A model generated the notes under the pieces. It worked only from the letters and a program-made list of their open reading frames with translations, searched no databases and was not told the DNA's origin. Below, one piece after another: positions 1 to 52,148 of a stretch of DNA of 52,148 nt (its first letter is position 1; the number at the start of each line of letters is the position of its first letter). The stretch is taken from assembly GCA_028122735.1 (NCBI GenBank), contig JAOHSR010000006.1, positions 1 to 52,148 of the forward strand, written 5' to 3'. The position numbers were made by a program, and so were the translations under genes. This DNA is from Flavobacteriales bacterium. GTDB taxonomy: Bacteria > Bacteroidota > Bacteroidia > Flavobacteriales > BACL11.

Positions 1-1305
1 GTAACTATTTGCAATTTGAAATTTGTATAGTTCAGAATTACTAATTATAATTTTAATTTTTGATTTTATATTTTTTGAATCATACAATTTAATTAACTCT
101 TCTTTTTCAAGGAAGTTTATTATGATAAATGTTTGCTTTATATCAAGATTATATCTAGTGCAAAAGCTAGAAATATTAAATTGAAAATCTTCATCTGGTA
201 ATTCATGAATTCCTATTTGAAGATAGTCACATATTTTTTGATAAATATTTTGAATACTTTTAATGCTTGGATACCAGATATTAAGATTATTTATATTCTT
301 TTTAAAATCTAACCTATCATATAAAATAAATGAATAAGCAGTTTTCCCATCTCTTCCTGCTCTTCCTGCTTCTTGGTAGTAGGATTCCATATTCATAGGT
401 ATTTGTATATGAATAATTAAACGAACATCTTCTTTGTTTATGCCTAAACCAAATGCATTTGTGGCTACAATTACTCTTGTTAAATTATTGGTCCATTCTT
501 CTTGAATTTTAATTCTTTTTTTAAAGTCAATTCCTGCGTGATATGCAGTGGAAGAGATGTTATTATCTTTTAAAAATAATGCAATCTCATTTGATTCTTT
601 TCTACTACTAACATAGATAATAACAGAACTTTTAAATTTATTTAAAAGAGTTAAAAGTGTTTTTTTTTTATTGTTGCAATCAACAGCAACGTAGGATAGG
701 TTTTTTCTTAGAAAAGTTGATTTAATAAGATTTTTTTCTTTAAAATTTAAATTATTTTGGATATCATTAACTACCACTTTGTTTGCGGTTGCAGTTAATG
801 CTAGAACTGGAATATTTTCATTTGTGTCTCTAATTTCTGAAATTAATCTATAAGAGGGCCTGAAATTATGTCCCCAATCCGATATGCAATGCGCTTCGTC
901 TACAGCAATTAAATTAAGATTCATTTGATTGATTTTCTCTTTTATTGTTTGGTCTCTGAGTTTTTCAGGGGATAGATAAAGGAATTTTATTCCACCGTAT
1001 ATACAATTTGTTAAAGCAGTTTGAATATCCCTATTGTTCATAGATGATGAGATAGAAACAGATTTAATTCCTTTTGATTTCAAATATTTAATTTGATCTT
1101 CCATTAATGAAATTAAAGGTGAAATCACTAGACATATTCCTTCTTTCATTAATGCTGGAACTTGAAAGCAAATAGATTTTCCACCTGCTGTAGGTAGCAA
1201 TGCTAAAGTGTCTTTAGATTTTAGGATAGAATTTATTACTTCTTCTTGCTTTAGTCTGAACGTATTATATCCCCAATACTTTTTTAATATATCAAGTGCT
1301 TTCAT
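1..1305 (-). CDS. recQ: RecQ-family ATP-dependent DNA helicase, 3' end outside the window
   Basis: A 3'-5' superfamily 2 DNA helicase for recombination and fork repair. The 435 visible codons are open from the ATG at 1305 to the left edge. Read directly: a motif I/Walker A segment LLPTAGGKS, a VISPLISLMEDQ segment, the DEAH box in AVDEAHCISDWGHNFRP, ALTATAN (motif III), and a QEAGRAGRDGK segment (motif VI). These are the canonical RecQ helicase motifs. The Walker segment reads TAGGKS where most RecQ proteins have TGGGKS. The RQC and HRDC regions, if present, would lie in the missing C-terminal part, so the exact RecQ subtype cannot be judged. It lies 53 bases downstream of trxB on the same strand. 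Confidence 0.9.
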   Translation of the reverse strand, partial: MKALDILKKYWGYNTFRLKQEEVINSILKSKDTLALLPTAGGKSICFQVPALMKEGICLVISPLISLMEDQIKYLKSKGIKSVSISSSMNNRDIQTALTNCIYGGIKFLYLSPEKLRDQTIKEKINQMNLNLIAVDEAHCISDWGHNFRPSYRLISEIRDTNENIPVLALTATANKVVVNDIQNNLNFKEKNLIKSTFLRKNLSYVAVDCNNKKKTLLTLLNKFKSSVIIYVSSRKESNEIALFLKDNNISSTAYHAGIDFKKRIKIQEEWTNNLTRVIVATNAFGLGINKEDVRLIIHIQIPMNMESYYQEAGRAGRDGKTAYSFILYDRLDFKKNINNLNIWYPSIKSIQNIYQKICDYLQIGIHELPDEDFQFNISSFCTRYNLDIKQTFIIINFLEKEELIKLYDSKNIKSKIKIIISNSELYKFQIANSY

Positions 1306-1358
1306 ATCACACGAATATAAGGATAATATTGTGGCCTATAAAAACTTGAAATTGATTC

Positions 1359-2306
1359 TTATTCTTGAGAGGCTAAAAATCTCTCTGCATCAAGTGCTGC
1401 CATACATCCTGTACCAGCAGAAGTTACTGCTTGACGGTAAACATGATCTGCAACATCTCCAGCGGCAAATACACCAGGTATTTTAGTTTTTGATGTTCCT
1501 GCTTCAATGATTAGATATCCATTTTCATCCATATCTAATTGGTCTTTAAAAAGACTTGTATTTGGAGTATGACCAATTGCTACAAAGAATCCTTTTGCAG
1601 GAATTACTGTTTCCTCTCCAGTAATATTATTTATAGCAGTAACACTTTCTACACCAATTTCTCCCGGCTCACCATTAATACTTTTAGTTTCGTGATTGAA
1701 TAGTACTTCAAGATTATTTGTATTGAATACTCTTTTCTGCATTGCTTTGGAAGCTCTCATTTCATCTCTTCTTACAATTAAAGTAACCTTTGTACACAAT
1801 TTAGCCAAATATGTAGCTTCCTCTGCTGCTGTATCACCTCCGCCAACAACAACAACATCTAATCCTTTATAGAAAAAACCATCGCATGTTGCACATGCTG
1901 ATACTCCATATCCATTTAATCTTTTTTCATCATCAATACCAAGCCATTTTGCTGATGCTCCTGTTGAAATAATAATGGTCTCAGCTAATACATTAGTTTT
2001 TTCATCTATTTCAACTTTGAATGGTCTTTCACTTAAATCTACTTTAGTTACCATTCCCCAGCGAGTATCTGTGTCAAATCTCTCGGCTTGAGCTTTGAAA
2101 TCTTCCATCATTTTAGTTCCATCAACTCCGTTTGGATATCCAGGATAATTATCTACTTCAGTTGTAGTTGTTAATTGACCACCAGGTTGTAGGCCTTGAA
2201 TTACTACAGGTTTTAGATCAGCTCTAGCGGCATAGATTGCTGCAGAGTATCCTGCTGGACCAGATCCAATAATTAATGTTTCTATTTTTTCTATTTCTTC
2301 AGCCAT
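1359..2306 (-). CDS. trxB: Thioredoxin reductase (NADPH)
   Basis: Reduces thioredoxin with NADPH through FAD in the cytoplasm. The 315 residues match the usual length of low-molecular-weight TrxB. The FAD Rossmann motif GSGPAG is at residues 14-19, the redox-active CATC at 138-141, the NADPH motif GGGDTA at 155-160, and a C-terminal FAD segment GVFAAGDV near 280. The catalytic cysteines lie within the NADPH domain, as expected for this class. The ATG at 2306 follows the DUF4249 gene by 26 bases, so read-through from that unit is possible. I saw no clear promoter of its own. Confidence 0.97.
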   Translation of the reverse strand: MAEEIEKIETLIIGSGPAGYSAAIYAARADLKPVVIQGLQPGGQLTTTTEVDNYPGYPNGVDGTKMMEDFKAQAERFDTDTRWGMVTKVDLSERPFKVEIDEKTNVLAETIIISTGASAKWLGIDDEKRLNGYGVSACATCDGFFYKGLDVVVVGGGDTAAEEATYLAKLCTKVTLIVRRDEMRASKAMQKRVFNTNNLEVLFNHETKSINGEPGEIGVESVTAINNITGEETVIPAKGFFVAIGHTPNTSLFKDQLDMDENGYLIIEAGTSKTKIPGVFAAGDVADHVYRQAVTSAGTGCMAALDAERFLASQE

Positions 2307-2332
2307 TTTTTGAGAATTATTTGGCTAAATTA

Positions 2333-3388
2333 TTAAAAAACATCTGTTATTTCAATGGAATCTGTAGGTAATGGTGAATTTGTTGAAAAGCCATCAATTA
2401 TTGGAATTGTATAATAGACACTTCCATAGCCTGTCCAGCCTCCATATCCTCCATTTATATTACTAACTATATTAAGAGGTTCTTGAAAAGGATTTCCGTT
2501 TGAACCAAATTGTCTTACAATACTTCTCCAAAATCTTAAAGCTGGCTCATCAATTTGACAAAACTTAATAATTACTTTGTCATTAGGAACAAATACACTG
2601 TCTTCAATTCCATTATTTTCATAAGTTTCATATCTATTGGTATTATATGGGAAAGCAGGGAAGTTACCATCTCCTTTTTGAGGAAAATATGTTTCAAATC
2701 TAGTACCGTTAATTAAAATGTCTGTTCCAGCATCAATTAATTCCATCAAAGCATCACTTTCATCTTTTAATTGCCCAGTTAAAGAATCTACTCCCCAATG
2801 TATTGGTTTACGATATTTAATAAGGATATTATTTTGTGTTTCACCTGGGTCATTATAAATAGCTCTAATATCAAATTCATAATCTAAATCTGTAAATTCA
2901 TTTTTCTCAACCCAAAGACAATCAAGGGGTGTAATTGAAGGAATAGTAGTTTGACTTGTAATTTTTTTATTATTCCATCTTACTATGAGATTATATGTTT
3001 TATTTTCTTGGCTAAAATTAAATCCATTATTTAAATATTGATTATTTGCATATGGAGGATTACTTAAAGAAGCTAAATAGTTTATGTCTGTATAAATTGG
3101 AATAGAATCAAATGGTGGTGGTAGTGGTTGTAAAAAAATAGAATCTGCTGTTCCATCTTCTTTAGTTGTCCAGACTACAACTTCAGCATCCTTTATAAAT
3201 AAATTTTGGTAAGTATTGCTGTTAATTTCATCAAAGTATCCTTGATTTTTTGATAAAATCACATAGGGTGGCATATTAGCTTCAATTCCTCCTTCAACAA
3301 CAATTTGTTGTGCGCCAACAGGAAAATCCAACGAAATTTCCTCTTGACATGATATAAAGCACAAAAAGATTAAAATATATTTTTTCAT
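2333..3388 (-). CDS. DUF4249 family lipoprotein, partner of the TonB-dependent receptor
   Basis: A 351-residue predicted lipoprotein. The short hydrophobic leader ends in a lipobox-like ...CFISC segment with the likely acylated Cys at residue 14. The following EISLDFP and QQIVVEGGIEA segments resemble the start of DUF4249 proteins, which in Bacteroidota sit directly after TonB-dependent receptor genes. Only 2 bases separate it from the receptor gene, so the two are almost certainly cotranscribed. The substrate is unknown. By analogy with SusD-type partners it may act as a surface lid or binding subunit, but that role is inference and DUF4249 is not a SusD fold by obvious sequence. Confidence 0.8.
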   Translation of the reverse strand: MKKYILIFLCFISCQEEISLDFPVGAQQIVVEGGIEANMPPYVILSKNQGYFDEINSNTYQNLFIKDAEVVVWTTKEDGTADSIFLQPLPPPFDSIPIYTDINYLASLSNPPYANNQYLNNGFNFSQENKTYNLIVRWNNKKITSQTTIPSITPLDCLWVEKNEFTDLDYEFDIRAIYNDPGETQNNILIKYRKPIHWGVDSLTGQLKDESDALMELIDAGTDILINGTRFETYFPQKGDGNFPAFPYNTNRYETYENNGIEDSVFVPNDKVIIKFCQIDEPALRFWRSIVRQFGSNGNPFQEPLNIVSNINGGYGGWTGYGSVYYTIPIIDGFSTNSPLPTDSIEITDVF

Positions 3389-3390
3389 AA

Positions 3391-5790
3391 TTAAAAGTTA
3401 AAATTCCATGTTACAGATGGTAAAATTGGAAATATTGAAACTTGATATGCTTTTGGCTCAACATTACCATTTTGAATATTTTGATTTTCGCCATCTTCTT
3501 CCAATCCTTCAAGAGCAAAATAAATGAAATACGGGTTTTTTCTTGAATAAACATTATATATAGAAAAGTTCCAAGTAGATTCAAACTTTTTATTTTTCCT
3601 CTTTTTATTTTTTCTTTTTGATGGGGTATAAGTAGCTCCAATATCCATTCTGTGGTAAGGAGTTGTTCTGTAACCATTTCTAGCTGTAAATTGAGTGTAG
3701 ACATCACCTCCAATTACATATCTTTCTGTAGGAAGTGTTATTGAATTTCCTGTAGCATAAACAAAAACACCACTCAATACCCAAGAATTAGATAGCTGAT
3801 GAGTAGCAGTTATTGATAAATCATGTCTTCTATCATATTTTGCAGGAAATTCTAATCCATTATTTACTTCATCAAAATATCTAGTTGTTTTTGATAATGT
3901 ATATCCAATCCATCCAGTCGTCTTTCCTCGATTCTTTTTTAATAATACCTCAACACCATAGGAATCACCATCTCCGAATGTAAAGGAATTATCACTACTT
4001 GAATTGGTATTGTCTTCTGGAAGATAACCCTCTCTGTATTCAATAAGATTTGTCATTTCTTTATAGTATCCTTCTAAAGATGTTTCAAACATGTTATCAT
4101 TAAAGTTTTTAAAATATCCTAATGCATATTGTTTAGCAAATTTTGGTTTAATTCCAGTGGAACTTGGCACCCATAGATCTGTTGGAAGACTTACAGATGA
4201 AGTAGAGGCTAAATGAATATATTGATAATTTTCACTGTATGAACCTTTTATTGAACTTGTTGTATTTAGTTTGTAACGAAGTGATAATCTAGGTTCAATA
4301 TTTCTATAATTATCATTGCTTAAGGTTAAATCATTTTTTAAGTATGTAAATAAATTTATATCTCCTCTGTGTTGAAATGATGAATATCTTAATCCTGCAT
4401 TAACTTTTAAATCATCTGACAATTCAAAATCATCAGAAAAATATAAAGCACCTTCATTTGAATATTGTCTAAATATTTCATCTGGAGCAAATTCAACATC
4501 ACCAGCTCTTCCAGTTGCGTTTCCTGGTGTGAAAATATGATATGTGTAATTAGCACCAAACTTTATAGTGTGACGTTGATTTGGCTGATAGAGAAAATCA
4601 ACTTTAGTATTCCAATCATTAATACCAGAGAAAATTTTAAATTCAAAATCACTTTGGGCTAAGTTGAACTCAAATCTATAATCACTGAAAATAATAGAGG
4701 TATTCATAAATAATTTATCACTAAAAAGGTGATTCCATCTTAATGAACCAGTCGCATTTCCCCAAGGAATTTCTATTGCAAAACCATTGTCACTATTGGC
4801 AAAGCTAAAAACGTCTCTACCAAAATAACCACTTAAGTAAAGTCTGTCTTTATCAGAAACTCTGTAGTTAATTTTAGATGTAAGATCATAAAAATAATAA
4901 CCTGATCCAGCAAACGCATTAGGCTCTCCAGTTTCAGGATCAACTCTGTCTAAAAATGGTTGAGATAATACATCAATGTAAGTTCTTCTTCCAGAAAGAA
5001 TAAATGAGCTTTTTTCTTTTTGAATAGGACCTTGTAGAGTTAATCTTGATGATAGAAGGCCAATTCCTCCATCAGCCTGATATTTTTTATTATTTCCATC
5101 TTTCATCGAAATATCTAAAACTGAAGATAATCGACCACCATACTCTGCAGGCATACCACCTTTAATAATATTTATATCTTTTATTGCATCAGCATTAAAA
5201 ACTGAAAAGAAACCAAAAAGGTGAGAAGCATTATAAACAACGGCTTCATCTAATAAAATAAGGTTTTGGTCAGGCCCACCACCTCTAACGTAAAGTCCCG
5301 AACTTCCTTCGCCGTTTGAAGTGATACCTGGTAATAACTGAGCTGATTTTAAAACATCAACTTCACCAAGAATTACAGGAAGTTGTTTGATATTGCTAAC
5401 CTCAATTTTTACTTGACTCATATTTGAGCTGCTTACATTTTGGTCTGATTTTTCACCAGTTACTATTACTTCATCGGTAAGAATTGTATTACTTTTTAAT
5501 GAAATATTTAATCTAACATCATTGTTTAGTTCAACTGATTTATTTTGAGATTCTAGTCCGATAAATGAATATGTAATATCATATTTTCCTTTAAGTAGAG
5601 TTAATGAGTAAAAACCATATTGATTTGTTACGGTTCCTTTTAGAGAAAGCTTGTCATATATAGATACTCCAATCAAATTTTCACCCGATTCATCATCTTG
5701 AACATAGCCACTGATAGTGAAACTATTTTGTGAAAATGCATTGAAACATAATATATTAGCAAATAAAATTATTAAAATTCTAAATTTCAT
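3391..5790 (-). CDS. TonB-dependent outer membrane receptor with carboxypeptidase-like regulatory domain
   Basis: A 799-residue outer membrane active transporter. A signal peptide (ANILCFNAFSQ) is followed by a carboxypeptidase regulatory-like beta domain (about 25-105: ISGYVQDDESGENLIGVSIY and KGTVTNQYGFYSL). Next comes a plug domain (about 125-230: GLYVRGGGPDQNLILLDEAVVYN and IKGGMPAEYGGRLSSVLDI), then a long beta barrel ending in aromatic WNFNF, the expected C-terminal strand. It forms a two-gene unit with the DUF4249 lipoprotein and has its own candidate promoter at 5808-5842. It lies directly downstream of the paa operon, which might suggest an aromatic substrate, but the sequence does not show one. 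Confidence 0.93.
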   Translation of the reverse strand: MKFRILIILFANILCFNAFSQNSFTISGYVQDDESGENLIGVSIYDKLSLKGTVTNQYGFYSLTLLKGKYDITYSFIGLESQNKSVELNNDVRLNISLKSNTILTDEVIVTGEKSDQNVSSSNMSQVKIEVSNIKQLPVILGEVDVLKSAQLLPGITSNGEGSSGLYVRGGGPDQNLILLDEAVVYNASHLFGFFSVFNADAIKDINIIKGGMPAEYGGRLSSVLDISMKDGNNKKYQADGGIGLLSSRLTLQGPIQKEKSSFILSGRRTYIDVLSQPFLDRVDPETGEPNAFAGSGYYFYDLTSKINYRVSDKDRLYLSGYFGRDVFSFANSDNGFAIEIPWGNATGSLRWNHLFSDKLFMNTSIIFSDYRFEFNLAQSDFEFKIFSGINDWNTKVDFLYQPNQRHTIKFGANYTYHIFTPGNATGRAGDVEFAPDEIFRQYSNEGALYFSDDFELSDDLKVNAGLRYSSFQHRGDINLFTYLKNDLTLSNDNYRNIEPRLSLRYKLNTTSSIKGSYSENYQYIHLASTSSVSLPTDLWVPSSTGIKPKFAKQYALGYFKNFNDNMFETSLEGYYKEMTNLIEYREGYLPEDNTNSSSDNSFTFGDGDSYGVEVLLKKNRGKTTGWIGYTLSKTTRYFDEVNNGLEFPAKYDRRHDLSITATHQLSNSWVLSGVFVYATGNSITLPTERYVIGGDVYTQFTARNGYRTTPYHRMDIGATYTPSKRKNKKRKNKKFESTWNFSIYNVYSRKNPYFIYFALEGLEEDGENQNIQNGNVEPKAYQVSIFPILPSVTWNFNF

Positions 5791-5807
5791 TATATCATAT
5801 AATTATA

Positions 5808-5842
5808 CAAATATATAGCTTTTTTATAATTTAATTATACAA
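5808..5842 (-). promoter_or_regulatory. Candidate Bacteroidota promoter of the TonB receptor/DUF4249 unit
   Basis: On the minus strand a -7 element TATATTTG (5808-5815) matches TAnnTTTG. A TTG (5840-5842) lies 24 bases upstream, slightly beyond the usual spacing. Transcription would start about 10 bases before the receptor ATG at 5790. The region is very AT-rich, so chance matches are possible. Confidence 0.45.
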
Positions 5843-5856
5843 AAATTTTATATAAA

Positions 5857-7920
5857 TTATACAATATTTAATTTATTTTTAATTTCAATTTCAATCTTCT
5901 GCGGATTGGGTAACATTCTCTCTTCAAGAATCGAATTTAAAGGAATTGCTGGTAAATTTTCAGAACCAACTACAGATACAGGACTGTCTAAGTGATTAAA
6001 GCAATTTTGACTGATTTTTGATGCTAACGATTGTGCAAATGAGTTATTGGATGGTTCTTCGCTAACTAAAATACAGTTACTATGTATTTTAACTTTTTCA
6101 TATATGTATTTTTCATCTAAAGGATAAAGTGTTCTTAAATCAATAATTTCTATTTGGTTATTGAATTTTTCTGCAGCTAATTTTGACCAATATACTCCCA
6201 TCCCATACGTGATAATACAAAGGGAATTTCCTGTGTTTATTTTTTTTTCATCTGCTACTAAAACAGATTTAGCAATTCCAAATGGTAAAATATAGTTTTC
6301 ATCAGGCTCTAATGTTTTAGTTTTTTCTGTGCCTTTCATTTTTCCCCAATATAAACCCTTATGCTCAAGAATTACAACAGGATTTGGATCATAATATGCT
6401 GCTTTTAAAAGACCTTTAAGATCAGCAGCATTTGATGGATATGCTATTTTAATTCCATGTATATTAGTTAGAATAGATTCTACAGATGATGAATGATAGG
6501 GGCCGCCACTTCCATACGCTCCTGTAGGAACTCTAATTATACAGCTTATAGGCCATTTTCCATTAGAAAGATAGTAAGATCTACTAACCTCAGTAAATAA
6601 TTGATTAAGTCCAGGCCATATATAGTCAGCAAATTGTATTTCAACAATGGGTTTTAAGCCTAATGCTGACATACCTACAGTACTACCAATTATAAATGCT
6701 TCTTGTATTGGAGTATTAAATACTCTCTTATCTCCAAATTTTTCACCAAGAGTTGCCGCCTCTCTAAAAACTCCGCCTAATCTTTTTCCAACATCTTGAC
6801 CGTATAGTAGACATTCTTTGTGTTTTGTCATTAATTCTTTTATTGCACAAATACCAGCATCAACCATATAAATAGGTTCGCTATTATCTTTATTTACAAG
6901 CTCTGTTTCTTTAAGATTTTCTGTTGGTGCAAATTTATGATCAAATAAATCATCGGCTTTAGGATCATCAGCTGCTAATGCCTTTTTGTATTCTTTTTGA
7001 ATTTCTTCTTTTATTTTTTTTTCTATTGTTATTAATTCTGCTTCATTAAAATTTTGACTCACTAATAACTTTTTAATTTTTGGAAATGGATCTTGTTTTT
7101 CTGCCTTTTCTAAATCATCTCTATACCACTCCATTCTAACTCCAGAAGTATGATGATTTAAAAGAGGAACTTTTGCATGTACTAAAACTGGAATTTTTTT
7201 ATCTCTAATTTCAGAAATAGCTTTAGAAATAGTATTGTATGAAGCTTCAAAATCACTTCCATCTATTGAATAGCTTTTTATTCCAAAACCTTTGGCGTAT
7301 GTTGCAGCATCAACAGCTCTTGTTTCAGACGCATGTGCTGATATATCCCATTCATTATCTTGTACTAAATAAAGAATAGGAAGTTGTTTGAGTGATGCCA
7401 TTTGAAATGCTTCGGCAACCTCACCTTCGGTGATTGATGCATCTCCAAAAGAACACACAACAACTGGTTTTTTGTTTAGGTAAGTATCCTTAAAATTATT
7501 ATCATATTTATATTTCAGTCCAAGTGCAATTCCTGTAGTTGGAATTGCTTGCATACCAGTAGCTGACGATTGATGAATAATCTTAGGCATATCATCTCTT
7601 TTAAGTGATGGATGAGAATAATATGTTCTTCCTCCAGAGAATGGGTCCTCTTTTTTGCACATTAATTGAAGCATTAGCTCGTATGGAGTTATCCCAATAC
7701 CAAGAAGAATTGAATCATCTCTGTAATATGGAGAAACCCAATCATATTCTTTTAATTGTAACGCTAATGCTAATTGAATTGCTTCATGCCCTTTTGATGT
7801 AGCATGTACATATTTGGATGTTATTTCTTTGTTTTTTTCATAAATATCACTTAATGCTCTAGCACTGCACATTAGTGAATATGCTTTTTTTAGTATCTCT
7901 TTAGGTAATTTTTTTGACAC
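5857..7920 (-). CDS. 2-oxoacid dehydrogenase E1 component, fused alpha and beta subunits
   Basis: Thiamin-diphosphate-dependent E1 that decarboxylates a 2-oxoacid and passes the acyl group to a lipoyl E2. The N-terminal half (about 1-330) is the alpha subunit, with the ThDP motif starting GDASITEGE at 159 and ending in DNEWDIS near 190. The C-terminal half (about 345-687) is the beta subunit, with YGQDVGKRLGG and an EAFIIGSTVGMSALG segment. At 687 residues it is full length for the fused form seen in Bacteroidota. It follows the crotonase gene with no gap and is the last gene of the paa operon. No E2 or E3 gene is in the window. It could be a branched-chain E1. Its place in an operon lacking paaK raises the possibility of phenylpyruvate as substrate (inference). 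Confidence 0.88.
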   Translation of the reverse strand: MSKKLPKEILKKAYSLMCSARALSDIYEKNKEITSKYVHATSKGHEAIQLALALQLKEYDWVSPYYRDDSILLGIGITPYELMLQLMCKKEDPFSGGRTYYSHPSLKRDDMPKIIHQSSATGMQAIPTTGIALGLKYKYDNNFKDTYLNKKPVVVCSFGDASITEGEVAEAFQMASLKQLPILYLVQDNEWDISAHASETRAVDAATYAKGFGIKSYSIDGSDFEASYNTISKAISEIRDKKIPVLVHAKVPLLNHHTSGVRMEWYRDDLEKAEKQDPFPKIKKLLVSQNFNEAELITIEKKIKEEIQKEYKKALAADDPKADDLFDHKFAPTENLKETELVNKDNSEPIYMVDAGICAIKELMTKHKECLLYGQDVGKRLGGVFREAATLGEKFGDKRVFNTPIQEAFIIGSTVGMSALGLKPIVEIQFADYIWPGLNQLFTEVSRSYYLSNGKWPISCIIRVPTGAYGSGGPYHSSSVESILTNIHGIKIAYPSNAADLKGLLKAAYYDPNPVVILEHKGLYWGKMKGTEKTKTLEPDENYILPFGIAKSVLVADEKKINTGNSLCIITYGMGVYWSKLAAEKFNNQIEIIDLRTLYPLDEKYIYEKVKIHSNCILVSEEPSNNSFAQSLASKISQNCFNHLDSPVSVVGSENLPAIPLNSILEERMLPNPQKIEIEIKNKLNIV

Positions 7921-8676
7921 TTATTTGCTTTTGAATCTTGCAATAGCATTTTTTGTAAAATCAGACAATACAAGTTGTCCACTGTATTCAGCTCTTTTTT
8001 CTAATAATTCATCCCAATGATTTGTGTTTGACCAGATAGCTTCTTTAAGCTTTTTCATTGCTTCAGGATTTGAATTTGTTAAATTATCGGCAAGTTTATT
8101 GATTTCTTGATCCATTTCTTCATTGGTGTCATATACTTCTGAGTATATGCCTTTTTCTCTAGCCCAAGAGGCAGTAAACCACTTGGTTGCATTAATTGAT
8201 AATGTCGAATATGCTGAAACACTAGATTTTTTTTCTACGGCTGGTCCAACTACAAATGGTCCAATACCAACTGCTAATTCACTTAGTTTAACAGATGCAT
8301 ATTTTGTAGCAAAACAATAATCTCCGGCACACGCCATACCTACACCACCACCTACAGCTTTACCTTGAACTCTACATATTATTAATTTAGGACATTTTCT
8401 ACATGCATTAATTACATTAGCAAATCCCATGAAAAATTTCTTTCCAACTCTAAAATTATCAATACTTGATAGTTCATCAAAAGATGCACCAGCACAAAAA
8501 GCTCTGTCACCTTTGCTTTTAATAATAACAACTTTTATTTCATCGTTAGTACCGGCTTGAGAAATTGTGCTAGCAAGTTTATTTAGTATTTCTGATGGAA
8601 GAGAATTACTTTGAGGATGAAAGAATTCAATAGTTCCAATATTATTTTTTATTTCTAATGTAACTGACCCTTGCAT
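7921..8676 (-). CDS. Crotonase-family enoyl-CoA hydratase/isomerase, probably serving the PaaF step
   Basis: A 251-residue crotonase-fold protein. Visible features are the oxyanion-hole segment AFCAGASFDEL near 59 and GKAVGGGVGMACAGDY at about 105-120. The position usually held by the first catalytic Glu (GGGxE) is Gly113. The second acidic position is kept as Glu133 in KLSEL. The following GIGPFVVGP replaces the usual IPGAGGTQRL. Having one of two catalytic Glu is more typical of isomerases or divergent members, so hydration of 2,3-dehydroadipyl-CoA (PaaF) is inferred from the operon. Otherwise paaF is missing from the locus. It abuts its neighbours on both sides with gaps of 0 bases. Confidence 0.82.
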   Translation of the reverse strand: MQGSVTLEIKNNIGTIEFFHPQSNSLPSEILNKLASTISQAGTNDEIKVVIIKSKGDRAFCAGASFDELSSIDNFRVGKKFFMGFANVINACRKCPKLIICRVQGKAVGGGVGMACAGDYCFATKYASVKLSELAVGIGPFVVGPAVEKKSSVSAYSTLSINATKWFTASWAREKGIYSEVYDTNEEMDQEINKLADNLTNSNPEAMKKLKEAIWSNTNHWDELLEKRAEYSGQLVLSDFTKNAIARFKSK

Positions 8677-9438
8677 TTATTTGATAATGTATTTCTTTTC
8701 TACTAAACCATTTTCATATCTTATAATATTTAAGTCTTTTGAGTTTACTTTTTTCTTTTTTCCTAAAATATCAAATGTTCCAATAATTTTTAAATTTAGA
8801 TTATTTGTATTGTTCTCAATTCCTACTGGCGGAGGACACGGAGGTGAAACTGCAGAATCAACCTGAACATCTTTGGCAATAGTATCTACACAGACTTGAC
8901 CATTATAATCTTCTGAAACAATAAAAGTGACAGGATTTATACCAGCATAATTAAAAGTTGCAGTACAATTAGGATTTACTGCATTTGGTGGGTTTGCATC
9001 TCCAAAAATATAAAACCAACTACCATTATTTAATGGAGGTGTTCCATCTCCAGGCGAAGACACATCTACGAAATTTGTAGGATCGCCTATACAAACTATA
9101 TCAAAGAAAAAATCTGCAACTGGAGGACAGTAAATTTCAATATTAATTGTTGTGTCATCTGAGATACCATCCACATCAGTAACGGTTAAAGTAATATCAT
9201 ATGTTCCACATTGACTAAATATATAATCTCCATTTTGCTGAGTTGAATAAGTATTTCCATTATACTGCCAGTCCCAAGATGCTATTGAAGAATTTGTATT
9301 TGGGTCTGGAGTTGAAAAATCTGAAGGTGTAAATATACTTCCTAAACAAACTGGATTAAAGATAAAGCTAGCTGTTGGTCCGCTTTGAGACCATAGTAAA
9401 CACGGTGTCAAAAATAATATTAGTAGTATTTTTTTCAT
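8677..9438 (-). CDS. Secreted PKD-domain protein with a C-terminal T9SS-like sorting segment
   Basis: A 253-residue exported protein of unknown function. A signal peptide (MKKILLILFLTPCLLWSQ) is followed by two PKD-like beta-sandwich domains, about 22-105 (ASWDWQYNG, then CGTYDITLTVTDVDG) and about 110-195 (GSWFYIFGDANPP, then VTFIVSEDYNG). Each carries paired cysteines. The last 40 residues (FDILGKKKKV, then IIRYENGLVEKKYIIK) resemble a type A type IX secretion sorting domain. It sits 2 bases after paaZ and directly before the crotonase gene, so it is part of the paa operon although it must act outside the cytoplasm. No enzyme domain is visible, and I cannot assign a role. Confidence 0.85.
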   Translation of the reverse strand: MKKILLILFLTPCLLWSQSGPTASFIFNPVCLGSIFTPSDFSTPDPNTNSSIASWDWQYNGNTYSTQQNGDYIFSQCGTYDITLTVTDVDGISDDTTINIEIYCPPVADFFFDIVCIGDPTNFVDVSSPGDGTPPLNNGSWFYIFGDANPPNAVNPNCTATFNYAGINPVTFIVSEDYNGQVCVDTIAKDVQVDSAVSPPCPPPVGIENNTNNLNLKIIGTFDILGKKKKVNSKDLNIIRYENGLVEKKYIIK

Positions 9439-9440
9439 AA

Positions 9441-11492
9441 TTATTTGTTTTTTATCATTGTTAAAATAGTAGCTAGCATAACTGTTTCATTTTCATCATC
9501 ATAAACATCTACTAAGAATTTTACTATTCCTTTTGCCACATCCTCTTCATTTTTCTTTTCTTGACTGATTTTTTCCTTTGCTGTAAATTTAACTCCAATG
9601 GTCATTCCTGGATATACCGGTTTTATGAATCTACATTCATCAATTCCATAATTTAATAATACTGGACCCTTTGAGGGATCAACAAATAAACCAGCTGCTT
9701 TTGAAAGAATAAAATACCCATGAGCAACTCTTTCTGTAAAGATAGTCCCTTCTAATGAATTTTCATCCATATGAGCATAAAACTTATCTCCACTTAAATC
9801 AGCAAAATTTTCAATATCATCAAGAGTAACTGTATGTAAATCAGTTATTACAGTGTCACCTATCTCAATTTCTTCAAAATGTTTTCTAAAGACATGAGGA
9901 CCATCTGTATTTTGAGATGCTCCTACTTGATATTGTTTTGTAATTGCAGTAATAGCAGTTGGATGACCTTGGATAGCAGTTCTCTGCAAATAATGTTTTA
10001 TTCCTCTTATTCCGCCCATTTCTTCACCTCCTCCGGCTCTTCCTGGTCCTCCATGAGTAAGTAATGGCATTGGTGAGCCGTGTCCGGTACTTTCTTTTGC
10101 ACATGATTCATTTAGAACTAATATTCTCCCATGCATGTTAGCAGCTCCTAAGACAAAAAGATTAGCGGTATTCATATCATTTGTAACTATTGAAGAAACT
10201 AAAGATCCTTTTCCCATTCTACTCAATTCAATTGCTTCATCAAGAGTTTTATATGGCATTATTGTTGATACTGGACCGAAAGCTTCTACATCATGACAAT
10301 CTGTATTTGTAAAAGGATTTTTATTAACGAATAGGGTAGGAGAAATAAAGGCTCCTTTGCCTTTTTCAGCACCAATTAAATCAATTTCATTATTACCAAA
10401 TACTATTTCTTGAGAGTTGCTGAGTAAATTAATTTTTTCTGAAACTTCTTTTAATTGCTCTAATCCAGCTAAACTTCCCATTCTCACTCCATCTACTTGA
10501 GGATCTCCAATAGTTGTTTTTAATAATCTATTACATATTGCTTTATTTACATCTTCTAATAATTCTTCAGGAACAATTATTCTTCTAATTGCAGTACATT
10601 TTTGACCAGCTTTAACAGTCATTTCTTTTTGAACTTCTTTAACAAATAGATCAAATTCTACAGTTCCAGGAACGGCATCTTTTGCAAGAACTGAGCAGTT
10701 TAATGAATCAGCTTCCATATTAAATGATACAGCTTCATCAACTATCTTTGGATGCGATTTTAATTTTTTACCTGTTGAAGCACTTCCTGTAAAAGTAACT
10801 ACATCTTCAGATGATATATTATCAAGTATTCCCCTTGCACTTCCACAAATTAACTGTATGCAACCTTCAGGTAATATCTTAGAATCAATTATCTCTTTAA
10901 ACATTACTTGAGTAAGATATGAAGTTATTGTGGCTGGTTTAACAATTGCAGGCATCCCTGCCATAAGATTTACAGCAATTTTTTCTAACATTCCCCAAAT
11001 TGGAAAATTAAAAGCATTTATATGAACTGCTACTCCATGCTTTGGAACCATAATATGATGTCCAATAAAAGTTCCGTTTTTTGATAAGTTTGCAGCATTT
11101 CCTTCAACATGATAAGGAAGATCTGGAAATTGCCTTCTTAGTGAAGCATTGGCAAATAGATTTCCAATACCTCCTTCAATATCTATCCAAGAATCAATTT
11201 TTGTTGCACCACTAAGATAACTTATTGGGTAGAATTGTTTTTTTTTAGCATGTAGATGTAGGGCAAGTTTTTTTAACATTAACCCTCTTTCTTGGAAAGT
11301 CATTTTTCTTAGAACTTCGCTTCCAGTTCCTCTAGCATAATTCATCATTTTCGAAAAATCTAAACCATCCGAAGAGACTACACCAATTTTTTCTCCATTT
11401 ATTGCATTGTATAAAGATGTTCCATCTCCATCACCTTTTACCCATCTACCAAATGCGTAGTTTTCAAAGTTTTTTATTTTGTTTTTTTCCAA
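9441..11492 (-). CDS. paaZ: PaaZ, bifunctional oxepin-CoA hydrolase and semialdehyde dehydrogenase
   Basis: Opens the oxepin ring of the phenylacetate pathway and oxidises the resulting semialdehyde to 3-oxo-5,6-dehydrosuberyl-CoA. The 683 residues match the fused PaaZ length. The N-terminal aldehyde dehydrogenase domain (about 1-520) has the general base Glu260 in SFNMEADSLN and the nucleophile Cys299 in KAGQKCTAIRR. The C-terminal MaoC-type hot-dog domain (about 535-683) has FADLSGDKFYAHMDE at 563-577 and VAHGYFILSKAAG. Both catalytic halves therefore look intact. It overlaps the end of paaY by 19 bases, which implies translational coupling. Confidence 0.97.
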   Translation of the reverse strand: MEKNKIKNFENYAFGRWVKGDGDGTSLYNAINGEKIGVVSSDGLDFSKMMNYARGTGSEVLRKMTFQERGLMLKKLALHLHAKKKQFYPISYLSGATKIDSWIDIEGGIGNLFANASLRRQFPDLPYHVEGNAANLSKNGTFIGHHIMVPKHGVAVHINAFNFPIWGMLEKIAVNLMAGMPAIVKPATITSYLTQVMFKEIIDSKILPEGCIQLICGSARGILDNISSEDVVTFTGSASTGKKLKSHPKIVDEAVSFNMEADSLNCSVLAKDAVPGTVEFDLFVKEVQKEMTVKAGQKCTAIRRIIVPEELLEDVNKAICNRLLKTTIGDPQVDGVRMGSLAGLEQLKEVSEKINLLSNSQEIVFGNNEIDLIGAEKGKGAFISPTLFVNKNPFTNTDCHDVEAFGPVSTIMPYKTLDEAIELSRMGKGSLVSSIVTNDMNTANLFVLGAANMHGRILVLNESCAKESTGHGSPMPLLTHGGPGRAGGGEEMGGIRGIKHYLQRTAIQGHPTAITAITKQYQVGASQNTDGPHVFRKHFEEIEIGDTVITDLHTVTLDDIENFADLSGDKFYAHMDENSLEGTIFTERVAHGYFILSKAAGLFVDPSKGPVLLNYGIDECRFIKPVYPGMTIGVKFTAKEKISQEKKNEEDVAKGIVKFLVDVYDDENETVMLATILTMIKNK

Positions 11493-12067
11493 GTTTTAAA
11501 GATGTTTTTTTGTTTTTCTTTTCTATTTATTTCTATCTTTTTTAAAGGTTCGCATTCCTTCATTAATGTGTAACATTCGTTAGGTAAATCTTGATATAAT
11601 TCTGTTCCTTTAGTTTTCCAACTTATCATCTCATCAGAAACTTCACCTTTAATAATTGCAGGGTTTCCAACTACTATTTTTCTATTTGGAATATTCATTT
11701 CACCTTTTACAAAGCATAATGCTCCAATAATACATTCATCACCAATATTACAATCGTCCATTATTACTGAATTCATGCCAACTAAAGTATTTTTCCCAAT
11801 ATTTGCACCATGCACTATTGCACCATGACCAATATGTGCGTTTTCTTCAAGAATTACATCCTTTCCAGGAAAAATATGTATAGTACAATTATCTTGAACA
11901 TTACACCCATCTTTAATTGTAATTTTTCCCCAATCTCCGCGTATTGATGCTCCTGGACCAATATATACCTTTTTACCAATTATTACATTGCCAATTATTG
12001 TTGCTTCTTTGTGAACAAATGATGAAGGGTCAATAACAGGCTTATATCCATTGAATTCATAAATCAT
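11474..12067 (-). CDS. paaY: PaaY-like gamma-carbonic-anhydrase-family hexapeptide protein
   Basis: A left-handed beta-helix protein with repeated hexapeptides (TIIGNVIIGKKVYIGPGAS, HIGHGAIVHGANIGKNTLVG) and gamma-carbonic-anhydrase-type histidines in CTIHIF and HIGHGAIVHG. In other bacteria PaaY is a thioesterase that clears dead-end CoA esters from the phenylacetate pathway. I place the start at the ATG at 12067, one base after paaJ. An in-frame ATG at 12082 would add MKKYN and overlap paaJ by 14 bases. The C-terminal tail is Lys-rich and runs into paaZ. The family is clear, and the PaaY assignment rests on the operon. Confidence 0.88.
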   Translation of the reverse strand: MIYEFNGYKPVIDPSSFVHKEATIIGNVIIGKKVYIGPGASIRGDWGKITIKDGCNVQDNCTIHIFPGKDVILEENAHIGHGAIVHGANIGKNTLVGMNSVIMDDCNIGDECIIGALCFVKGEMNIPNRKIVVGNPAIIKGEVSDEMISWKTKGTELYQDLPNECYTLMKECEPLKKIEINRKEKQKNIFKTWKKTK

Positions 12068-12068
12068 A

Positions 12069-13271
12069 TTATACTTTTTCAATTATAGTTGCATACCCTT
12101 GTCCAACACCAATACACATTGTAATCAACGCATACTTTTTATTTTGTTTGTGTAATTCAATTGCAGCAGTATGAATAATTCTTGTTCCGCTAACTCCAAG
12201 AGGATGGCCAATTGCAATAGCTCCTCCGTTTGGGTTTATTCTTGGGTCATTATCTTCTAAACCCCATTCTCTTATACATGCTAATGCTTGTGCGGAGAAT
12301 GCTTCATTTAGCTCTATAATATCAATATCCTCCAAATTTAGACCTGCTTTTTCTAATGCTTTGTTTGAAGCTTTTACAGGTCCTATCCCCATAATTCTTG
12401 GCTCAACCCCTACTACTGCTGAACTAATAATTCTTGCTATTGGAGATAAATTATTTTCTTTTACTCCATTTTCTGAGGCTAAGAGCATTGCAGCAGCACC
12501 ATCATTTAATCCAGATGAGTTTCCAGCTGTCACAGTTCCACCTTCTTTTTTAAATGCTGTTCTTAATTTTGCTAAAACATCAACTTTAGTATTTCCCTTT
12601 ATAAATTCATCATGCTCAAATAAAATAGGGTCTTTTTTCCTTTGAGGTATTTCAATTGGAACTATTTCTTCAGAAAGTCTTCCAAGTGATTGAGCTTTAT
12701 ATGCTTTTAATTGAGAATGGTAAGCAAAATTATCTTGATCTTCTCTTGAGATATTATATTTTTCAGCGAGGTTTTCTGCAGTTGTACCCATTCCATCAAC
12801 TCCATATAATTCTTTCATCTTTGGATTAATAAATCTCCATCCAAATGAAGAATCAAACATTTGAGCATCTCTACCAAATGCTTTAGAAACCTTTGAAATA
12901 ACCCATGGTCCTCTTGTCATATTTTCAACACCCCCAGCAATAAAAAGATCACCATCACCCGATTTAATTGCTCTATGGGCATTAATAATTGCAGACATTC
13001 CTGATGCACACAGCCTGTTTATAGTTTCACCAGGAACAGAAAATGGTATTCCAGCTAATAAACTTGCCATTCTTCCAACGTTCCTATTATCTTCACCAGC
13101 TTGATTTGCACAACCTAAAATTACATCATCGATTTTAGAAGGTTCAATTTTTGTTCTCTTAATAAGTTCTCGAATTGGTATTGCAGCTAAATCATCTGTT
13201 CTAATATCTTTTAGTGTTCCTCCAAAATTTCCGATTGGAGTTCTAATAGAATCTATTATATATGTATTCAT
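12069..13271 (-). CDS. paaJ: 3-oxoadipyl-CoA / 3-oxo-5,6-dehydrosuberyl-CoA thiolase
   Basis: Cleaves the two beta-keto intermediates of the pathway with CoA. It is a type II thiolase of about 400 residues with the acyl-accepting Cys in INRLCASGMSAI (Cys88 from the chosen start), the His of GGAIAIGHPLGVSGTR, and the C-terminal catalytic Cys in MCIGVGQG. It closely resembles the PcaF/PaaJ group. The ATG at 13271 overlaps the paaI stop as TAATG, a coupling arrangement also used between paaH and paaI, so I prefer it to the ATG at 13280 (MDIMNTYI). Confidence 0.95.
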   Translation of the reverse strand: MNTYIIDSIRTPIGNFGGTLKDIRTDDLAAIPIRELIKRTKIEPSKIDDVILGCANQAGEDNRNVGRMASLLAGIPFSVPGETINRLCASGMSAIINAHRAIKSGDGDLFIAGGVENMTRGPWVISKVSKAFGRDAQMFDSSFGWRFINPKMKELYGVDGMGTTAENLAEKYNISREDQDNFAYHSQLKAYKAQSLGRLSEEIVPIEIPQRKKDPILFEHDEFIKGNTKVDVLAKLRTAFKKEGGTVTAGNSSGLNDGAAAMLLASENGVKENNLSPIARIISSAVVGVEPRIMGIGPVKASNKALEKAGLNLEDIDIIELNEAFSAQALACIREWGLEDNDPRINPNGGAIAIGHPLGVSGTRIIHTAAIELHKQNKKYALITMCIGVGQGYATIIEKV

Positions 13272-13681
13272 TATATCCATTCTTTATTTGAAATATATAC
13301 AGTGCCTTTAAAAAAGGCAACTTTTTCATCTTCTTGATTTAAGATGTCAATTGAATATATTCCAGTTTTATTATTTAGATTAATCTCATTTGTTTCAGCA
13401 ATTAATGTGTCATTAATATTTACTTTTTTGGTATGCGAAATTGATGTTTCTATTGATAAAGCTTTTTTCCCATTAGAATTTGAAGCAAAAGCTAATGCAC
13501 TATCAGCAAGAGAGTAACAAATACCTCCATGAGCCAATTCAAAACCATTAGTCATATCTTGTGAGATTTTCATTTGTAGTTTACAATATCCTTTTTTAAC
13601 TTCTATTATTTTTATTCCTAACCATTTACTAAATGCATCATTAAGAATCATTTTATTTACAATATCTAGAGGCTTTAGCAT
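13271..13681 (-). CDS. paaI: PaaI hot-dog acyl-CoA thioesterase
   Basis: Hydrolyses hydroxylated phenylacetyl-CoA esters, probably to rescue CoA from stalled intermediates. The 136-residue single hot-dog domain carries the signature NGFELAHGGICYSLADSALAFA (residues about 44-65), in which the HGG and the following Asp are the family's active-site region. The start ATG overlaps the paaH stop codon as TAATG and the end overlaps the paaJ start in the same way, so the three genes are tightly coupled. Length and motif fit PaaI well. Confidence 0.94.
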   Translation of the reverse strand: MLKPLDIVNKMILNDAFSKWLGIKIIEVKKGYCKLQMKISQDMTNGFELAHGGICYSLADSALAFASNSNGKKALSIETSISHTKKVNINDTLIAETNEINLNNKTGIYSIDILNQEDEKVAFFKGTVYISNKEWI

Positions 13682-14832
13682 TAGTAAAACTTCATATTTT
13701 CTTTTGTCATTTTTCTTAAAATAGGAGAGGGTCTATATCTATCTTCACAATATTTATCATAAAGTGTTTCTAATATTTTAAATATGGTAGCAACACCAAT
13801 TTCATCTGCCCATTTTAATAATCCTTTAGGATAATTCACTCCTTTTGTCATTGCTAAATCTATATCCTTTTTTGAGGCAATATTTAAATAATATGCATCC
13901 GCAGCTTCATTAACAAGCATAGCAAGTATTCTTAAAACAATGTTTTTACCTAACTCTCTATTTTTAGAAATATTTTTTTCACTTTCATATATGTAATTAT
14001 AGAATCCTCTTCCAGTTTTTTTACCTAAGTAGCCAGCTTCCATCAGTCTTTTTTGAGTAAATGAAGGTTTATATCTTTGATCAAAATAAAATTCTTCAAA
14101 AACAGTTTTGGTTACGGTATAGTTTATGTCATTTCCTATAAAATCCATCAATTCAAACGGTCCCATTCTAAAACCACCAATTTCCTTCATTGCCCAATCA
14201 ATAGTTTCAAAATTAGCCAATCCTTCTTCAAAAATTCTTATAGCTTCTCCATAGAATGGTCTTGCAACTCTGTTAACTATAAATCCTGGAGTATCTTTTG
14301 TTGTAACAACAGTTTTTCCCATTTCTTGAAGAATTTTCTTGGATTCCTCTACTGTTTTAATATTTGTTTGAATAGCAGGAATAATCTCAACTAGTGGCAT
14401 TAAATTTGCAGGATTAAAAAAATGCATACCAATAAATCTGCCATTTTCATTTACTGAACTTGCTAGTGAAGTTATTGAAAGAGAAGAGGTGTTGGTAGCT
14501 ATAATACATTTTTTGCTCACAATTTTTTCAACCTCAGTAAATAATTTTTTCTTTACCTCAGGGTCTTCAATTATTGCTTCTATTAGAAGATTACTATTCT
14601 TAATTTTTTTTATATCCTCAGTAAAATTTAAATTTTCTAAAATGTGAGAGTATTCTTTTTCAGTATATTTTTCTTTTTCTTTTAATTTACTTAGAAGAGT
14701 TAATAGCTTTTTCTTACCATGTTTTAAAGATGTTTTGGAAGAATCAAAAATCGTAGTAGAGTGATTTTTTTGAGCCATAAAGTGTGCTATACTTATACCC
14801 ATAGTTCCAGAACCTATAATGCCTATATTCAT
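13681..14832 (-). CDS. paaH: 3-hydroxyadipyl-CoA dehydrogenase
   Basis: Oxidises 3-hydroxyadipyl-CoA to 3-oxoadipyl-CoA with NAD. The Rossmann motif IGSGTMG is at residues 5-11. The 3-hydroxyacyl-CoA dehydrogenase signature is visible at about 135-190 (GRFIGMHFFNPANLMPLVEII, then TPGFIVNRV) with the catalytic His in HFFNP. The C-terminal part (about 185-383) holds the dimerisation domain (GGFRMGPFELMDFIG) and a second, shorter copy-like region (GVNYPKGLLKWADEIG). At 383 residues it is longer than the roughly 285-residue single-domain enzymes, consistent with a second 3HCDH C-terminal domain. The stop codon overlaps the paaI start. Confidence 0.94.
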   Translation of the reverse strand: MNIGIIGSGTMGISIAHFMAQKNHSTTIFDSSKTSLKHGKKKLLTLLSKLKEKEKYTEKEYSHILENLNFTEDIKKIKNSNLLIEAIIEDPEVKKKLFTEVEKIVSKKCIIATNTSSLSITSLASSVNENGRFIGMHFFNPANLMPLVEIIPAIQTNIKTVEESKKILQEMGKTVVTTKDTPGFIVNRVARPFYGEAIRIFEEGLANFETIDWAMKEIGGFRMGPFELMDFIGNDINYTVTKTVFEEFYFDQRYKPSFTQKRLMEAGYLGKKTGRGFYNYIYESEKNISKNRELGKNIVLRILAMLVNEAADAYYLNIASKKDIDLAMTKGVNYPKGLLKWADEIGVATIFKILETLYDKYCEDRYRPSPILRKMTKENMKFY

Positions 14833-14833
14833 T

Positions 14834-15604
14834 TTAATTTCCTTTAAAATTTGGTTTTCTTTTTTCTAAAAAGGCACTTACACCTTCTTTATAATCATTA
14901 GTTTTTCCAGCAATTGTTTGAGCAATTTCCTCTTCATTTAATTGTTGTTCGAGAGAATTATTAATAGATTGATTTAGTAATTTTTTAGTTAAACCAATTC
15001 CTTTTGTTGGCATTTTTGCTAATTTTTCAGAAAAAGATTTAATTTCATCTTCAAATTTAGATTCTTCGACTACTTTATAAATCATACCTAATCTTTCAGC
15101 TTCTGTTGCAGAAATTGGATCAGCATTCATCATAAGTGCTGATGCTTTTTGAAATCCTATTAATCTTGGAAGGAAGAATGTCACTCCACTATCAGGTACT
15201 AATCCAATTTTGCTGAATGCTTGAACAAATACAGCACTTTCTTTTGCAATAACAATATCACAACATAAGGCAATAGAAGCACCAGCACCTGCTGCAACAC
15301 CATTTACAGCAGCAATAATTGGTTTTTCTATATTCCTTATTTGTCTAATAATTGGATTGTAGTGTTCATTAACTATCTTCTGTAGTTCAGGTCCATCAGG
15401 GTCAGTTGCTTCTCCGAGATCTTGTCCAGCGCAGAATGCTTTTCCAGTTCCAGTAATTACAATAGCTCTAATATTATTATCATTTTTACATATTTCTAGT
15501 TTTTCTTGTAAATCTAGAGCCATTTCTCTAATAAAAGAATGGTATTTCTCAGGTCGGTTTAGAGTGAGAGTTGCAACTTGGTTTTTTATTTCAAATAATA
15601 TCAT
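14834..15604 (-). CDS. paaG: PaaG, ring-1,2-epoxyphenylacetyl-CoA isomerase
   Basis: Isomerises the PaaABCE product, the ring epoxide of phenylacetyl-CoA, to the oxepin. The crotonase fold is shown by GKAFCAGQDLGE (oxyanion hole, about 55-66), NGVAAGAGASIALCCDI (101-117) and QAFSKIGLVPDSG. Asp138 in LVPDS lies where PaaG enzymes have their catalytic carboxylate. The 256-residue length is normal. The gene follows paaD after a 50-base AT-rich gap, the largest inside the paa operon, and ends one base before paaH. Confidence 0.95.
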   Translation of the reverse strand: MILFEIKNQVATLTLNRPEKYHSFIREMALDLQEKLEICKNDNNIRAIVITGTGKAFCAGQDLGEATDPDGPELQKIVNEHYNPIIRQIRNIEKPIIAAVNGVAAGAGASIALCCDIVIAKESAVFVQAFSKIGLVPDSGVTFFLPRLIGFQKASALMMNADPISATEAERLGMIYKVVEESKFEDEIKSFSEKLAKMPTKGIGLTKKLLNQSINNSLEQQLNEEEIAQTIAGKTNDYKEGVSAFLEKRKPNFKGN

Positions 15605-15654
15605 ATCTTAATAAAAGTATACTGTAAAAATAAGAAATGACTATTATATTAATC

Positions 15655-16107
15655 CTATATACATTTGAAATGTTCAAAAGGTTCTAAACAATCATTGCAT
15701 TTGTACATTGATTTACAAGCAGTAGCGCCAAACTCACTTATTAGTTCAATTTCTTTTGATTTACATTGAGGGCAGGAAGCATTTTTTTCAGGTGGAGATA
15801 TGCCATAATCTCTTAATTTTTCTTTAGTTTCTTGTGTCATCCAATCTGTTGTCCAAGCTGGTTTATATACAATTTCAATCTTAAAATTATTTATATTGTT
15901 AATTTTTAACTGCTCTTTTATATCATCTTGAAAAGTTTTCACAGCAGGACAACCGGAATATGTTGGTGTAACTGATATTACATATTCATTTTTAATTAGT
16001 TGAACATCTCTAATAACACCTAGTTCAACTACAGATATCACAGGTATCTCTGGATCAGGTACTGATCCTAATATTTGCCAGATTTTATCAATTTTACCAT
16101 TTTGCAT
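15655..16107 (-). CDS. paaD: PaaD, phenylacetyl-CoA epoxidase assembly subunit
   Basis: An accessory protein of the ring 1,2-phenylacetyl-CoA epoxidase, thought to help metal-centre assembly. An N-terminal DUF59/MIP18-like domain carries SVPDPEIPVISVVELGV and TPTYSGCPAV. The C-terminal zinc-ribbon-like region has CPQC, then FGATACKSMYKCNDC and EPFEHFKCI. The family normally starts near the KIDKIWQIL segment, so I take the ATG at 16107. The open frame also extends to an ATG at 16140, 11 codons further inside paaC. With the chosen start the overlap with paaC is 14 bases. Confidence 0.94.
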   Translation of the reverse strand: MQNGKIDKIWQILGSVPDPEIPVISVVELGVIRDVQLIKNEYVISVTPTYSGCPAVKTFQDDIKEQLKINNINNFKIEIVYKPAWTTDWMTQETKEKLRDYGISPPEKNASCPQCKSKEIELISEFGATACKSMYKCNDCLEPFEHFKCI

Positions 16108-16840
16108 CTGGATATGCTCTAGGTAGATACTGCATTTCACTTAATATTTTTCCAAGCATCTCAGTATGAATCCCTTTTCTACTACCAGTCATCATATATC
16201 CATCTTCGGGTCTTTTAAGCTTTGCTTTAATTAATGTTTCATCAACTAATTTATCCCAATCTTTTTTTAAAGTTTTGTTGTTGACACCAATTTTTTCTTT
16301 TAGCATTTTCTTGTCTAATTCATCCATCTCAAAAAATTCACCTGTATATTTCCAAATATTGTTCAATGATTTTTGAATTTTATCTTTACTTTCTTGTGTT
16401 CCATCCCCAAGTCTAATAACCCAGTTGCTTGAATGTCTAAGGTGGTAACTAACTTCTTTTAATGATTTTGTTGCAAGAGCTGATAAGGTTTCATCTTTAC
16501 TTTTTTCTAATTCTTGATAGTATAATTTAAAATAGATGTCAATCAAAAATTGTCTAATTATTGTATCTCCAAAATGACCGTTTTCAATTTCACATATTTG
16601 GAAATTATAAAACTCTCTTTCATCTCTTTTAAACGCATATTCATCTGGAGATATTTCTCCATTTAATTTTGATACATATTCTAATAATCCATTTGCTTGG
16701 CCCAATAAGTCAAGCGATATATTGGAAAGAGCTATATCCTCTTCTAGTGAAGGGCCTTTTGAGCACCATTCAGAAAGTCTTTGAGAGAGGATAAGAGTAG
16801 TGTCAGCTATTCTTAATATATACTTTTCAATGTCAGTCAT
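16094..16840 (-). CDS. paaC: PaaC, structural subunit of phenylacetyl-CoA epoxidase
   Basis: The non-catalytic ferritin-like partner of PaaA. The 248 residues show the characteristic N-terminal ADTTLILSQRLSEWCSKGPSLEEDIALSNISLDLLGQA, written here in parts: LSEWC at about 21-25, and EEDIALSNI followed by SLDLLGQA. A helical YHLRHSSNWVIRLGDGTQES segment and a C-terminal GSRKGIHTEMLG segment follow. The start is directly adjacent to the paaB stop, and the 3' end overlaps paaD. It forms the PaaA-PaaC core of the epoxidase complex. Confidence 0.96.
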   Translation of the reverse strand: MTDIEKYILRIADTTLILSQRLSEWCSKGPSLEEDIALSNISLDLLGQANGLLEYVSKLNGEISPDEYAFKRDEREFYNFQICEIENGHFGDTIIRQFLIDIYFKLYYQELEKSKDETLSALATKSLKEVSYHLRHSSNWVIRLGDGTQESKDKIQKSLNNIWKYTGEFFEMDELDKKMLKEKIGVNNKTLKKDWDKLVDETLIKAKLKRPEDGYMMTGSRKGIHTEMLGKILSEMQYLPRAYPDAKW

Positions 16841-17119
16841 TTATATATGCTTTGAGCCATCTGGCATTTTGTAAAATGTTGGATGTCTGTAAACTTTATC
16901 ATTTGATGGGTCAAAAAAAGATTCTTCGTCTTCAGGAACTGAGGAAACAATATGTTCTGATTTAACTACCCATATACATGAACCCTCATTTCTTCTGGTA
17001 TATAAATCTCTTGCATTTTGAAGAGCCATTTCTTTATCCTCTGCATGTACATTTCCTACATGTTTATGAGCTAAACCATTTTTACTTTGAATGAATACTT
17101 CCCAAATAGTTGCTTCCAT
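16841..17119 (-). CDS. paaB: PaaB, small subunit of phenylacetyl-CoA epoxidase
   Basis: A 92-residue bridging subunit of the epoxidase. Recognisable segments are WEVFIQSKNGLAHKHVGNVHA at the N-terminus and RDLYTRRNEGSCIWVV in the middle, ending FYKMPDGSKHI. In characterised systems PaaB is needed to connect PaaAC dimers, although its exact role is structural. Gaps to paaA and paaC are 2 and 0 bases. The length is normal for the family. Confidence 0.96.
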   Translation of the reverse strand: MEATIWEVFIQSKNGLAHKHVGNVHAEDKEMALQNARDLYTRRNEGSCIWVVKSEHIVSSVPEDEESFFDPSNDKVYRHPTFYKMPDGSKHI

Positions 17120-17121
17120 GT

Positions 17122-18036
17122 TTACGAATTTTGTTTTTCAGCATATGCTTTTGCTGCTTTTCTAACCCATTCTCCATCTTCATGAGCTTTAATATGATGA
17201 TTTAATCTTTGTTCATTACACGGCCCATTTCCATTTACTACACCCCAAAATTCATCCCAATTAATTTCACCAAAATCATAAGAACTTCTTTCTTCATTCC
17301 ATTTTAAATCAGGATCAGGAATTTTTAAGCCAATTAATTCTGCTTGTGCAACTGTTTTGTCAATGAAGTCTTGTCTGAGTTCATCATTGGTTTTTCTTTT
17401 AATTTTCCACTTCATAGCATTTCCTGTTCTTGGTGAATCAGAATCATGAGGACCGAACATCATTATCGAAGGCCACCAGAATCTATTTAGAGCATCTTGT
17501 GCCATTTCTTTTTGCTCTTTGGTGCCATTAGCCATTTCACTCATAATTTCATAACCTTGTCTTTGGTGGAAGCTTTCTTCTTTACAGATTTTTACCATCC
17601 CTCTAGAATACGGTCCGTATGACGTTTTTTGTAGCGATACTTGATTTACAATTGCGGCTCCATCAACTAACCATCCAATAGCACCCATATCAGCCCAGCT
17701 TAGGGTAGGATAATTAAAAATACTTGAATACTTTGCTTTTCCTTGGTGTAGTTGGCTGTTTAATTCATCTCTTGATATACCAAGTGTTTCGCAAGCACTA
17801 TAAAGATATAACCCATGTCCTGCTTCATCTTGAACTTTGGCTAATAATATCATTTTTGCTCTTAGTGAAGGTGCTCTGGTTATCCAATTTCCTTCAGGTT
17901 GCATTCCAATTATTTCTGAGTGAGCATGTTGTGAAATTTGTCTGATTAGATGACTTCTGTATCCATCAGGCATCCAATCTTTAGGCTCAATTTTTTGTTC
18001 TGCATCAATTTTTTTCTGAAATAATTGTTCTTGCAT
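17122..18036 (-). CDS. paaA: PaaA, catalytic di-iron subunit of phenylacetyl-CoA epoxidase
   Basis: Inserts one oxygen atom into the aromatic ring of phenylacetyl-CoA at a carboxylate-bridged di-iron site. From the start used here the protein has 304 residues, normal for PaaA. Iron-ligand segments are visible as [17 protein letters not shown] and [14 protein letters not shown], together with the conserved [22 protein letters not shown] stretch near the N-terminus (written across residues 20-42). The open frame extends to 18102, but a strong promoter at 18058-18088 lies inside that extension, so the ATG at 18036 is the likely start, giving a short leader. It is the first gene of the paa operon. 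Confidence 0.96.
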
Positions 18037-18057
18037 TTGTGAAATTTTTAAGATTGT

Positions 18058-18088
18058 CAAAGTTATCGAAATTATATGATTTTTACAA
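18058..18088 (-). promoter_or_regulatory. Promoter of the paaA operon
   Basis: The minus strand reads TTG (18086-18088), a 20-base spacer, then TAACTTTG (18058-18065). This fits the Bacteroidota -33/-7 consensus TTG-N17-23-TAnnTTTG. Transcription should begin near 18050, about 15 bases before the paaA ATG at 18036. A direct repeat CAATTTAA at 18086-18093 and 18100-18107 overlaps the -33 element and could be an operator half-site pair (inference). Confidence 0.7.
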
Positions 18089-18126
18089 TTTAATTTTTTC
18101 AATTTAAAAATTTGCTAACAAAACTT

Positions 18127-18134
18127 TATTTTTG
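18127..18134 (+). promoter_or_regulatory. Candidate -7 element of paaE
   Basis: TATTTTTG matches TAnnTTTG and lies 15 bases before the paaE ATG, leaving a leader of only about 10 bases. A TTG at 18112-18114 is too close (12-base spacing) to be a standard -33 element. A perfect 12-base palindrome TTTTTGCAAAAA (18129-18140) overlaps this box and the presumed start site and could be a regulator site, though it is low in complexity. Confidence 0.45.
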
Positions 18135-18149
18135 CAAAAAAATAATTAA

Positions 18150-19211
18150 ATGAGCAAATTTTATTCATTAACTGTTGAAAAAATTAAAAATTTAACTTCT
18201 GAATCAGTTTGTATACGTTTTGATGTTTCAGCATTTGGTTCTAGTATTTTTAATTTTAAATCTGGTCAATATATAACCATTGAACATACTATTAATGGTT
18301 CAGATGTTAGAAGATCTTATTCTATTTCTTCATCTCCAAATAATGGGATTGAAATTGGAGTGAAATTAGTTGAAAATGGTCTGATGTCTAATTTTCTAAC
18401 TAGAGAGTTAAATGAAGGTGATATCTTAAAAGTAATGCCACCAACTGGTACTTTTATCATTGATATAAACAATAGTAATTCTAATAATTATGTTGGTATT
18501 TGTTCAGGTAGTGGAATAACTCCTATTTTATCAATGATTAATAATATGCTTAATAATGAACCCTTAAGCTCATTTGAACTTATTTATGGAAATAAATCAC
18601 AATCATCTGTTATGTTTTATGAAGAGATTAGTTCTTTACTCACAAAATTTCCTGAAAGATTTATTTTACACAGTTTGTATTCAAGAGAAAATATTGCAGG
18701 AACGATTAATGGTAGAATTGATGAATATTCATTAAAAAAACTATTTGATGATAATTCTAATTTGTTAATTTCTAATGCATATTACATATGCGGTCCAGGA
18801 AATATGATTGAAAACGTTAAGAATTTCCTTGATTTAAACTCTATTGATTCTAATAAAATAAATTTTGAATTATTTACATCCCCTCACTCATCTGAAAGTA
18901 AAAAGGAAAATTCTGTAAATGAAGAAATAATTTCAAATGTTACTATTTGTGTAGACGGAGATGATTTTGAATTTAAATTGTCTAATAATGGAGTTACCAT
19001 TTTAGATGCAGCAATTGAGGCTGGTGCAGATGTGCCATTTTCGTGCAAAGGTGGTGTTTGCTCTGTTTGTAAAGCTAAAGTTATGGAAGGATCTGCTTCA
19101 ATGGATATGAACTATTCATTATCAGAAGATGATGTTGAGGAAGGTTTTATTTTAACATGTCAAGCGCATCCATCATCTGACAATATTTATGTTGATTATG
19201 ATGAGATGTAA
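18150..19211 (+). CDS. paaE: PaaE, NAD(P)H-dependent reductase of phenylacetyl-CoA epoxidase
   Basis: Transfers electrons from NAD(P)H through FAD and a 2Fe-2S cluster to the PaaA di-iron site. The N-terminal FAD domain has RRSYSISSSP (about 51-60) and GLMSNFL. The NAD(P) domain has GICSGSGITPILSMI and YYICGPGNMIENV. The C-terminal plant-type ferredoxin domain has cluster cysteines at 299, 304, 307 and 337 (SCKGGVCSVCKAKV, then LTCQA). The 353 residues are normal. Unlike many paaABCDE operons, here the gene is transcribed away from paaA across a 113-base shared intergenic region. Confidence 0.96.
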   Translation: MSKFYSLTVEKIKNLTSESVCIRFDVSAFGSSIFNFKSGQYITIEHTINGSDVRRSYSISSSPNNGIEIGVKLVENGLMSNFLTRELNEGDILKVMPPTGTFIIDINNSNSNNYVGICSGSGITPILSMINNMLNNEPLSSFELIYGNKSQSSVMFYEEISSLLTKFPERFILHSLYSRENIAGTINGRIDEYSLKKLFDDNSNLLISNAYYICGPGNMIENVKNFLDLNSIDSNKINFELFTSPHSSESKKENSVNEEIISNVTICVDGDDFEFKLSNNGVTILDAAIEAGADVPFSCKGGVCSVCKAKVMEGSASMDMNYSLSEDDVEEGFILTCQAHPSSDNIYVDYDEM

Positions 19212-19217
19212 AGTCTG

Positions 19218-19574
19218 TTAAAGACTACTTAATCTAAAGAGTAGTAATGACCATCCAATAATGAATAATGTTCCACCAATTGGAGTAATCATGCCTAAAT
19301 ATGATAATTTGTATATTGATATCATATACAAAGAACCTGAAAAAAGAATTATTCCACAAATAATTAAATATGCTACAATATTTAAATCCACTGAAAATGT
19401 TTTTGCAATAATTCCAATTAAAATAAGGCCCAAAGCATGAAATATTTGATATTGTACAGCAGTTTTAAATACTTCAATTTTGTCTGCAATTATATTTGCT
19501 AAAGCATGTGCACCAAAGGCTCCAACAGCAATTGATAAAATTGAAAATATTATTCCTAATTTAATTATCCACAT
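19218..19574 (-). CDS. DUF423 family small membrane protein
   Basis: A 118-residue integral membrane protein with four predicted hydrophobic segments. The DUF423 signature is visible as AVGAFGAHALANIIADKIEVFKTAVQYQIFHALGLI (split across residues about 17-52), followed by GIILFSGSLYMISI and a C-terminal ITPIGGTLFIIGWSLL. The family (YgdD/YwdK) has no established function. The gene converges on paaE with 6 bases between the stops. A TACTTTTG box at 19588-19595 may be its -7 element, but I saw no good -33 partner. Confidence 0.9.
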   Translation of the reverse strand: MWIIKLGIIFSILSIAVGAFGAHALANIIADKIEVFKTAVQYQIFHALGLILIGIIAKTFSVDLNIVAYLIICGIILFSGSLYMISIYKLSYLGMITPIGGTLFIIGWSLLLFRLSSL

Positions 19575-19626
19575 AATATGTTTTTTTCAAAAGTAATAAA
19601 AGATAAGTGCATGAGATTTTAATATT

Positions 19627-20004
19627 TTATTTAGATGTTTTTTTTCTAACATGAATATTTAAAATTCTTTTAGATTCTTCTTTAACGAAAGAATCTTTTC
19701 TTAGGCTCCATAATTTTTTTCTTACCGATGAGTTTTTAAAATCAGTTGAAATTATTGGTTTCCTATATATATGAGGAATTACATTTCCATTTAAATCTAT
19801 ATCTGTTAAAATCCAGGGTTCATGAATTATTTTATGATTTATCTTAGAAAGTTCAGGAATCCATTTTTTGATAAAAACTCCATTTGTGTCGTTTTCTTTT
19901 GATTGCTTTACTGGATTGTAGACCCTTATTGAGTTTATGCCTGTAACACCTGCTTGCATTTGAAATTGAGTGTAGTGTATGCCGGGTTCATAGTCTAAAA
20001 ATAA
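19627..20004 (-). pseudogene. Photolyase/cryptochrome-family remnant, C-terminal FAD-binding part only
   Basis: The open frame of 125 codons begins right after an in-frame TAA (20005-20007) and reads LDYEPGIHYTQFQMQAGVTG, followed by NSIRVYNPVKQS, GVFIKKWIPEL, HEPWILTD and SFVKEESKRILNIH. These are the conserved C-terminal motifs of the photolyase/cryptochrome FAD-binding domain. A complete protein has roughly 430-500 residues, so the antenna domain and most of the FAD domain are gone. The first internal ATG is at 19959. The homology stops about 15 bases before the ssrA terminator. I infer a deleted or recombined gene that no longer makes an active photolyase. Whether a short product is made is unknown. 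Confidence 0.85.
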
Positions 20005-20009
20005 TTATT

Positions 20010-20043
20010 GAATAAATAAAAACCCACTTAAATTAGTGGGTTT
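20010..20043 (-). terminator. Rho-independent terminator of ssrA
   Basis: A perfect 9-base stem AAACCCACT/AGTGGGTTT (20020-20028 with 20035-20043) and a 6-base loop are followed on the minus strand by a T-rich run. It lies 8 bases beyond the mature tmRNA 3' end. Confidence 0.85.
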
Positions 20044-20051
20044 GTTATTAG

Positions 20052-20415
20052 TGGAGCTGGTGGGTTTCGAACCCACGTCCTAACAAGGTGTTAAATAATT
20101 TTCTACATGCTTATCTACTATTGATTTTCGAAATAAGTCTGGTAAATAGCATCCAATTCTTATCCTTATCTTCTAAATTTTTATTTGTTTACTGAAGCAT
20201 TAAACAAACTATCCTGATGTTAATGATGCCTCAAGATTAAAGGTTTCAGGAGTTCCTTTAAAAGAGACAAAAGCTATTCTAATTTATCAATTAGGCAGCT
20301 AAAGCGTAATTATTTTCGCCAATTAAAAAATTGAATTTTAATTTTTACGAGCCAAAATACAAAGCTCGACATGCTTACTAATCAACTCAACTTGCAGTCA
20401 AATCCAGTCAGCCCC
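20052..20415 (-). ncRNA. ssrA: Transfer-messenger RNA (tmRNA)
   Basis: Rescues stalled ribosomes and tags truncated proteins for degradation. The 5' end GGGGCTG (20415 downward) pairs with CAGCTCC near 20053-20059 to make a 7-base acceptor stem with one G-U pair. The 3' part contains the tRNA-like T arm GTGGGTTCGAAACCCAC. The tag frame is at 20291-20320 and reads GENNYALAA followed by TAA, the tag typical of Flavobacteria and relatives. The terminal CCA is not encoded (genomic sequence ACTA), so it must be added. Length is about 364 nt. A terminator follows at 20010-20043. A shared divergent promoter region with the next gene lies at 20416-20500. Confidence 0.96.
20291..20320 (-). other. tmRNA proteolysis-tag reading frame
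   Basis: GGC GAA AAT AAT TAC GCT TTA GCT GCC TAA on the minus strand encodes GENNYALAA and stop. The preceding tag Ala comes from the charged tmRNA itself. The C-terminal LAA is the usual degron recognised by ClpXP-type proteases. Confidence 0.93.
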
Positions 20416-20437
20416 ATGAAATAATGAACAATTATTG

Positions 20438-20445
20438 CAAAATTA
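20438..20445 (-). promoter_or_regulatory. Candidate -7 element of ssrA
   Basis: TAATTTTG on the minus strand matches TAnnTTTG and lies 22 bases upstream of the mature tmRNA 5' end, leaving a short leader for RNase P to remove. The best TTG (20471-20473) is 25 bases upstream, slightly long. Confidence 0.45.
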
Positions 20446-20455
20446 GTAAATTCAA

Positions 20456-20485
20456 TTGTTTTCGATGTGGCAATGATTATTTTTG
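20456..20485 (+). promoter_or_regulatory. Promoter of the saccharopine/alanine dehydrogenase-like gene
   Basis: TTG (20456-20458), a 19-base spacer, and TATTTTTG (20478-20485) match the Bacteroidota promoter consensus. Initiation near 20492 would give a leader of about 9 bases before the ATG at 20501. It faces the ssrA promoter, and the two regions interleave. Confidence 0.65.
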
Positions 20486-20500
20486 TATCAAAATTTATTT

Positions 20501-21697
20501 ATGAAAATAGGAATCCTTAGAGAAGAAAAAATACCTGCAGATAAAAGAGTAGCTTTTTCTCCTGCTCAATGTAGGAGGATTCTAAATGATTATCCAAATA
20601 TAGAAATACAGGTTCAATCAAGTGATATTCGTTGTTTTAAAGATAATGAGTATGCTGATCTTGGTATTTCTGTGGTTGATGATATAAGTGATTGTGACAT
20701 TTTATTTGGAATTAAGGAAGTTCCAAAAGAGAAATTGATTGCTAATAAGACATATTTGTACTTTTCACATACTATAAAAGAACAAGAATATAATAGAGAT
20801 TTGTTAAAGAAGATGATTTCTTTAAACATTAAAATGATTGATTATGAAGTTTTAAAGCACAATGATGGTAGTAGAATACTTGGATTTGGAAGATATGCAG
20901 GTATTATAGGTGCTTACAATGGATTATTAACATATGGCCTTAAAAAGGAATTATATAGTTTAAAACCTGCTTACATGTGTGTTAATCGCAAAGAGATGGA
21001 GCAAGAGTTAAATAATGTTAAATTAACTAACGAAAAGTTTTTAGTTACAGGAAAGGGGAGGGTCGGCTCTGGAATTTTAGAGACAATTACTCTGTTGGGT
21101 ATAAAGGAAGTGAGTATTAATGAATACTTAAGTTCTCAATTTGATTATCCTGTTTTTCTAAATATTGATGTAATGGATTACAATGAAAGAATTGATGGTC
21201 AGTCAGTAAATTTTAATGATTTTATAAATCACTCAGCTGATTATAAATCATCTTTCATAAAATATGCTAAGCATACAGATATTTTTATTGCAGGTCACTA
21301 TTATGGGGCAGGAGCTCCATATTTATTTAACAGAAATGATGTGAGGAAATCAGATTTTAAAATTTGTGTTGTGGCTGATGTTTCTTGTGATATTGATGGT
21401 CCTGTAGCAACTACAATTAGACCTTCTAAAATTGATTCACCGATTTATGGATATAATCCTATAACTGAATCTGAAGATAATTTTTTAAATGATGATTGCA
21501 TTGCTGTTATGGCAGTAGATAATTTGCCTTGCGAGTTGCCAAAAGATTCTTCAGAAGATTTTGGTGAAAATCTAATAAATTCTATAATTCCTATTATATC
21601 AATTAATAGTAATGATATCATTAAAGGTGCAACAATTTGTGATGATGGTGATCTAACTGAAGATTTTGAATATTTAAGAGGATTTGTCTCTTTTTAA
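20501..21697 (+). CDS. Saccharopine/alanine dehydrogenase-like NAD(P)-dependent oxidoreductase
   Basis: A 398-residue protein of the AlaDH/PNT N-terminal-domain superfamily. The N-terminus MKIGILREEKIPADKRVAFSP has the characteristic Lys/Arg-rich substrate segment, followed by DILFGIKEVPKEKL and FSHTIKEQEYN, as in lysine-forming saccharopine dehydrogenases and alanine dehydrogenases. A Rossmann segment LVTGKGRVGSGILETITLLG is visible near 183-202. A later GHYYGAGAPYLFNRNDV and VADVSCDIDGPVATTIRPS are typical of the saccharopine-dehydrogenase-like group. The true substrate cannot be told from sequence. The start is the ATG at 20501, placed by the promoter. An upstream TTG at 20483 lies inside the -7 box. 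It converges on rpe with a 4-base overlap. Confidence 0.85.
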   Translation: MKIGILREEKIPADKRVAFSPAQCRRILNDYPNIEIQVQSSDIRCFKDNEYADLGISVVDDISDCDILFGIKEVPKEKLIANKTYLYFSHTIKEQEYNRDLLKKMISLNIKMIDYEVLKHNDGSRILGFGRYAGIIGAYNGLLTYGLKKELYSLKPAYMCVNRKEMEQELNNVKLTNEKFLVTGKGRVGSGILETITLLGIKEVSINEYLSSQFDYPVFLNIDVMDYNERIDGQSVNFNDFINHSADYKSSFIKYAKHTDIFIAGHYYGAGAPYLFNRNDVRKSDFKICVVADVSCDIDGPVATTIRPSKIDSPIYGYNPITESEDNFLNDDCIAVMAVDNLPCELPKDSSEDFGENLINSIIPIISINSNDIIKGATICDDGDLTEDFEYLRGFVSF

Positions 21698-22344
21698 ATA
21701 GATTTTAAATCTTTAATAGTTTGAGTTGGGTCTTGTGATTTAAATACAAAGCTACCAGCAACTAAAACATTGGCTCCAGCATCAATTAATTTCTTAGCAT
21801 TGTTAATATTAACCCCTCCATCAATTTCAATATGCGTATCTAGCCCATTGTCATTAATCATTTTTCTTAGCTTTTTAACTTTGTCATATGTAACATCCTC
21901 AAGTTTTTGCCCTCCAAAACCTGGATTTATAGACATTATCAATACCATATAACATTTGGGAAGAATATCTTCTAGTACACTAACTGGTGTAGTTAAATTT
22001 AATACTACGCCGGCTTTACAGCCTGCATCATTAATTTGAGCTAATGTTCTGTCAAGATGAACTGTTGATTCATAATGTACGGTTATGATATCTGCTCCAA
22101 CATTAGCGAATTCTTCAATAAATCTTTCAGGTTTTTCAATCATTAGATGAACATCTAATGGCTTGGTGGCATGTTTCTTTATTGCTTTTATCACAGGCAT
22201 TCCGTATGAGATATTTGGAACAAAATGTCCATCCATTACATCTATATGAAACCAATCAGCATCACTATTATTTACCATTTCACAATCTCTTTGCAGATTA
22301 CCGAAATCTGCTGCTAACATTGATGGTGCTATTAAATGACTCAT
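21694..22344 (-). CDS. rpe: Ribulose-phosphate 3-epimerase
   Basis: Interconverts ribulose 5-phosphate and xylulose 5-phosphate in the pentose phosphate pathway. The 216-residue TIM barrel carries PSMLAADFGNL at the N-terminus, the metal-ligand segments FHIDVMDGHFVPN and VHLMIE, the MSINPGFGGQ loop, and the C-terminal IEIDGGVN and VAGSFVF phosphate-binding segments. Length and motifs are standard. A terminator hairpin separates it from the sigma factor gene upstream. Confidence 0.97.
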   Translation of the reverse strand: MSHLIAPSMLAADFGNLQRDCEMVNNSDADWFHIDVMDGHFVPNISYGMPVIKAIKKHATKPLDVHLMIEKPERFIEEFANVGADIITVHYESTVHLDRTLAQINDAGCKAGVVLNLTTPVSVLEDILPKCYMVLIMSINPGFGGQKLEDVTYDKVKKLRKMINDNGLDTHIEIDGGVNINNAKKLIDAGANVLVAGSFVFKSQDPTQTIKDLKSI

Positions 22345-22350
22345 AATATA

Positions 22351-22384
22351 AAAATAAAAAAAAAAGAGGACATTTGTCCTCTTT
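22351..22384 (-). terminator. Rho-independent terminator after the primary sigma factor gene
   Basis: A 9-base perfect stem AAAGAGGAC/GTCCTCTTT (22363-22371 with 22376-22384) with a 4-base loop is followed on the minus strand by a T run with one A interruption. It begins 3 bases after the sigma factor stop codon. Confidence 0.9.
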
Positions 22385-22387
22385 AAA

Positions 22388-23251
22388 TTATCCTAAATAA
22401 GTTTTCAAAATCTTGCTTCGAGTTGTGTGTTTTAATCTTCTCACGGCTTTCTCTTTTATTTGTCTCACTCTTTCTCTTGTAAGATCAAATTTCTCCCCAA
22501 TTTCTTCAAGAGTCATTGCATGTCCCGCATTTAATCCAAAATAAGATGAAACAACATCAGCTTCTCTTGGAGTTAATGTGTCAAGAGCTCTTCTAATTTC
22601 TTCTCTTAATGATTCTAGCATTAATTGAGTGTCAGGACTTGGACTTTCATCACTTCCCATTACATCGTATAGATTACTATCTTCTCCTTCAATAAGTGGA
22701 GCATCCATAGAAACGTGTCTACCAGTATTTTTTAATGATTGTTTAACTTCTGTTAGTGATAAATCTACTAGTTCAGCAATTTCTTCAGCTGTAGGAGGTC
22801 TCTCAAATTTTTGTTCTAGTTGAGCGTAAGCTTTATTAATTTTATTTATTGAACCAATTTTATTAAGTGGTAATCTTACAATTCTAGATTGTTCAGCTAA
22901 AGCTTGAAGTATCGATTGTCTAATCCACCAAACAGCATAGGATATAAACTTAAATCCTCTTGTTTCGTCAAATCTCTTTGCTGCTTTTATTAACCCAAGA
23001 TTTCCTTCATTAATTAAGTCAGGTAGTGTAAGACCTTGATTCTGATATTGTTTGGCAACTGAAACTACAAAACGTAAATTGGCTTTTGTCATCTTATCTA
23101 GTGCTTTTTCATCACCAGCTTTAATCTTTTGTGCTAACTCTACTTCCTCTTCAGCAGTAATAAGATCTACTCTACCAATTTCCTGCAAATATTTATCTAA
23201 TGAAGCTGTTTCTCTATTAGTTACCTGCTTTGTAATTTTAAGTTGTCTCAT
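22388..23251 (-). CDS. rpoD: Primary sigma factor of RNA polymerase (RpoD/SigA type)
   Basis: Directs RNA polymerase to the TTG/TAnnTTTG promoters of Bacteroidota. At 287 residues it is the short form that lacks most of region 1.1, as usual in this phylum. Region 1.2 ([16 protein letters not shown]) is followed by region 2 ([29 protein letters not shown], then [16 protein letters not shown]), region 3 ([11 protein letters not shown]) and region 4 ([15 protein letters not shown], then [27 protein letters not shown]). All DNA- and core-contacting segments are intact. A strong terminator follows immediately. Confidence 0.97.
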
Positions 23252-23287
23252 ATTTTTTTATTTATTAAAAATTAAAAATAAAATAAA

Positions 23288-25417
23288 TTATTTTTTTTCA
23301 GGTTTTGGTAAAAGAACTTTTCTAGAAAGTTTCAATTTACCACTTCTTTCATCGATATCAATTAATTTAACTTCAATTTCTTGACCTTCTTTTAAAACAT
23401 CTTCAACATTTTCTACTCTTTCCCATGCTATTTCTGATACATGAAGTAATCCATCAGTGTTTGATGAAATACCAATAAATGCACCATAAGGCATTATTGA
23501 TTTAACTTTTCCTTTGTAAGTTTTGCCTTTTTCAGGAATGAATGCAATAGATCTAATCTTTTCAATTGCTAAATCAATTTTTTCTTGATCAGTACCTAAA
23601 ATCTCCACAACACCTTTATCATCAACTTCCTCAATAGATATTACTGTTTCAGTAGTTGCTTGCATTTCTTGAATTATTTTACCTCCAGGCCCAATTATAC
23701 CACCAATTGTTGATTTAGGTACTTCAAGTTTTATGATTTTTGGAGTTTGAGGTTTTAATTGTACTCTAGGTTCTGAAATAGCATCAACAATTTTTTCTAG
23801 AATATGTAATCTTCCATCTCTAGCTTGATTTAAAGCTTTATCTAAAATTTCATAAGATAAACCTTGAACCTTGATATCCATTTGACAAGCAGTAATACCA
23901 TCAGCGGTTCCACAAACTTTAAAGTCCATATCTCCTAAATGATCTTCATCACCTAAAATATCTGAAAGAACTGCATAGTTATTAGGATCTTTTTCGTCAG
24001 AAATTAATCCCATTGCTATACCAGAGACTGGCTTTATAATTTTTACTCCAGCATCCATAAGTGCCATAGTTCCAGCACAAACAGTTGCCATGGAAGATGA
24101 ACCATTAGATTCTAAAATATCAGAAACAATCCTTACAGTGTATGGGTTATCAGCTGGAATCATTTTTTTAAGAGCTCTTTGTGCTAAGTTACCATGCCCA
24201 ATTTCTCTTCTGCTAACACTAAATTTCATTCTAGCTTCTCCAGTAGAAAAAGGAGGGAAGTTATAGTGTAGGTAAAAACTTTCTGATCCTTGATGAGTAA
24301 CACCATCTAGTCTATTAACATCAGTAGCTGAACCTAATGTTACAGTAGTGAGTGATTGAGTTTCTCCTCTTGTAAAAACCGCAGATCCATGAGGTGATGC
24401 TAAGTAATCTACTTCACACCAAATTGGTCTAATTTGTGCTGTTTCTCTACCATCTAATCTTCGTCTTTCAGTTAGAACTAAGTTTCTCACTGCTTCCTTT
24501 TCAACATCGTGATAGTAAACACCAATTAATTTGGAATCATATTTTTCTGCTTCTTCTTCATTAAGGGTAGCAATCCAATCAGCTTTAACTGATTTAAATT
24601 TAGTTGATCTTTCATCTTTTCCTAAACCTTCGGCAGCAACTGCATATACAGCATCATAAGTTTCTTTCTTAATTCTTTCTTTTAAATCTTCATCATGTGT
24701 TTCATGGCAATATTCTCTTTTCTCAGATGTTGCACTTACTTTTTCAGCTAATTTTAGCTGTGCAGCACATTGTACTTTGATTGCTTCGTGTCCGATTTTT
24801 ATTGCTTCAATCATTTCAGCCTCTGAAACTTCATTCATTTCACCTTCTACCATAGCTACACTATCGGCAGATGCACCAACCATAAGGTCAATATCAGCAT
24901 TTGCTAATTGTTCAGATGATGGATTAATCATGAAGTTACCATCAATTCTTGCTACTCTACATTCTGAAATTGGTCCGTTAAATGGAATATCAGAAATTGC
25001 TATTGCAGTTGAAGCAGCTAATGCTGCAAGTGCATCTGGCTTAACGTTTTCATCATGAGAATTTAACGATATCATGATTTGAACTTCAGCATGATAATCA
25101 CTTGGGAACATTGGTCTCAATATTCTATCTACTAACCTCATAACTAATATTTCTTGATCTGTTGGTCTAGCTTCTCTTTTTAAGAATCCACCTGGGAATC
25201 TTCCATCAGCTGAAAATTTCTCTCTGTAGTCAACTGTTAATGGTAAAAAATCTACTCCTTCTCTAGCTTCAAAGCTTGATACTACTGTAGCTAGTAAATG
25301 TGTTTTACCCATTCTAACTTCAACTGATCCATGAGCTTGTTTTGCTAATTTTCCTGTCGTTAGAGTGATTTCTCTTCCATCATCTAACTTAATTATTTCT
25401 TTTTCTTCTTTTATCAT
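23288..25417 (-). CDS. pnp: Polynucleotide phosphorylase
   Basis: A phosphorolytic 3'-5' exoribonuclease and RNA-decay enzyme. Domains in order: RNase PH-like 1 (about 1-230), a helical domain, RNase PH-like 2 (about 320-545; [60 protein letters not shown]), a KH domain ([18 protein letters not shown]), and a C-terminal S1 domain ([15 protein letters not shown]). The open frame runs to 25465, but the ATG at 25417 ([15 protein letters not shown]) is the likely start because the extension covers the rpsO-pnp hairpin. The rpsO-pnp order is widely conserved. Confidence 0.97.
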
Positions 25418-25427
25418 TGTAATTTTT

Positions 25428-25463
25428 GTGTATAAAATAAAGAAGGCAATAGAAATTGCCTTC
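25428..25463 (-). terminator. rpsO-pnp intergenic hairpin (terminator or processing site)
   Basis: A perfect 9-base stem GAAGGCAAT/ATTGCCTTC (25442-25450 with 25455-25463) with a 4-base loop is followed on the minus strand by TTTATTTTAT. It begins 14 bases after the rpsO stop codon and ends before the pnp ATG at 25417. It could end rpsO transcripts partially and act as a processing site for pnp mRNA, as known for the E. coli rpsO-pnp region (inference). Confidence 0.8.
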
Positions 25464-25477
25464 ATTTTGGTTGGATG

Positions 25478-25741
25478 TTATCTTCTTAAACCTAGATCTT
25501 TTACAAGTTCTCTGTATTTGACAATATCTTTATTCATTAGATAGTCAAGTAATTTTCTTCTTTTACCTACCATTATTTGTAGTGATTTCTGAGTGCCATA
25601 ATCTTTATGATTGTTTTTCAGATGATCTGTTAGGTGTTTAATTCTTGAAGTAAATAAGGCTACTTGGCTGTAAACAGAGCCAGTATCTTTTTCATTACTA
25701 CCGTGATTTTTGAAAATTTCTTGTTTGTTTATTGTACTCAT
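25478..25741 (-). CDS. rpsO: 30S ribosomal protein S15
   Basis: Binds the central domain of 16S rRNA early in small-subunit assembly. From the ATG at 25741 the protein has 87 residues, the usual size. It shows SNEKDTGSVYSQVALFTSRI, HLTDHLKNNHKDYGTQ, and the LQIMVGKRRKLLDYLMNKD segment, all characteristic of S15. The open frame begins at 25759 but the family starts at MSTINKQEIF. A TAAATTTG box at 25776-25783 may be its -7 element. It is followed by the rpsO-pnp hairpin. Confidence 0.97.
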   Translation of the reverse strand: MSTINKQEIFKNHGSNEKDTGSVYSQVALFTSRIKHLTDHLKNNHKDYGTQKSLQIMVGKRRKLLDYLMNKDIVKYRELVKDLGLRR

Positions 25742-25775
25742 TATATTTATTGTTGTCAATATCTAATTTGGGCTG

Positions 25776-25783
25776 CAAATTTA
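25776..25783 (-). promoter_or_regulatory. Candidate -7 element of rpsO
   Basis: TAAATTTG matches TAnnTTTG on the minus strand, 34 bases upstream of the rpsO ATG. No clear TTG at the right distance was found, so the call rests on the box and on its place in the 86-base gap after accD. Confidence 0.4.
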
Positions 25784-25827
25784 GTAAAAGTTTTCAGTTA
25801 TACATGATTAATTATAGTAAATAATTA

Positions 25828-26670
25828 CTATTTCATCATTCTTAATAATTGACTTAGTTTTTCTTTTAAATTTTTTCTGTGAACTATTAGGTCAATAAAG
25901 CCATGTTCTTTAAGAAATTCTGATGTTTGAAACCCATCTGGTAAATCTTTTCCTATAGTTTCTTTTACTACTCTAGGGCCAGCAAAACCAATCAATGCAT
26001 TTGGTTCTGCAATGTTTAAATCTCCTAGCATAGAAAATGATGCAGTAGCACCACCAAATGTAGGGTCAGTTAATAGAGAAATATATGGAATGCCATTTTC
26101 ATCAAGTTGTGCTAGTTTTGCCGAAGTTTTGGCAAGCTGCATTAATGAAATTGCAGCTTCCATCATTCTTGCACCACCAGACTTGGATATGATTATTATA
26201 GGACATTTTTTTTTATTTGCAAAGTCAACGGCACGCGCAATTTTCTCCCCTACAACAGAACCCATAGATCCTCCAATAAATGTGAAATCCATTGAGGCAA
26301 TTACAATATTTTCTTTATTCATTTTTCCAAAACCTGTTCTAATAGCATCTTTTAGTCCGGTTTTCTTTTGCATAACTTTTAAACGGTCTGAATATTTTTT
26401 AGTGTCTTCAAACTTTAATGGGTCTGCAGAATTTAGATTAGCATCCAATTCTTTGAATTTATTGTTGTCAAAGAGAATTTTAAAATATTCTTTAGAACCA
26501 ATTCTGTGATGATAATCACAGTTTTTACAGACAGACAGATTTTCTACAAACTCATCATTTGTAAAGATAGATTTACATTTAGGACATTTAATCCATAGAC
26601 CATCAGCTATTTCTTTTTTTTGATCAGTTTTGGTAGTAATACCATCTTTGATTCTTTTAAACCAATCCAT
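25828..26670 (-). CDS. accD: Acetyl-CoA carboxylase carboxyltransferase subunit beta
   Basis: Transfers CO2 from carboxybiotin to acetyl-CoA, with AccA, in fatty acid synthesis. The N-terminal four-cysteine zinc ribbon is complete (Cys29, 32, 48 and 51: CPKC, then CKNC). The crotonase-like core carries [53 protein letters not shown] and [12 protein letters not shown]. The length of 280 is normal. The biotin partner ligase gene (birA) starts far to the right at 51550. It lies directly downstream of the class II aldolase gene, 2 bases away. Confidence 0.97.
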
Positions 26671-26672
26671 CT

Positions 26673-27740
26673 CTATTTATTTCTATCTATGTTATTTAAA
26701 TCTTTGAAAGATTGTAAAAGTCTATTTTTAAATGTTAATTCTCCTTCTCTTATCCATTTTCTTGGATCATAGTATTTTTTGTTTGGAATGTCTGATCCTT
26801 CAGGATTTCCAATCTGTTCTTTTAAGTAATCTTCAAATTTTTTAAAATAATCTCTAATTCCAATAGTAAACCCCCACTGAAGGTCAGTGTCTATATTCAT
26901 TTTTATTGCTCCATATGAAATAGCTTCTCTAATTTCTTCAAATGAAGATCCTGATCCACCATGAAAAACAAAATTGATTGGTTTTTCTTCAGTATTAAAT
27001 TTACTCTGAACATATTTTTGAGAATTATCTAATATTACGGGAGTTAACTTAACATTTCCTGGTTTGTACACTCCATGAACATTTCCAAATGCAGCAGCTA
27101 TGGTAAATTTATCACTTATCTTCATTAATTCCTCATATGCATATGCAACTTCTTCTGGTTGGGTATAAAGTTTGCTACTATCTATATTTGTATTATCAAC
27201 ACCATCTTCCTCACCTCCTGTAACACCCAATTCAATTTCAAGTGTCATTCCTATCTTACTCATCCTTTGAAGATACTTTTTACATGTTTCAATATTATCT
27301 GCAATTGGCTCATCTGATAAATCTATCATGTGAGAACTGTATAGTGGAATTCCATTTTTTTCGTAAAAATCTTCGCCAGCATCTAGCAATCCATCAATCC
27401 AAGGAAGTAGTTTTCTTGCACAATGATCTGTGTGCAGAATAACACTTGCATTGTATGCCTTTGCCATATTATGAACATGAATAGCTCCAGAAATTCCTCC
27501 GGCAATTGCAGCTGTCTGATTTTCATTATTTAAACTTTTTCCGGCAAAAAATTGACAACCACCAGCAGAAAATTGAATAATAACAGGTGAATTAGCTTCA
27601 ACAGCAGCTTCAATAACAGAGTTTACTGTACTAGTATTTGTTACATTTACTGCTGGAAGTGCGTAAAGATTATTTTTAGCATCTGTGAATACATCTTGTA
27701 CATATTTTCCTGTAAGAACACCACTTTGAAATTTTGTCAT
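26673..27740 (-). CDS. fbaA: Fructose-bisphosphate aldolase, class II
   Basis: The zinc-dependent aldolase of glycolysis and gluconeogenesis. The 355-residue barrel is of the long class IIA type. The zinc/substrate region [24 protein letters not shown] (about 101-124, written in parts: HTDHC and then DGLLDAGE), the glutamate-rich [13 protein letters not shown] segment, [10 protein letters not shown] and [12 protein letters not shown] are visible. It heads a short unit with accD. A TAATTTTG box (27764-27771) lies 23 bases upstream of its ATG. Confidence 0.97.
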
Positions 27741-27763
27741 TTTATATTAATTAATGTTTAAGA

Positions 27764-27771
27764 CAAAATTA
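27764..27771 (-). promoter_or_regulatory. Candidate -7 element of the aldolase/accD unit
   Basis: TAATTTTG on the minus strand fits TAnnTTTG, in the 96-base divergent region between fbaA and the RNA methyltransferase gene. No good -33 TTG was found, so confidence is limited. Confidence 0.35.
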
Positions 27772-27836
27772 GAATATTGTTATAAATGACACACTTTTTT
27801 TATAATAATTTCTTATAATTGATTTTAACAAAAATT

Positions 27837-28574
27837 ATGATAAGTAAAAACGAAATCAAGTTAATTAAATCTCTTAGTTCTAAAAAAAATAGATTAAGAG
27901 AATTATTGTTTATTGTAGAGGGAGAAAAGATGGTCAATGAGCTTCTAAGTTCTAATTACAAAATCAAAAAAATATATGCTACAAAAGAGTGGTACGAAAA
28001 TAATTTTTCAAAATTAGATTTAATTGATCTTAAAAAGATTTCTTATGATGAATTATCTAAAATTAGTAGCTTAAAAAACCCAAATAATGTATTTGCATTA
28101 GTTGAGATGTTTTCAAATGAACTCAATTACTTTAATCTTTCTGGTACTACTTTAATTTTAGATTCCATAAACGATCCTGGAAACCTTGGAACTATTATAA
28201 GATCTTGTGATTGGTTTAACGTTAGAAATATAATTTGTTCTAAAAATACAGTAGATATTTATAATAATAAAACAATTCAATCTACAATGGGTTCAATTTT
28301 TAGAGTTAATGTTCACTATTGTAATCTTACAGATTTTTTTGTTAGCATTAATAACAAACCACAAACTTTTGCAGCAACTTTAAATGGTAGAAATTTAAAA
28401 AATCTAAAAATTAATAAGGATAATTTTCTAATTGTAGGCTGTGAATCTCATGGTATTTCTGATGATCTAATGAAATTTGTTGATGAGGAAGTTAAAATAG
28501 AAAATATTTCAGGTAGTGGGGAGTCACTAAATGCTGCTATTGCAACAAGTATTATATTATATCAATTATCCTAA
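27837..28574 (+). CDS. SpoU/TrmH-family RNA 2'-O-methyltransferase
   Basis: A SAM-dependent, knotted (SPOUT) RNA methyltransferase. The N-terminal substrate-binding part (residues 1-95) has LKNPNNVFALVEM. The catalytic domain shows motif 1 LDSINDPGNLGTIIRSCDWFNV, where NDPGNLGTIIR is the family hallmark, then QSTMGSIFRVNV, the motif 2 segment FLIVGCESHGIS, and motif 3 SGSGESLNAAIATSIILYQL. The ATG at 27837 is preferred over an upstream TTG at 27819. Length 245. Its target nucleotide (rRNA or tRNA) is not determinable. It converges on porT with a 2-base gap. Confidence 0.93.
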   Translation: MISKNEIKLIKSLSSKKNRLRELLFIVEGEKMVNELLSSNYKIKKIYATKEWYENNFSKLDLIDLKKISYDELSKISSLKNPNNVFALVEMFSNELNYFNLSGTTLILDSINDPGNLGTIIRSCDWFNVRNIICSKNTVDIYNNKTIQSTMGSIFRVNVHYCNLTDFFVSINNKPQTFAATLNGRNLKNLKINKDNFLIVGCESHGISDDLMKFVDEEVKIENISGSGESLNAAIATSIILYQLS

Positions 28575-28576
28575 AA

Positions 28577-29284
28577 TTATTCAAAAGTAAAAGATAACAT
28601 CCATCCGCTTGTTTTGAGATTGTTAATTGTTTGGGTGTATACTGTTTTATCTTTAGATAAAATATTTATTATTCCATGAGATATTTTAATTTGAGGAGAG
28701 AACTTAAAGTATTGAAGATAAAAATCAATACCAAAACCTCCTTCTATCATAATATCGTGATTATTTAATTTTACTAATTCTTGTCCCTCATCATCAATTG
28801 TTGATTGTGAGGCAATATCTAAACTATATTTTACACCACACATCACATAGGTTCTAAAGTTGTTGTAACGCTCAGACTTATATTTTAATGAAATAGGAAA
28901 GTCAATTAATGTAGATTCTATCCTCTTGCTTTTTAATGAATTATTATTTTGATCAGTAAATTGATAATTTAAAATTCTTTCTCCAAAGACTAAAGTTGGT
29001 ATAAATCTTAGATCAGTGTATTTTCCAAGTCTTAAGTTAGAGACAATTCCAAGATTAAAGCCTTTTTGATCTTGTGACAACATTGACAGTAGGCTATCAT
29101 TATCTAGAAAATAGTCGTTTTTATTAATGTTAAAATTTAATGCATTAATTCCAAGAGAAAAACCAAAATGAATTTTTTTGAAATCATATCTAGCTAAATT
29201 TTGTGGCTTTTTATGTCTTTGAGCATTTGCTAGTGATGGAATTGTTAAAAGAGCAACCAGTAAATATTTGATGAAATAATTCAT
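28577..29284 (-). CDS. porT: PorT-family outer membrane beta-barrel, type IX secretion
   Basis: A 235-residue exported beta-barrel resembling PorT/SprT, an outer membrane-associated component required for type IX secretion. A signal peptide ends in SLANAQ at about residue 21. A DFKKIHFGFSLGINALNFNI segment follows, then repeated amphipathic strands (LRFIPTLVFGERILNYQF, STLIDFPISLKYKS) and a C-terminal aromatic strand SGWMLSFTFE. Many PorT genes lie between ubiE and the SpoU methyltransferase in Flavobacteriales, as here. The start is 22 bases after ubiE. Confidence 0.87.
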   Translation of the reverse strand: MNYFIKYLLVALLTIPSLANAQRHKKPQNLARYDFKKIHFGFSLGINALNFNINKNDYFLDNDSLLSMLSQDQKGFNLGIVSNLRLGKYTDLRFIPTLVFGERILNYQFTDQNNNSLKSKRIESTLIDFPISLKYKSERYNNFRTYVMCGVKYSLDIASQSTIDDEGQELVKLNNHDIMIEGGFGIDFYLQYFKFSPQIKISHGIINILSKDKTVYTQTINNLKTSGWMLSFTFE

Positions 29285-29306
29285 TTTCCTTGAAACGTTA
29301 ACAAAA

Positions 29307-30032
29307 TTATTTTATTGCTACATACATAGAAACAATACCAAAGCTTAAAGGATGATAATTGGTTTTAGAAAAACCTTGTTTATTTAAAATCTCAAGAAAA
29401 TCAACTCCATCAGGAAAGCTTTTTACAGAGTTTGGTAAGTAGGAGTATGCACTTTTATCTTTTGAAACTAAACTTCCTATAAAAGGAAGTATTTTTTGAA
29501 AATAAATTGTGAAAACTTGTTTTAAAGGAAATACTTTTGGGGTTGAAGGTTCTAATATTACTACGTATCCATCTTTTTTCACCACTCTATATATTTCACT
29601 TAATCCTTTTTCTAAATTTTCAAAATTTCTAACTCCAAAACCAGCAGTTATTGCATCATAACTATTATCGAGAAATGGTAAGTTTTCAGAATCTTCAATA
29701 CTTAACTTTATTCTATTATTTAGTTTTTTTTGTTGAATTTTTTTGTTACCAACATGTATCATTTGATCAGAAATATCAATTCCAGTAATGTTTGCTTCAG
29801 TGTATTTTGCTGCAGAGATTGCAAAGTCAGCAGTTCCAGTTGCTATGTCAAGTATTTCTTTTGGATTGTTTAATATTTTCTTTATAGCTTTTTTTCTCCA
29901 AACATAATCCATGCCTAAAGATAAAGTATGGTTTAGAACATCATATTTTGAAGCAATCATATTAAACATATGTTTAACTTGATCCTTTTTACTTTGTAAT
30001 GAATTGTAAGGTTTAATTGAGGGTTTAGACAT
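29307..30032 (-). CDS. ubiE: Demethylmenaquinone methyltransferase
   Basis: Methylates demethylmenaquinone with SAM in menaquinone synthesis. The 241-residue class I methyltransferase has the UbiE N-terminal segment MFNMIASKYDVLNHTLSLGMDYVWRKKAI, in part, then SAM motif ILDIATGTADFAI (about 66-78) and motif FGVRNFENLEKGLSEIYRVVKKDG. In a bacterium of this phylum menaquinone is the expected quinone, so the MenG role is more likely than the ubiquinone role. It overlaps the kinase gene upstream by 8 bases. Confidence 0.95.
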   Translation of the reverse strand: MSKPSIKPYNSLQSKKDQVKHMFNMIASKYDVLNHTLSLGMDYVWRKKAIKKILNNPKEILDIATGTADFAISAAKYTEANITGIDISDQMIHVGNKKIQQKKLNNRIKLSIEDSENLPFLDNSYDAITAGFGVRNFENLEKGLSEIYRVVKKDGYVVILEPSTPKVFPLKQVFTIYFQKILPFIGSLVSKDKSAYSYLPNSVKSFPDGVDFLEILNKQGFSKTNYHPLSFGIVSMYVAIK

Positions 30033-31008
30033 TAAGTAGCTTTTTGGCTCTATCTAGTAATTCTTTATTAGTTATTGGAACAACTCCAACCTTTTCACAA
30101 ACTATTCCTCCAGCTATATTAGAAAGTATTGCAAGTTCTTCAAAATTTATATTGCATGCCAAACACATTGCTGCTACAGAAACCACGGTGTCTCCAGCTC
30201 CTGATACATCTATTACATTTGATGTTGTAGATTCTTTTAGTTTGGAACCGTTTCTTGTATTTAAGAAAATTCCTTTATTTGACAGAGTTAACAAAATAGC
30301 TTTTGCAGAAATTATCTTTCTTAATTTTGAAGTAGTCTCCTCTATTTCACTGAAGTTATTGATGTCAGGATTTGTATTTAGGCCTTCATTTATCTCTTTT
30401 AAGTTTGGCTTAAATAATGTACATTCTTTATACGATAAGAAGTTTTGCTTTTTTGGATCTACAACTGTGGGGATATTTTTGCTATTTGCAAGAGATATAA
30501 TCTTTTCAATTATAGTTTCAGTTAAAACACCTTTGTTATAATCTTGTAAAATTATTGCATCAATATTGTGAGTTAACTTTTCTATTAAATTATAAAATTG
30601 ATTTTCAACTTTAATAGGGTAGGTGTCTTCTTCATCAATTCTTAATTGATGTTTATTATCTGCGATAACTCTTGTTTTAGTAGTGGTTTTTCGTCCATTA
30701 GAAATTAACATTCCTTCTAAAGATAAACCTTGCTCTTGCATTAACTGTTCAAATATTATTCCTCTATTATCATTTCCAATTACGGTACATAAAATAGATT
30801 CGGCTCCTAATTCTTTTAAATTTAGGGCAACATTAGCAGCTCCACCTAATCTGCTATCGTTTTGATTAACTGCAACATCAACAACAGGAACAGGAGCCTC
30901 AGGAGACATTCTGTGAATTTCTCCCCATAAATATGTGTCAATAATAGCATCTCCAACTATTAAAATTCTTTTAGATTTAAAATCATGAAAGTATTTTGTG
31001 AGATTCAT
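30025..31008 (-). CDS. PfkB-family sugar kinase, D-glycero-D-manno-heptose 7-phosphate kinase type
   Basis: A 327-residue ribokinase-fold enzyme close to the N-terminal kinase domain of HldE/RfaE, which phosphorylates heptose 7-phosphate for LPS core synthesis. Visible: GDAIIDTYLWGEIHRMSPEAPVPV at the N-terminus, RLGGAANVALNLKELGA, DYNKGVL, VDPKKQNF and the C-terminal VIDVSGAGDTVVSVAA signature with the catalytic Asp. The HldE nucleotidyltransferase domain is absent, so a separate gene would be needed for it. It shares 8 bases with ubiE and is 2 bases after the aminotransferase gene. Confidence 0.88.
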   Translation of the reverse strand: MNLTKYFHDFKSKRILIVGDAIIDTYLWGEIHRMSPEAPVPVVDVAVNQNDSRLGGAANVALNLKELGAESILCTVIGNDNRGIIFEQLMQEQGLSLEGMLISNGRKTTTKTRVIADNKHQLRIDEEDTYPIKVENQFYNLIEKLTHNIDAIILQDYNKGVLTETIIEKIISLANSKNIPTVVDPKKQNFLSYKECTLFKPNLKEINEGLNTNPDINNFSEIEETTSKLRKIISAKAILLTLSNKGIFLNTRNGSKLKESTTSNVIDVSGAGDTVVSVAAMCLACNINFEELAILSNIAGGIVCEKVGVVPITNKELLDRAKKLLNV

Positions 31009-31010
31009 TA

Positions 31011-32207
31011 TTATTTGAGATTTGCAAGTTGATTTTTAATTCTTTTTGAAGCTTCTAATAATTTCTCTTCAGATGCTGCGTATGAAATTCTAACACATTC
31101 AGGATTTCCAAAAGGAGCACCTGAAACTAATGCAACATAACAATTATTTAATAAATACATGCATAAATCATTTGCATTAGAAATTATTGTTTCTCCATCT
31201 GATTTGCCAAAATAGTATGATACATCAGGAAAAATATAAAACGCTCCATCAGGAATATTAGTTTTAATTCCTTCAATATTATTTAGTTCAGAAAGTAATA
31301 AATCTCTTCTTTTTAAAAATGAATCTTTCATATGAGAAGTTGAAGATTTTGGATCTGACTTCATAGCTTCTTCTGTAGCTTTTTGTGCAACTGCGCATGT
31401 TGCAGATGTAACTTGTCCTTGAATTTTATTACATGCCTTTGCAATCCATAATGGGGCTCCTATAAAACCTACTCTCCATCCTGTCATAGCAAAACCTTTG
31501 GAAACTCCATTAACGGTAATAACCCTTTCTTTTACGCTTTCTATTCTGCCAATACTAAAATGTTCGTTTGTAAAATTTATATGTTCATATATTTCATCTG
31601 AAACGATAAATATGTTTGGGTATTTTTCAAATACCTTTGCAATATCTCTTAACTCAGCTTCAGTATAAACCGATCCACTTGGATTACACGGAGAGCTAAA
31701 CATAAACATTTTTGTTTTTTCTGTTATTGCTTCTTCAATCTGATCAGCAGTTATTTTAAAGTTATTCTTAACACTAGATGAGATTTCTACAGGAATTCCT
31801 TCAGCGAGTTTTATAATTTCAGAATAAGAGACCCAAAAAGGACAAGGAAGTAGAACTTCATCTCCGGGGTTAAGTAGACTTAAGCATACATTTGCTAATG
31901 ATTGCTTTGCACCTGTAGAAACAACAATTTGCTCTTTTGTATATTCTAAATTGTTGTCTCTCTTAAATTTTTCTGATATAGAAATTCTTAATTCATCAAG
32001 ACCAGCAACTGGAGTATAGTGTGAAAAGTTATTGTTAATTGCGTCTTTTGCTGCATCTTTTATGAATTCGGGCGTATTAAAATCAGGTTCACCTAGACTT
32101 AAAGCTATTACATCTTTTCCTAATACTTTTAATTCTCTACTCATTCTAGCCATAGCTAATGTGGCACTTTCGGCTAATCTATTTATTCTGTCTGAGACTT
32201 TATTCAT
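31011..32207 (-). CDS. aspC: Aspartate aminotransferase-type class I/II aminotransferase
   Basis: A PLP-dependent transaminase of about 398 residues. The N-terminus LGEPDFNTPEFIKDAA, the STGAKQSLAN motif, the DEIYEHINF segment (Asp of the PLP pocket), the catalytic Lys in VNGVSKGFAMTGWRVGF, and the C-terminal SGAPFGNPECVRISYA (Arg for the substrate carboxylate) are all present. It is most like the Ib aspartate aminotransferases but could act on other amino acids. It starts a unit with the heptokinase and ubiE genes. A TATATTTG box at 32227-32234 lies 20 bases upstream. Confidence 0.92.
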   Translation of the reverse strand: MNKVSDRINRLAESATLAMARMSRELKVLGKDVIALSLGEPDFNTPEFIKDAAKDAINNNFSHYTPVAGLDELRISISEKFKRDNNLEYTKEQIVVSTGAKQSLANVCLSLLNPGDEVLLPCPFWVSYSEIIKLAEGIPVEISSSVKNNFKITADQIEEAITEKTKMFMFSSPCNPSGSVYTEAELRDIAKVFEKYPNIFIVSDEIYEHINFTNEHFSIGRIESVKERVITVNGVSKGFAMTGWRVGFIGAPLWIAKACNKIQGQVTSATCAVAQKATEEAMKSDPKSSTSHMKDSFLKRRDLLLSELNNIEGIKTNIPDGAFYIFPDVSYYFGKSDGETIISNANDLCMYLLNNCYVALVSGAPFGNPECVRISYAASEEKLLEASKRIKNQLANLK

Positions 32208-32226
32208 TGCTAAAATTCTAGGGACG

Positions 32227-32234
32227 CAAATATA
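32227..32234 (-). promoter_or_regulatory. Candidate -7 element of the aspC operon
   Basis: TATATTTG on the minus strand matches TAnnTTTG, 20 bases before the aspC ATG. No TTG lies at the expected -33 distance. The divergent 82-base region is otherwise AT-rich. Confidence 0.4.
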
Positions 32235-32289
32235 ATAATATTGAAATAATTTATATTTTTATGTACATTAAATAATTATTTGAATTATA

Positions 32290-32628
32290 ATGAAAATATA
32301 TTTAATTTTTATTCTTTCTTTTTTGCTGTTTGCAGTTAATTCCAATGCGCAAAAGATTTATGCTGTAGAATATGAAAGCCAAGCTGATGTGAAAGTATTT
32401 GTTGTTAATTATAAAAGTCAAGCAGATTTATTGGTGTATAAAGTTGATTATGCTTCGCAGGCCGGTAAAAATGATGGTAATTGGTTTTATGTGAAATATA
32501 AAAGTCAAGCAGATAAAAAAATATATTATTGTGAATATGCATCACAAGCTGATATTAAAATATATTATGTAAAATATAAAAGTCAATCCAAGTGGATAAA
32601 AGAAAAAAACAAACATCTCTTATATTAA
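32290..32628 (+). CDS. Small secreted protein with six tandem 13-residue repeats (DUF6150-like)
   Basis: A 112-residue exported protein. A signal peptide (residues 1-20, ending NSNA) is followed by six copies of a 13-residue unit of the form K-[IV]-[YF]-x-V-x-Y-[EKA]-S-Q-A-[DG]-x, beginning at residues 22, 35, 48, 64, 77 and 90. An insertion NDG lies between copies 3 and 4. Copy 6 loses the Ala-Asp (SQSKW). The hydrophobic/aromatic alternation suggests short beta strands stacked in a repeat fold. It resembles the family I recall as DUF6150, but no function is known to me. It converges on meaB, and the two stop codons overlap by 4 bases. I saw no clear promoter. Confidence 0.8.
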   Translation: MKIYLIFILSFLLFAVNSNAQKIYAVEYESQADVKVFVVNYKSQADLLVYKVDYASQAGKNDGNWFYVKYKSQADKKIYYCEYASQADIKIYYVKYKSQSKWIKEKNKHLLY

Positions 32629-33566
32629 AGAGTTTTTATAATTTGATAAATATTTTTTTTACAATCAATTACTTCTTTTTCTATTTTATAAAGTCTGTTT
32701 TCTGAAACTAACATCTTAAATTTTCTATTTCCGATTTCCTCTTTAATAATTTTATGTATCCAGAATTTTTCTTGATGTATTCTTTTATCTCCAAAGTAAT
32801 TATCAGATTTAGCATTTGAAATAAATTGATCAGTCAATTTATTTATCTCAATAATACCTGTGTTTTCTAGAGCTGAACATTTAACAACCTTTGGTATCCA
32901 ATAATCGTCAATTGGAGCATTTATTGAGGTTGTATTTTTATATTCTAGAACAGCTTCTTTTGTTCTTATTTTATTGTCACCATCATCCTTTGTTACAATT
33001 ATTAGGTGAGCCAATTCAATAATACCTCTTTTTATGCCTTGTAATTGATCTCCAGCTCCAGTAATAGTTAATAATAGCATAATATCAACTAATTTACTAA
33101 CTGTTGTTTCAGACTGACCAACGCCTACAGTTTCTATAATTATAATATCAAAACCAGCAGCTTCACATAATAAAATACAATCTTTTGTCTTATTTGATAC
33201 ACCACCTAAATCTCCACTATTTGAGCTAGGTCTAATAAAAACATTTTTGTTAGCAGATAGTTCATTCATTCTACTCTTATCTCCTAAAATACTGCCTTGT
33301 GATTTTTCACTTGATGGATCAATAGCTAAAATTGCAATCTTTTTCTTCTGATCTAAGAAAGTTTGTCCAAATTTTTCAATAAATGTACTCTTTCCAACAC
33401 CTGGAATACCTGTTATTCCAATCCTTATAGAATTATTATTTTTTTCAAATTTTGATATTAGACTTTGGCTTACTTTTTGATCTGATTCTAAATTGCTTTC
33501 AGCAAGAGTTATTGCTTTACTAAGCGCATTTGGGTTTTGTTGAAGAATTTCTGAATAAAGATCCAT
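32625..33566 (-). CDS. meaB: MeaB/ArgK-family GTPase, methylmalonyl-CoA mutase chaperone
   Basis: A G3E-family P-loop GTPase that loads and protects the cobalamin-dependent methylmalonyl-CoA mutase. The Walker A motif GIPGVGKST is at residues 53-61. Further signatures are LAIDPSSEKSQGSILGDKSRM, a FIRPSSNSGDLGGVSNKT segment, and IIIETVGVGQSET (switch II). The 313-residue length fits. The mutase genes are not in the window. It is the last gene of the long lpx/ser run, one base overlapping ridA. Confidence 0.94.
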   Translation of the reverse strand: MDLYSEILQQNPNALSKAITLAESNLESDQKVSQSLISKFEKNNNSIRIGITGIPGVGKSTFIEKFGQTFLDQKKKIAILAIDPSSEKSQGSILGDKSRMNELSANKNVFIRPSSNSGDLGGVSNKTKDCILLCEAAGFDIIIIETVGVGQSETTVSKLVDIMLLLTITGAGDQLQGIKRGIIELAHLIIVTKDDGDNKIRTKEAVLEYKNTTSINAPIDDYWIPKVVKCSALENTGIIEINKLTDQFISNAKSDNYFGDKRIHQEKFWIHKIIKEEIGNRKFKMLVSENRLYKIEKEVIDCKKNIYQIIKTL

Positions 33567-33940
33567 TACTTTACGGCAATTACAGATATTTCAATGTTAA
33601 CATTTTTTGGTAATCTTGAAACCTCAACAGTTTCTCTAGCGGGTGGATTAGATTTGAAATACTTTGCATAAATAGTGTTTACAGTAGAGAAATCATCCAT
33701 ATTTTTTAGAAAAATTGTTGATTTAACAATGTTTTCAAAAGTCATATTTACTTCATTAAGAATTGCATTTATATTTTTAAATATTTGAAATGTTTCATCT
33801 TCAATATTGCTGTTGTGTAAGTTGCCATCTATATCAAGAGCAATTTGTCCAGAACAATATAAAGTTTCATTACTTAAAATAGCTTGACTATATGGACCAA
33901 TTGCTGCAGGAGCGTTAGCTGTAAATATTTTTTTTTTCAT
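33566..33940 (-). CDS. ridA: RidA-family enamine/imine deaminase
   Basis: Hydrolyses reactive enamine/imine intermediates from PLP enzymes. The 124-residue trimeric fold carries the N-terminal FTANAPAAIGPYSQAI, the LYCSGQIALDIDG segment, and the C-terminal PARETVEVSRLPKNVNIEISVIAVK, in which the Arg/Glu residues and the LPK...IEI motif mark the active RidA group. It lies 2 bases after the PLP-binding YggS-like gene, with both dealing with PLP chemistry, and one base overlaps meaB. Confidence 0.95.
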   Translation of the reverse strand: MKKKIFTANAPAAIGPYSQAILSNETLYCSGQIALDIDGNLHNSNIEDETFQIFKNINAILNEVNMTFENIVKSTIFLKNMDDFSTVNTIYAKYFKSNPPARETVEVSRLPKNVNIEISVIAVK

Positions 33941-33942
33941 AA

Positions 33943-34584
33943 TTATTTTCTTCCTCCAAATATAATACTTCCGAGCCTTATCAAATTACTTTTATTATCG
34001 ATTGCTAATTTATAATCATTGCTCATACCCATAGATAATACGTTGAAAATTTCAGATTTATATCTTTTAAACTCCGTATTTAATAATTTAAATTCTTTAC
34101 TAATTAAATTATTATTGTCTGTATTTGTAGCCATTCCCATTAATCCCTTTATTAATATATGTTCTAGTTCTGATGCATAACTCAAAACATCACTAATTTC
34201 ATTAATTTTAAAGCCATATTTATTTTCTTCATTTGCTATTTTGACCTGAATTAAACAATTGACGACTTTATTTTTAACTTTAGCTCTTTTATTTATTTCT
34301 TTTAATAATTTAAGAGAATCAACTGAATGAATTAATGAAATAAAAGGAACAATATATTTAACTTTATTTGTCTGTAAATGCCCTATAAAATGCCATCTAA
34401 TATCTTCAGGAAGTTTTTCATGTTTTTCTAATATTTCTTGAACTTTATTTTCTCCAAAATCTCTATGATCCTTATTATAAATATCTAATATTTCTTTCTT
34501 TGATCTTGTTTTTGAAACTACAACTATTTTAGCTTTCTTGTCAATTTCATCTTTTATGGTATTTAAACTATTATTAAGGCTCAT
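33943..34584 (-). CDS. PLP homeostasis protein (YggS/PLPHP family)
   Basis: A single-domain, alanine racemase-like PLP-binding barrel that controls PLP supply and amino acid pools. The PLP lysine is in AKIVVVSKTRSKKEI, followed by FGENKVQEILEKHE, WHFIGHLQTNKVKY, SVDSLKL, GLMGMAT and the phosphate-binding SMGMSNDYKLAI segments. The length of 213 is normal. It overlaps the DUF1015 gene by 11 bases and precedes ridA by 2, suggesting translational coupling. Confidence 0.95.
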   Translation of the reverse strand: MSLNNSLNTIKDEIDKKAKIVVVSKTRSKKEILDIYNKDHRDFGENKVQEILEKHEKLPEDIRWHFIGHLQTNKVKYIVPFISLIHSVDSLKLLKEINKRAKVKNKVVNCLIQVKIANEENKYGFKINEISDVLSYASELEHILIKGLMGMATNTDNNNLISKEFKLLNTEFKRYKSEIFNVLSMGMSNDYKLAIDNKSNLIRLGSIIFGGRK

Positions 34585-35782
34585 TTTTATCTAATTCAAA
34601 TATTGTTATTCCAGACCTTAATTTTGGTTCTATATAAGTACTTTTTGGGGGTAATACTAAACAATTATCAGAGATTTCTTTAATGTCATTAAAATTAGTT
34701 GGTTTTAAAATAAAAGCCAAGCTGTTTATAGATTCATTTATAATTCTAAAAATTTCATTATTTGATGTTTTACCACTTATATAATTGATTTCTTTGCTGT
34801 TATCATCCATTTTAAATATTGGTTTTAAAATATTGTTTGATAAAATGGATGTAGGTAAAATAGATAACAAGTCATTATCATAAGTTCCTTTTTTGGGAGT
34901 TAAGCTGTAGGAATTACTTTTTGTTATTAGTAAAATTTCATTTTTAATATCTGAGTTAAATTCTATTTTCCGAACATTTTTGACTACAAAAACTTCGTTT
35001 AGTTTATTTATTAAATCAATCTCATTGATATTAATAGTATTTTTAATAACCCTATTAAAACTAAATACATTTAATTGTTCCTCATCAATAAGCATACTCA
35101 TAAAATAATTTGAATTTTTAGAAGTATTTAATCGAGCTGATGATGCGCTACGGTGATGTCCATCGGCAATATAAAGTGATTTGATAGATTCAAACTTTTT
35201 AGAAATATTTTGAATTTCTTCTTTACTAGAAATTAACCAAAGTTTATGAGATATTTTATCTGATGTTGTAAATTCATATTCTGCTCTCTCTTTTTGTACA
35301 GTGCTGATAATTTTTTGTATTTCTTTGTTTGATTTATATGTTAATAATACTGGGTCTGCATTAAAGCCTGTCAAGCTCAAATATTCTGAAAATAATTTTT
35401 CTCTTTTGCTTATTGTTTTTTCATGTTTTTTTATAGTTCCATCTAAATATTCTTGAGAAGATGTTGCGCCTATAATTCCTGTGTAATTAATATTTTTTTC
35501 GGTTAATTGATAAAGGTAAAATGATGATTTTTTATCTTTTGATATAATTTTATTATTTAAAAATTTTAGATATTTTTCTTTAATTAAATTATAATTTTTT
35601 TTTGTTTGAATTTTCTTGTTTTTTTCAAATTCAGGGTTTATTATTTGTAAGAATGTATAAGGATTGTTTTCAAGTTTATCTTTTAATACTTTTTTGGAAT
35701 AGCTAAGATATGTTCTAGTTGCAAATAAGCCAACTTTATCTCTTGAGGGTCTAACAGCTTTAAAAGGCTTAAAGATTGCCAT
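34574..35782 (-). CDS. DUF1015 domain-containing protein
   Basis: A 402-residue cytoplasmic protein without a solved role in this phylum. The N-terminus IFKPFKAVRPSRDKVG and the motif LYIADGHHRSASSARL (near residue 210) are family hallmarks. The DGHHR segment recalls the ATP/Mg-binding region of ParB/sulfiredoxin-like proteins, some of which (SerK, SbnI) are free serine kinases. The conserved position right after serC-serA in many Bacteroidota suggests a link to serine metabolism, but this is inference. It abuts serA and overlaps the YggS gene. Confidence 0.85.
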   Translation of the reverse strand: MAIFKPFKAVRPSRDKVGLFATRTYLSYSKKVLKDKLENNPYTFLQIINPEFEKNKKIQTKKNYNLIKEKYLKFLNNKIISKDKKSSFYLYQLTEKNINYTGIIGATSSQEYLDGTIKKHEKTISKREKLFSEYLSLTGFNADPVLLTYKSNKEIQKIISTVQKERAEYEFTTSDKISHKLWLISSKEEIQNISKKFESIKSLYIADGHHRSASSARLNTSKNSNYFMSMLIDEEQLNVFSFNRVIKNTININEIDLINKLNEVFVVKNVRKIEFNSDIKNEILLITKSNSYSLTPKKGTYDNDLLSILPTSILSNNILKPIFKMDDNSKEINYISGKTSNNEIFRIINESINSLAFILKPTNFNDIKEISDNCLVLPPKSTYIEPKLRSGITIFELDKNEP

Positions 35783-36742
35783 TTATTTTTTAAAAAATGA
35801 AATTATTTGGTCAGCAAGTTCTATTCCTATTCTGTCTTGAGCTTCATTTGTTGCTGCACCAATATGTGGCGTCATAGAAATAGCATTATGCATTAGTAAA
35901 TGTATGCTGGGGCTTGGTTCATTTTCATAAACATCTAAGCCTGCATATGCTAGTTTTTCTTTATCTAATGCAAACATTAAAGCAGTTTCATCAACCAGAC
36001 CACCTCTAGAGGTATTAATTAGTCCACTTCCATTTTTCATTAAACCAATTTTTTCAGCACTTATAAGAGGTTCATCACCAATTTTTGGAACATGTAACGT
36101 TACAAAATCAGACTGTTTTAATAACTCATCTATTTCAATAGTTTCAATTGTAAATGTTTTTTTATCTCCGTTAAAGAAATTTAGGCTAATGTTTGCTTCA
36201 TTTATAAATTTGTCATGAGCTAGCACTCTCATGCCCAAACCAATAGCTCTTTTAGCTACTTCTTGACCAATTCTTCCAAACCCAATAATTCCAAGTGTTC
36301 TTTTCTGAAGTTCTTTACCTGCTGAATATGACTTTTTTAGACCTTTAAAATTTGTATCACCTTCAATAGGCATTCTTCTATTAGCACTATATAAAAATCT
36401 CACCATACTAAATAGATGTGCAAATACAAGTTCTGCAACTGAAGATGAGGATGCAGCTGGTGTATTGATTACACTTTTACCACTTTCCTTAGCATAATCA
36501 ACATCAATATTATCCATTCCAACACCACCACGTCCAATAATCTTTAAGCTTGGACATTGGTCAATGATATCTTTCCTAATTTTAGTTGCGCTTCTTACTA
36601 AAACAACATCATACTTTTTTTCATTAATTTCACTAATTAATTTTTCTTGAGGAATATTTGTTGTGCTTAAATAAAATCCGTTTGTTTCTAACTTTTCTAT
36701 TCCAGCTTTTGAAATTCCATCATTTGCAAGTATCTTAATCAT
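35783..36742 (-). CDS. serA: D-3-phosphoglycerate dehydrogenase-like D-2-hydroxyacid dehydrogenase
   Basis: First step of serine synthesis: oxidation of 3-phosphoglycerate with NAD. It is a short SerA (about 319 residues) with no C-terminal ACT domain, so feedback inhibition by serine through ACT is not expected. Visible: GRGGVGMDNIDVDYAKESG, the Rossmann motif IIGFGRIGQEVAKRA, TLHVPKIGDEP, NTSRGGLVDETAL (catalytic Arg) and MTPHIGAATNEAQ (catalytic His). The start ATG at 36742 gives an 8-base overlap with serC, and an ATG at 36757 would add KKKI-type residues. The serC partner supports SerA over other D-hydroxyacid dehydrogenases. Confidence 0.92.
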   Translation of the reverse strand: MIKILANDGISKAGIEKLETNGFYLSTTNIPQEKLISEINEKKYDVVLVRSATKIRKDIIDQCPSLKIIGRGGVGMDNIDVDYAKESGKSVINTPAASSSSVAELVFAHLFSMVRFLYSANRRMPIEGDTNFKGLKKSYSAGKELQKRTLGIIGFGRIGQEVAKRAIGLGMRVLAHDKFINEANISLNFFNGDKKTFTIETIEIDELLKQSDFVTLHVPKIGDEPLISAEKIGLMKNGSGLINTSRGGLVDETALMFALDKEKLAYAGLDVYENEPSPSIHLLMHNAISMTPHIGAATNEAQDRIGIELADQIISFFKK

Positions 36743-37808
36743 TATTTTTTTCTTCAAATTTTTTCATCAGTTCTATTAAAAATTCAACGCTTTTTATATG
36801 TAGTGCATTATATAACGATGCCCTGTACCCGCCAACTGATCTATGACCTTTTAGACCATTAATTCCATTTTTATGACAGAGTATGTCAAATTCCTTTGAT
36901 AAATTATTGTTATGTAAATTAAATGTAACATTCATATTTGACCTATCCTCCTTATTAACAATGCCATAGAATAGAGTATTTCTATCTATTTCTTCATATA
37001 ATATTTTAGATTTATTATTATTAATTTTCTCAATATATTCAACTCCACCTTTTTCTTTTAACCACCTTAGAGTTAGCATTGAAACATATATTGGGAATAC
37101 AGGAGGGGTATTAAACATGCTATCTTTATCAATATGAGTTTTGTAATCTAACATTGTTGGGATATCTCTACCAGTTTTACCCAAAATATCATTCTTTATA
37201 ATTACTAAAGTAGTACCAGCTGGACCCATATTTTTTTGTGCTCCTGCATAAATCAATCCGAATTTACTTATATCAATTTTCCTGCTAAAAATATCAGATG
37301 ACATATCACAAACTAAATCTGAACTAGTTTCTGGAAAAGATTTAAATTGAGTTCCGAAAATAGTATTATTCGATGTTAAATGTACATAGTCAAAATCTTC
37401 AGTTATTACAATATTCTCTGGAATATAAGAATAGTTTTTGTCAGAAGAATCTGCAATCACTTTTGTTTCTCCTAAATTTTTTGCTTCTTTTATCGCTTTT
37501 TTTGACCATGTGCCAGTATTTATATAAGCACATATACCATTTTTTGATAACAAATTAAATGGGACCATTAAAAATTCAAGACTTGCTCCACCTTGAAGAA
37601 ATAAAATTGAATAATTATCAGGAACAGCTAATAGTTCTTTGACTAATTGCTTTGCTTCATCCAAAACTTCCACAAATGGTTTACTTCTATGAGAAATTTC
37701 TATTAGCGATAGGTTATCATTATTGAAATTTAAAATTGCTTTTGAAGCCTCTTCTAAAACTTCGTTTGGTAAAATACATGGCCCAGCACTAAAGTTATGT
37801 TTTTTCAT
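36735..37808 (-). CDS. serC: Phosphoserine aminotransferase
   Basis: Makes O-phosphoserine from 3-phosphohydroxypyruvate and glutamate. The N-terminus HNFSAGPCILPNEVLEEASK, ISHRSKPF, LFLQGGASLEFLMVPFNL, the catalytic Lys in YAGAQKNMGPAG, and the C-terminal GLKGHRSVGGYRASLYNAL are all standard. The 357-residue length matches. It is coupled to serA and follows efp by 9 bases. A phosphoserine phosphatase gene is not visible in the window. Confidence 0.97.
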   Translation of the reverse strand: MKKHNFSAGPCILPNEVLEEASKAILNFNNDNLSLIEISHRSKPFVEVLDEAKQLVKELLAVPDNYSILFLQGGASLEFLMVPFNLLSKNGICAYINTGTWSKKAIKEAKNLGETKVIADSSDKNYSYIPENIVITEDFDYVHLTSNNTIFGTQFKSFPETSSDLVCDMSSDIFSRKIDISKFGLIYAGAQKNMGPAGTTLVIIKNDILGKTGRDIPTMLDYKTHIDKDSMFNTPPVFPIYVSMLTLRWLKEKGGVEYIEKINNNKSKILYEEIDRNTLFYGIVNKEDRSNMNVTFNLHNNNLSKEFDILCHKNGINGLKGHRSVGGYRASLYNALHIKSVEFLIELMKKFEEKNND

Positions 37809-37817
37809 TATTTAATA

Positions 37818-38384
37818 TTATTCCTTTACTCTTTCAATATATGCACCTTTTTCTGTATCAATTTTTATTTTATCTCCTTCGTTAATAAATAATGGAACTT
37901 GAATTGAAGCACCAGTTTCTGTTGTTGCTGGTTTAAATGTATTTGTTGCTGTATTGCCTTTTATTCCTGGCTCTGTGTGTTCAATTACAAGTGTAATATG
38001 TGATGGGAGAGAGGCGGATAAAGGTAAACCTTGGTCTGCATGAAATAAAACTTCTACATTCTCACCTTCCTTTAAAAATTTACAATTTTCAATAAACTCT
38101 TTCTGAAGGGTGATTTGCTCATAATTATCTAAATTCATTAAATGATAATCATTTCCTTCTGAATATAAATATTGATATTTTCGGTTTTCTATTCTAATAA
38201 TGTCAATTTTTACTCCGGAAGTAAAAGTGTTTTCTAATAATCGTCCTGTGTTAAGATTTCTTATTTTAGTTCTGACAAAAGCAGGTCCTTTACCTGGCTT
38301 AACATGTTGGAATTTTTCAATTTTCCAGGGATCACCATTAAATTGTATACATAAACCATTTCTAAAATCTGCAGTTGTTGCCAT
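37818..38384 (-). CDS. efp: Elongation factor P
   Basis: Relieves ribosome stalling at polyproline stretches. It is a 188-residue, three-domain (KOW-like plus two OB) protein: FRNGLCIQFNGDPWKIEKFQ, then VKPGKGPAFVRTKIRN, where the Lys in PGKG is the usual modification position, and a C-terminal GDKIKIDTEKGAYIERV. It is embedded between lpxA (5 bases) and serC (9 bases), so expression is probably tied to lipid A synthesis genes. Confidence 0.97.
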   Translation of the reverse strand: MATTADFRNGLCIQFNGDPWKIEKFQHVKPGKGPAFVRTKIRNLNTGRLLENTFTSGVKIDIIRIENRKYQYLYSEGNDYHLMNLDNYEQITLQKEFIENCKFLKEGENVEVLFHADQGLPLSASLPSHITLVIEHTEPGIKGNTATNTFKPATTETGASIQVPLFINEGDKIKIDTEKGAYIERVKE

Positions 38385-38389
38385 ATTTA

Positions 38390-39172
38390 CTATTTTTGAT
38401 TATATCCTCTCATTATTCCTCTTCCTGAATTTCTAACAAAAGATATTATTTCATCTCTAATTTCTGATATCTTAAAATCTATTTCAATTTTATTTATTGC
38501 TTGAGTGTTGTTATTTCCTTTTTGATATAAAATTCTATATATATTTTGAATTTCAGTAATTTCTTCTTCTGAAAATTTTTTTCTTCTTAAACCTATCGAG
38601 TTTATTCCTGTAAAAGATAATGGTTCTCTTCCTGCTTTTACATAGGGTGGAATATCTTTTCTAACCAATGATCCTCCAGAAACCATGCAGTGTTTTCCAA
38701 TTTTTATAAACTGATGTACTGCTGTTAGTCCACCAATAATAGCATTTTCTCCAATTTCAACATGGCCACCTAAAGCAACATTATTAACTATTATTGCGTT
38801 ATTTCCAATTACACAATCGTGGGCAATATGAGCATAGGCCATAATTAGACAGTTATTACCAACTATTGTTTTTCCCGTTGCTTTAGTTCCTCTATTTATT
38901 GTTGCGCATTCTCTTACGATAGTATTATCTCCAATTATTGCTAAAGAGTCCTCTCCATTAAACTTTAAATCTTGTGGAATTGCGGAAATTACAGCGCCAG
39001 GAAAAATTTCGCAATTTTCTCCAATTCTTGCTCCCTCCATAATCGTTACGTTTGACCCTATCCAAGTTCCACTACCTATTTCAACATTTTTTTCGATAGT
39101 AACAAAGGCTTCAACAACAACATTTTTAGCTATCTTAGCTTGAGGGTCAATATATGAAAGAGATCTGTGCAT
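38390..39172 (-). CDS. lpxA: Acyl-[ACP]-UDP-N-acetylglucosamine O-acyltransferase
   Basis: First acylation of lipid A synthesis. The 260-residue left-handed beta-helix has hexapeptide repeats (KNVVVEAFVTIEKNVEIGSG and VIGNNAIIVNNVALGG) and the catalytic His in MAYAHIAHDCVIG. The C-terminal GLRRKKFSEEEI helical region is typical of LpxA. It lies 3 bases after the LpxC-FabZ fusion and precedes efp. Confidence 0.97.
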   Translation of the reverse strand: MHRSLSYIDPQAKIAKNVVVEAFVTIEKNVEIGSGTWIGSNVTIMEGARIGENCEIFPGAVISAIPQDLKFNGEDSLAIIGDNTIVRECATINRGTKATGKTIVGNNCLIMAYAHIAHDCVIGNNAIIVNNVALGGHVEIGENAIIGGLTAVHQFIKIGKHCMVSGGSLVRKDIPPYVKAGREPLSFTGINSIGLRRKKFSEEEITEIQNIYRILYQKGNNNTQAINKIEIDFKISEIRDEIISFVRNSGRGIMRGYNQK

Positions 39173-39175
39173 TAT

Positions 39176-40558
39176 TTATTTTTTAGCAATTTGAGCTAGA
39201 AGGTCAGCTTCAACTACAATTTCACCATTTACAAAGCCCTTTCCATGCATGTGACAAAGTCCTCTTCTAATCGGTGAAATAAGATTTAAGCTAAACACTA
39301 TTACATCTCCCGGAGTTACTTTTTTCTTAAATTTAGCGTTGTCAATTTTCATGAAGAATGTTAAGTAGTCTTCAGGGTTTTCTACTGTACTTAAAATTAA
39401 AACTCCACCAGTTTGTGCCATTGTTTCTAATTGCAAAACACCAGGCATTACAGGTTCTCCAGGAAAATGACCTTTAAAATATTCTTCTTCCTTTTTTACA
39501 TATTTTACTCCAACAATATGTTCTTCACCTAATTCTCTTATTTCATCTATAAAAATGAAAGGTTCTCTGTGAGGGAGAATTTTTTTTATTTGATTTAAAT
39601 CATAATACGGCTTCTCATCAAAATTAATTTCTGGAGCTTTTTTTCTATTGTCTTCAATCATAATTTTACATAATTTTTTAACAAATTCTAAATTACTTTT
39701 GTGTCCTGGTTTGAAACAAGTGATTTTCGCTTGAAGATCAAAACCTAATAGGAATGTGTCTCCAATAAAATCAAGTAATTTGTGTCGTGCAGGTTCATTA
39801 TCAAATCTTAATTTTTTTTTATTTAATAACTTACCTATCTCAAATGTTAAATTTTCTTTTCCAAAATTTTTATTTAAATACTGTTGTATATCATCATCAG
39901 CATGATCGTCAATAATAATAATTGAATTATTGAGATCTCCACCTTTGATTAAGTTACTTTTAATTAAAGGTTCTATTTCACGTAGAAAACTAAACGTTCT
40001 GCATGAAGATATTTCATTTTCAAAGTTATTAATATCTTCTAATTTAGCAATTTGATTTTTTAAAATTTTTTTATCATAATCTAGCTGGATATTTATGCTT
40101 TTTTTTGATGAAGGTTCGACTAGATATGTAGCTCCTGTTTCTTTTATATCTATGAATATTTTTCTTTTTATTTTGAAGAACTTCTTTTTGATTTTCTGAA
40201 TTTTAAAACCAGATTCTTTTAATATTTTAGTGAATGTTTTTGATGAACCATCTAAAATTGGTACTTCAATGTTATTTATTTTAATTAATAGATTATCTAT
40301 TCCAAAAGCAGAAATTGATGCAAGTAAATGCTCTATTGTTTTTACTTCTGCATTACCATCTTTAATATTTGTACTTCTATTTGTTGAATAAACGTTCTTA
40401 AATTTTGCTTCAACAGTTGGCTTGCTTTCAAGATCAACTCTTTGAAAAATAACCCCACTATTTTCTTTGGATGGACATAGAGTTATTGTAGATTTTGCAG
40501 CAGTATGAATTCCAATTCCGCTTACACTAACTTCCTTGGCTATAGTTTTTTGATTCAT
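39176..40558 (-). CDS. lpxC/fabZ: Fused UDP-3-O-acyl-GlcNAc deacetylase / 3-hydroxyacyl-ACP dehydratase
   Basis: Two enzymes in one 460-residue chain, the usual Bacteroidota arrangement. The N-terminal LpxC (about 1-305) has the zinc-binding regions KTIEHLLASISAFGIDN and PARHKLLDFIGDTFLLG. The C-terminal FabZ (about 315-460) has KILPHREPFIFID, with the catalytic His in YFKGHFPGEPVMPG and Glu in VLQLETMAQTGG. It commits precursor to lipid A while supplying hydroxyacyl-ACP chemistry. It abuts lpxD with no gap and precedes lpxA by 3 bases. Confidence 0.97.
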   Translation of the reverse strand: MNQKTIAKEVSVSGIGIHTAAKSTITLCPSKENSGVIFQRVDLESKPTVEAKFKNVYSTNRSTNIKDGNAEVKTIEHLLASISAFGIDNLLIKINNIEVPILDGSSKTFTKILKESGFKIQKIKKKFFKIKRKIFIDIKETGATYLVEPSSKKSINIQLDYDKKILKNQIAKLEDINNFENEISSCRTFSFLREIEPLIKSNLIKGGDLNNSIIIIDDHADDDIQQYLNKNFGKENLTFEIGKLLNKKKLRFDNEPARHKLLDFIGDTFLLGFDLQAKITCFKPGHKSNLEFVKKLCKIMIEDNRKKAPEINFDEKPYYDLNQIKKILPHREPFIFIDEIRELGEEHIVGVKYVKKEEEYFKGHFPGEPVMPGVLQLETMAQTGGVLILSTVENPEDYLTFFMKIDNAKFKKKVTPGDVIVFSLNLISPIRRGLCHMHGKGFVNGEIVVEADLLAQIAKK

Positions 40559-41578
40559 TTACTTACTTAAATCTTTTTTTAATTTATTAAACTCTTCAGC
40601 TAATTTTGGTAATCTTTTAAAATGGATGTATGATCTTTGAAAATCTTGCTTGTTAAATGCATAGATTCCTTGAACAGTCTGATTATCTTTAATATTTCCA
40701 CCAATTCCACTATTTCCTGCTATTCTAACATTATCACCAATTTTAATGTGTCCCGTGATAGCACACTGGCCGCCAATCAAACAGTTTTTACCAATTTTAG
40801 TTGATCCTGCAACAGCAGTTAGTCCCGCAATTGCAGTGTTTTCTCCAATTTCAACATTGTGTCCAATTTGTATTTGATTGTCAAGCTTCACACCTTTATT
40901 AATAATTGTTGATCCTAGTGTAGCTTTATCGATTGTTGTATTAGAACCTATTTCAACATCTTTCATTGTTATTACATTTCCTAAATGTTGAATTTTATTT
41001 AAATTGTTTTCACTTGGTGCAAATCCAAAACCATCTGATCCAATAATTGCCCCAGAGTGAATAATATTATTTTCTCCAATTTCAACATCGTCTTTTATGC
41101 TTACTAAAGAATAAATAGTTGAATTTTTCTTTATTGTTACATTATTTCCAATAACACAATTATTATAAATCTTAACATTTTCTTCAATTATACAATTTTC
41201 ACCAATAATTGAGAAGTGGCCAATATGTGTGTTTTTAGAAATATTAGATGTTGTTCCAATTACAGAATTAACTGAATGAGTATTTTTAGTTTTTACACTA
41301 TTTTTTATGTAATTACTTAATTTAGCTAATGCCAGGTATGAGTCATTAACAGTAATAATAGTAATGTCTAATTCCTTATCTATTTTTAAACTATCATTTA
41401 CTATTATACAAGATGCATTGGAAGTGTATAGGAATTTTTCATACTTTGAGTTAGAAATAAAGCAGATGTCACCTTTTTTTGAGTTTTCAATATTAGCTAT
41501 TCTACAGATTGTGATTTCTGAGTCTCCTATGATTTTTCCATTAATAATTTTTGAAATTTCTTCAATATTAAGTTTCAT
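40559..41578 (-). CDS. lpxD: UDP-3-O-(3-hydroxyacyl)glucosamine N-acyltransferase
   Basis: Adds the second hydroxyacyl chain in lipid A synthesis. An N-terminal uridine-binding domain (about 1-100: DICFISNSKYEKFL) precedes a left-handed beta-helix with dozens of hexapeptide-type repeats. The catalytic His lies in KLDNQIQIGHNVEIGENT, followed by GQCAITGHIKIG, and the C-terminal KLAEEFNKLKKDLS helix is present. The length of 339 is standard. It lies 18 bases after the HD-domain gene and abuts the fused lpxC-fabZ. Confidence 0.97.
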   Translation of the reverse strand: MKLNIEEISKIINGKIIGDSEITICRIANIENSKKGDICFISNSKYEKFLYTSNASCIIVNDSLKIDKELDITIITVNDSYLALAKLSNYIKNSVKTKNTHSVNSVIGTTSNISKNTHIGHFSIIGENCIIEENVKIYNNCVIGNNVTIKKNSTIYSLVSIKDDVEIGENNIIHSGAIIGSDGFGFAPSENNLNKIQHLGNVITMKDVEIGSNTTIDKATLGSTIINKGVKLDNQIQIGHNVEIGENTAIAGLTAVAGSTKIGKNCLIGGQCAITGHIKIGDNVRIAGNSGIGGNIKDNQTVQGIYAFNKQDFQRSYIHFKRLPKLAEEFNKLKKDLSK

Positions 41579-41596
41579 TATACAAATTTAACATCT

Positions 41597-42838
41597 TTAT
41601 TCAACTAAGTATTCTGAAGGATAACACAAAAAATATTTATTTATTGTTTTGGCAAGAACTTTTAAATTAAACTGATCTGATGAATATGATAAGTCTTTTA
41701 TATTTCCGTCTTTGAAAAGTATTTTAATATTTGACTCATGTATTGAATATAGGCTATTACTAACTTTGTCAGAAAAAATAAAATACTTTGACTCGTTTAA
41801 ATTAATATTTTCTTTTTTCATCATATTTAATCTATATTTTGAAATTATTTTTTTGTTAAATTTTGTTTTTTGAATTTTAATTTTTAAGATATCTCTATCT
41901 AAAATCTTCTGCGATAAATTTGATAATACAAAATCTTCATTTTTAATCCAGTATTTTAAACAAGCATAAATCTCATAATCATCTAGTCTTGAAAAATTTT
42001 CTAATATTGAGTCGTCTTTTATAAATTCATCAAATGAGAAACTATTTTCAAAAAATCTTTTTAAATCTGGTGATAGATATATTTTTTTAGAATTTTCATG
42101 AATATATTTTGCTCTATTTAAAATTTGAATTAACATATTTTCTGCTGATAAAACAGTTTTATGTAAATATACTTGCCAGTACATTAGTCTTCTAGCAATT
42201 ATAAATTTTTCAATTGAATAAATTCCTTTTTCTTCGATAACTAATTTGTCATCTTTAATATCAAGCATACTTATAATTCTATCAACACCAATATTTCCTT
42301 CAGTTACACCAGTGAAAAAACTATCTCTTTTCAAATAATCTAATCTGTCCATGTCGAGTTGAGAAGAAACTAATTGATTTAAAAATTTTCTTTCATATTT
42401 ATTTTCAAATATTTTAATGGCTAAAGATAATTTTCCATTGAACTCTTCGTTTAGTTTATGCATGTAGATTAAGGTTAGCTGTTCGTGACTAATGTCTCTT
42501 ACTATAGTTCTTTCTAATGCATGAGAAAATGGGCAATGGCCAATATCGTGAAGTAATATTGCAATTTTTACACCTTCTTTCTCCTGCTTGCTTATTTTAT
42601 GTCCTTTATTTTCTAATTGATTAAGAGCTTTGTTCATTAGGTGAAGAGATCCAATAGCATGTTGAAACCTTGTGTGTTGTGCTCCTGGATAGACTAAATA
42701 TGAAAGACCAAGTTGGGATATTCTTCTTAATCTCTGAAAATATTTGTGATTAATAAGATCATTTATTATACCTTTATCTACTTCTATGAATCCATAAATT
42801 GGGTCATTTATAATTTTTGCTCTTTTTTTAGAATGCAT
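41597..42838 (-). CDS. HD-domain phosphohydrolase, dGTPase/SAMHD1-like
   Basis: A 413-residue HD-domain protein of the COG1078 group. The N-terminal part has DPIYGFIEVDKGI, YFQRLRRISQLGLSYLVYPGA, TRFQHAIGSLHLM and the metal-binding HD motif in ILLHDIGHCPFSHALE. These features define SAMHD1-like dNTP hydrolases, although substrates are not fixed in bacterial members. A further conserved QLDMDRLDYLKRDSFFTGVTEG segment supports the family. The gene is the first of the minus-strand lpx run and lies back to back with porX (49-base gap). Confidence 0.9.
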   Translation of the reverse strand: MHSKKRAKIINDPIYGFIEVDKGIINDLINHKYFQRLRRISQLGLSYLVYPGAQHTRFQHAIGSLHLMNKALNQLENKGHKISKQEKEGVKIAILLHDIGHCPFSHALERTIVRDISHEQLTLIYMHKLNEEFNGKLSLAIKIFENKYERKFLNQLVSSQLDMDRLDYLKRDSFFTGVTEGNIGVDRIISMLDIKDDKLVIEEKGIYSIEKFIIARRLMYWQVYLHKTVLSAENMLIQILNRAKYIHENSKKIYLSPDLKRFFENSFSFDEFIKDDSILENFSRLDDYEIYACLKYWIKNEDFVLSNLSQKILDRDILKIKIQKTKFNKKIISKYRLNMMKKENINLNESKYFIFSDKVSNSLYSIHESNIKILFKDGNIKDLSYSSDQFNLKVLAKTINKYFLCYPSEYLVE

Positions 42839-42887
42839 AATCTAAAATAGATGTTTTTTTTTAATTTTTGTAAAAATAAATTTTATT

Positions 42888-44432
42888 ATGAATAATATAC
42901 TTTGGGTAGATGATGAAATAGAGTTGTTAAAACCTCATATTATTTATTTAAAATCAAAAGGATATCATTTAACTACAGCTAAAAGTGGTGATGAGGCTTT
43001 AGAATTGATTGAAGTAAATGACTTTAACCTTATTTTTTTAGATGAAAACATGCCTGGTTTATCAGGTCTTGAAACTCTTAATATTATAAAAGACAAATAC
43101 CATAATATTCCAGTAATTATGATTACAAAAAGCGAAGAGGAAAGTATTATGGAGGAAGCAATTGGTTCAAGAATTTCAGATTATTTAATTAAACCTGTTA
43201 ATCCAAATCAGATTTTACTAACAATCAAGAAAAATTTAGAGTCAAGTAGGTTAGTTGATGAAAAAATCACAAAAGGCTATCAACAAGAGTTTAGGAATAT
43301 TTCGCTTGAACTATCTTCAAATTTATCTTTTAAAGAATGGTATCAAGTTTATAAGAAGATTATTTATTGGGAGCTAGAGCTTTCAAAATCTAATGATTCT
43401 AGCATTAATGAAATTATTTCCATGCAAAAAAGTGAAGCAAACTCGCAGTTTTTTAGATTTGTTTCTAGAAATTATCAAGATTGGATAAATGATATTGAAA
43501 GCCCACTGCTTTCACATAATTTGCTTGAAAAAAAGGTTTTTCCTTTATTGAATTCATCTTCGCCAGTTTATCTGCTTTTAATTGATAATTTAAGATATGA
43601 TCAATGGAAGGTCATTGAAGATAAGATACTTCAAAAATTCAAGATAATTGATGATAGTATGTATATGAGTATTTTACCAACCGCAACACAATATTCTAGA
43701 AATTCTATTTTTTCAGGTTTAAGACCTTCTGAGATACAAAATTTATATCCTGAAAAATGGCTTAATGATGAAGATGAAGGTGGTAAAAATATGTATGAAG
43801 AAGATTTTCTTAAGGATCAAATTAAAAGATTACATCTTCAGAATAATAAGTCATCTTACACAAAAATTACAAACATTGATTATGGGAGAAAAGTTATCAA
43901 TAAAATTGATAATATGAAACATAATAACTTGAATGTTATTGTATACAATTTTGTAGATATGCTTTCGCACGCTAGAACAGAAATGAAGGTTATAAAAGAG
44001 CTTGCTGATGATGATTCTGCGTATAGATCTTTAACTGCTTCTTGGTTTGAACATTCCCCATTAAATGATATTATTTCAAAAATCGCCAAACAAGGTGCGA
44101 AAATGGTTATTACTACGGACCATGGTACTATTAATGTAAATAAGCCTTCTAAGGTAATTGGAGATAGAAAAGTAAATCCTAATCTTAGATATAAACATGG
44201 GAAAAATTTAAATTATATTTCAAATGATGTTTTTGAAATGAATGATCCATCTAAATTTTTCCTGCCAAAACAAAATATTAGTAGTAAATATATTTTTGCC
44301 AAAGAAGATTTATATTTCGTTTATCAAAACAATTACAATAAATTTGTAAACTTTTATAAAAATACTTACCAACATGGAGGAGTTTCTCTAGAAGAAATGC
44401 TTTTACCAATAATCACATTGGAACCTAAATAA
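42888..44432 (+). CDS. porX: PorX, response regulator with alkaline phosphatase-like (PglZ) domain
   Basis: A two-component regulator of type IX secretion. The N-terminal receiver (about 1-122) has ILWVDDEIELL, the phospho-acceptor Asp52 in LIFLDENMPG, the MITKSEE segment and the Lys of DYLIKPVNPN. The C-terminal half (about 165-514) is a PglZ/alkaline-phosphatase-like hydrolase with LLLIDNLRYDQW, FVDMLSHAR, ITTDHGT and the C-terminal HGGVSLEEMLLPIITLEPK. This receiver-PglZ pairing is diagnostic of PorX. It abuts tsaE by one base overlap and, with porT at 28577, indicates an active T9SS. Confidence 0.95.
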   Translation: MNNILWVDDEIELLKPHIIYLKSKGYHLTTAKSGDEALELIEVNDFNLIFLDENMPGLSGLETLNIIKDKYHNIPVIMITKSEEESIMEEAIGSRISDYLIKPVNPNQILLTIKKNLESSRLVDEKITKGYQQEFRNISLELSSNLSFKEWYQVYKKIIYWELELSKSNDSSINEIISMQKSEANSQFFRFVSRNYQDWINDIESPLLSHNLLEKKVFPLLNSSSPVYLLLIDNLRYDQWKVIEDKILQKFKIIDDSMYMSILPTATQYSRNSIFSGLRPSEIQNLYPEKWLNDEDEGGKNMYEEDFLKDQIKRLHLQNNKSSYTKITNIDYGRKVINKIDNMKHNNLNVIVYNFVDMLSHARTEMKVIKELADDDSAYRSLTASWFEHSPLNDIISKIAKQGAKMVITTDHGTINVNKPSKVIGDRKVNPNLRYKHGKNLNYISNDVFEMNDPSKFFLPKQNISSKYIFAKEDLYFVYQNNYNKFVNFYKNTYQHGGVSLEEMLLPIITLEPK

Positions 44433-44857
44433 TGGAATTAACATATAATGTCAGTGATGAATCTCAGCTTAATGATATTGCCTTAGAATTATTAAATAAA
44501 TTTGATTTAAAATTATATCTCTTTTATGGAAAAATGGGAGTTGGGAAAACTACTTTTATTAAAAAGTTTTGTGATAAGCTTGGTGTTAAGGATATTGTTT
44601 CAAGTCCTACTTTTTCAATAATTAATCAATATAAAAGTATGTCAGAAATTGATGTGTTTCACTTTGATTTTTATAGAACTACATGTAAAGAGGAAATTTA
44701 TGATATTGGTTATGAAGAATACATATATAGTTCCTCATATTGTTTTATTGAATGGAGTGAGAGATTAATGGATTTGTTGCCCACTAATTATATTAAAATT
44801 GAAATATTTTTAAATGATAATAAAAGAACTATTAAAGTTAAAAAAGTAATTAAATGA
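44432..44857 (+). CDS. tsaE: TsaE, tRNA threonylcarbamoyladenosine ATPase
   Basis: The ATPase partner in t6A synthesis on ANN-decoding tRNAs. The 141-residue protein carries the Walker A motif GKMGVGKTTFIKKF (about 33-46), the switch-like SSPTFSIINQY, a YRTTCKEEIYDIGYEEYI segment and the EWSERL motif near 110. The length is normal. It overlaps porX by one base and the next gene by 4 bases (ATGA), so it is in the porX operon. Confidence 0.96.
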   Translation: MELTYNVSDESQLNDIALELLNKFDLKLYLFYGKMGVGKTTFIKKFCDKLGVKDIVSSPTFSIINQYKSMSEIDVFHFDFYRTTCKEEIYDIGYEEYIYSSSYCFIEWSERLMDLLPTNYIKIEIFLNDNKRTIKVKKVIK

Positions 44858-45267
44858 TTAGAAGATTAGTTTTATTTGGTTTTGGTGCTCTTATTAGTAT
44901 TTTCTTTCTGTCTTTAGGTCCTGAAAATAGATTGAAAGAAACATTTTATGCATACATTGATTACTTTAATATTAACAAAAGGGTGATTTATCATCTTTAT
45001 TCTGATTCAACTAATTTCACTGCTAAATCAGAATGTCAGCTGGTTTATTATAGCTTAGATAAATCTTCCCTATTGAATGTCTTAGAAGGTGGGAAGGTTA
45101 ATTTTTCAAAAAGTGAAAAAGATAAAGAACCTTGTCAAATTTATATGATTGAGAATTTTATTAATGATAAAAATTTTGAAGTTTTATTTGAATATTGCTA
45201 CTCTGAAGAAAAGGTTACGGTATTAAGTATTAATGAAATTGGATATAAAGAAGTTTGTTTTAACTAG
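44854..45267 (+). CDS. Small membrane-anchored protein of unknown function (possibly DUF4258-like)
   Basis: A 137-residue protein with an N-terminal hydrophobic segment (about 4-22: LVLFGFGALISIFFLSLG) that could be an uncleaved anchor. It is followed by a lysine- and tyrosine-rich domain with AKSECQLVYYSLDKSSLLNVLEGGKV and CQIYMIENFINDKNFEVLFEYC segments and a closing KVTVLSINEIGYKEV strand. It resembles small Bacteroidota DUF4258 proteins, which I recall only loosely. No catalytic motif is visible. It is translationally coupled to tsaE, and its stop overlaps the proline dehydrogenase stop by 8 bases. Function unknown. Confidence 0.6.
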   Translation: MIRRLVLFGFGALISIFFLSLGPENRLKETFYAYIDYFNINKRVIYHLYSDSTNFTAKSECQLVYYSLDKSSLLNVLEGGKVNFSKSEKDKEPCQIYMIENFINDKNFEVLFEYCYSEEKVTVLSINEIGYKEVCFN

Positions 45268-46426
45268 CCTTTCTTCTTCTCTTTTCTTCTAATATGTTTT
45301 TTAGCTCTCTTCCCATTTGACCTGAAATAGATCTATTTTCTTCAGCTCTTCTGATTAAGTATGGAATTACTTTTTTTACTGGCCCATATGGAACATACTT
45401 GCTAACATTATAATTTTCATTTGAGAGATTATATGAAATGTTATCACTCATGCCTAGAAGTTGGGAAGAATAAATCCTGTCGTCATTATTTTTTATTAAT
45501 TTCTCTTGCATTAATTTTAATAAATACATTGAACTTTCAATATTGTGAGTTCCAGAACATATTGAAATATGATTAATATTCTCTATACAAAACTTTAAGG
45601 CATTATTAAAATCTTTATCTGTATTAGACTTTTTTTCATGTACTGGAATTTTATATCCTTTTTCTAAAGCTCTTTCAATTTCCTTTTGATGATACGCTCC
45701 CCTTACAATTTTTAATCCTATTTTAAAATCTTCTTTTTGTGCAATTTGTGACAAATCCATTAAATAGGATAGTCTATCATGACGATACATCTGTACAGTA
45801 TTGAAAATTAACACCTTTTCTTTATTAAATTGTTTCATTAATGAAAACACTATACTGTCTATGCCATTTTGAATCCAACTTTCTTCTGCATCAATAAAGA
45901 TAGGTTTGTTAATTTTTTTTGCTTTTTTACAGATAATATCAAGTCTTTTGTTGAATCTAATTAAAGTTGCATTTTCTTTTTCATTAAGTTCTTGTTTTTT
46001 ACTAAGTTTTTTAAGAATATTAAATTTAATTAAACCTGTTAGTTTAAAAACTACAAATGGAATTTTGGGATTGTCTTTTGCTATATCAAGAACTTTTAAT
46101 GTCTCGTCAAATACATTTTTAAAATCGTCTTCATTTTCTTGTCCTTCAGCAGAATAATCTAAAATTGTTCCAATGGATGATTTCCATAGTTTGTCAATAG
46201 TTTTTCTGCTGTCAGAAATTGTTTCTCCTCCGCAAAACTGCTTAAATATTGTTAATTTTATTAAAAAATCTATTGGAATTCTTAGTGATAAAATTACTTT
46301 TAGAATAACTGTTAAAAATTTAGAAATTGTTGGATAGTTAAGGGTTTGAAATAAAAAAAATGCTCGGTTTAGATCAAAATCTGATTTGTCACCAAATGCA
46401 TTTTTACTATTATTAAAGTCAATCAT
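45260..46426 (-). CDS. Proline dehydrogenase family protein
   Basis: An FAD-dependent proline oxidase of 388 residues with a PRODH barrel. Features include FKLTGLI near the first strands, IFIDAEESWIQNGIDSI, the VQMYRHDRLSYL segment, KIGLKIVRGAYHQKEIERALEKGY, CSGTHNIESS, and the C-terminal YVPYGPVKKVIPYLIRRAEEN with the conserved Arg pair. The stand-alone protein lacks the P5C dehydrogenase domain of PutA, so a separate enzyme is needed for the second step. It is 2 bases after the O-methyltransferase gene. Confidence 0.92.
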   Translation of the reverse strand: MIDFNNSKNAFGDKSDFDLNRAFFLFQTLNYPTISKFLTVILKVILSLRIPIDFLIKLTIFKQFCGGETISDSRKTIDKLWKSSIGTILDYSAEGQENEDDFKNVFDETLKVLDIAKDNPKIPFVVFKLTGLIKFNILKKLSKKQELNEKENATLIRFNKRLDIICKKAKKINKPIFIDAEESWIQNGIDSIVFSLMKQFNKEKVLIFNTVQMYRHDRLSYLMDLSQIAQKEDFKIGLKIVRGAYHQKEIERALEKGYKIPVHEKKSNTDKDFNNALKFCIENINHISICSGTHNIESSMYLLKLMQEKLIKNNDDRIYSSQLLGMSDNISYNLSNENYNVSKYVPYGPVKKVIPYLIRRAEENRSISGQMGRELKNILEEKRRRKAS

Positions 46427-46428
46427 TT

Positions 46429-47070
46429 CTAATCTGATATCTTTCTACAAACCATTAAGCCATCTCTAACAGATAAAAGAATGTTTTCTACCCTTGGGTC
46501 CTTATCTATTTTCTTGTTGTAATTGTCGAGTTCTTGTGTTTCATGATCTTTTACATCTTTTATTACTTTTCCACTCCAAAGAACATTATCTGCAACTATT
46601 ATTCCATTAATATCAATTTTATCAATTAATAGGTCAAAATAATTTGAATAGTTTTCCTTATCAGCATCTATAAAAGCAAGTTGGAATTTTTTTTCAATTT
46701 TATTTATAATATTTTTTGCTTCACCAATATGTTGTTTAATAATTTTTGAAAATTTTGATTTTTTAAAAAATTTATTAGCAATAGCAGCATGCTCTTCATT
46801 TATTTCAATTGTATGAAGTTCTCCATTTTTTTTTATTCCTTCTGCTAAACATAATGCAGAATAGCCTGTATAGGTTCCAATTTCAATTATATTGCTAGGC
46901 TTGGTTAGGTTACTTAATAAACTTAGTACTCGTCCCTGGATATGTCCTGATAACATTCTAGGCATAAGTACTTTTGCCCATGTTTCTCTATTAAGTTCAG
47001 ATAATAAATCGTTTTCCTTTGTAGAATGATGTTCTATATATTCTTCAAGCTCTTTGTTTAAAAAATCCAT
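46429..47070 (-). CDS. Class I SAM-dependent O-methyltransferase
   Basis: A 213-residue O-methyltransferase of the catechol/caffeoyl-CoA methyltransferase-like group. SAM motif I IIEIGTYTGYSALCLAEG (about 59-76), a GELHTIEINEEHAAIANKFF segment, and the metal/catalytic LAFIDADKENYSNYFDLL and IIVADNVLWSGKVI segments are visible. The substrate is unknown and could be a catechol. It follows the terminator of the Cys-rich gene and shares a transcription unit with proline dehydrogenase. Confidence 0.9.
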   Translation of the reverse strand: MDFLNKELEEYIEHHSTKENDLLSELNRETWAKVLMPRMLSGHIQGRVLSLLSNLTKPSNIIEIGTYTGYSALCLAEGIKKNGELHTIEINEEHAAIANKFFKKSKFSKIIKQHIGEAKNIINKIEKKFQLAFIDADKENYSNYFDLLIDKIDINGIIVADNVLWSGKVIKDVKDHETQELDNYNKKIDKDPRVENILLSVRDGLMVCRKISD

Positions 47071-47073
47071 GTT

Positions 47074-47104
47074 ATAAAAAAAGCCACTAAAAATATAGTG
47101 GCTT
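47074..47104 (-). terminator. Rho-independent terminator of the Cys-rich protein gene
   Basis: A perfect 9-base stem AAGCCACTA/TAGTGGCTT (47081-47089 with 47096-47104) and 6-base loop are followed on the minus strand by a run of T. It lies about 22 bases after the stop at 47126 and just before the O-methyltransferase gene. Confidence 0.88.
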
Positions 47105-47125
47105 AATAATTAATTTAATTTGTAA

Positions 47126-47623
47126 TTAATTTTTCTTTTTTTCATTTAGTTTAGCTAATCTTACTCTTCCTTCTTCAGTAGAAATTTCATTATTTGCAAT
47201 AGCTAATCTTACTCTTTCAGAAGCTTTTTTATTCATTGCTTTACTATCATCGCTAACCTCTTTATTTGCAGTTTTACTTTTACAACATGAAGATTTAGCA
47301 GCAGTTTTACTACATGAAGCCTCATTCTTTTTTGCAGTTTTACTTTTACAACATGAAGATTTAGCAACTGATTTACTACTACAAGCTTCTTTTTTAGTTT
47401 TTGAGCAAGATGACTTTTTAGCAGAGCTTGAGCAGTTTGCTTTTCCGTAAGTATTAGTTTTTGTGAAATTAAAACCTGATGCTTTTTTAGTTTCTTTTAC
47501 TTTGCTATCACATTCTGTTTTAGTTTCTGTGTTTTTTTGTGAATTATCAGCGATATCTTGTGCAGACAATGTAAATGATGCAGTGAAGAAAAATGCTAAT
47601 AAAATTGAAGATAATTTTTTCAT
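47126..47623 (-). CDS. Secreted Cys/Lys/Ser-rich repetitive protein
   Basis: A 165-residue exported protein. A signal peptide (MKKLSSILLAFFFTASFTLSAQ) is followed by a low-complexity basic region with nine Cys. This contains two copies of AKSSCCKSKTA (about residues 86-96 and 108-118) separated by NEASCSKTA-type units. The DNA copies are identical over 36 bases with a 66-base period. The C-terminal tail has RVRLAIANNEISTEEGRVRLAKL, a charged helical segment with an RVRLA motif repeated. No enzyme domain is visible. The CC and Lys content could suit metal binding or disulfide crosslinking (inference). A candidate promoter and a terminator make it a separate unit. Confidence 0.75.
   Translation of the reverse strand: MKKLSSILLAFFFTASFTLSAQDIADNSQKNTETKTECDSKVKETKKASGFNFTKTNTYGKANCSSSAKKSSCSKTKKEACSSKSVAKSSCCKSKTAKKNEASCSKTAAKSSCCKSKTANKEVSDDSKAMNKKASERVRLAIANNEISTEEGRVRLAKLNEKKKN
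47265..47366. repeat. Two identical 36-base direct repeats, 66-base period
   Basis: Copies at 47265-47300 and 47331-47366 are identical over 36 bases and fall in the same reading frame of the Cys-rich gene, each encoding most of the SSCCKS unit. Identity at third codon positions suggests a recent duplication. Confidence 0.93.
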
Positions 47624-47646
47624 AATTTTTATTTTTTGTTTACTAA

Positions 47647-47654
47647 CAAATATA
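47647..47654 (-). promoter_or_regulatory. Candidate -7 element of the Cys-rich protein gene
   Basis: TATATTTG on the minus strand matches TAnnTTTG, 23 bases before the ATG at 47623. The nearest TTG upstream is 28 bases away (47683-47685), too far for the consensus. It lies in the gap behind psd. Confidence 0.4.
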
Positions 47655-47665
47655 TTAAATATAAA

Positions 47666-48313
47666 TTAATTATTATATGTTCCAATTATTGTCTTACCTC
47701 CCTTCGTTTTGTCATTTAAATTAGAAATAATTTTAGTTCCAATTGGAAGAAAAAGATCAACTCTAGAACCAAACTTTATAAATCCTAGTTCTTGACATGC
47801 TTTAATATCTTTATTCAATTGAGAGTAGCATATAATTCTTCTAGCAAGTGCGCCAGCAATTTGTCTGCAGAGGATTTCAATATTTGAATTTTTTATTACT
47901 ACTGTATTTCTTTCGTTTTCAGAAGATGATTTTGGATTCCATGCAAATAAAAACTTACCTGGATGATACTTTGTGTATTCTATAGCTCCATTTATAGGAT
48001 ATAGATTATTGTGCACGTTTAAAGGAGACATAAAGATAGAAACTTGTATTCTATTGTCTTTGAAAAACTCATGTTCGTGAGTTTCTTCAATCACAACAAT
48101 TTTTCCATCGCATGGTGCGTAAATATTTCCGTCAACGATATTGAAATTTCTTTTTGGAACTCTAAAAAACCAAATAAAAAATAATATAAAAAAAGAAAAA
48201 ATTGGTAATGTAAATGAAGTAAAAGCATCATTAAATCCACTAATTATTCCTATAAGTAATAACAAAAAAATAGAATTCTTAATTAAACCCTTGCCTTCTT
48301 TGTGAATATTCAT
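47666..48313 (-). CDS. psd: Phosphatidylserine decarboxylase
   Basis: Makes phosphatidylethanolamine. The 215-residue proenzyme belongs to the short PSD-A group. Two hydrophobic helices near the N-terminus (about 11-50) are followed by FRVPKRNF, YAPCDGKIVVIEE, MSPLNVHNNLYPINGAIEY and the maturation site KFGSRVDLFLP, where Gly182-Ser183 is cleaved and Ser183 becomes the pyruvoyl group. It lies 2 bases after cdsA, consistent with consecutive phospholipid steps. Confidence 0.96.
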   Translation of the reverse strand: MNIHKEGKGLIKNSIFLLLLIGIISGFNDAFTSFTLPIFSFFILFFIWFFRVPKRNFNIVDGNIYAPCDGKIVVIEETHEHEFFKDNRIQVSIFMSPLNVHNNLYPINGAIEYTKYHPGKFLFAWNPKSSSENERNTVVIKNSNIEILCRQIAGALARRIICYSQLNKDIKACQELGFIKFGSRVDLFLPIGTKIISNLNDKTKGGKTIIGTYNN

Positions 48314-48315
48314 AT

Positions 48316-48960
48316 TTATGTGTAAATGATTAATAAACTTATTATCGAAATTGAGATTAAAAGAGAATCCATTCTATCCAACATTCCTCCATGTCCTGGA
48401 ATTAAATTTCCAGAATCCTTTACATCTGCTTGTCTTTTGAATGATGATTCAATAAAATCGCCTGTTGTAGCACTAATTGGTATTAAAAAGGAATAAAATA
48501 GAAATGTTGTTGTATCACTATTAAAAAAGTATGCTGAAGCAAAAGCTGTAAATAGGAAACCTCCAAAAAATCCTTCCCAAGATTTTTTTGGAGATATAGT
48601 TGGGATAATTTTGTTTTTTCCAAATCTTACACCAACTAAATAAGCAAAAGTATCATATATGCTTGTTAGAATAACTAAATATAATATAGGTTCAAAGTTC
48701 CAGTTTTCTGTTTCGTAGATATTAAATGATAAATATTTCCATATTAAGATTTGGATTAAAATAAAGGGAGTTAAAACATATAAAATTGCAAATATTTTTT
48801 TTTTGCCTTTTCTTAGTTTCCATATTTCATGAAGACAAATCACACCAATTAAACCAAAGAGTACTGAACAGCTCAGAGTTGAGTAAGTAATACCAAATAG
48901 TAGAAAAGTTATATAAATTATACCATATATTAATCTATTTCTATTTTCTTCTGATATCAT
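48316..48960 (-). CDS. cdsA: Phosphatidate cytidylyltransferase
   Basis: Makes CDP-diacylglycerol for phospholipid synthesis. The polytopic membrane protein of 214 residues carries YDTFAYLVGVRFGKNKIIP, SPKKSWEGFFGG, and the CDS signature in SSFKRQADVKDSGNLIPGHGGMLDRMDSL (split; the key run is IPGHGGMLDRMDS). It is shorter than the usual 260-285 residues; the N-terminal membrane part looks reduced while the catalytic half is complete. It overlaps DUF2007 by 4 bases and precedes psd. Confidence 0.95.
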   Translation of the reverse strand: MISEENRNRLIYGIIYITFLLFGITYSTLSCSVLFGLIGVICLHEIWKLRKGKKKIFAILYVLTPFILIQILIWKYLSFNIYETENWNFEPILYLVILTSIYDTFAYLVGVRFGKNKIIPTISPKKSWEGFFGGFLFTAFASAYFFNSDTTTFLFYSFLIPISATTGDFIESSFKRQADVKDSGNLIPGHGGMLDRMDSLLISISIISLLIIYT

Positions 48961-49151
48961 TCTGATATTATTTCTTTTGCTTTTGAGATATTCTTTTTTT
49001 CTGTATAAATCTTAGCTGTTCCAAAATGATAAGAAGAGTCTTGCTGATTCATAATAATGGCTTTAATATCATTTGATAAAAGCATATTTTTTATTACTTC
49101 TGCTTTAAATATATCATTTGTTGAATAAATTTCTATCCAGTCGTTACTCAT
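48957..49151 (-). CDS. DUF2007 family small protein
   Basis: A 64-residue protein with the DUF2007 pattern: WIEIYSTNDIFKAEVIKNMLLSNDIKAIIMNQQDSSY (split), then GTAKIYTEKKNISKAKEIISE. The family is a ferredoxin-like (GlnB-like) fold sometimes described as a putative signal transducer, but no role is proven. It lies 9 bases after ftsH and overlaps cdsA by 4 bases, so it is cotranscribed with both. Confidence 0.87.
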   Translation of the reverse strand: MSNDWIEIYSTNDIFKAEVIKNMLLSNDIKAIIMNQQDSSYHFGTAKIYTEKKNISKAKEIISE

Positions 49152-49160
49152 TAAGGATAA

Positions 49161-51122
49161 TTATTTTTTCTTCTTTATTTTTGATTCTTCTTCCTCTAAT
49201 TTCTCTTCATGATAAGAAGTCCATTTTCTAGCTCCAAATATTGAAACTAAATTATCTTTAAAAATAACTTCATTGCTCAGAAGTGCATTTGCAAGCTCTT
49301 CAACTTTCTTTTTATTGTCTTTTAATACTTTTAATGCTCTATTATACTGCTCTTCAATTAACTTACTAACTTCTGAATCAATTAGTTTTGCTCTTTCCTC
49401 AGAATATGGTTTAGTAAATCCAGAGTTTTGTCCGCTTGAGTCATAATAAGAAATATTACCAAGTTTAGGGCTTAAGCCGTAAATACTAACCATAGCATAA
49501 GCTTGTTTAGTAACTTTTTCTAAGTCAGATAGTGCACCAGTCGAAACTTTGTCAAAGAAAAGACTTTCAGCAGCTCTTCCTCCTAATGCTGCGCATATTT
49601 CATCTTTCATTTGCTCTGTTGTAGAGAGCTGACGTTCTTCTGGAAGATACCAAGCGGCACCTAACGATCTACCTCTTGGAACAATAGTAACTTTAACTAG
49701 AGGAGAGGCAAATTCAAGCATCCAACTCACCGTTGCATGTCCAGCTTCATGAAAAGCAATTGTTTTCTTCTCGTTGGGAGAAATAATTTTTGATTTTTTT
49801 TCTAATCCTCCAACAATTCTATCTACTGCATCAAGAAAATCTTGTTTTCCAACAGTTTTTTTAGATGTTCTTGCTGCAATTAAAGCAGCTTCATTACATA
49901 CATTAGCTATATCAGCACCTGAAAATCCAGGAGTTTGTCTTGCAAGAAAATTAACATCCATAGATTTTGCTAATTTGATCGGTTTTAAATGCACTTTGAA
50001 AATTTCTTTTCTTTCTACTAAATCTGGTAAATCAACATATATTTGTCTGTCAAATCTTCCTGCTCTAGTTAATGCTTTATCTAATATGTCAGCCCTGTTG
50101 GTAGCAGCCATAACTATGACTCCTGTATTAGTCCCAAAACCATCCATTTCTGTTAATAATTGATTTAAGGTGTTCTCTCTTTCATCATTACTACCAGTCA
50201 TTGCGTTTTTTCCTCTGGCTCTACCTATAGCATCTATTTCATCAATAAAAATAATTGATGGTGCCTTTTCTTTTGCTTGCTTGAACAGATCTCTAACTCT
50301 AGATGCTCCAACACCAACAAACATTTCTACAAAATCTGATCCTGATAGTGAAAAGAAGGGTACTTTCGCTTCTCCTGCAACAGCTTTAGCTAGTAAAGTT
50401 TTACCAGTTCCTGGTTGGCCAATAAGCATAGCACCTCTTGGGATTTTACCACCTAATTTTGTGTATTTTTCGGGTTTCTTTAAAAAATCAACAATTTCAC
50501 TTATTTCCTCTTTCGCACCTTCTAGTCCAGCAACATCTTTAAAAGTAACTTTTATATTTGCTTTATCAACTAATTTACCTTTGGTTTTGCCAATGTTAAA
50601 AATTTGACCTCCACCTCCAGCACCACCACTCATTCTTCTCATTATAAAAATCCAAATTCCTATGAAAAAAACAAGAGGAAGAATCCATCCCAGAATATCA
50701 CCAAAAACATCTTTTTTTGTTTCGTAGGTAGGGGAGATTTTATCTTCGTAATCAAAACTTTTTTGAACATCTTTTAAGTCTTCATTAAAGGTTTCAACTG
50801 ATCCAATTTCAAAGAAATAATGAGGGCCATAGTTTGTTGTGTTTCCAAATGGTTGTTTACTTACATCCTTAAAGCTTTCTTCAGAGAGAAATTCTTTTTT
50901 GATATAAATAAATACTTTTTCTTTATTGACAATTGTAATGCGTTCAACTTTGTTTTGTTGAAGCATATTATTATTAAAATCTCTAAAGTTTGTCTTTTTT
51001 GTTATATCAGTGCTAAAAAATTGTAATCCAATAAAAAATAAAAAAATAACAGCGTAAACCCAATATATATTGAATTTGAAAAACTTTGAATTATTAGGTG
51101 ATTTGAATTTTTTTTTATTCAT
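49161..51122 (-). CDS. ftsH: ATP-dependent zinc metalloprotease FtsH
   Basis: A membrane-anchored AAA+ protease for quality control of membrane and short-lived proteins. Two transmembrane helices lie at about 19-37 and 145-161. The AAA domain has Walker A GQPGTGKT at 235-242, Walker [12 protein letters not shown] and the second region of homology [19 protein letters not shown]. The zinc site HEAGH is at 458-462, and the third ligand region is near [13 protein letters not shown]. The 653-residue length is normal. It overlaps rsfS by 8 bases, a gene order common in Flavobacteriales. Confidence 0.98.
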
Positions 51123-51492
51123 TTATTTGTTCTTTATAAGAGATTTTTTTAGCGTCACCCCACAACTCTTCGAGATTGTAGAATGTGCGTGTTTCTTCTT
51201 GAAATATATGTAAAATAATATTTGAGTAGTCCATTAATATCCAATTTGCTTTGTCGTCTTCTTCAACATGCCAAGGCTTTTGTTTTGTTATTTTTTGTAC
51301 TTTCTTTCTGACATTTTCTTGAATTGCTCTAACATGTGTACTTGATGTGCCTGAGCATATAACAAAGAAATCACAAATGCTATTTTCAATTTTGGTGAAG
51401 TTGAGAGAAATAATTTTATTGCCTTTAATAGATTCAATGCTACTAACAATTGCCTCTAAAAGTTCATTTTTTTTTATTTTAAGCTTTGGCAT
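51115..51492 (-). CDS. rsfS: Ribosome silencing factor
   Basis: Binds ribosomal protein uL14 and blocks subunit joining in slow growth. The 125 residues from the ATG at 51492 show the RsfS fold: ICDFFVICSGTSSTHVRAIQENV, then KPWHVEEDDKANWILMDYSNIILHIFQEETRTFYNLEELWGDA (split). The open frame extends to 51528, but a TAAATTTG box (51516-51523) lies inside the extension, so the later ATG is preferred. It is divergent from birA (57 bases between starts) and overlaps ftsH. Confidence 0.95.
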   Translation of the reverse strand: MPKLKIKKNELLEAIVSSIESIKGNKIISLNFTKIENSICDFFVICSGTSSTHVRAIQENVRKKVQKITKQKPWHVEEDDKANWILMDYSNIILHIFQEETRTFYNLEELWGDAKKISYKEQINE

Positions 51493-51515
51493 AAATATTC
51501 TTAAATTTACAACTG

Positions 51516-51523
51516 CAAATTTA
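51516..51523 (-). promoter_or_regulatory. Candidate -7 element of the rsfS-ftsH operon
   Basis: TAAATTTG on the minus strand matches TAnnTTTG and lies 23 bases before the rsfS ATG at 51492. No TTG was found at the expected -33 distance. Confidence 0.4.
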
Positions 51524-51549
51524 ATCAATTCTACAAATAAATCTAGTAT

Positions 51550-52148
51550 ATGTGCTCTAGTTTTTTCTCAAAAAATCAAATAAAATTAGATGAAACCGAT
51601 TCAACTAATGACTTCTTGTTAGACTTGGACAAGATGACTTTTATAAATTCTAATGTCGTTGTAACTGCTAACTATCAAAAATTTGGAAGAGGAAAGCAAA
51701 TTAGAAAGTGGGAAAGTAAAAAAGGTAAAAATTTATTGTTAAGTATTTTATTTAAACATTCACTTAAATTAAAAGAGCAATTTAATTTTAGTGTTATCAT
51801 CTCTCTTGCTCTTAAAGATTTATTAACAGAAATATTAGAAGAAGAAGTTTTTATTAAATGGCCAAATGATATAATTGTTAATGATAAAAAAATTGCTGGA
51901 TTTATTATTGAAAATAAGAGTAATAATTCTGTGATTCATACCTCAATTCTTGGTGTTGGATTAAATATTAACCAGTCATTATTTCAGAATTATACTCCTG
52001 AAGCAACGTCAATTATTAAATTAATTAAAAAAGAGTCAGAGGTTGATTTGATAAAAGAAAGGTTATTGTTGTACTTAGAAAAATATTACTTATCAGAAAA
52101 CAGTTTAATTGAAAACTTAAACAAATACAATGATTGTTTATATGTTAA
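51550..52148 (+). CDS. birA: Biotin-[acetyl-CoA carboxylase] ligase, 3' end outside the window
   Basis: Attaches biotin to the biotin carboxyl carrier protein of acetyl-CoA carboxylase. About 199 codons are visible, beginning at the ATG at 51550, which directly follows an in-frame TAG-TAT. The core contains LDETDSTNDFL, the biotinyl-AMP loop FGRGKQIRKWES, the IKWPNDIIVNDKKIAGFIIE segment and GVGLNIN, all conserved in BirA catalytic domains. No N-terminal helix-turn-helix precedes the core, so it is the non-repressor type. The end is cut by the window. It is divergent from rsfS. Confidence 0.94.
   Translation, partial: MCSSFFSKNQIKLDETDSTNDFLLDLDKMTFINSNVVVTANYQKFGRGKQIRKWESKKGKNLLLSILFKHSLKLKEQFNFSVIISLALKDLLTEILEEEVFIKWPNDIIVNDKKIAGFIIENKSNNSVIHTSILGVGLNINQSLFQNYTPEATSIIKLIKKESEVDLIKERLLLYLEKYYLSENSLIENLNKYNDCLYV

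Follow-up and report, generated by a model that had tools for sequence, protein, structure and literature searches.

A conserved exported two-PKD protein encoded between paaZ and a crotonase gene in a phenylacetyl-CoA operon of Flavobacteriales

The closest described relatives of the protein reported here are the PKD-domain proteins of Bacteroidota, the clostridial collagenases and the type A cargo of the type IX secretion system (T9SS), and those of its locus are the phenylacetyl-CoA operons. Bacteroidota PKD proteins, among them giant multi-PKD frames of ~1,000–5,600 residues, share the PKD_4 domain with it, with stretches 34–43% identical in the best matches listed, but our protein has two domains only, is 253 residues long and is encoded within a catabolic operon. 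The PKD domains of solved structure, which we take to be of clostridial source, match it in sequence (E 9.2e-9 to ColH); in the collagenases, however, PKD is an accessory module of a protease, whereas no enzyme domain was recognised here. T9SS type A cargo (TIGR04183/PF18962) has in common with it an apparent signal peptide, an exported body of Ig-like modules and a C-terminal segment that closes with conserved Lys and Ile residues, and the genome encodes SprA; in contrast, the tail of our protein is ~40 residues long, lacks the first half of the signal with its PNP motif and escapes TIGR04183, and type A signals, given as ~100 residues in PMC12618676, are far longer.

Phenylacetyl-CoA operons resemble the present one in the genes paaABCD, paaG, paaI, paaY and paaZ, a thiolase and a dehydrogenase, and differ from it in that here an exported-protein gene lies within the operon and in that the phenylacetate-CoA ligase gene paaK is not evident. 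No strong match to TIGR02155 was found in 19 genomes of the family (best 33 bits), some of them 97–99% complete, in a search that covered this ligase and with a cut-off below which even clear paaK relatives from other families fall. Despite the missing paaK match, the paa genes share one operon (5857–18036) with a fused 2-oxoacid dehydrogenase E1, and phenylpyruvate may instead be the source of phenylacetyl-CoA in this family. A survey of paa genes inspects the neighbourhoods of paaK homologues (PMC13186573), a design that would probably miss a paaK-less lineage.

The window, a stretch of 52,148 nucleotides, contains the following features, the paa names being read from translations and conserved order, with only paaZ tested against a named paa family.

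11474–18036, minus strand: rest of the operon, paaY, thiolase, paaI, HBDH, paaG, paaD, paaC, paaB and paaA (close same-strand genes)
9441–11492, minus strand: paaZ, upstream neighbour at a gap of 2 bases (TIGR02278, 867.7 bits against a cut-off of 562.8)
8677–9438, minus strand: exported two-PKD protein, 253 residues (ORF; PKD_4 54.1 bits, two stretches; same-site orthologues in six further genomes)
9385–9438, minus strand: signal peptide, residues 1–18 (by eye: Lys-Lys, a hydrophobic core, then WSQ; alike in the seven aligned orthologues)
9130–9378, minus strand: first PKD domain, about residues 21–103, with Cys31 and Cys77 (PKD_4 stretch 48–98; limits by eye)
8857–9120, minus strand: second PKD-like domain, about residues 107–194 (second PKD_4 stretch counted, and alignment; limits by eye)
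8680–8799, minus strand: C-terminal tail of ~40 residues, residues 214–253 (A1 profile, leave-out test, and profile comparison with type A tails)
7921–8676, minus strand: crotonase/enoyl-CoA hydratase, PaaF-like by position, gap 0 (PF00378, 2.2e-28)
5857–7920, minus strand: fused alpha/beta E1 of a 2-oxoacid dehydrogenase (E1_dh, Transket_pyr, Transketolase_C)
3391–5790, minus strand: TonB-dependent receptor downstream of E1 (PF00593, 6.6e-23; synteny with six orthologous loci)
2333–3388, minus strand: DUF4249 gene paired with the receptor, gap 2 (PF14054, 1.6e-16)

A sequence-only reading of this DNA had described an exported protein of 253 residues with two PKD-like domains, its gene separated by 2 bases from paaZ and by none from a crotonase gene; the ORF, which begins with ATG and whose stop directly adjoins the crotonase ATG, the PKD_4 match and the positions confirm this. 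The protein begins MKKILLILFLTPCLLWSQ, and its presumed N-terminal Sec signal peptide, called by eye, is clear across all seven orthologues. The PKD_4 (PF18911) score exceeds the Pfam gathering cut-off of 27, with two stretches counted, the tool placing only the best of them at residues 48–98; the collagenase PKD structures match residues 32–102 of the first domain. Two structure models of the protein had mean pLDDT values of 37.8 and 32.4 and were unusable; the evidence for the second PKD domain is therefore its Pfam count and the alignment. Five cysteines (31, 77, 104, 116 and 183 in window numbering) are invariant in the seven orthologues, Cys116 and Cys183 of the second domain being among those kept in all, and a sixth, located after that domain, is shifted in two of them. 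The C-terminal end is a basic and hydrophobic tail.

The reading had also held that the neighbours are all cytoplasmic enzymes, which is true of the nearest genes but not of the neighbourhood as a whole, because the same-strand run continues past E1, after 66 bases, with a TonB-dependent receptor and then the DUF4249 gene. E1 and the receptor come next in all six other orthologous loci (in G005 and G002 the contig ends within the receptor, and in G001 and G030 the receptor is split over several reading frames), and a DUF4249 gene follows in the PKD-gene clade wherever it is in view.

The explanation we favour, and consider rather probable, is that the gene encodes a conserved two-PKD cargo protein of T9SS type that borrows the operon transcript and serves as a binding or spacer module at the surface or in secreted form. 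The operon would supply its expression, Sec would carry the protein out of the cytoplasm, and the type IX machinery would most likely pass it outside by means of the short tail, taken to correspond to the closing portion of a type A signal. Its two PKD (Ig-like) modules, probably disulfide-bonded and apparently non-catalytic, would then act at the cell surface; the binding or spacer role appears the most likely because no enzyme domain was recognised.

Full-length matches of 50–100% identity occur in seven of 149 genomes, its own included, among the matches listed; everything else on the list covers part of the protein only, in many cases within frames of at least 1,000 residues. At E ≤ 1e-20 the gene is present in seven of 52 genomes of the family, of which four belong to genus g1 and three to genus g2, with no match at this threshold in the family's other 13 genera. 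Wherever the paaZ/crotonase junction can be seen in g1 and g2, in seven genomes, it holds the gene. In the remaining three g1 genomes no complete paaZ is seen, so that the junction is out of view and they neither support nor contradict conservation. The sequence-only reading had named absence from all close relatives, together with a lack of cotranscription, as pointing to a recent accidental insertion; the gene is present in close relatives, and the seven junctions show that it is not a recent accident. The spacing is similarly kept, with gaps to paaZ of 2, −1, −4, 4, −4 and 7 bases and gaps to the crotonase gene of 0, 1, 1, 0, 1 and 1 bases in G005, G001, G002, G021, G007 and G030, respectively.

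The seven carriers form one clade (SH-aLRT 100) in a 37-row tree built from paaZ, crotonase and E1, and the gene has been inherited at the paaZ/crotonase site since the common ancestor of the two genera. Purifying selection acts on it: dN/dS in six pairs was 0.090, 0.256, 0.196, 0.075, 0.139 and 0.143, against 0.030 to 0.176 for the compared neighbours, with dS saturated or nearly so in the more distant pairs. The PKD gene had the highest value in five of the six pairs and is thus constrained, though more loosely than the enzymes. In GC, GC3 and codon use it does not stand out within the window.

We infer that the gene is transcribed with the operon, since the gaps are tiny and leave no room for an intergenic promoter, and that its translation is coupled, since three orthologues show overlaps of 1 to 4 bases; the phenylacetyl-CoA operon transcript is thus the probable template for the PKD protein, with translation coupled to that of paaZ and the crotonase gene. 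Promoter searches returned chance numbers of hits, with 60 sigma-70-like hits against 65.5 in shuffled sequence and 10 matches to a Bacteroidota-type pattern against 10.6. One of the latter, at 18088–18058 on the minus strand, is located just before paaA and is the sole one on that strand below 18100. A terminator-like site at 9680–9665 (minus strand) falls inside paaZ, ahead of the PKD gene, and is one of eight such sites against 4.9 expected.

The C-terminus had been called type IX sorting-like, a claim that survives in part: the standard model misses the segment, whereas a profile of the lineage's own tails recognises it in the orthologues. No NCBIfam model, TIGR04183 and TIGR04131 included, matched the segment at E ≤ 1, and the type B cargo domain TIGR04131 had no hit in the protein at that threshold. 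The gene's place was not among the 55 matches of a genome search with TIGR04183, which found 33 places above its cut-off in the same genome. A tail profile of 17 rows (A1), five of them tails from the PKD-gene clade, detected 14 places in this genome at E < 1e-6, the PKD gene's included. As A1 contains clade tails, the profile was rebuilt from the other 12 rows; this leave-out profile found the six orthologues at E 2.1e-9 to 4.9e-5 and the window's own tail only at E 0.15, yet at the right place, residues 218–253.

At E ≤ 1e-4, A1 was positive in 31 of 35 genomes, including all 29 of the family, so that a short tail missed by the standard T9SS model in at least this protein marks 8–50 places per genome there. 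Beyond the family, six genomes were searched: G057 (family f7) had 37 places and G059 (f9) 7, and the four others, one genome from each of four families, had none. With the leave-out profile, 354 complete ORFs sampled from G007 and G015 gave 23 tail hits, and the reversed proteins none. The best tail domain ended within three residues of the C-terminus in 20 of the 23, and a crude rule assigned a signal peptide to 16 of them, compared to 110 of the 331 other ORFs; some of the seven tail-bearing ORFs lacking one look fragmentary or wrongly started.

Comparison of A1 with 15 of the 26 type A tails extracted from the genome gave an hhalign probability of 85.8 (E 5.4e-6, 38 columns), in which the short tail aligns to the last part of the type A signal only, without the PNP motif. 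The short tail thus resembles the end of type A signals in a manner suggesting distant relationship. For HBP35, a review reports that the last 22 residues, with motifs D and E, are enough for secretion of GFP (PMC10202324). SprA, the T9SS translocon protein, was found in 14 of the 15 genomes searched, that of the PKD gene included; in G000 it scored 1964.5 bits against TIGR04189 (positions 4–1521 of 2319). Export of the PKD protein by the T9SS is likely in view of the tail evidence and the presence of SprA in the genome.

To place the gene in a wider setting, the operon junctions were compared in 36 loci of the family, the window excluded; ORFs shorter than 75 residues or on the opposite strand, junctions with more than five ORFs and rearranged orders, such as six loci with paaZ beside E1, were dropped. 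Short-tail genes occupy paaZ|crotonase in 12 of 27 loci, paaY|paaZ in 3 of 30 (three more hold other exported-looking proteins) and paaI|thiolase in 2 of 20, and none was found at the eight other junctions (16–27 loci each). The 12 loci are not independent, since six of them, the PKD orthologues, are one clade; four others hold arylsulfotransferases (that of G015 matches PF05935 at 8.6e-29, the other three being called by eye), G011 holds a remnant and G044 a row of other proteins. Of the remaining 15 loci, 13 have no ORF of at least 75 residues and two, G014 and G027, have tail-less proteins. G040 carries short-tail genes after paaZ on a contig that ends before crotonase, and G035 an arylsulfotransferase before thiolase, at a contig end.

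Two answers to the question of purpose deserve weight, and their probabilities need not sum to one. It is quite possible, if somewhat short of an even chance, that a cargo gene with an unrelated surface function of its own dropped into an operon of moderate expression, at a junction that tolerates inserts, and has been kept there since compaction left it no other promoter. A parallel lies outside the paa operon, where 20 of 22 genomes have an alpha/beta hydrolase (exported, esterase-like) that bears the short tail (for example L002 559–1662; L214–L234). It follows metG in 20 of 21 loci, the twenty-first beginning at a contig end, has rluB beside it in 14 loci and next but one in three, and bears the short tail in 19 of the 21. 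The metG–esterase gap is −8 to 28 bases in the nine g1 and g2 loci in view; in the 11 other loci it is 9 to 59 bases, except for one with −14. The esterase gene is firmly lodged between metG and rluB, and therefore close, conserved linkage to enzymes need not mean evident shared function. The many different proteins at the paa junction point the same way, as does the G011 remnant (L091 10560–10847), 95 residues in which only the ends persist, the signal peptide and start of an arylsulfotransferase being joined in frame to the short tail. However, the inserts cluster at three of the eleven junctions instead of being spread over the operon. Moreover, among 13 short-tail genes in 220 kb of G007 and 18 in 218 kb of G015, samples to which the paa loci had been added on purpose, the paa gene is in each genome the only one packed tightly (≤15 bases) against non-exported genes on both sides.

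The other answer, which we regard as unlikely on balance, is that co-expression with the paa enzymes lets the protein capture, or attach the cell to, an aromatic source, a related job being done elsewhere by the arylsulfotransferases, the known substrates of which are aromatic sulfates. It accords with the occurrence of unrelated short-tail exported proteins at three operon junctions and at none of eight others, and with the four arylsulfotransferases at the paaZ|crotonase junction itself. A control locus behaves differently: the stretch from lpxD through lpxC and lpxA to efp, as far as it is in view, is free of exported genes in 27 of 28 genomes, the exception being G021, whose LpxC match is elsewhere and has a signal-peptide-like neighbour of 253 residues 77 bases away. 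The TonB receptor and, where in view, the DUF4249 gene after the operon in the PKD clade would also fit. Against this answer, the metG/rluB esterase, which has the same tail, is no less firmly placed, the PKD protein has no recognisable aromatic-binding or catalytic site, and the junction is without an ORF of at least 75 residues in 13 of 27 loci, with the 12 insert loci not independent. A functional tie of the protein to aromatic catabolism is unproven; if true, it would mean surface proteins tied to aromatic catabolism in marine Flavobacteriales.

A broader proposal, speculative and in our judgement doubtful, is that the segment paaI–thiolase–paaY–paaZ–paaF is a docking site where, time and again, unrelated type IX surface cargo has come under phenylacetyl-CoA catabolic control, so that the surface would change during aromatic degradation; the cargo would be exported by way of a short, unnamed sorting tail. 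It would comprise PKD modules, arylsulfotransferases, leucine-rich repeat proteins (by eye) and others.

Returning to the type IX cargo reading favoured above, the protein could instead be a periplasmic or outer-membrane-associated PKD protein outside the T9SS, its tail a folding element. The failure of TIGR04183 and the divergence of the window's tail would agree with this, but many exported proteins that are unrelated in the rest of their sequence end in this tail, the pattern to be expected of a sorting signal, and we consider such a location improbable. A chance ORF or a recent accidental or foreign insertion found no support and can be dismissed, given purifying selection, a single clade of seven genomes with orthologues in two genera, and ordinary composition.

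Searches for a phage, plasmid or defence origin likewise led to rejection: viral contigs held no relative of the protein, plasmids one partial PKD match at 30%, PADLOC no matching model, and PHROG one weak tail-protein match (E 0.0011, residues 41–110). Descent from the arylsulfotransferase in the same slot was rejected, no likeness beyond signal peptide and tail being seen by eye. Swapping of protein bodies by recombination at near-identical ends was also considered; median DNA identity was 0.65–0.78 at the ends and 0.61–0.63 in the middle, with 0.85 the largest for a single end pair, and with end identities this low no recent exchange is seen. In titles and abstract openings, with subscription journals mostly uncovered, we found no literature linking PKD or type IX cargo to phenylacetate operons, PKD domains with phenylacetic acid and Flavobacteria, or the type IX system with an operon and arylsulfotransferase.

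Two further arrangements of the junction were observed. In G016, one of the genomes with paaZ beside E1, a signal-peptide-like gene of 223 residues lies between the two, and the genes before paaZ (L089) resemble the T9SS motor genes gldL and gldM. Elsewhere in the order, in families other than this one (L098, L103, L106, L110 and L112), a cytoplasmic-looking protein of 112–119 residues follows paaZ, mostly before crotonase, and by eye the 107-residue proteins of G014 and G027 (L075 and L095) resemble it.
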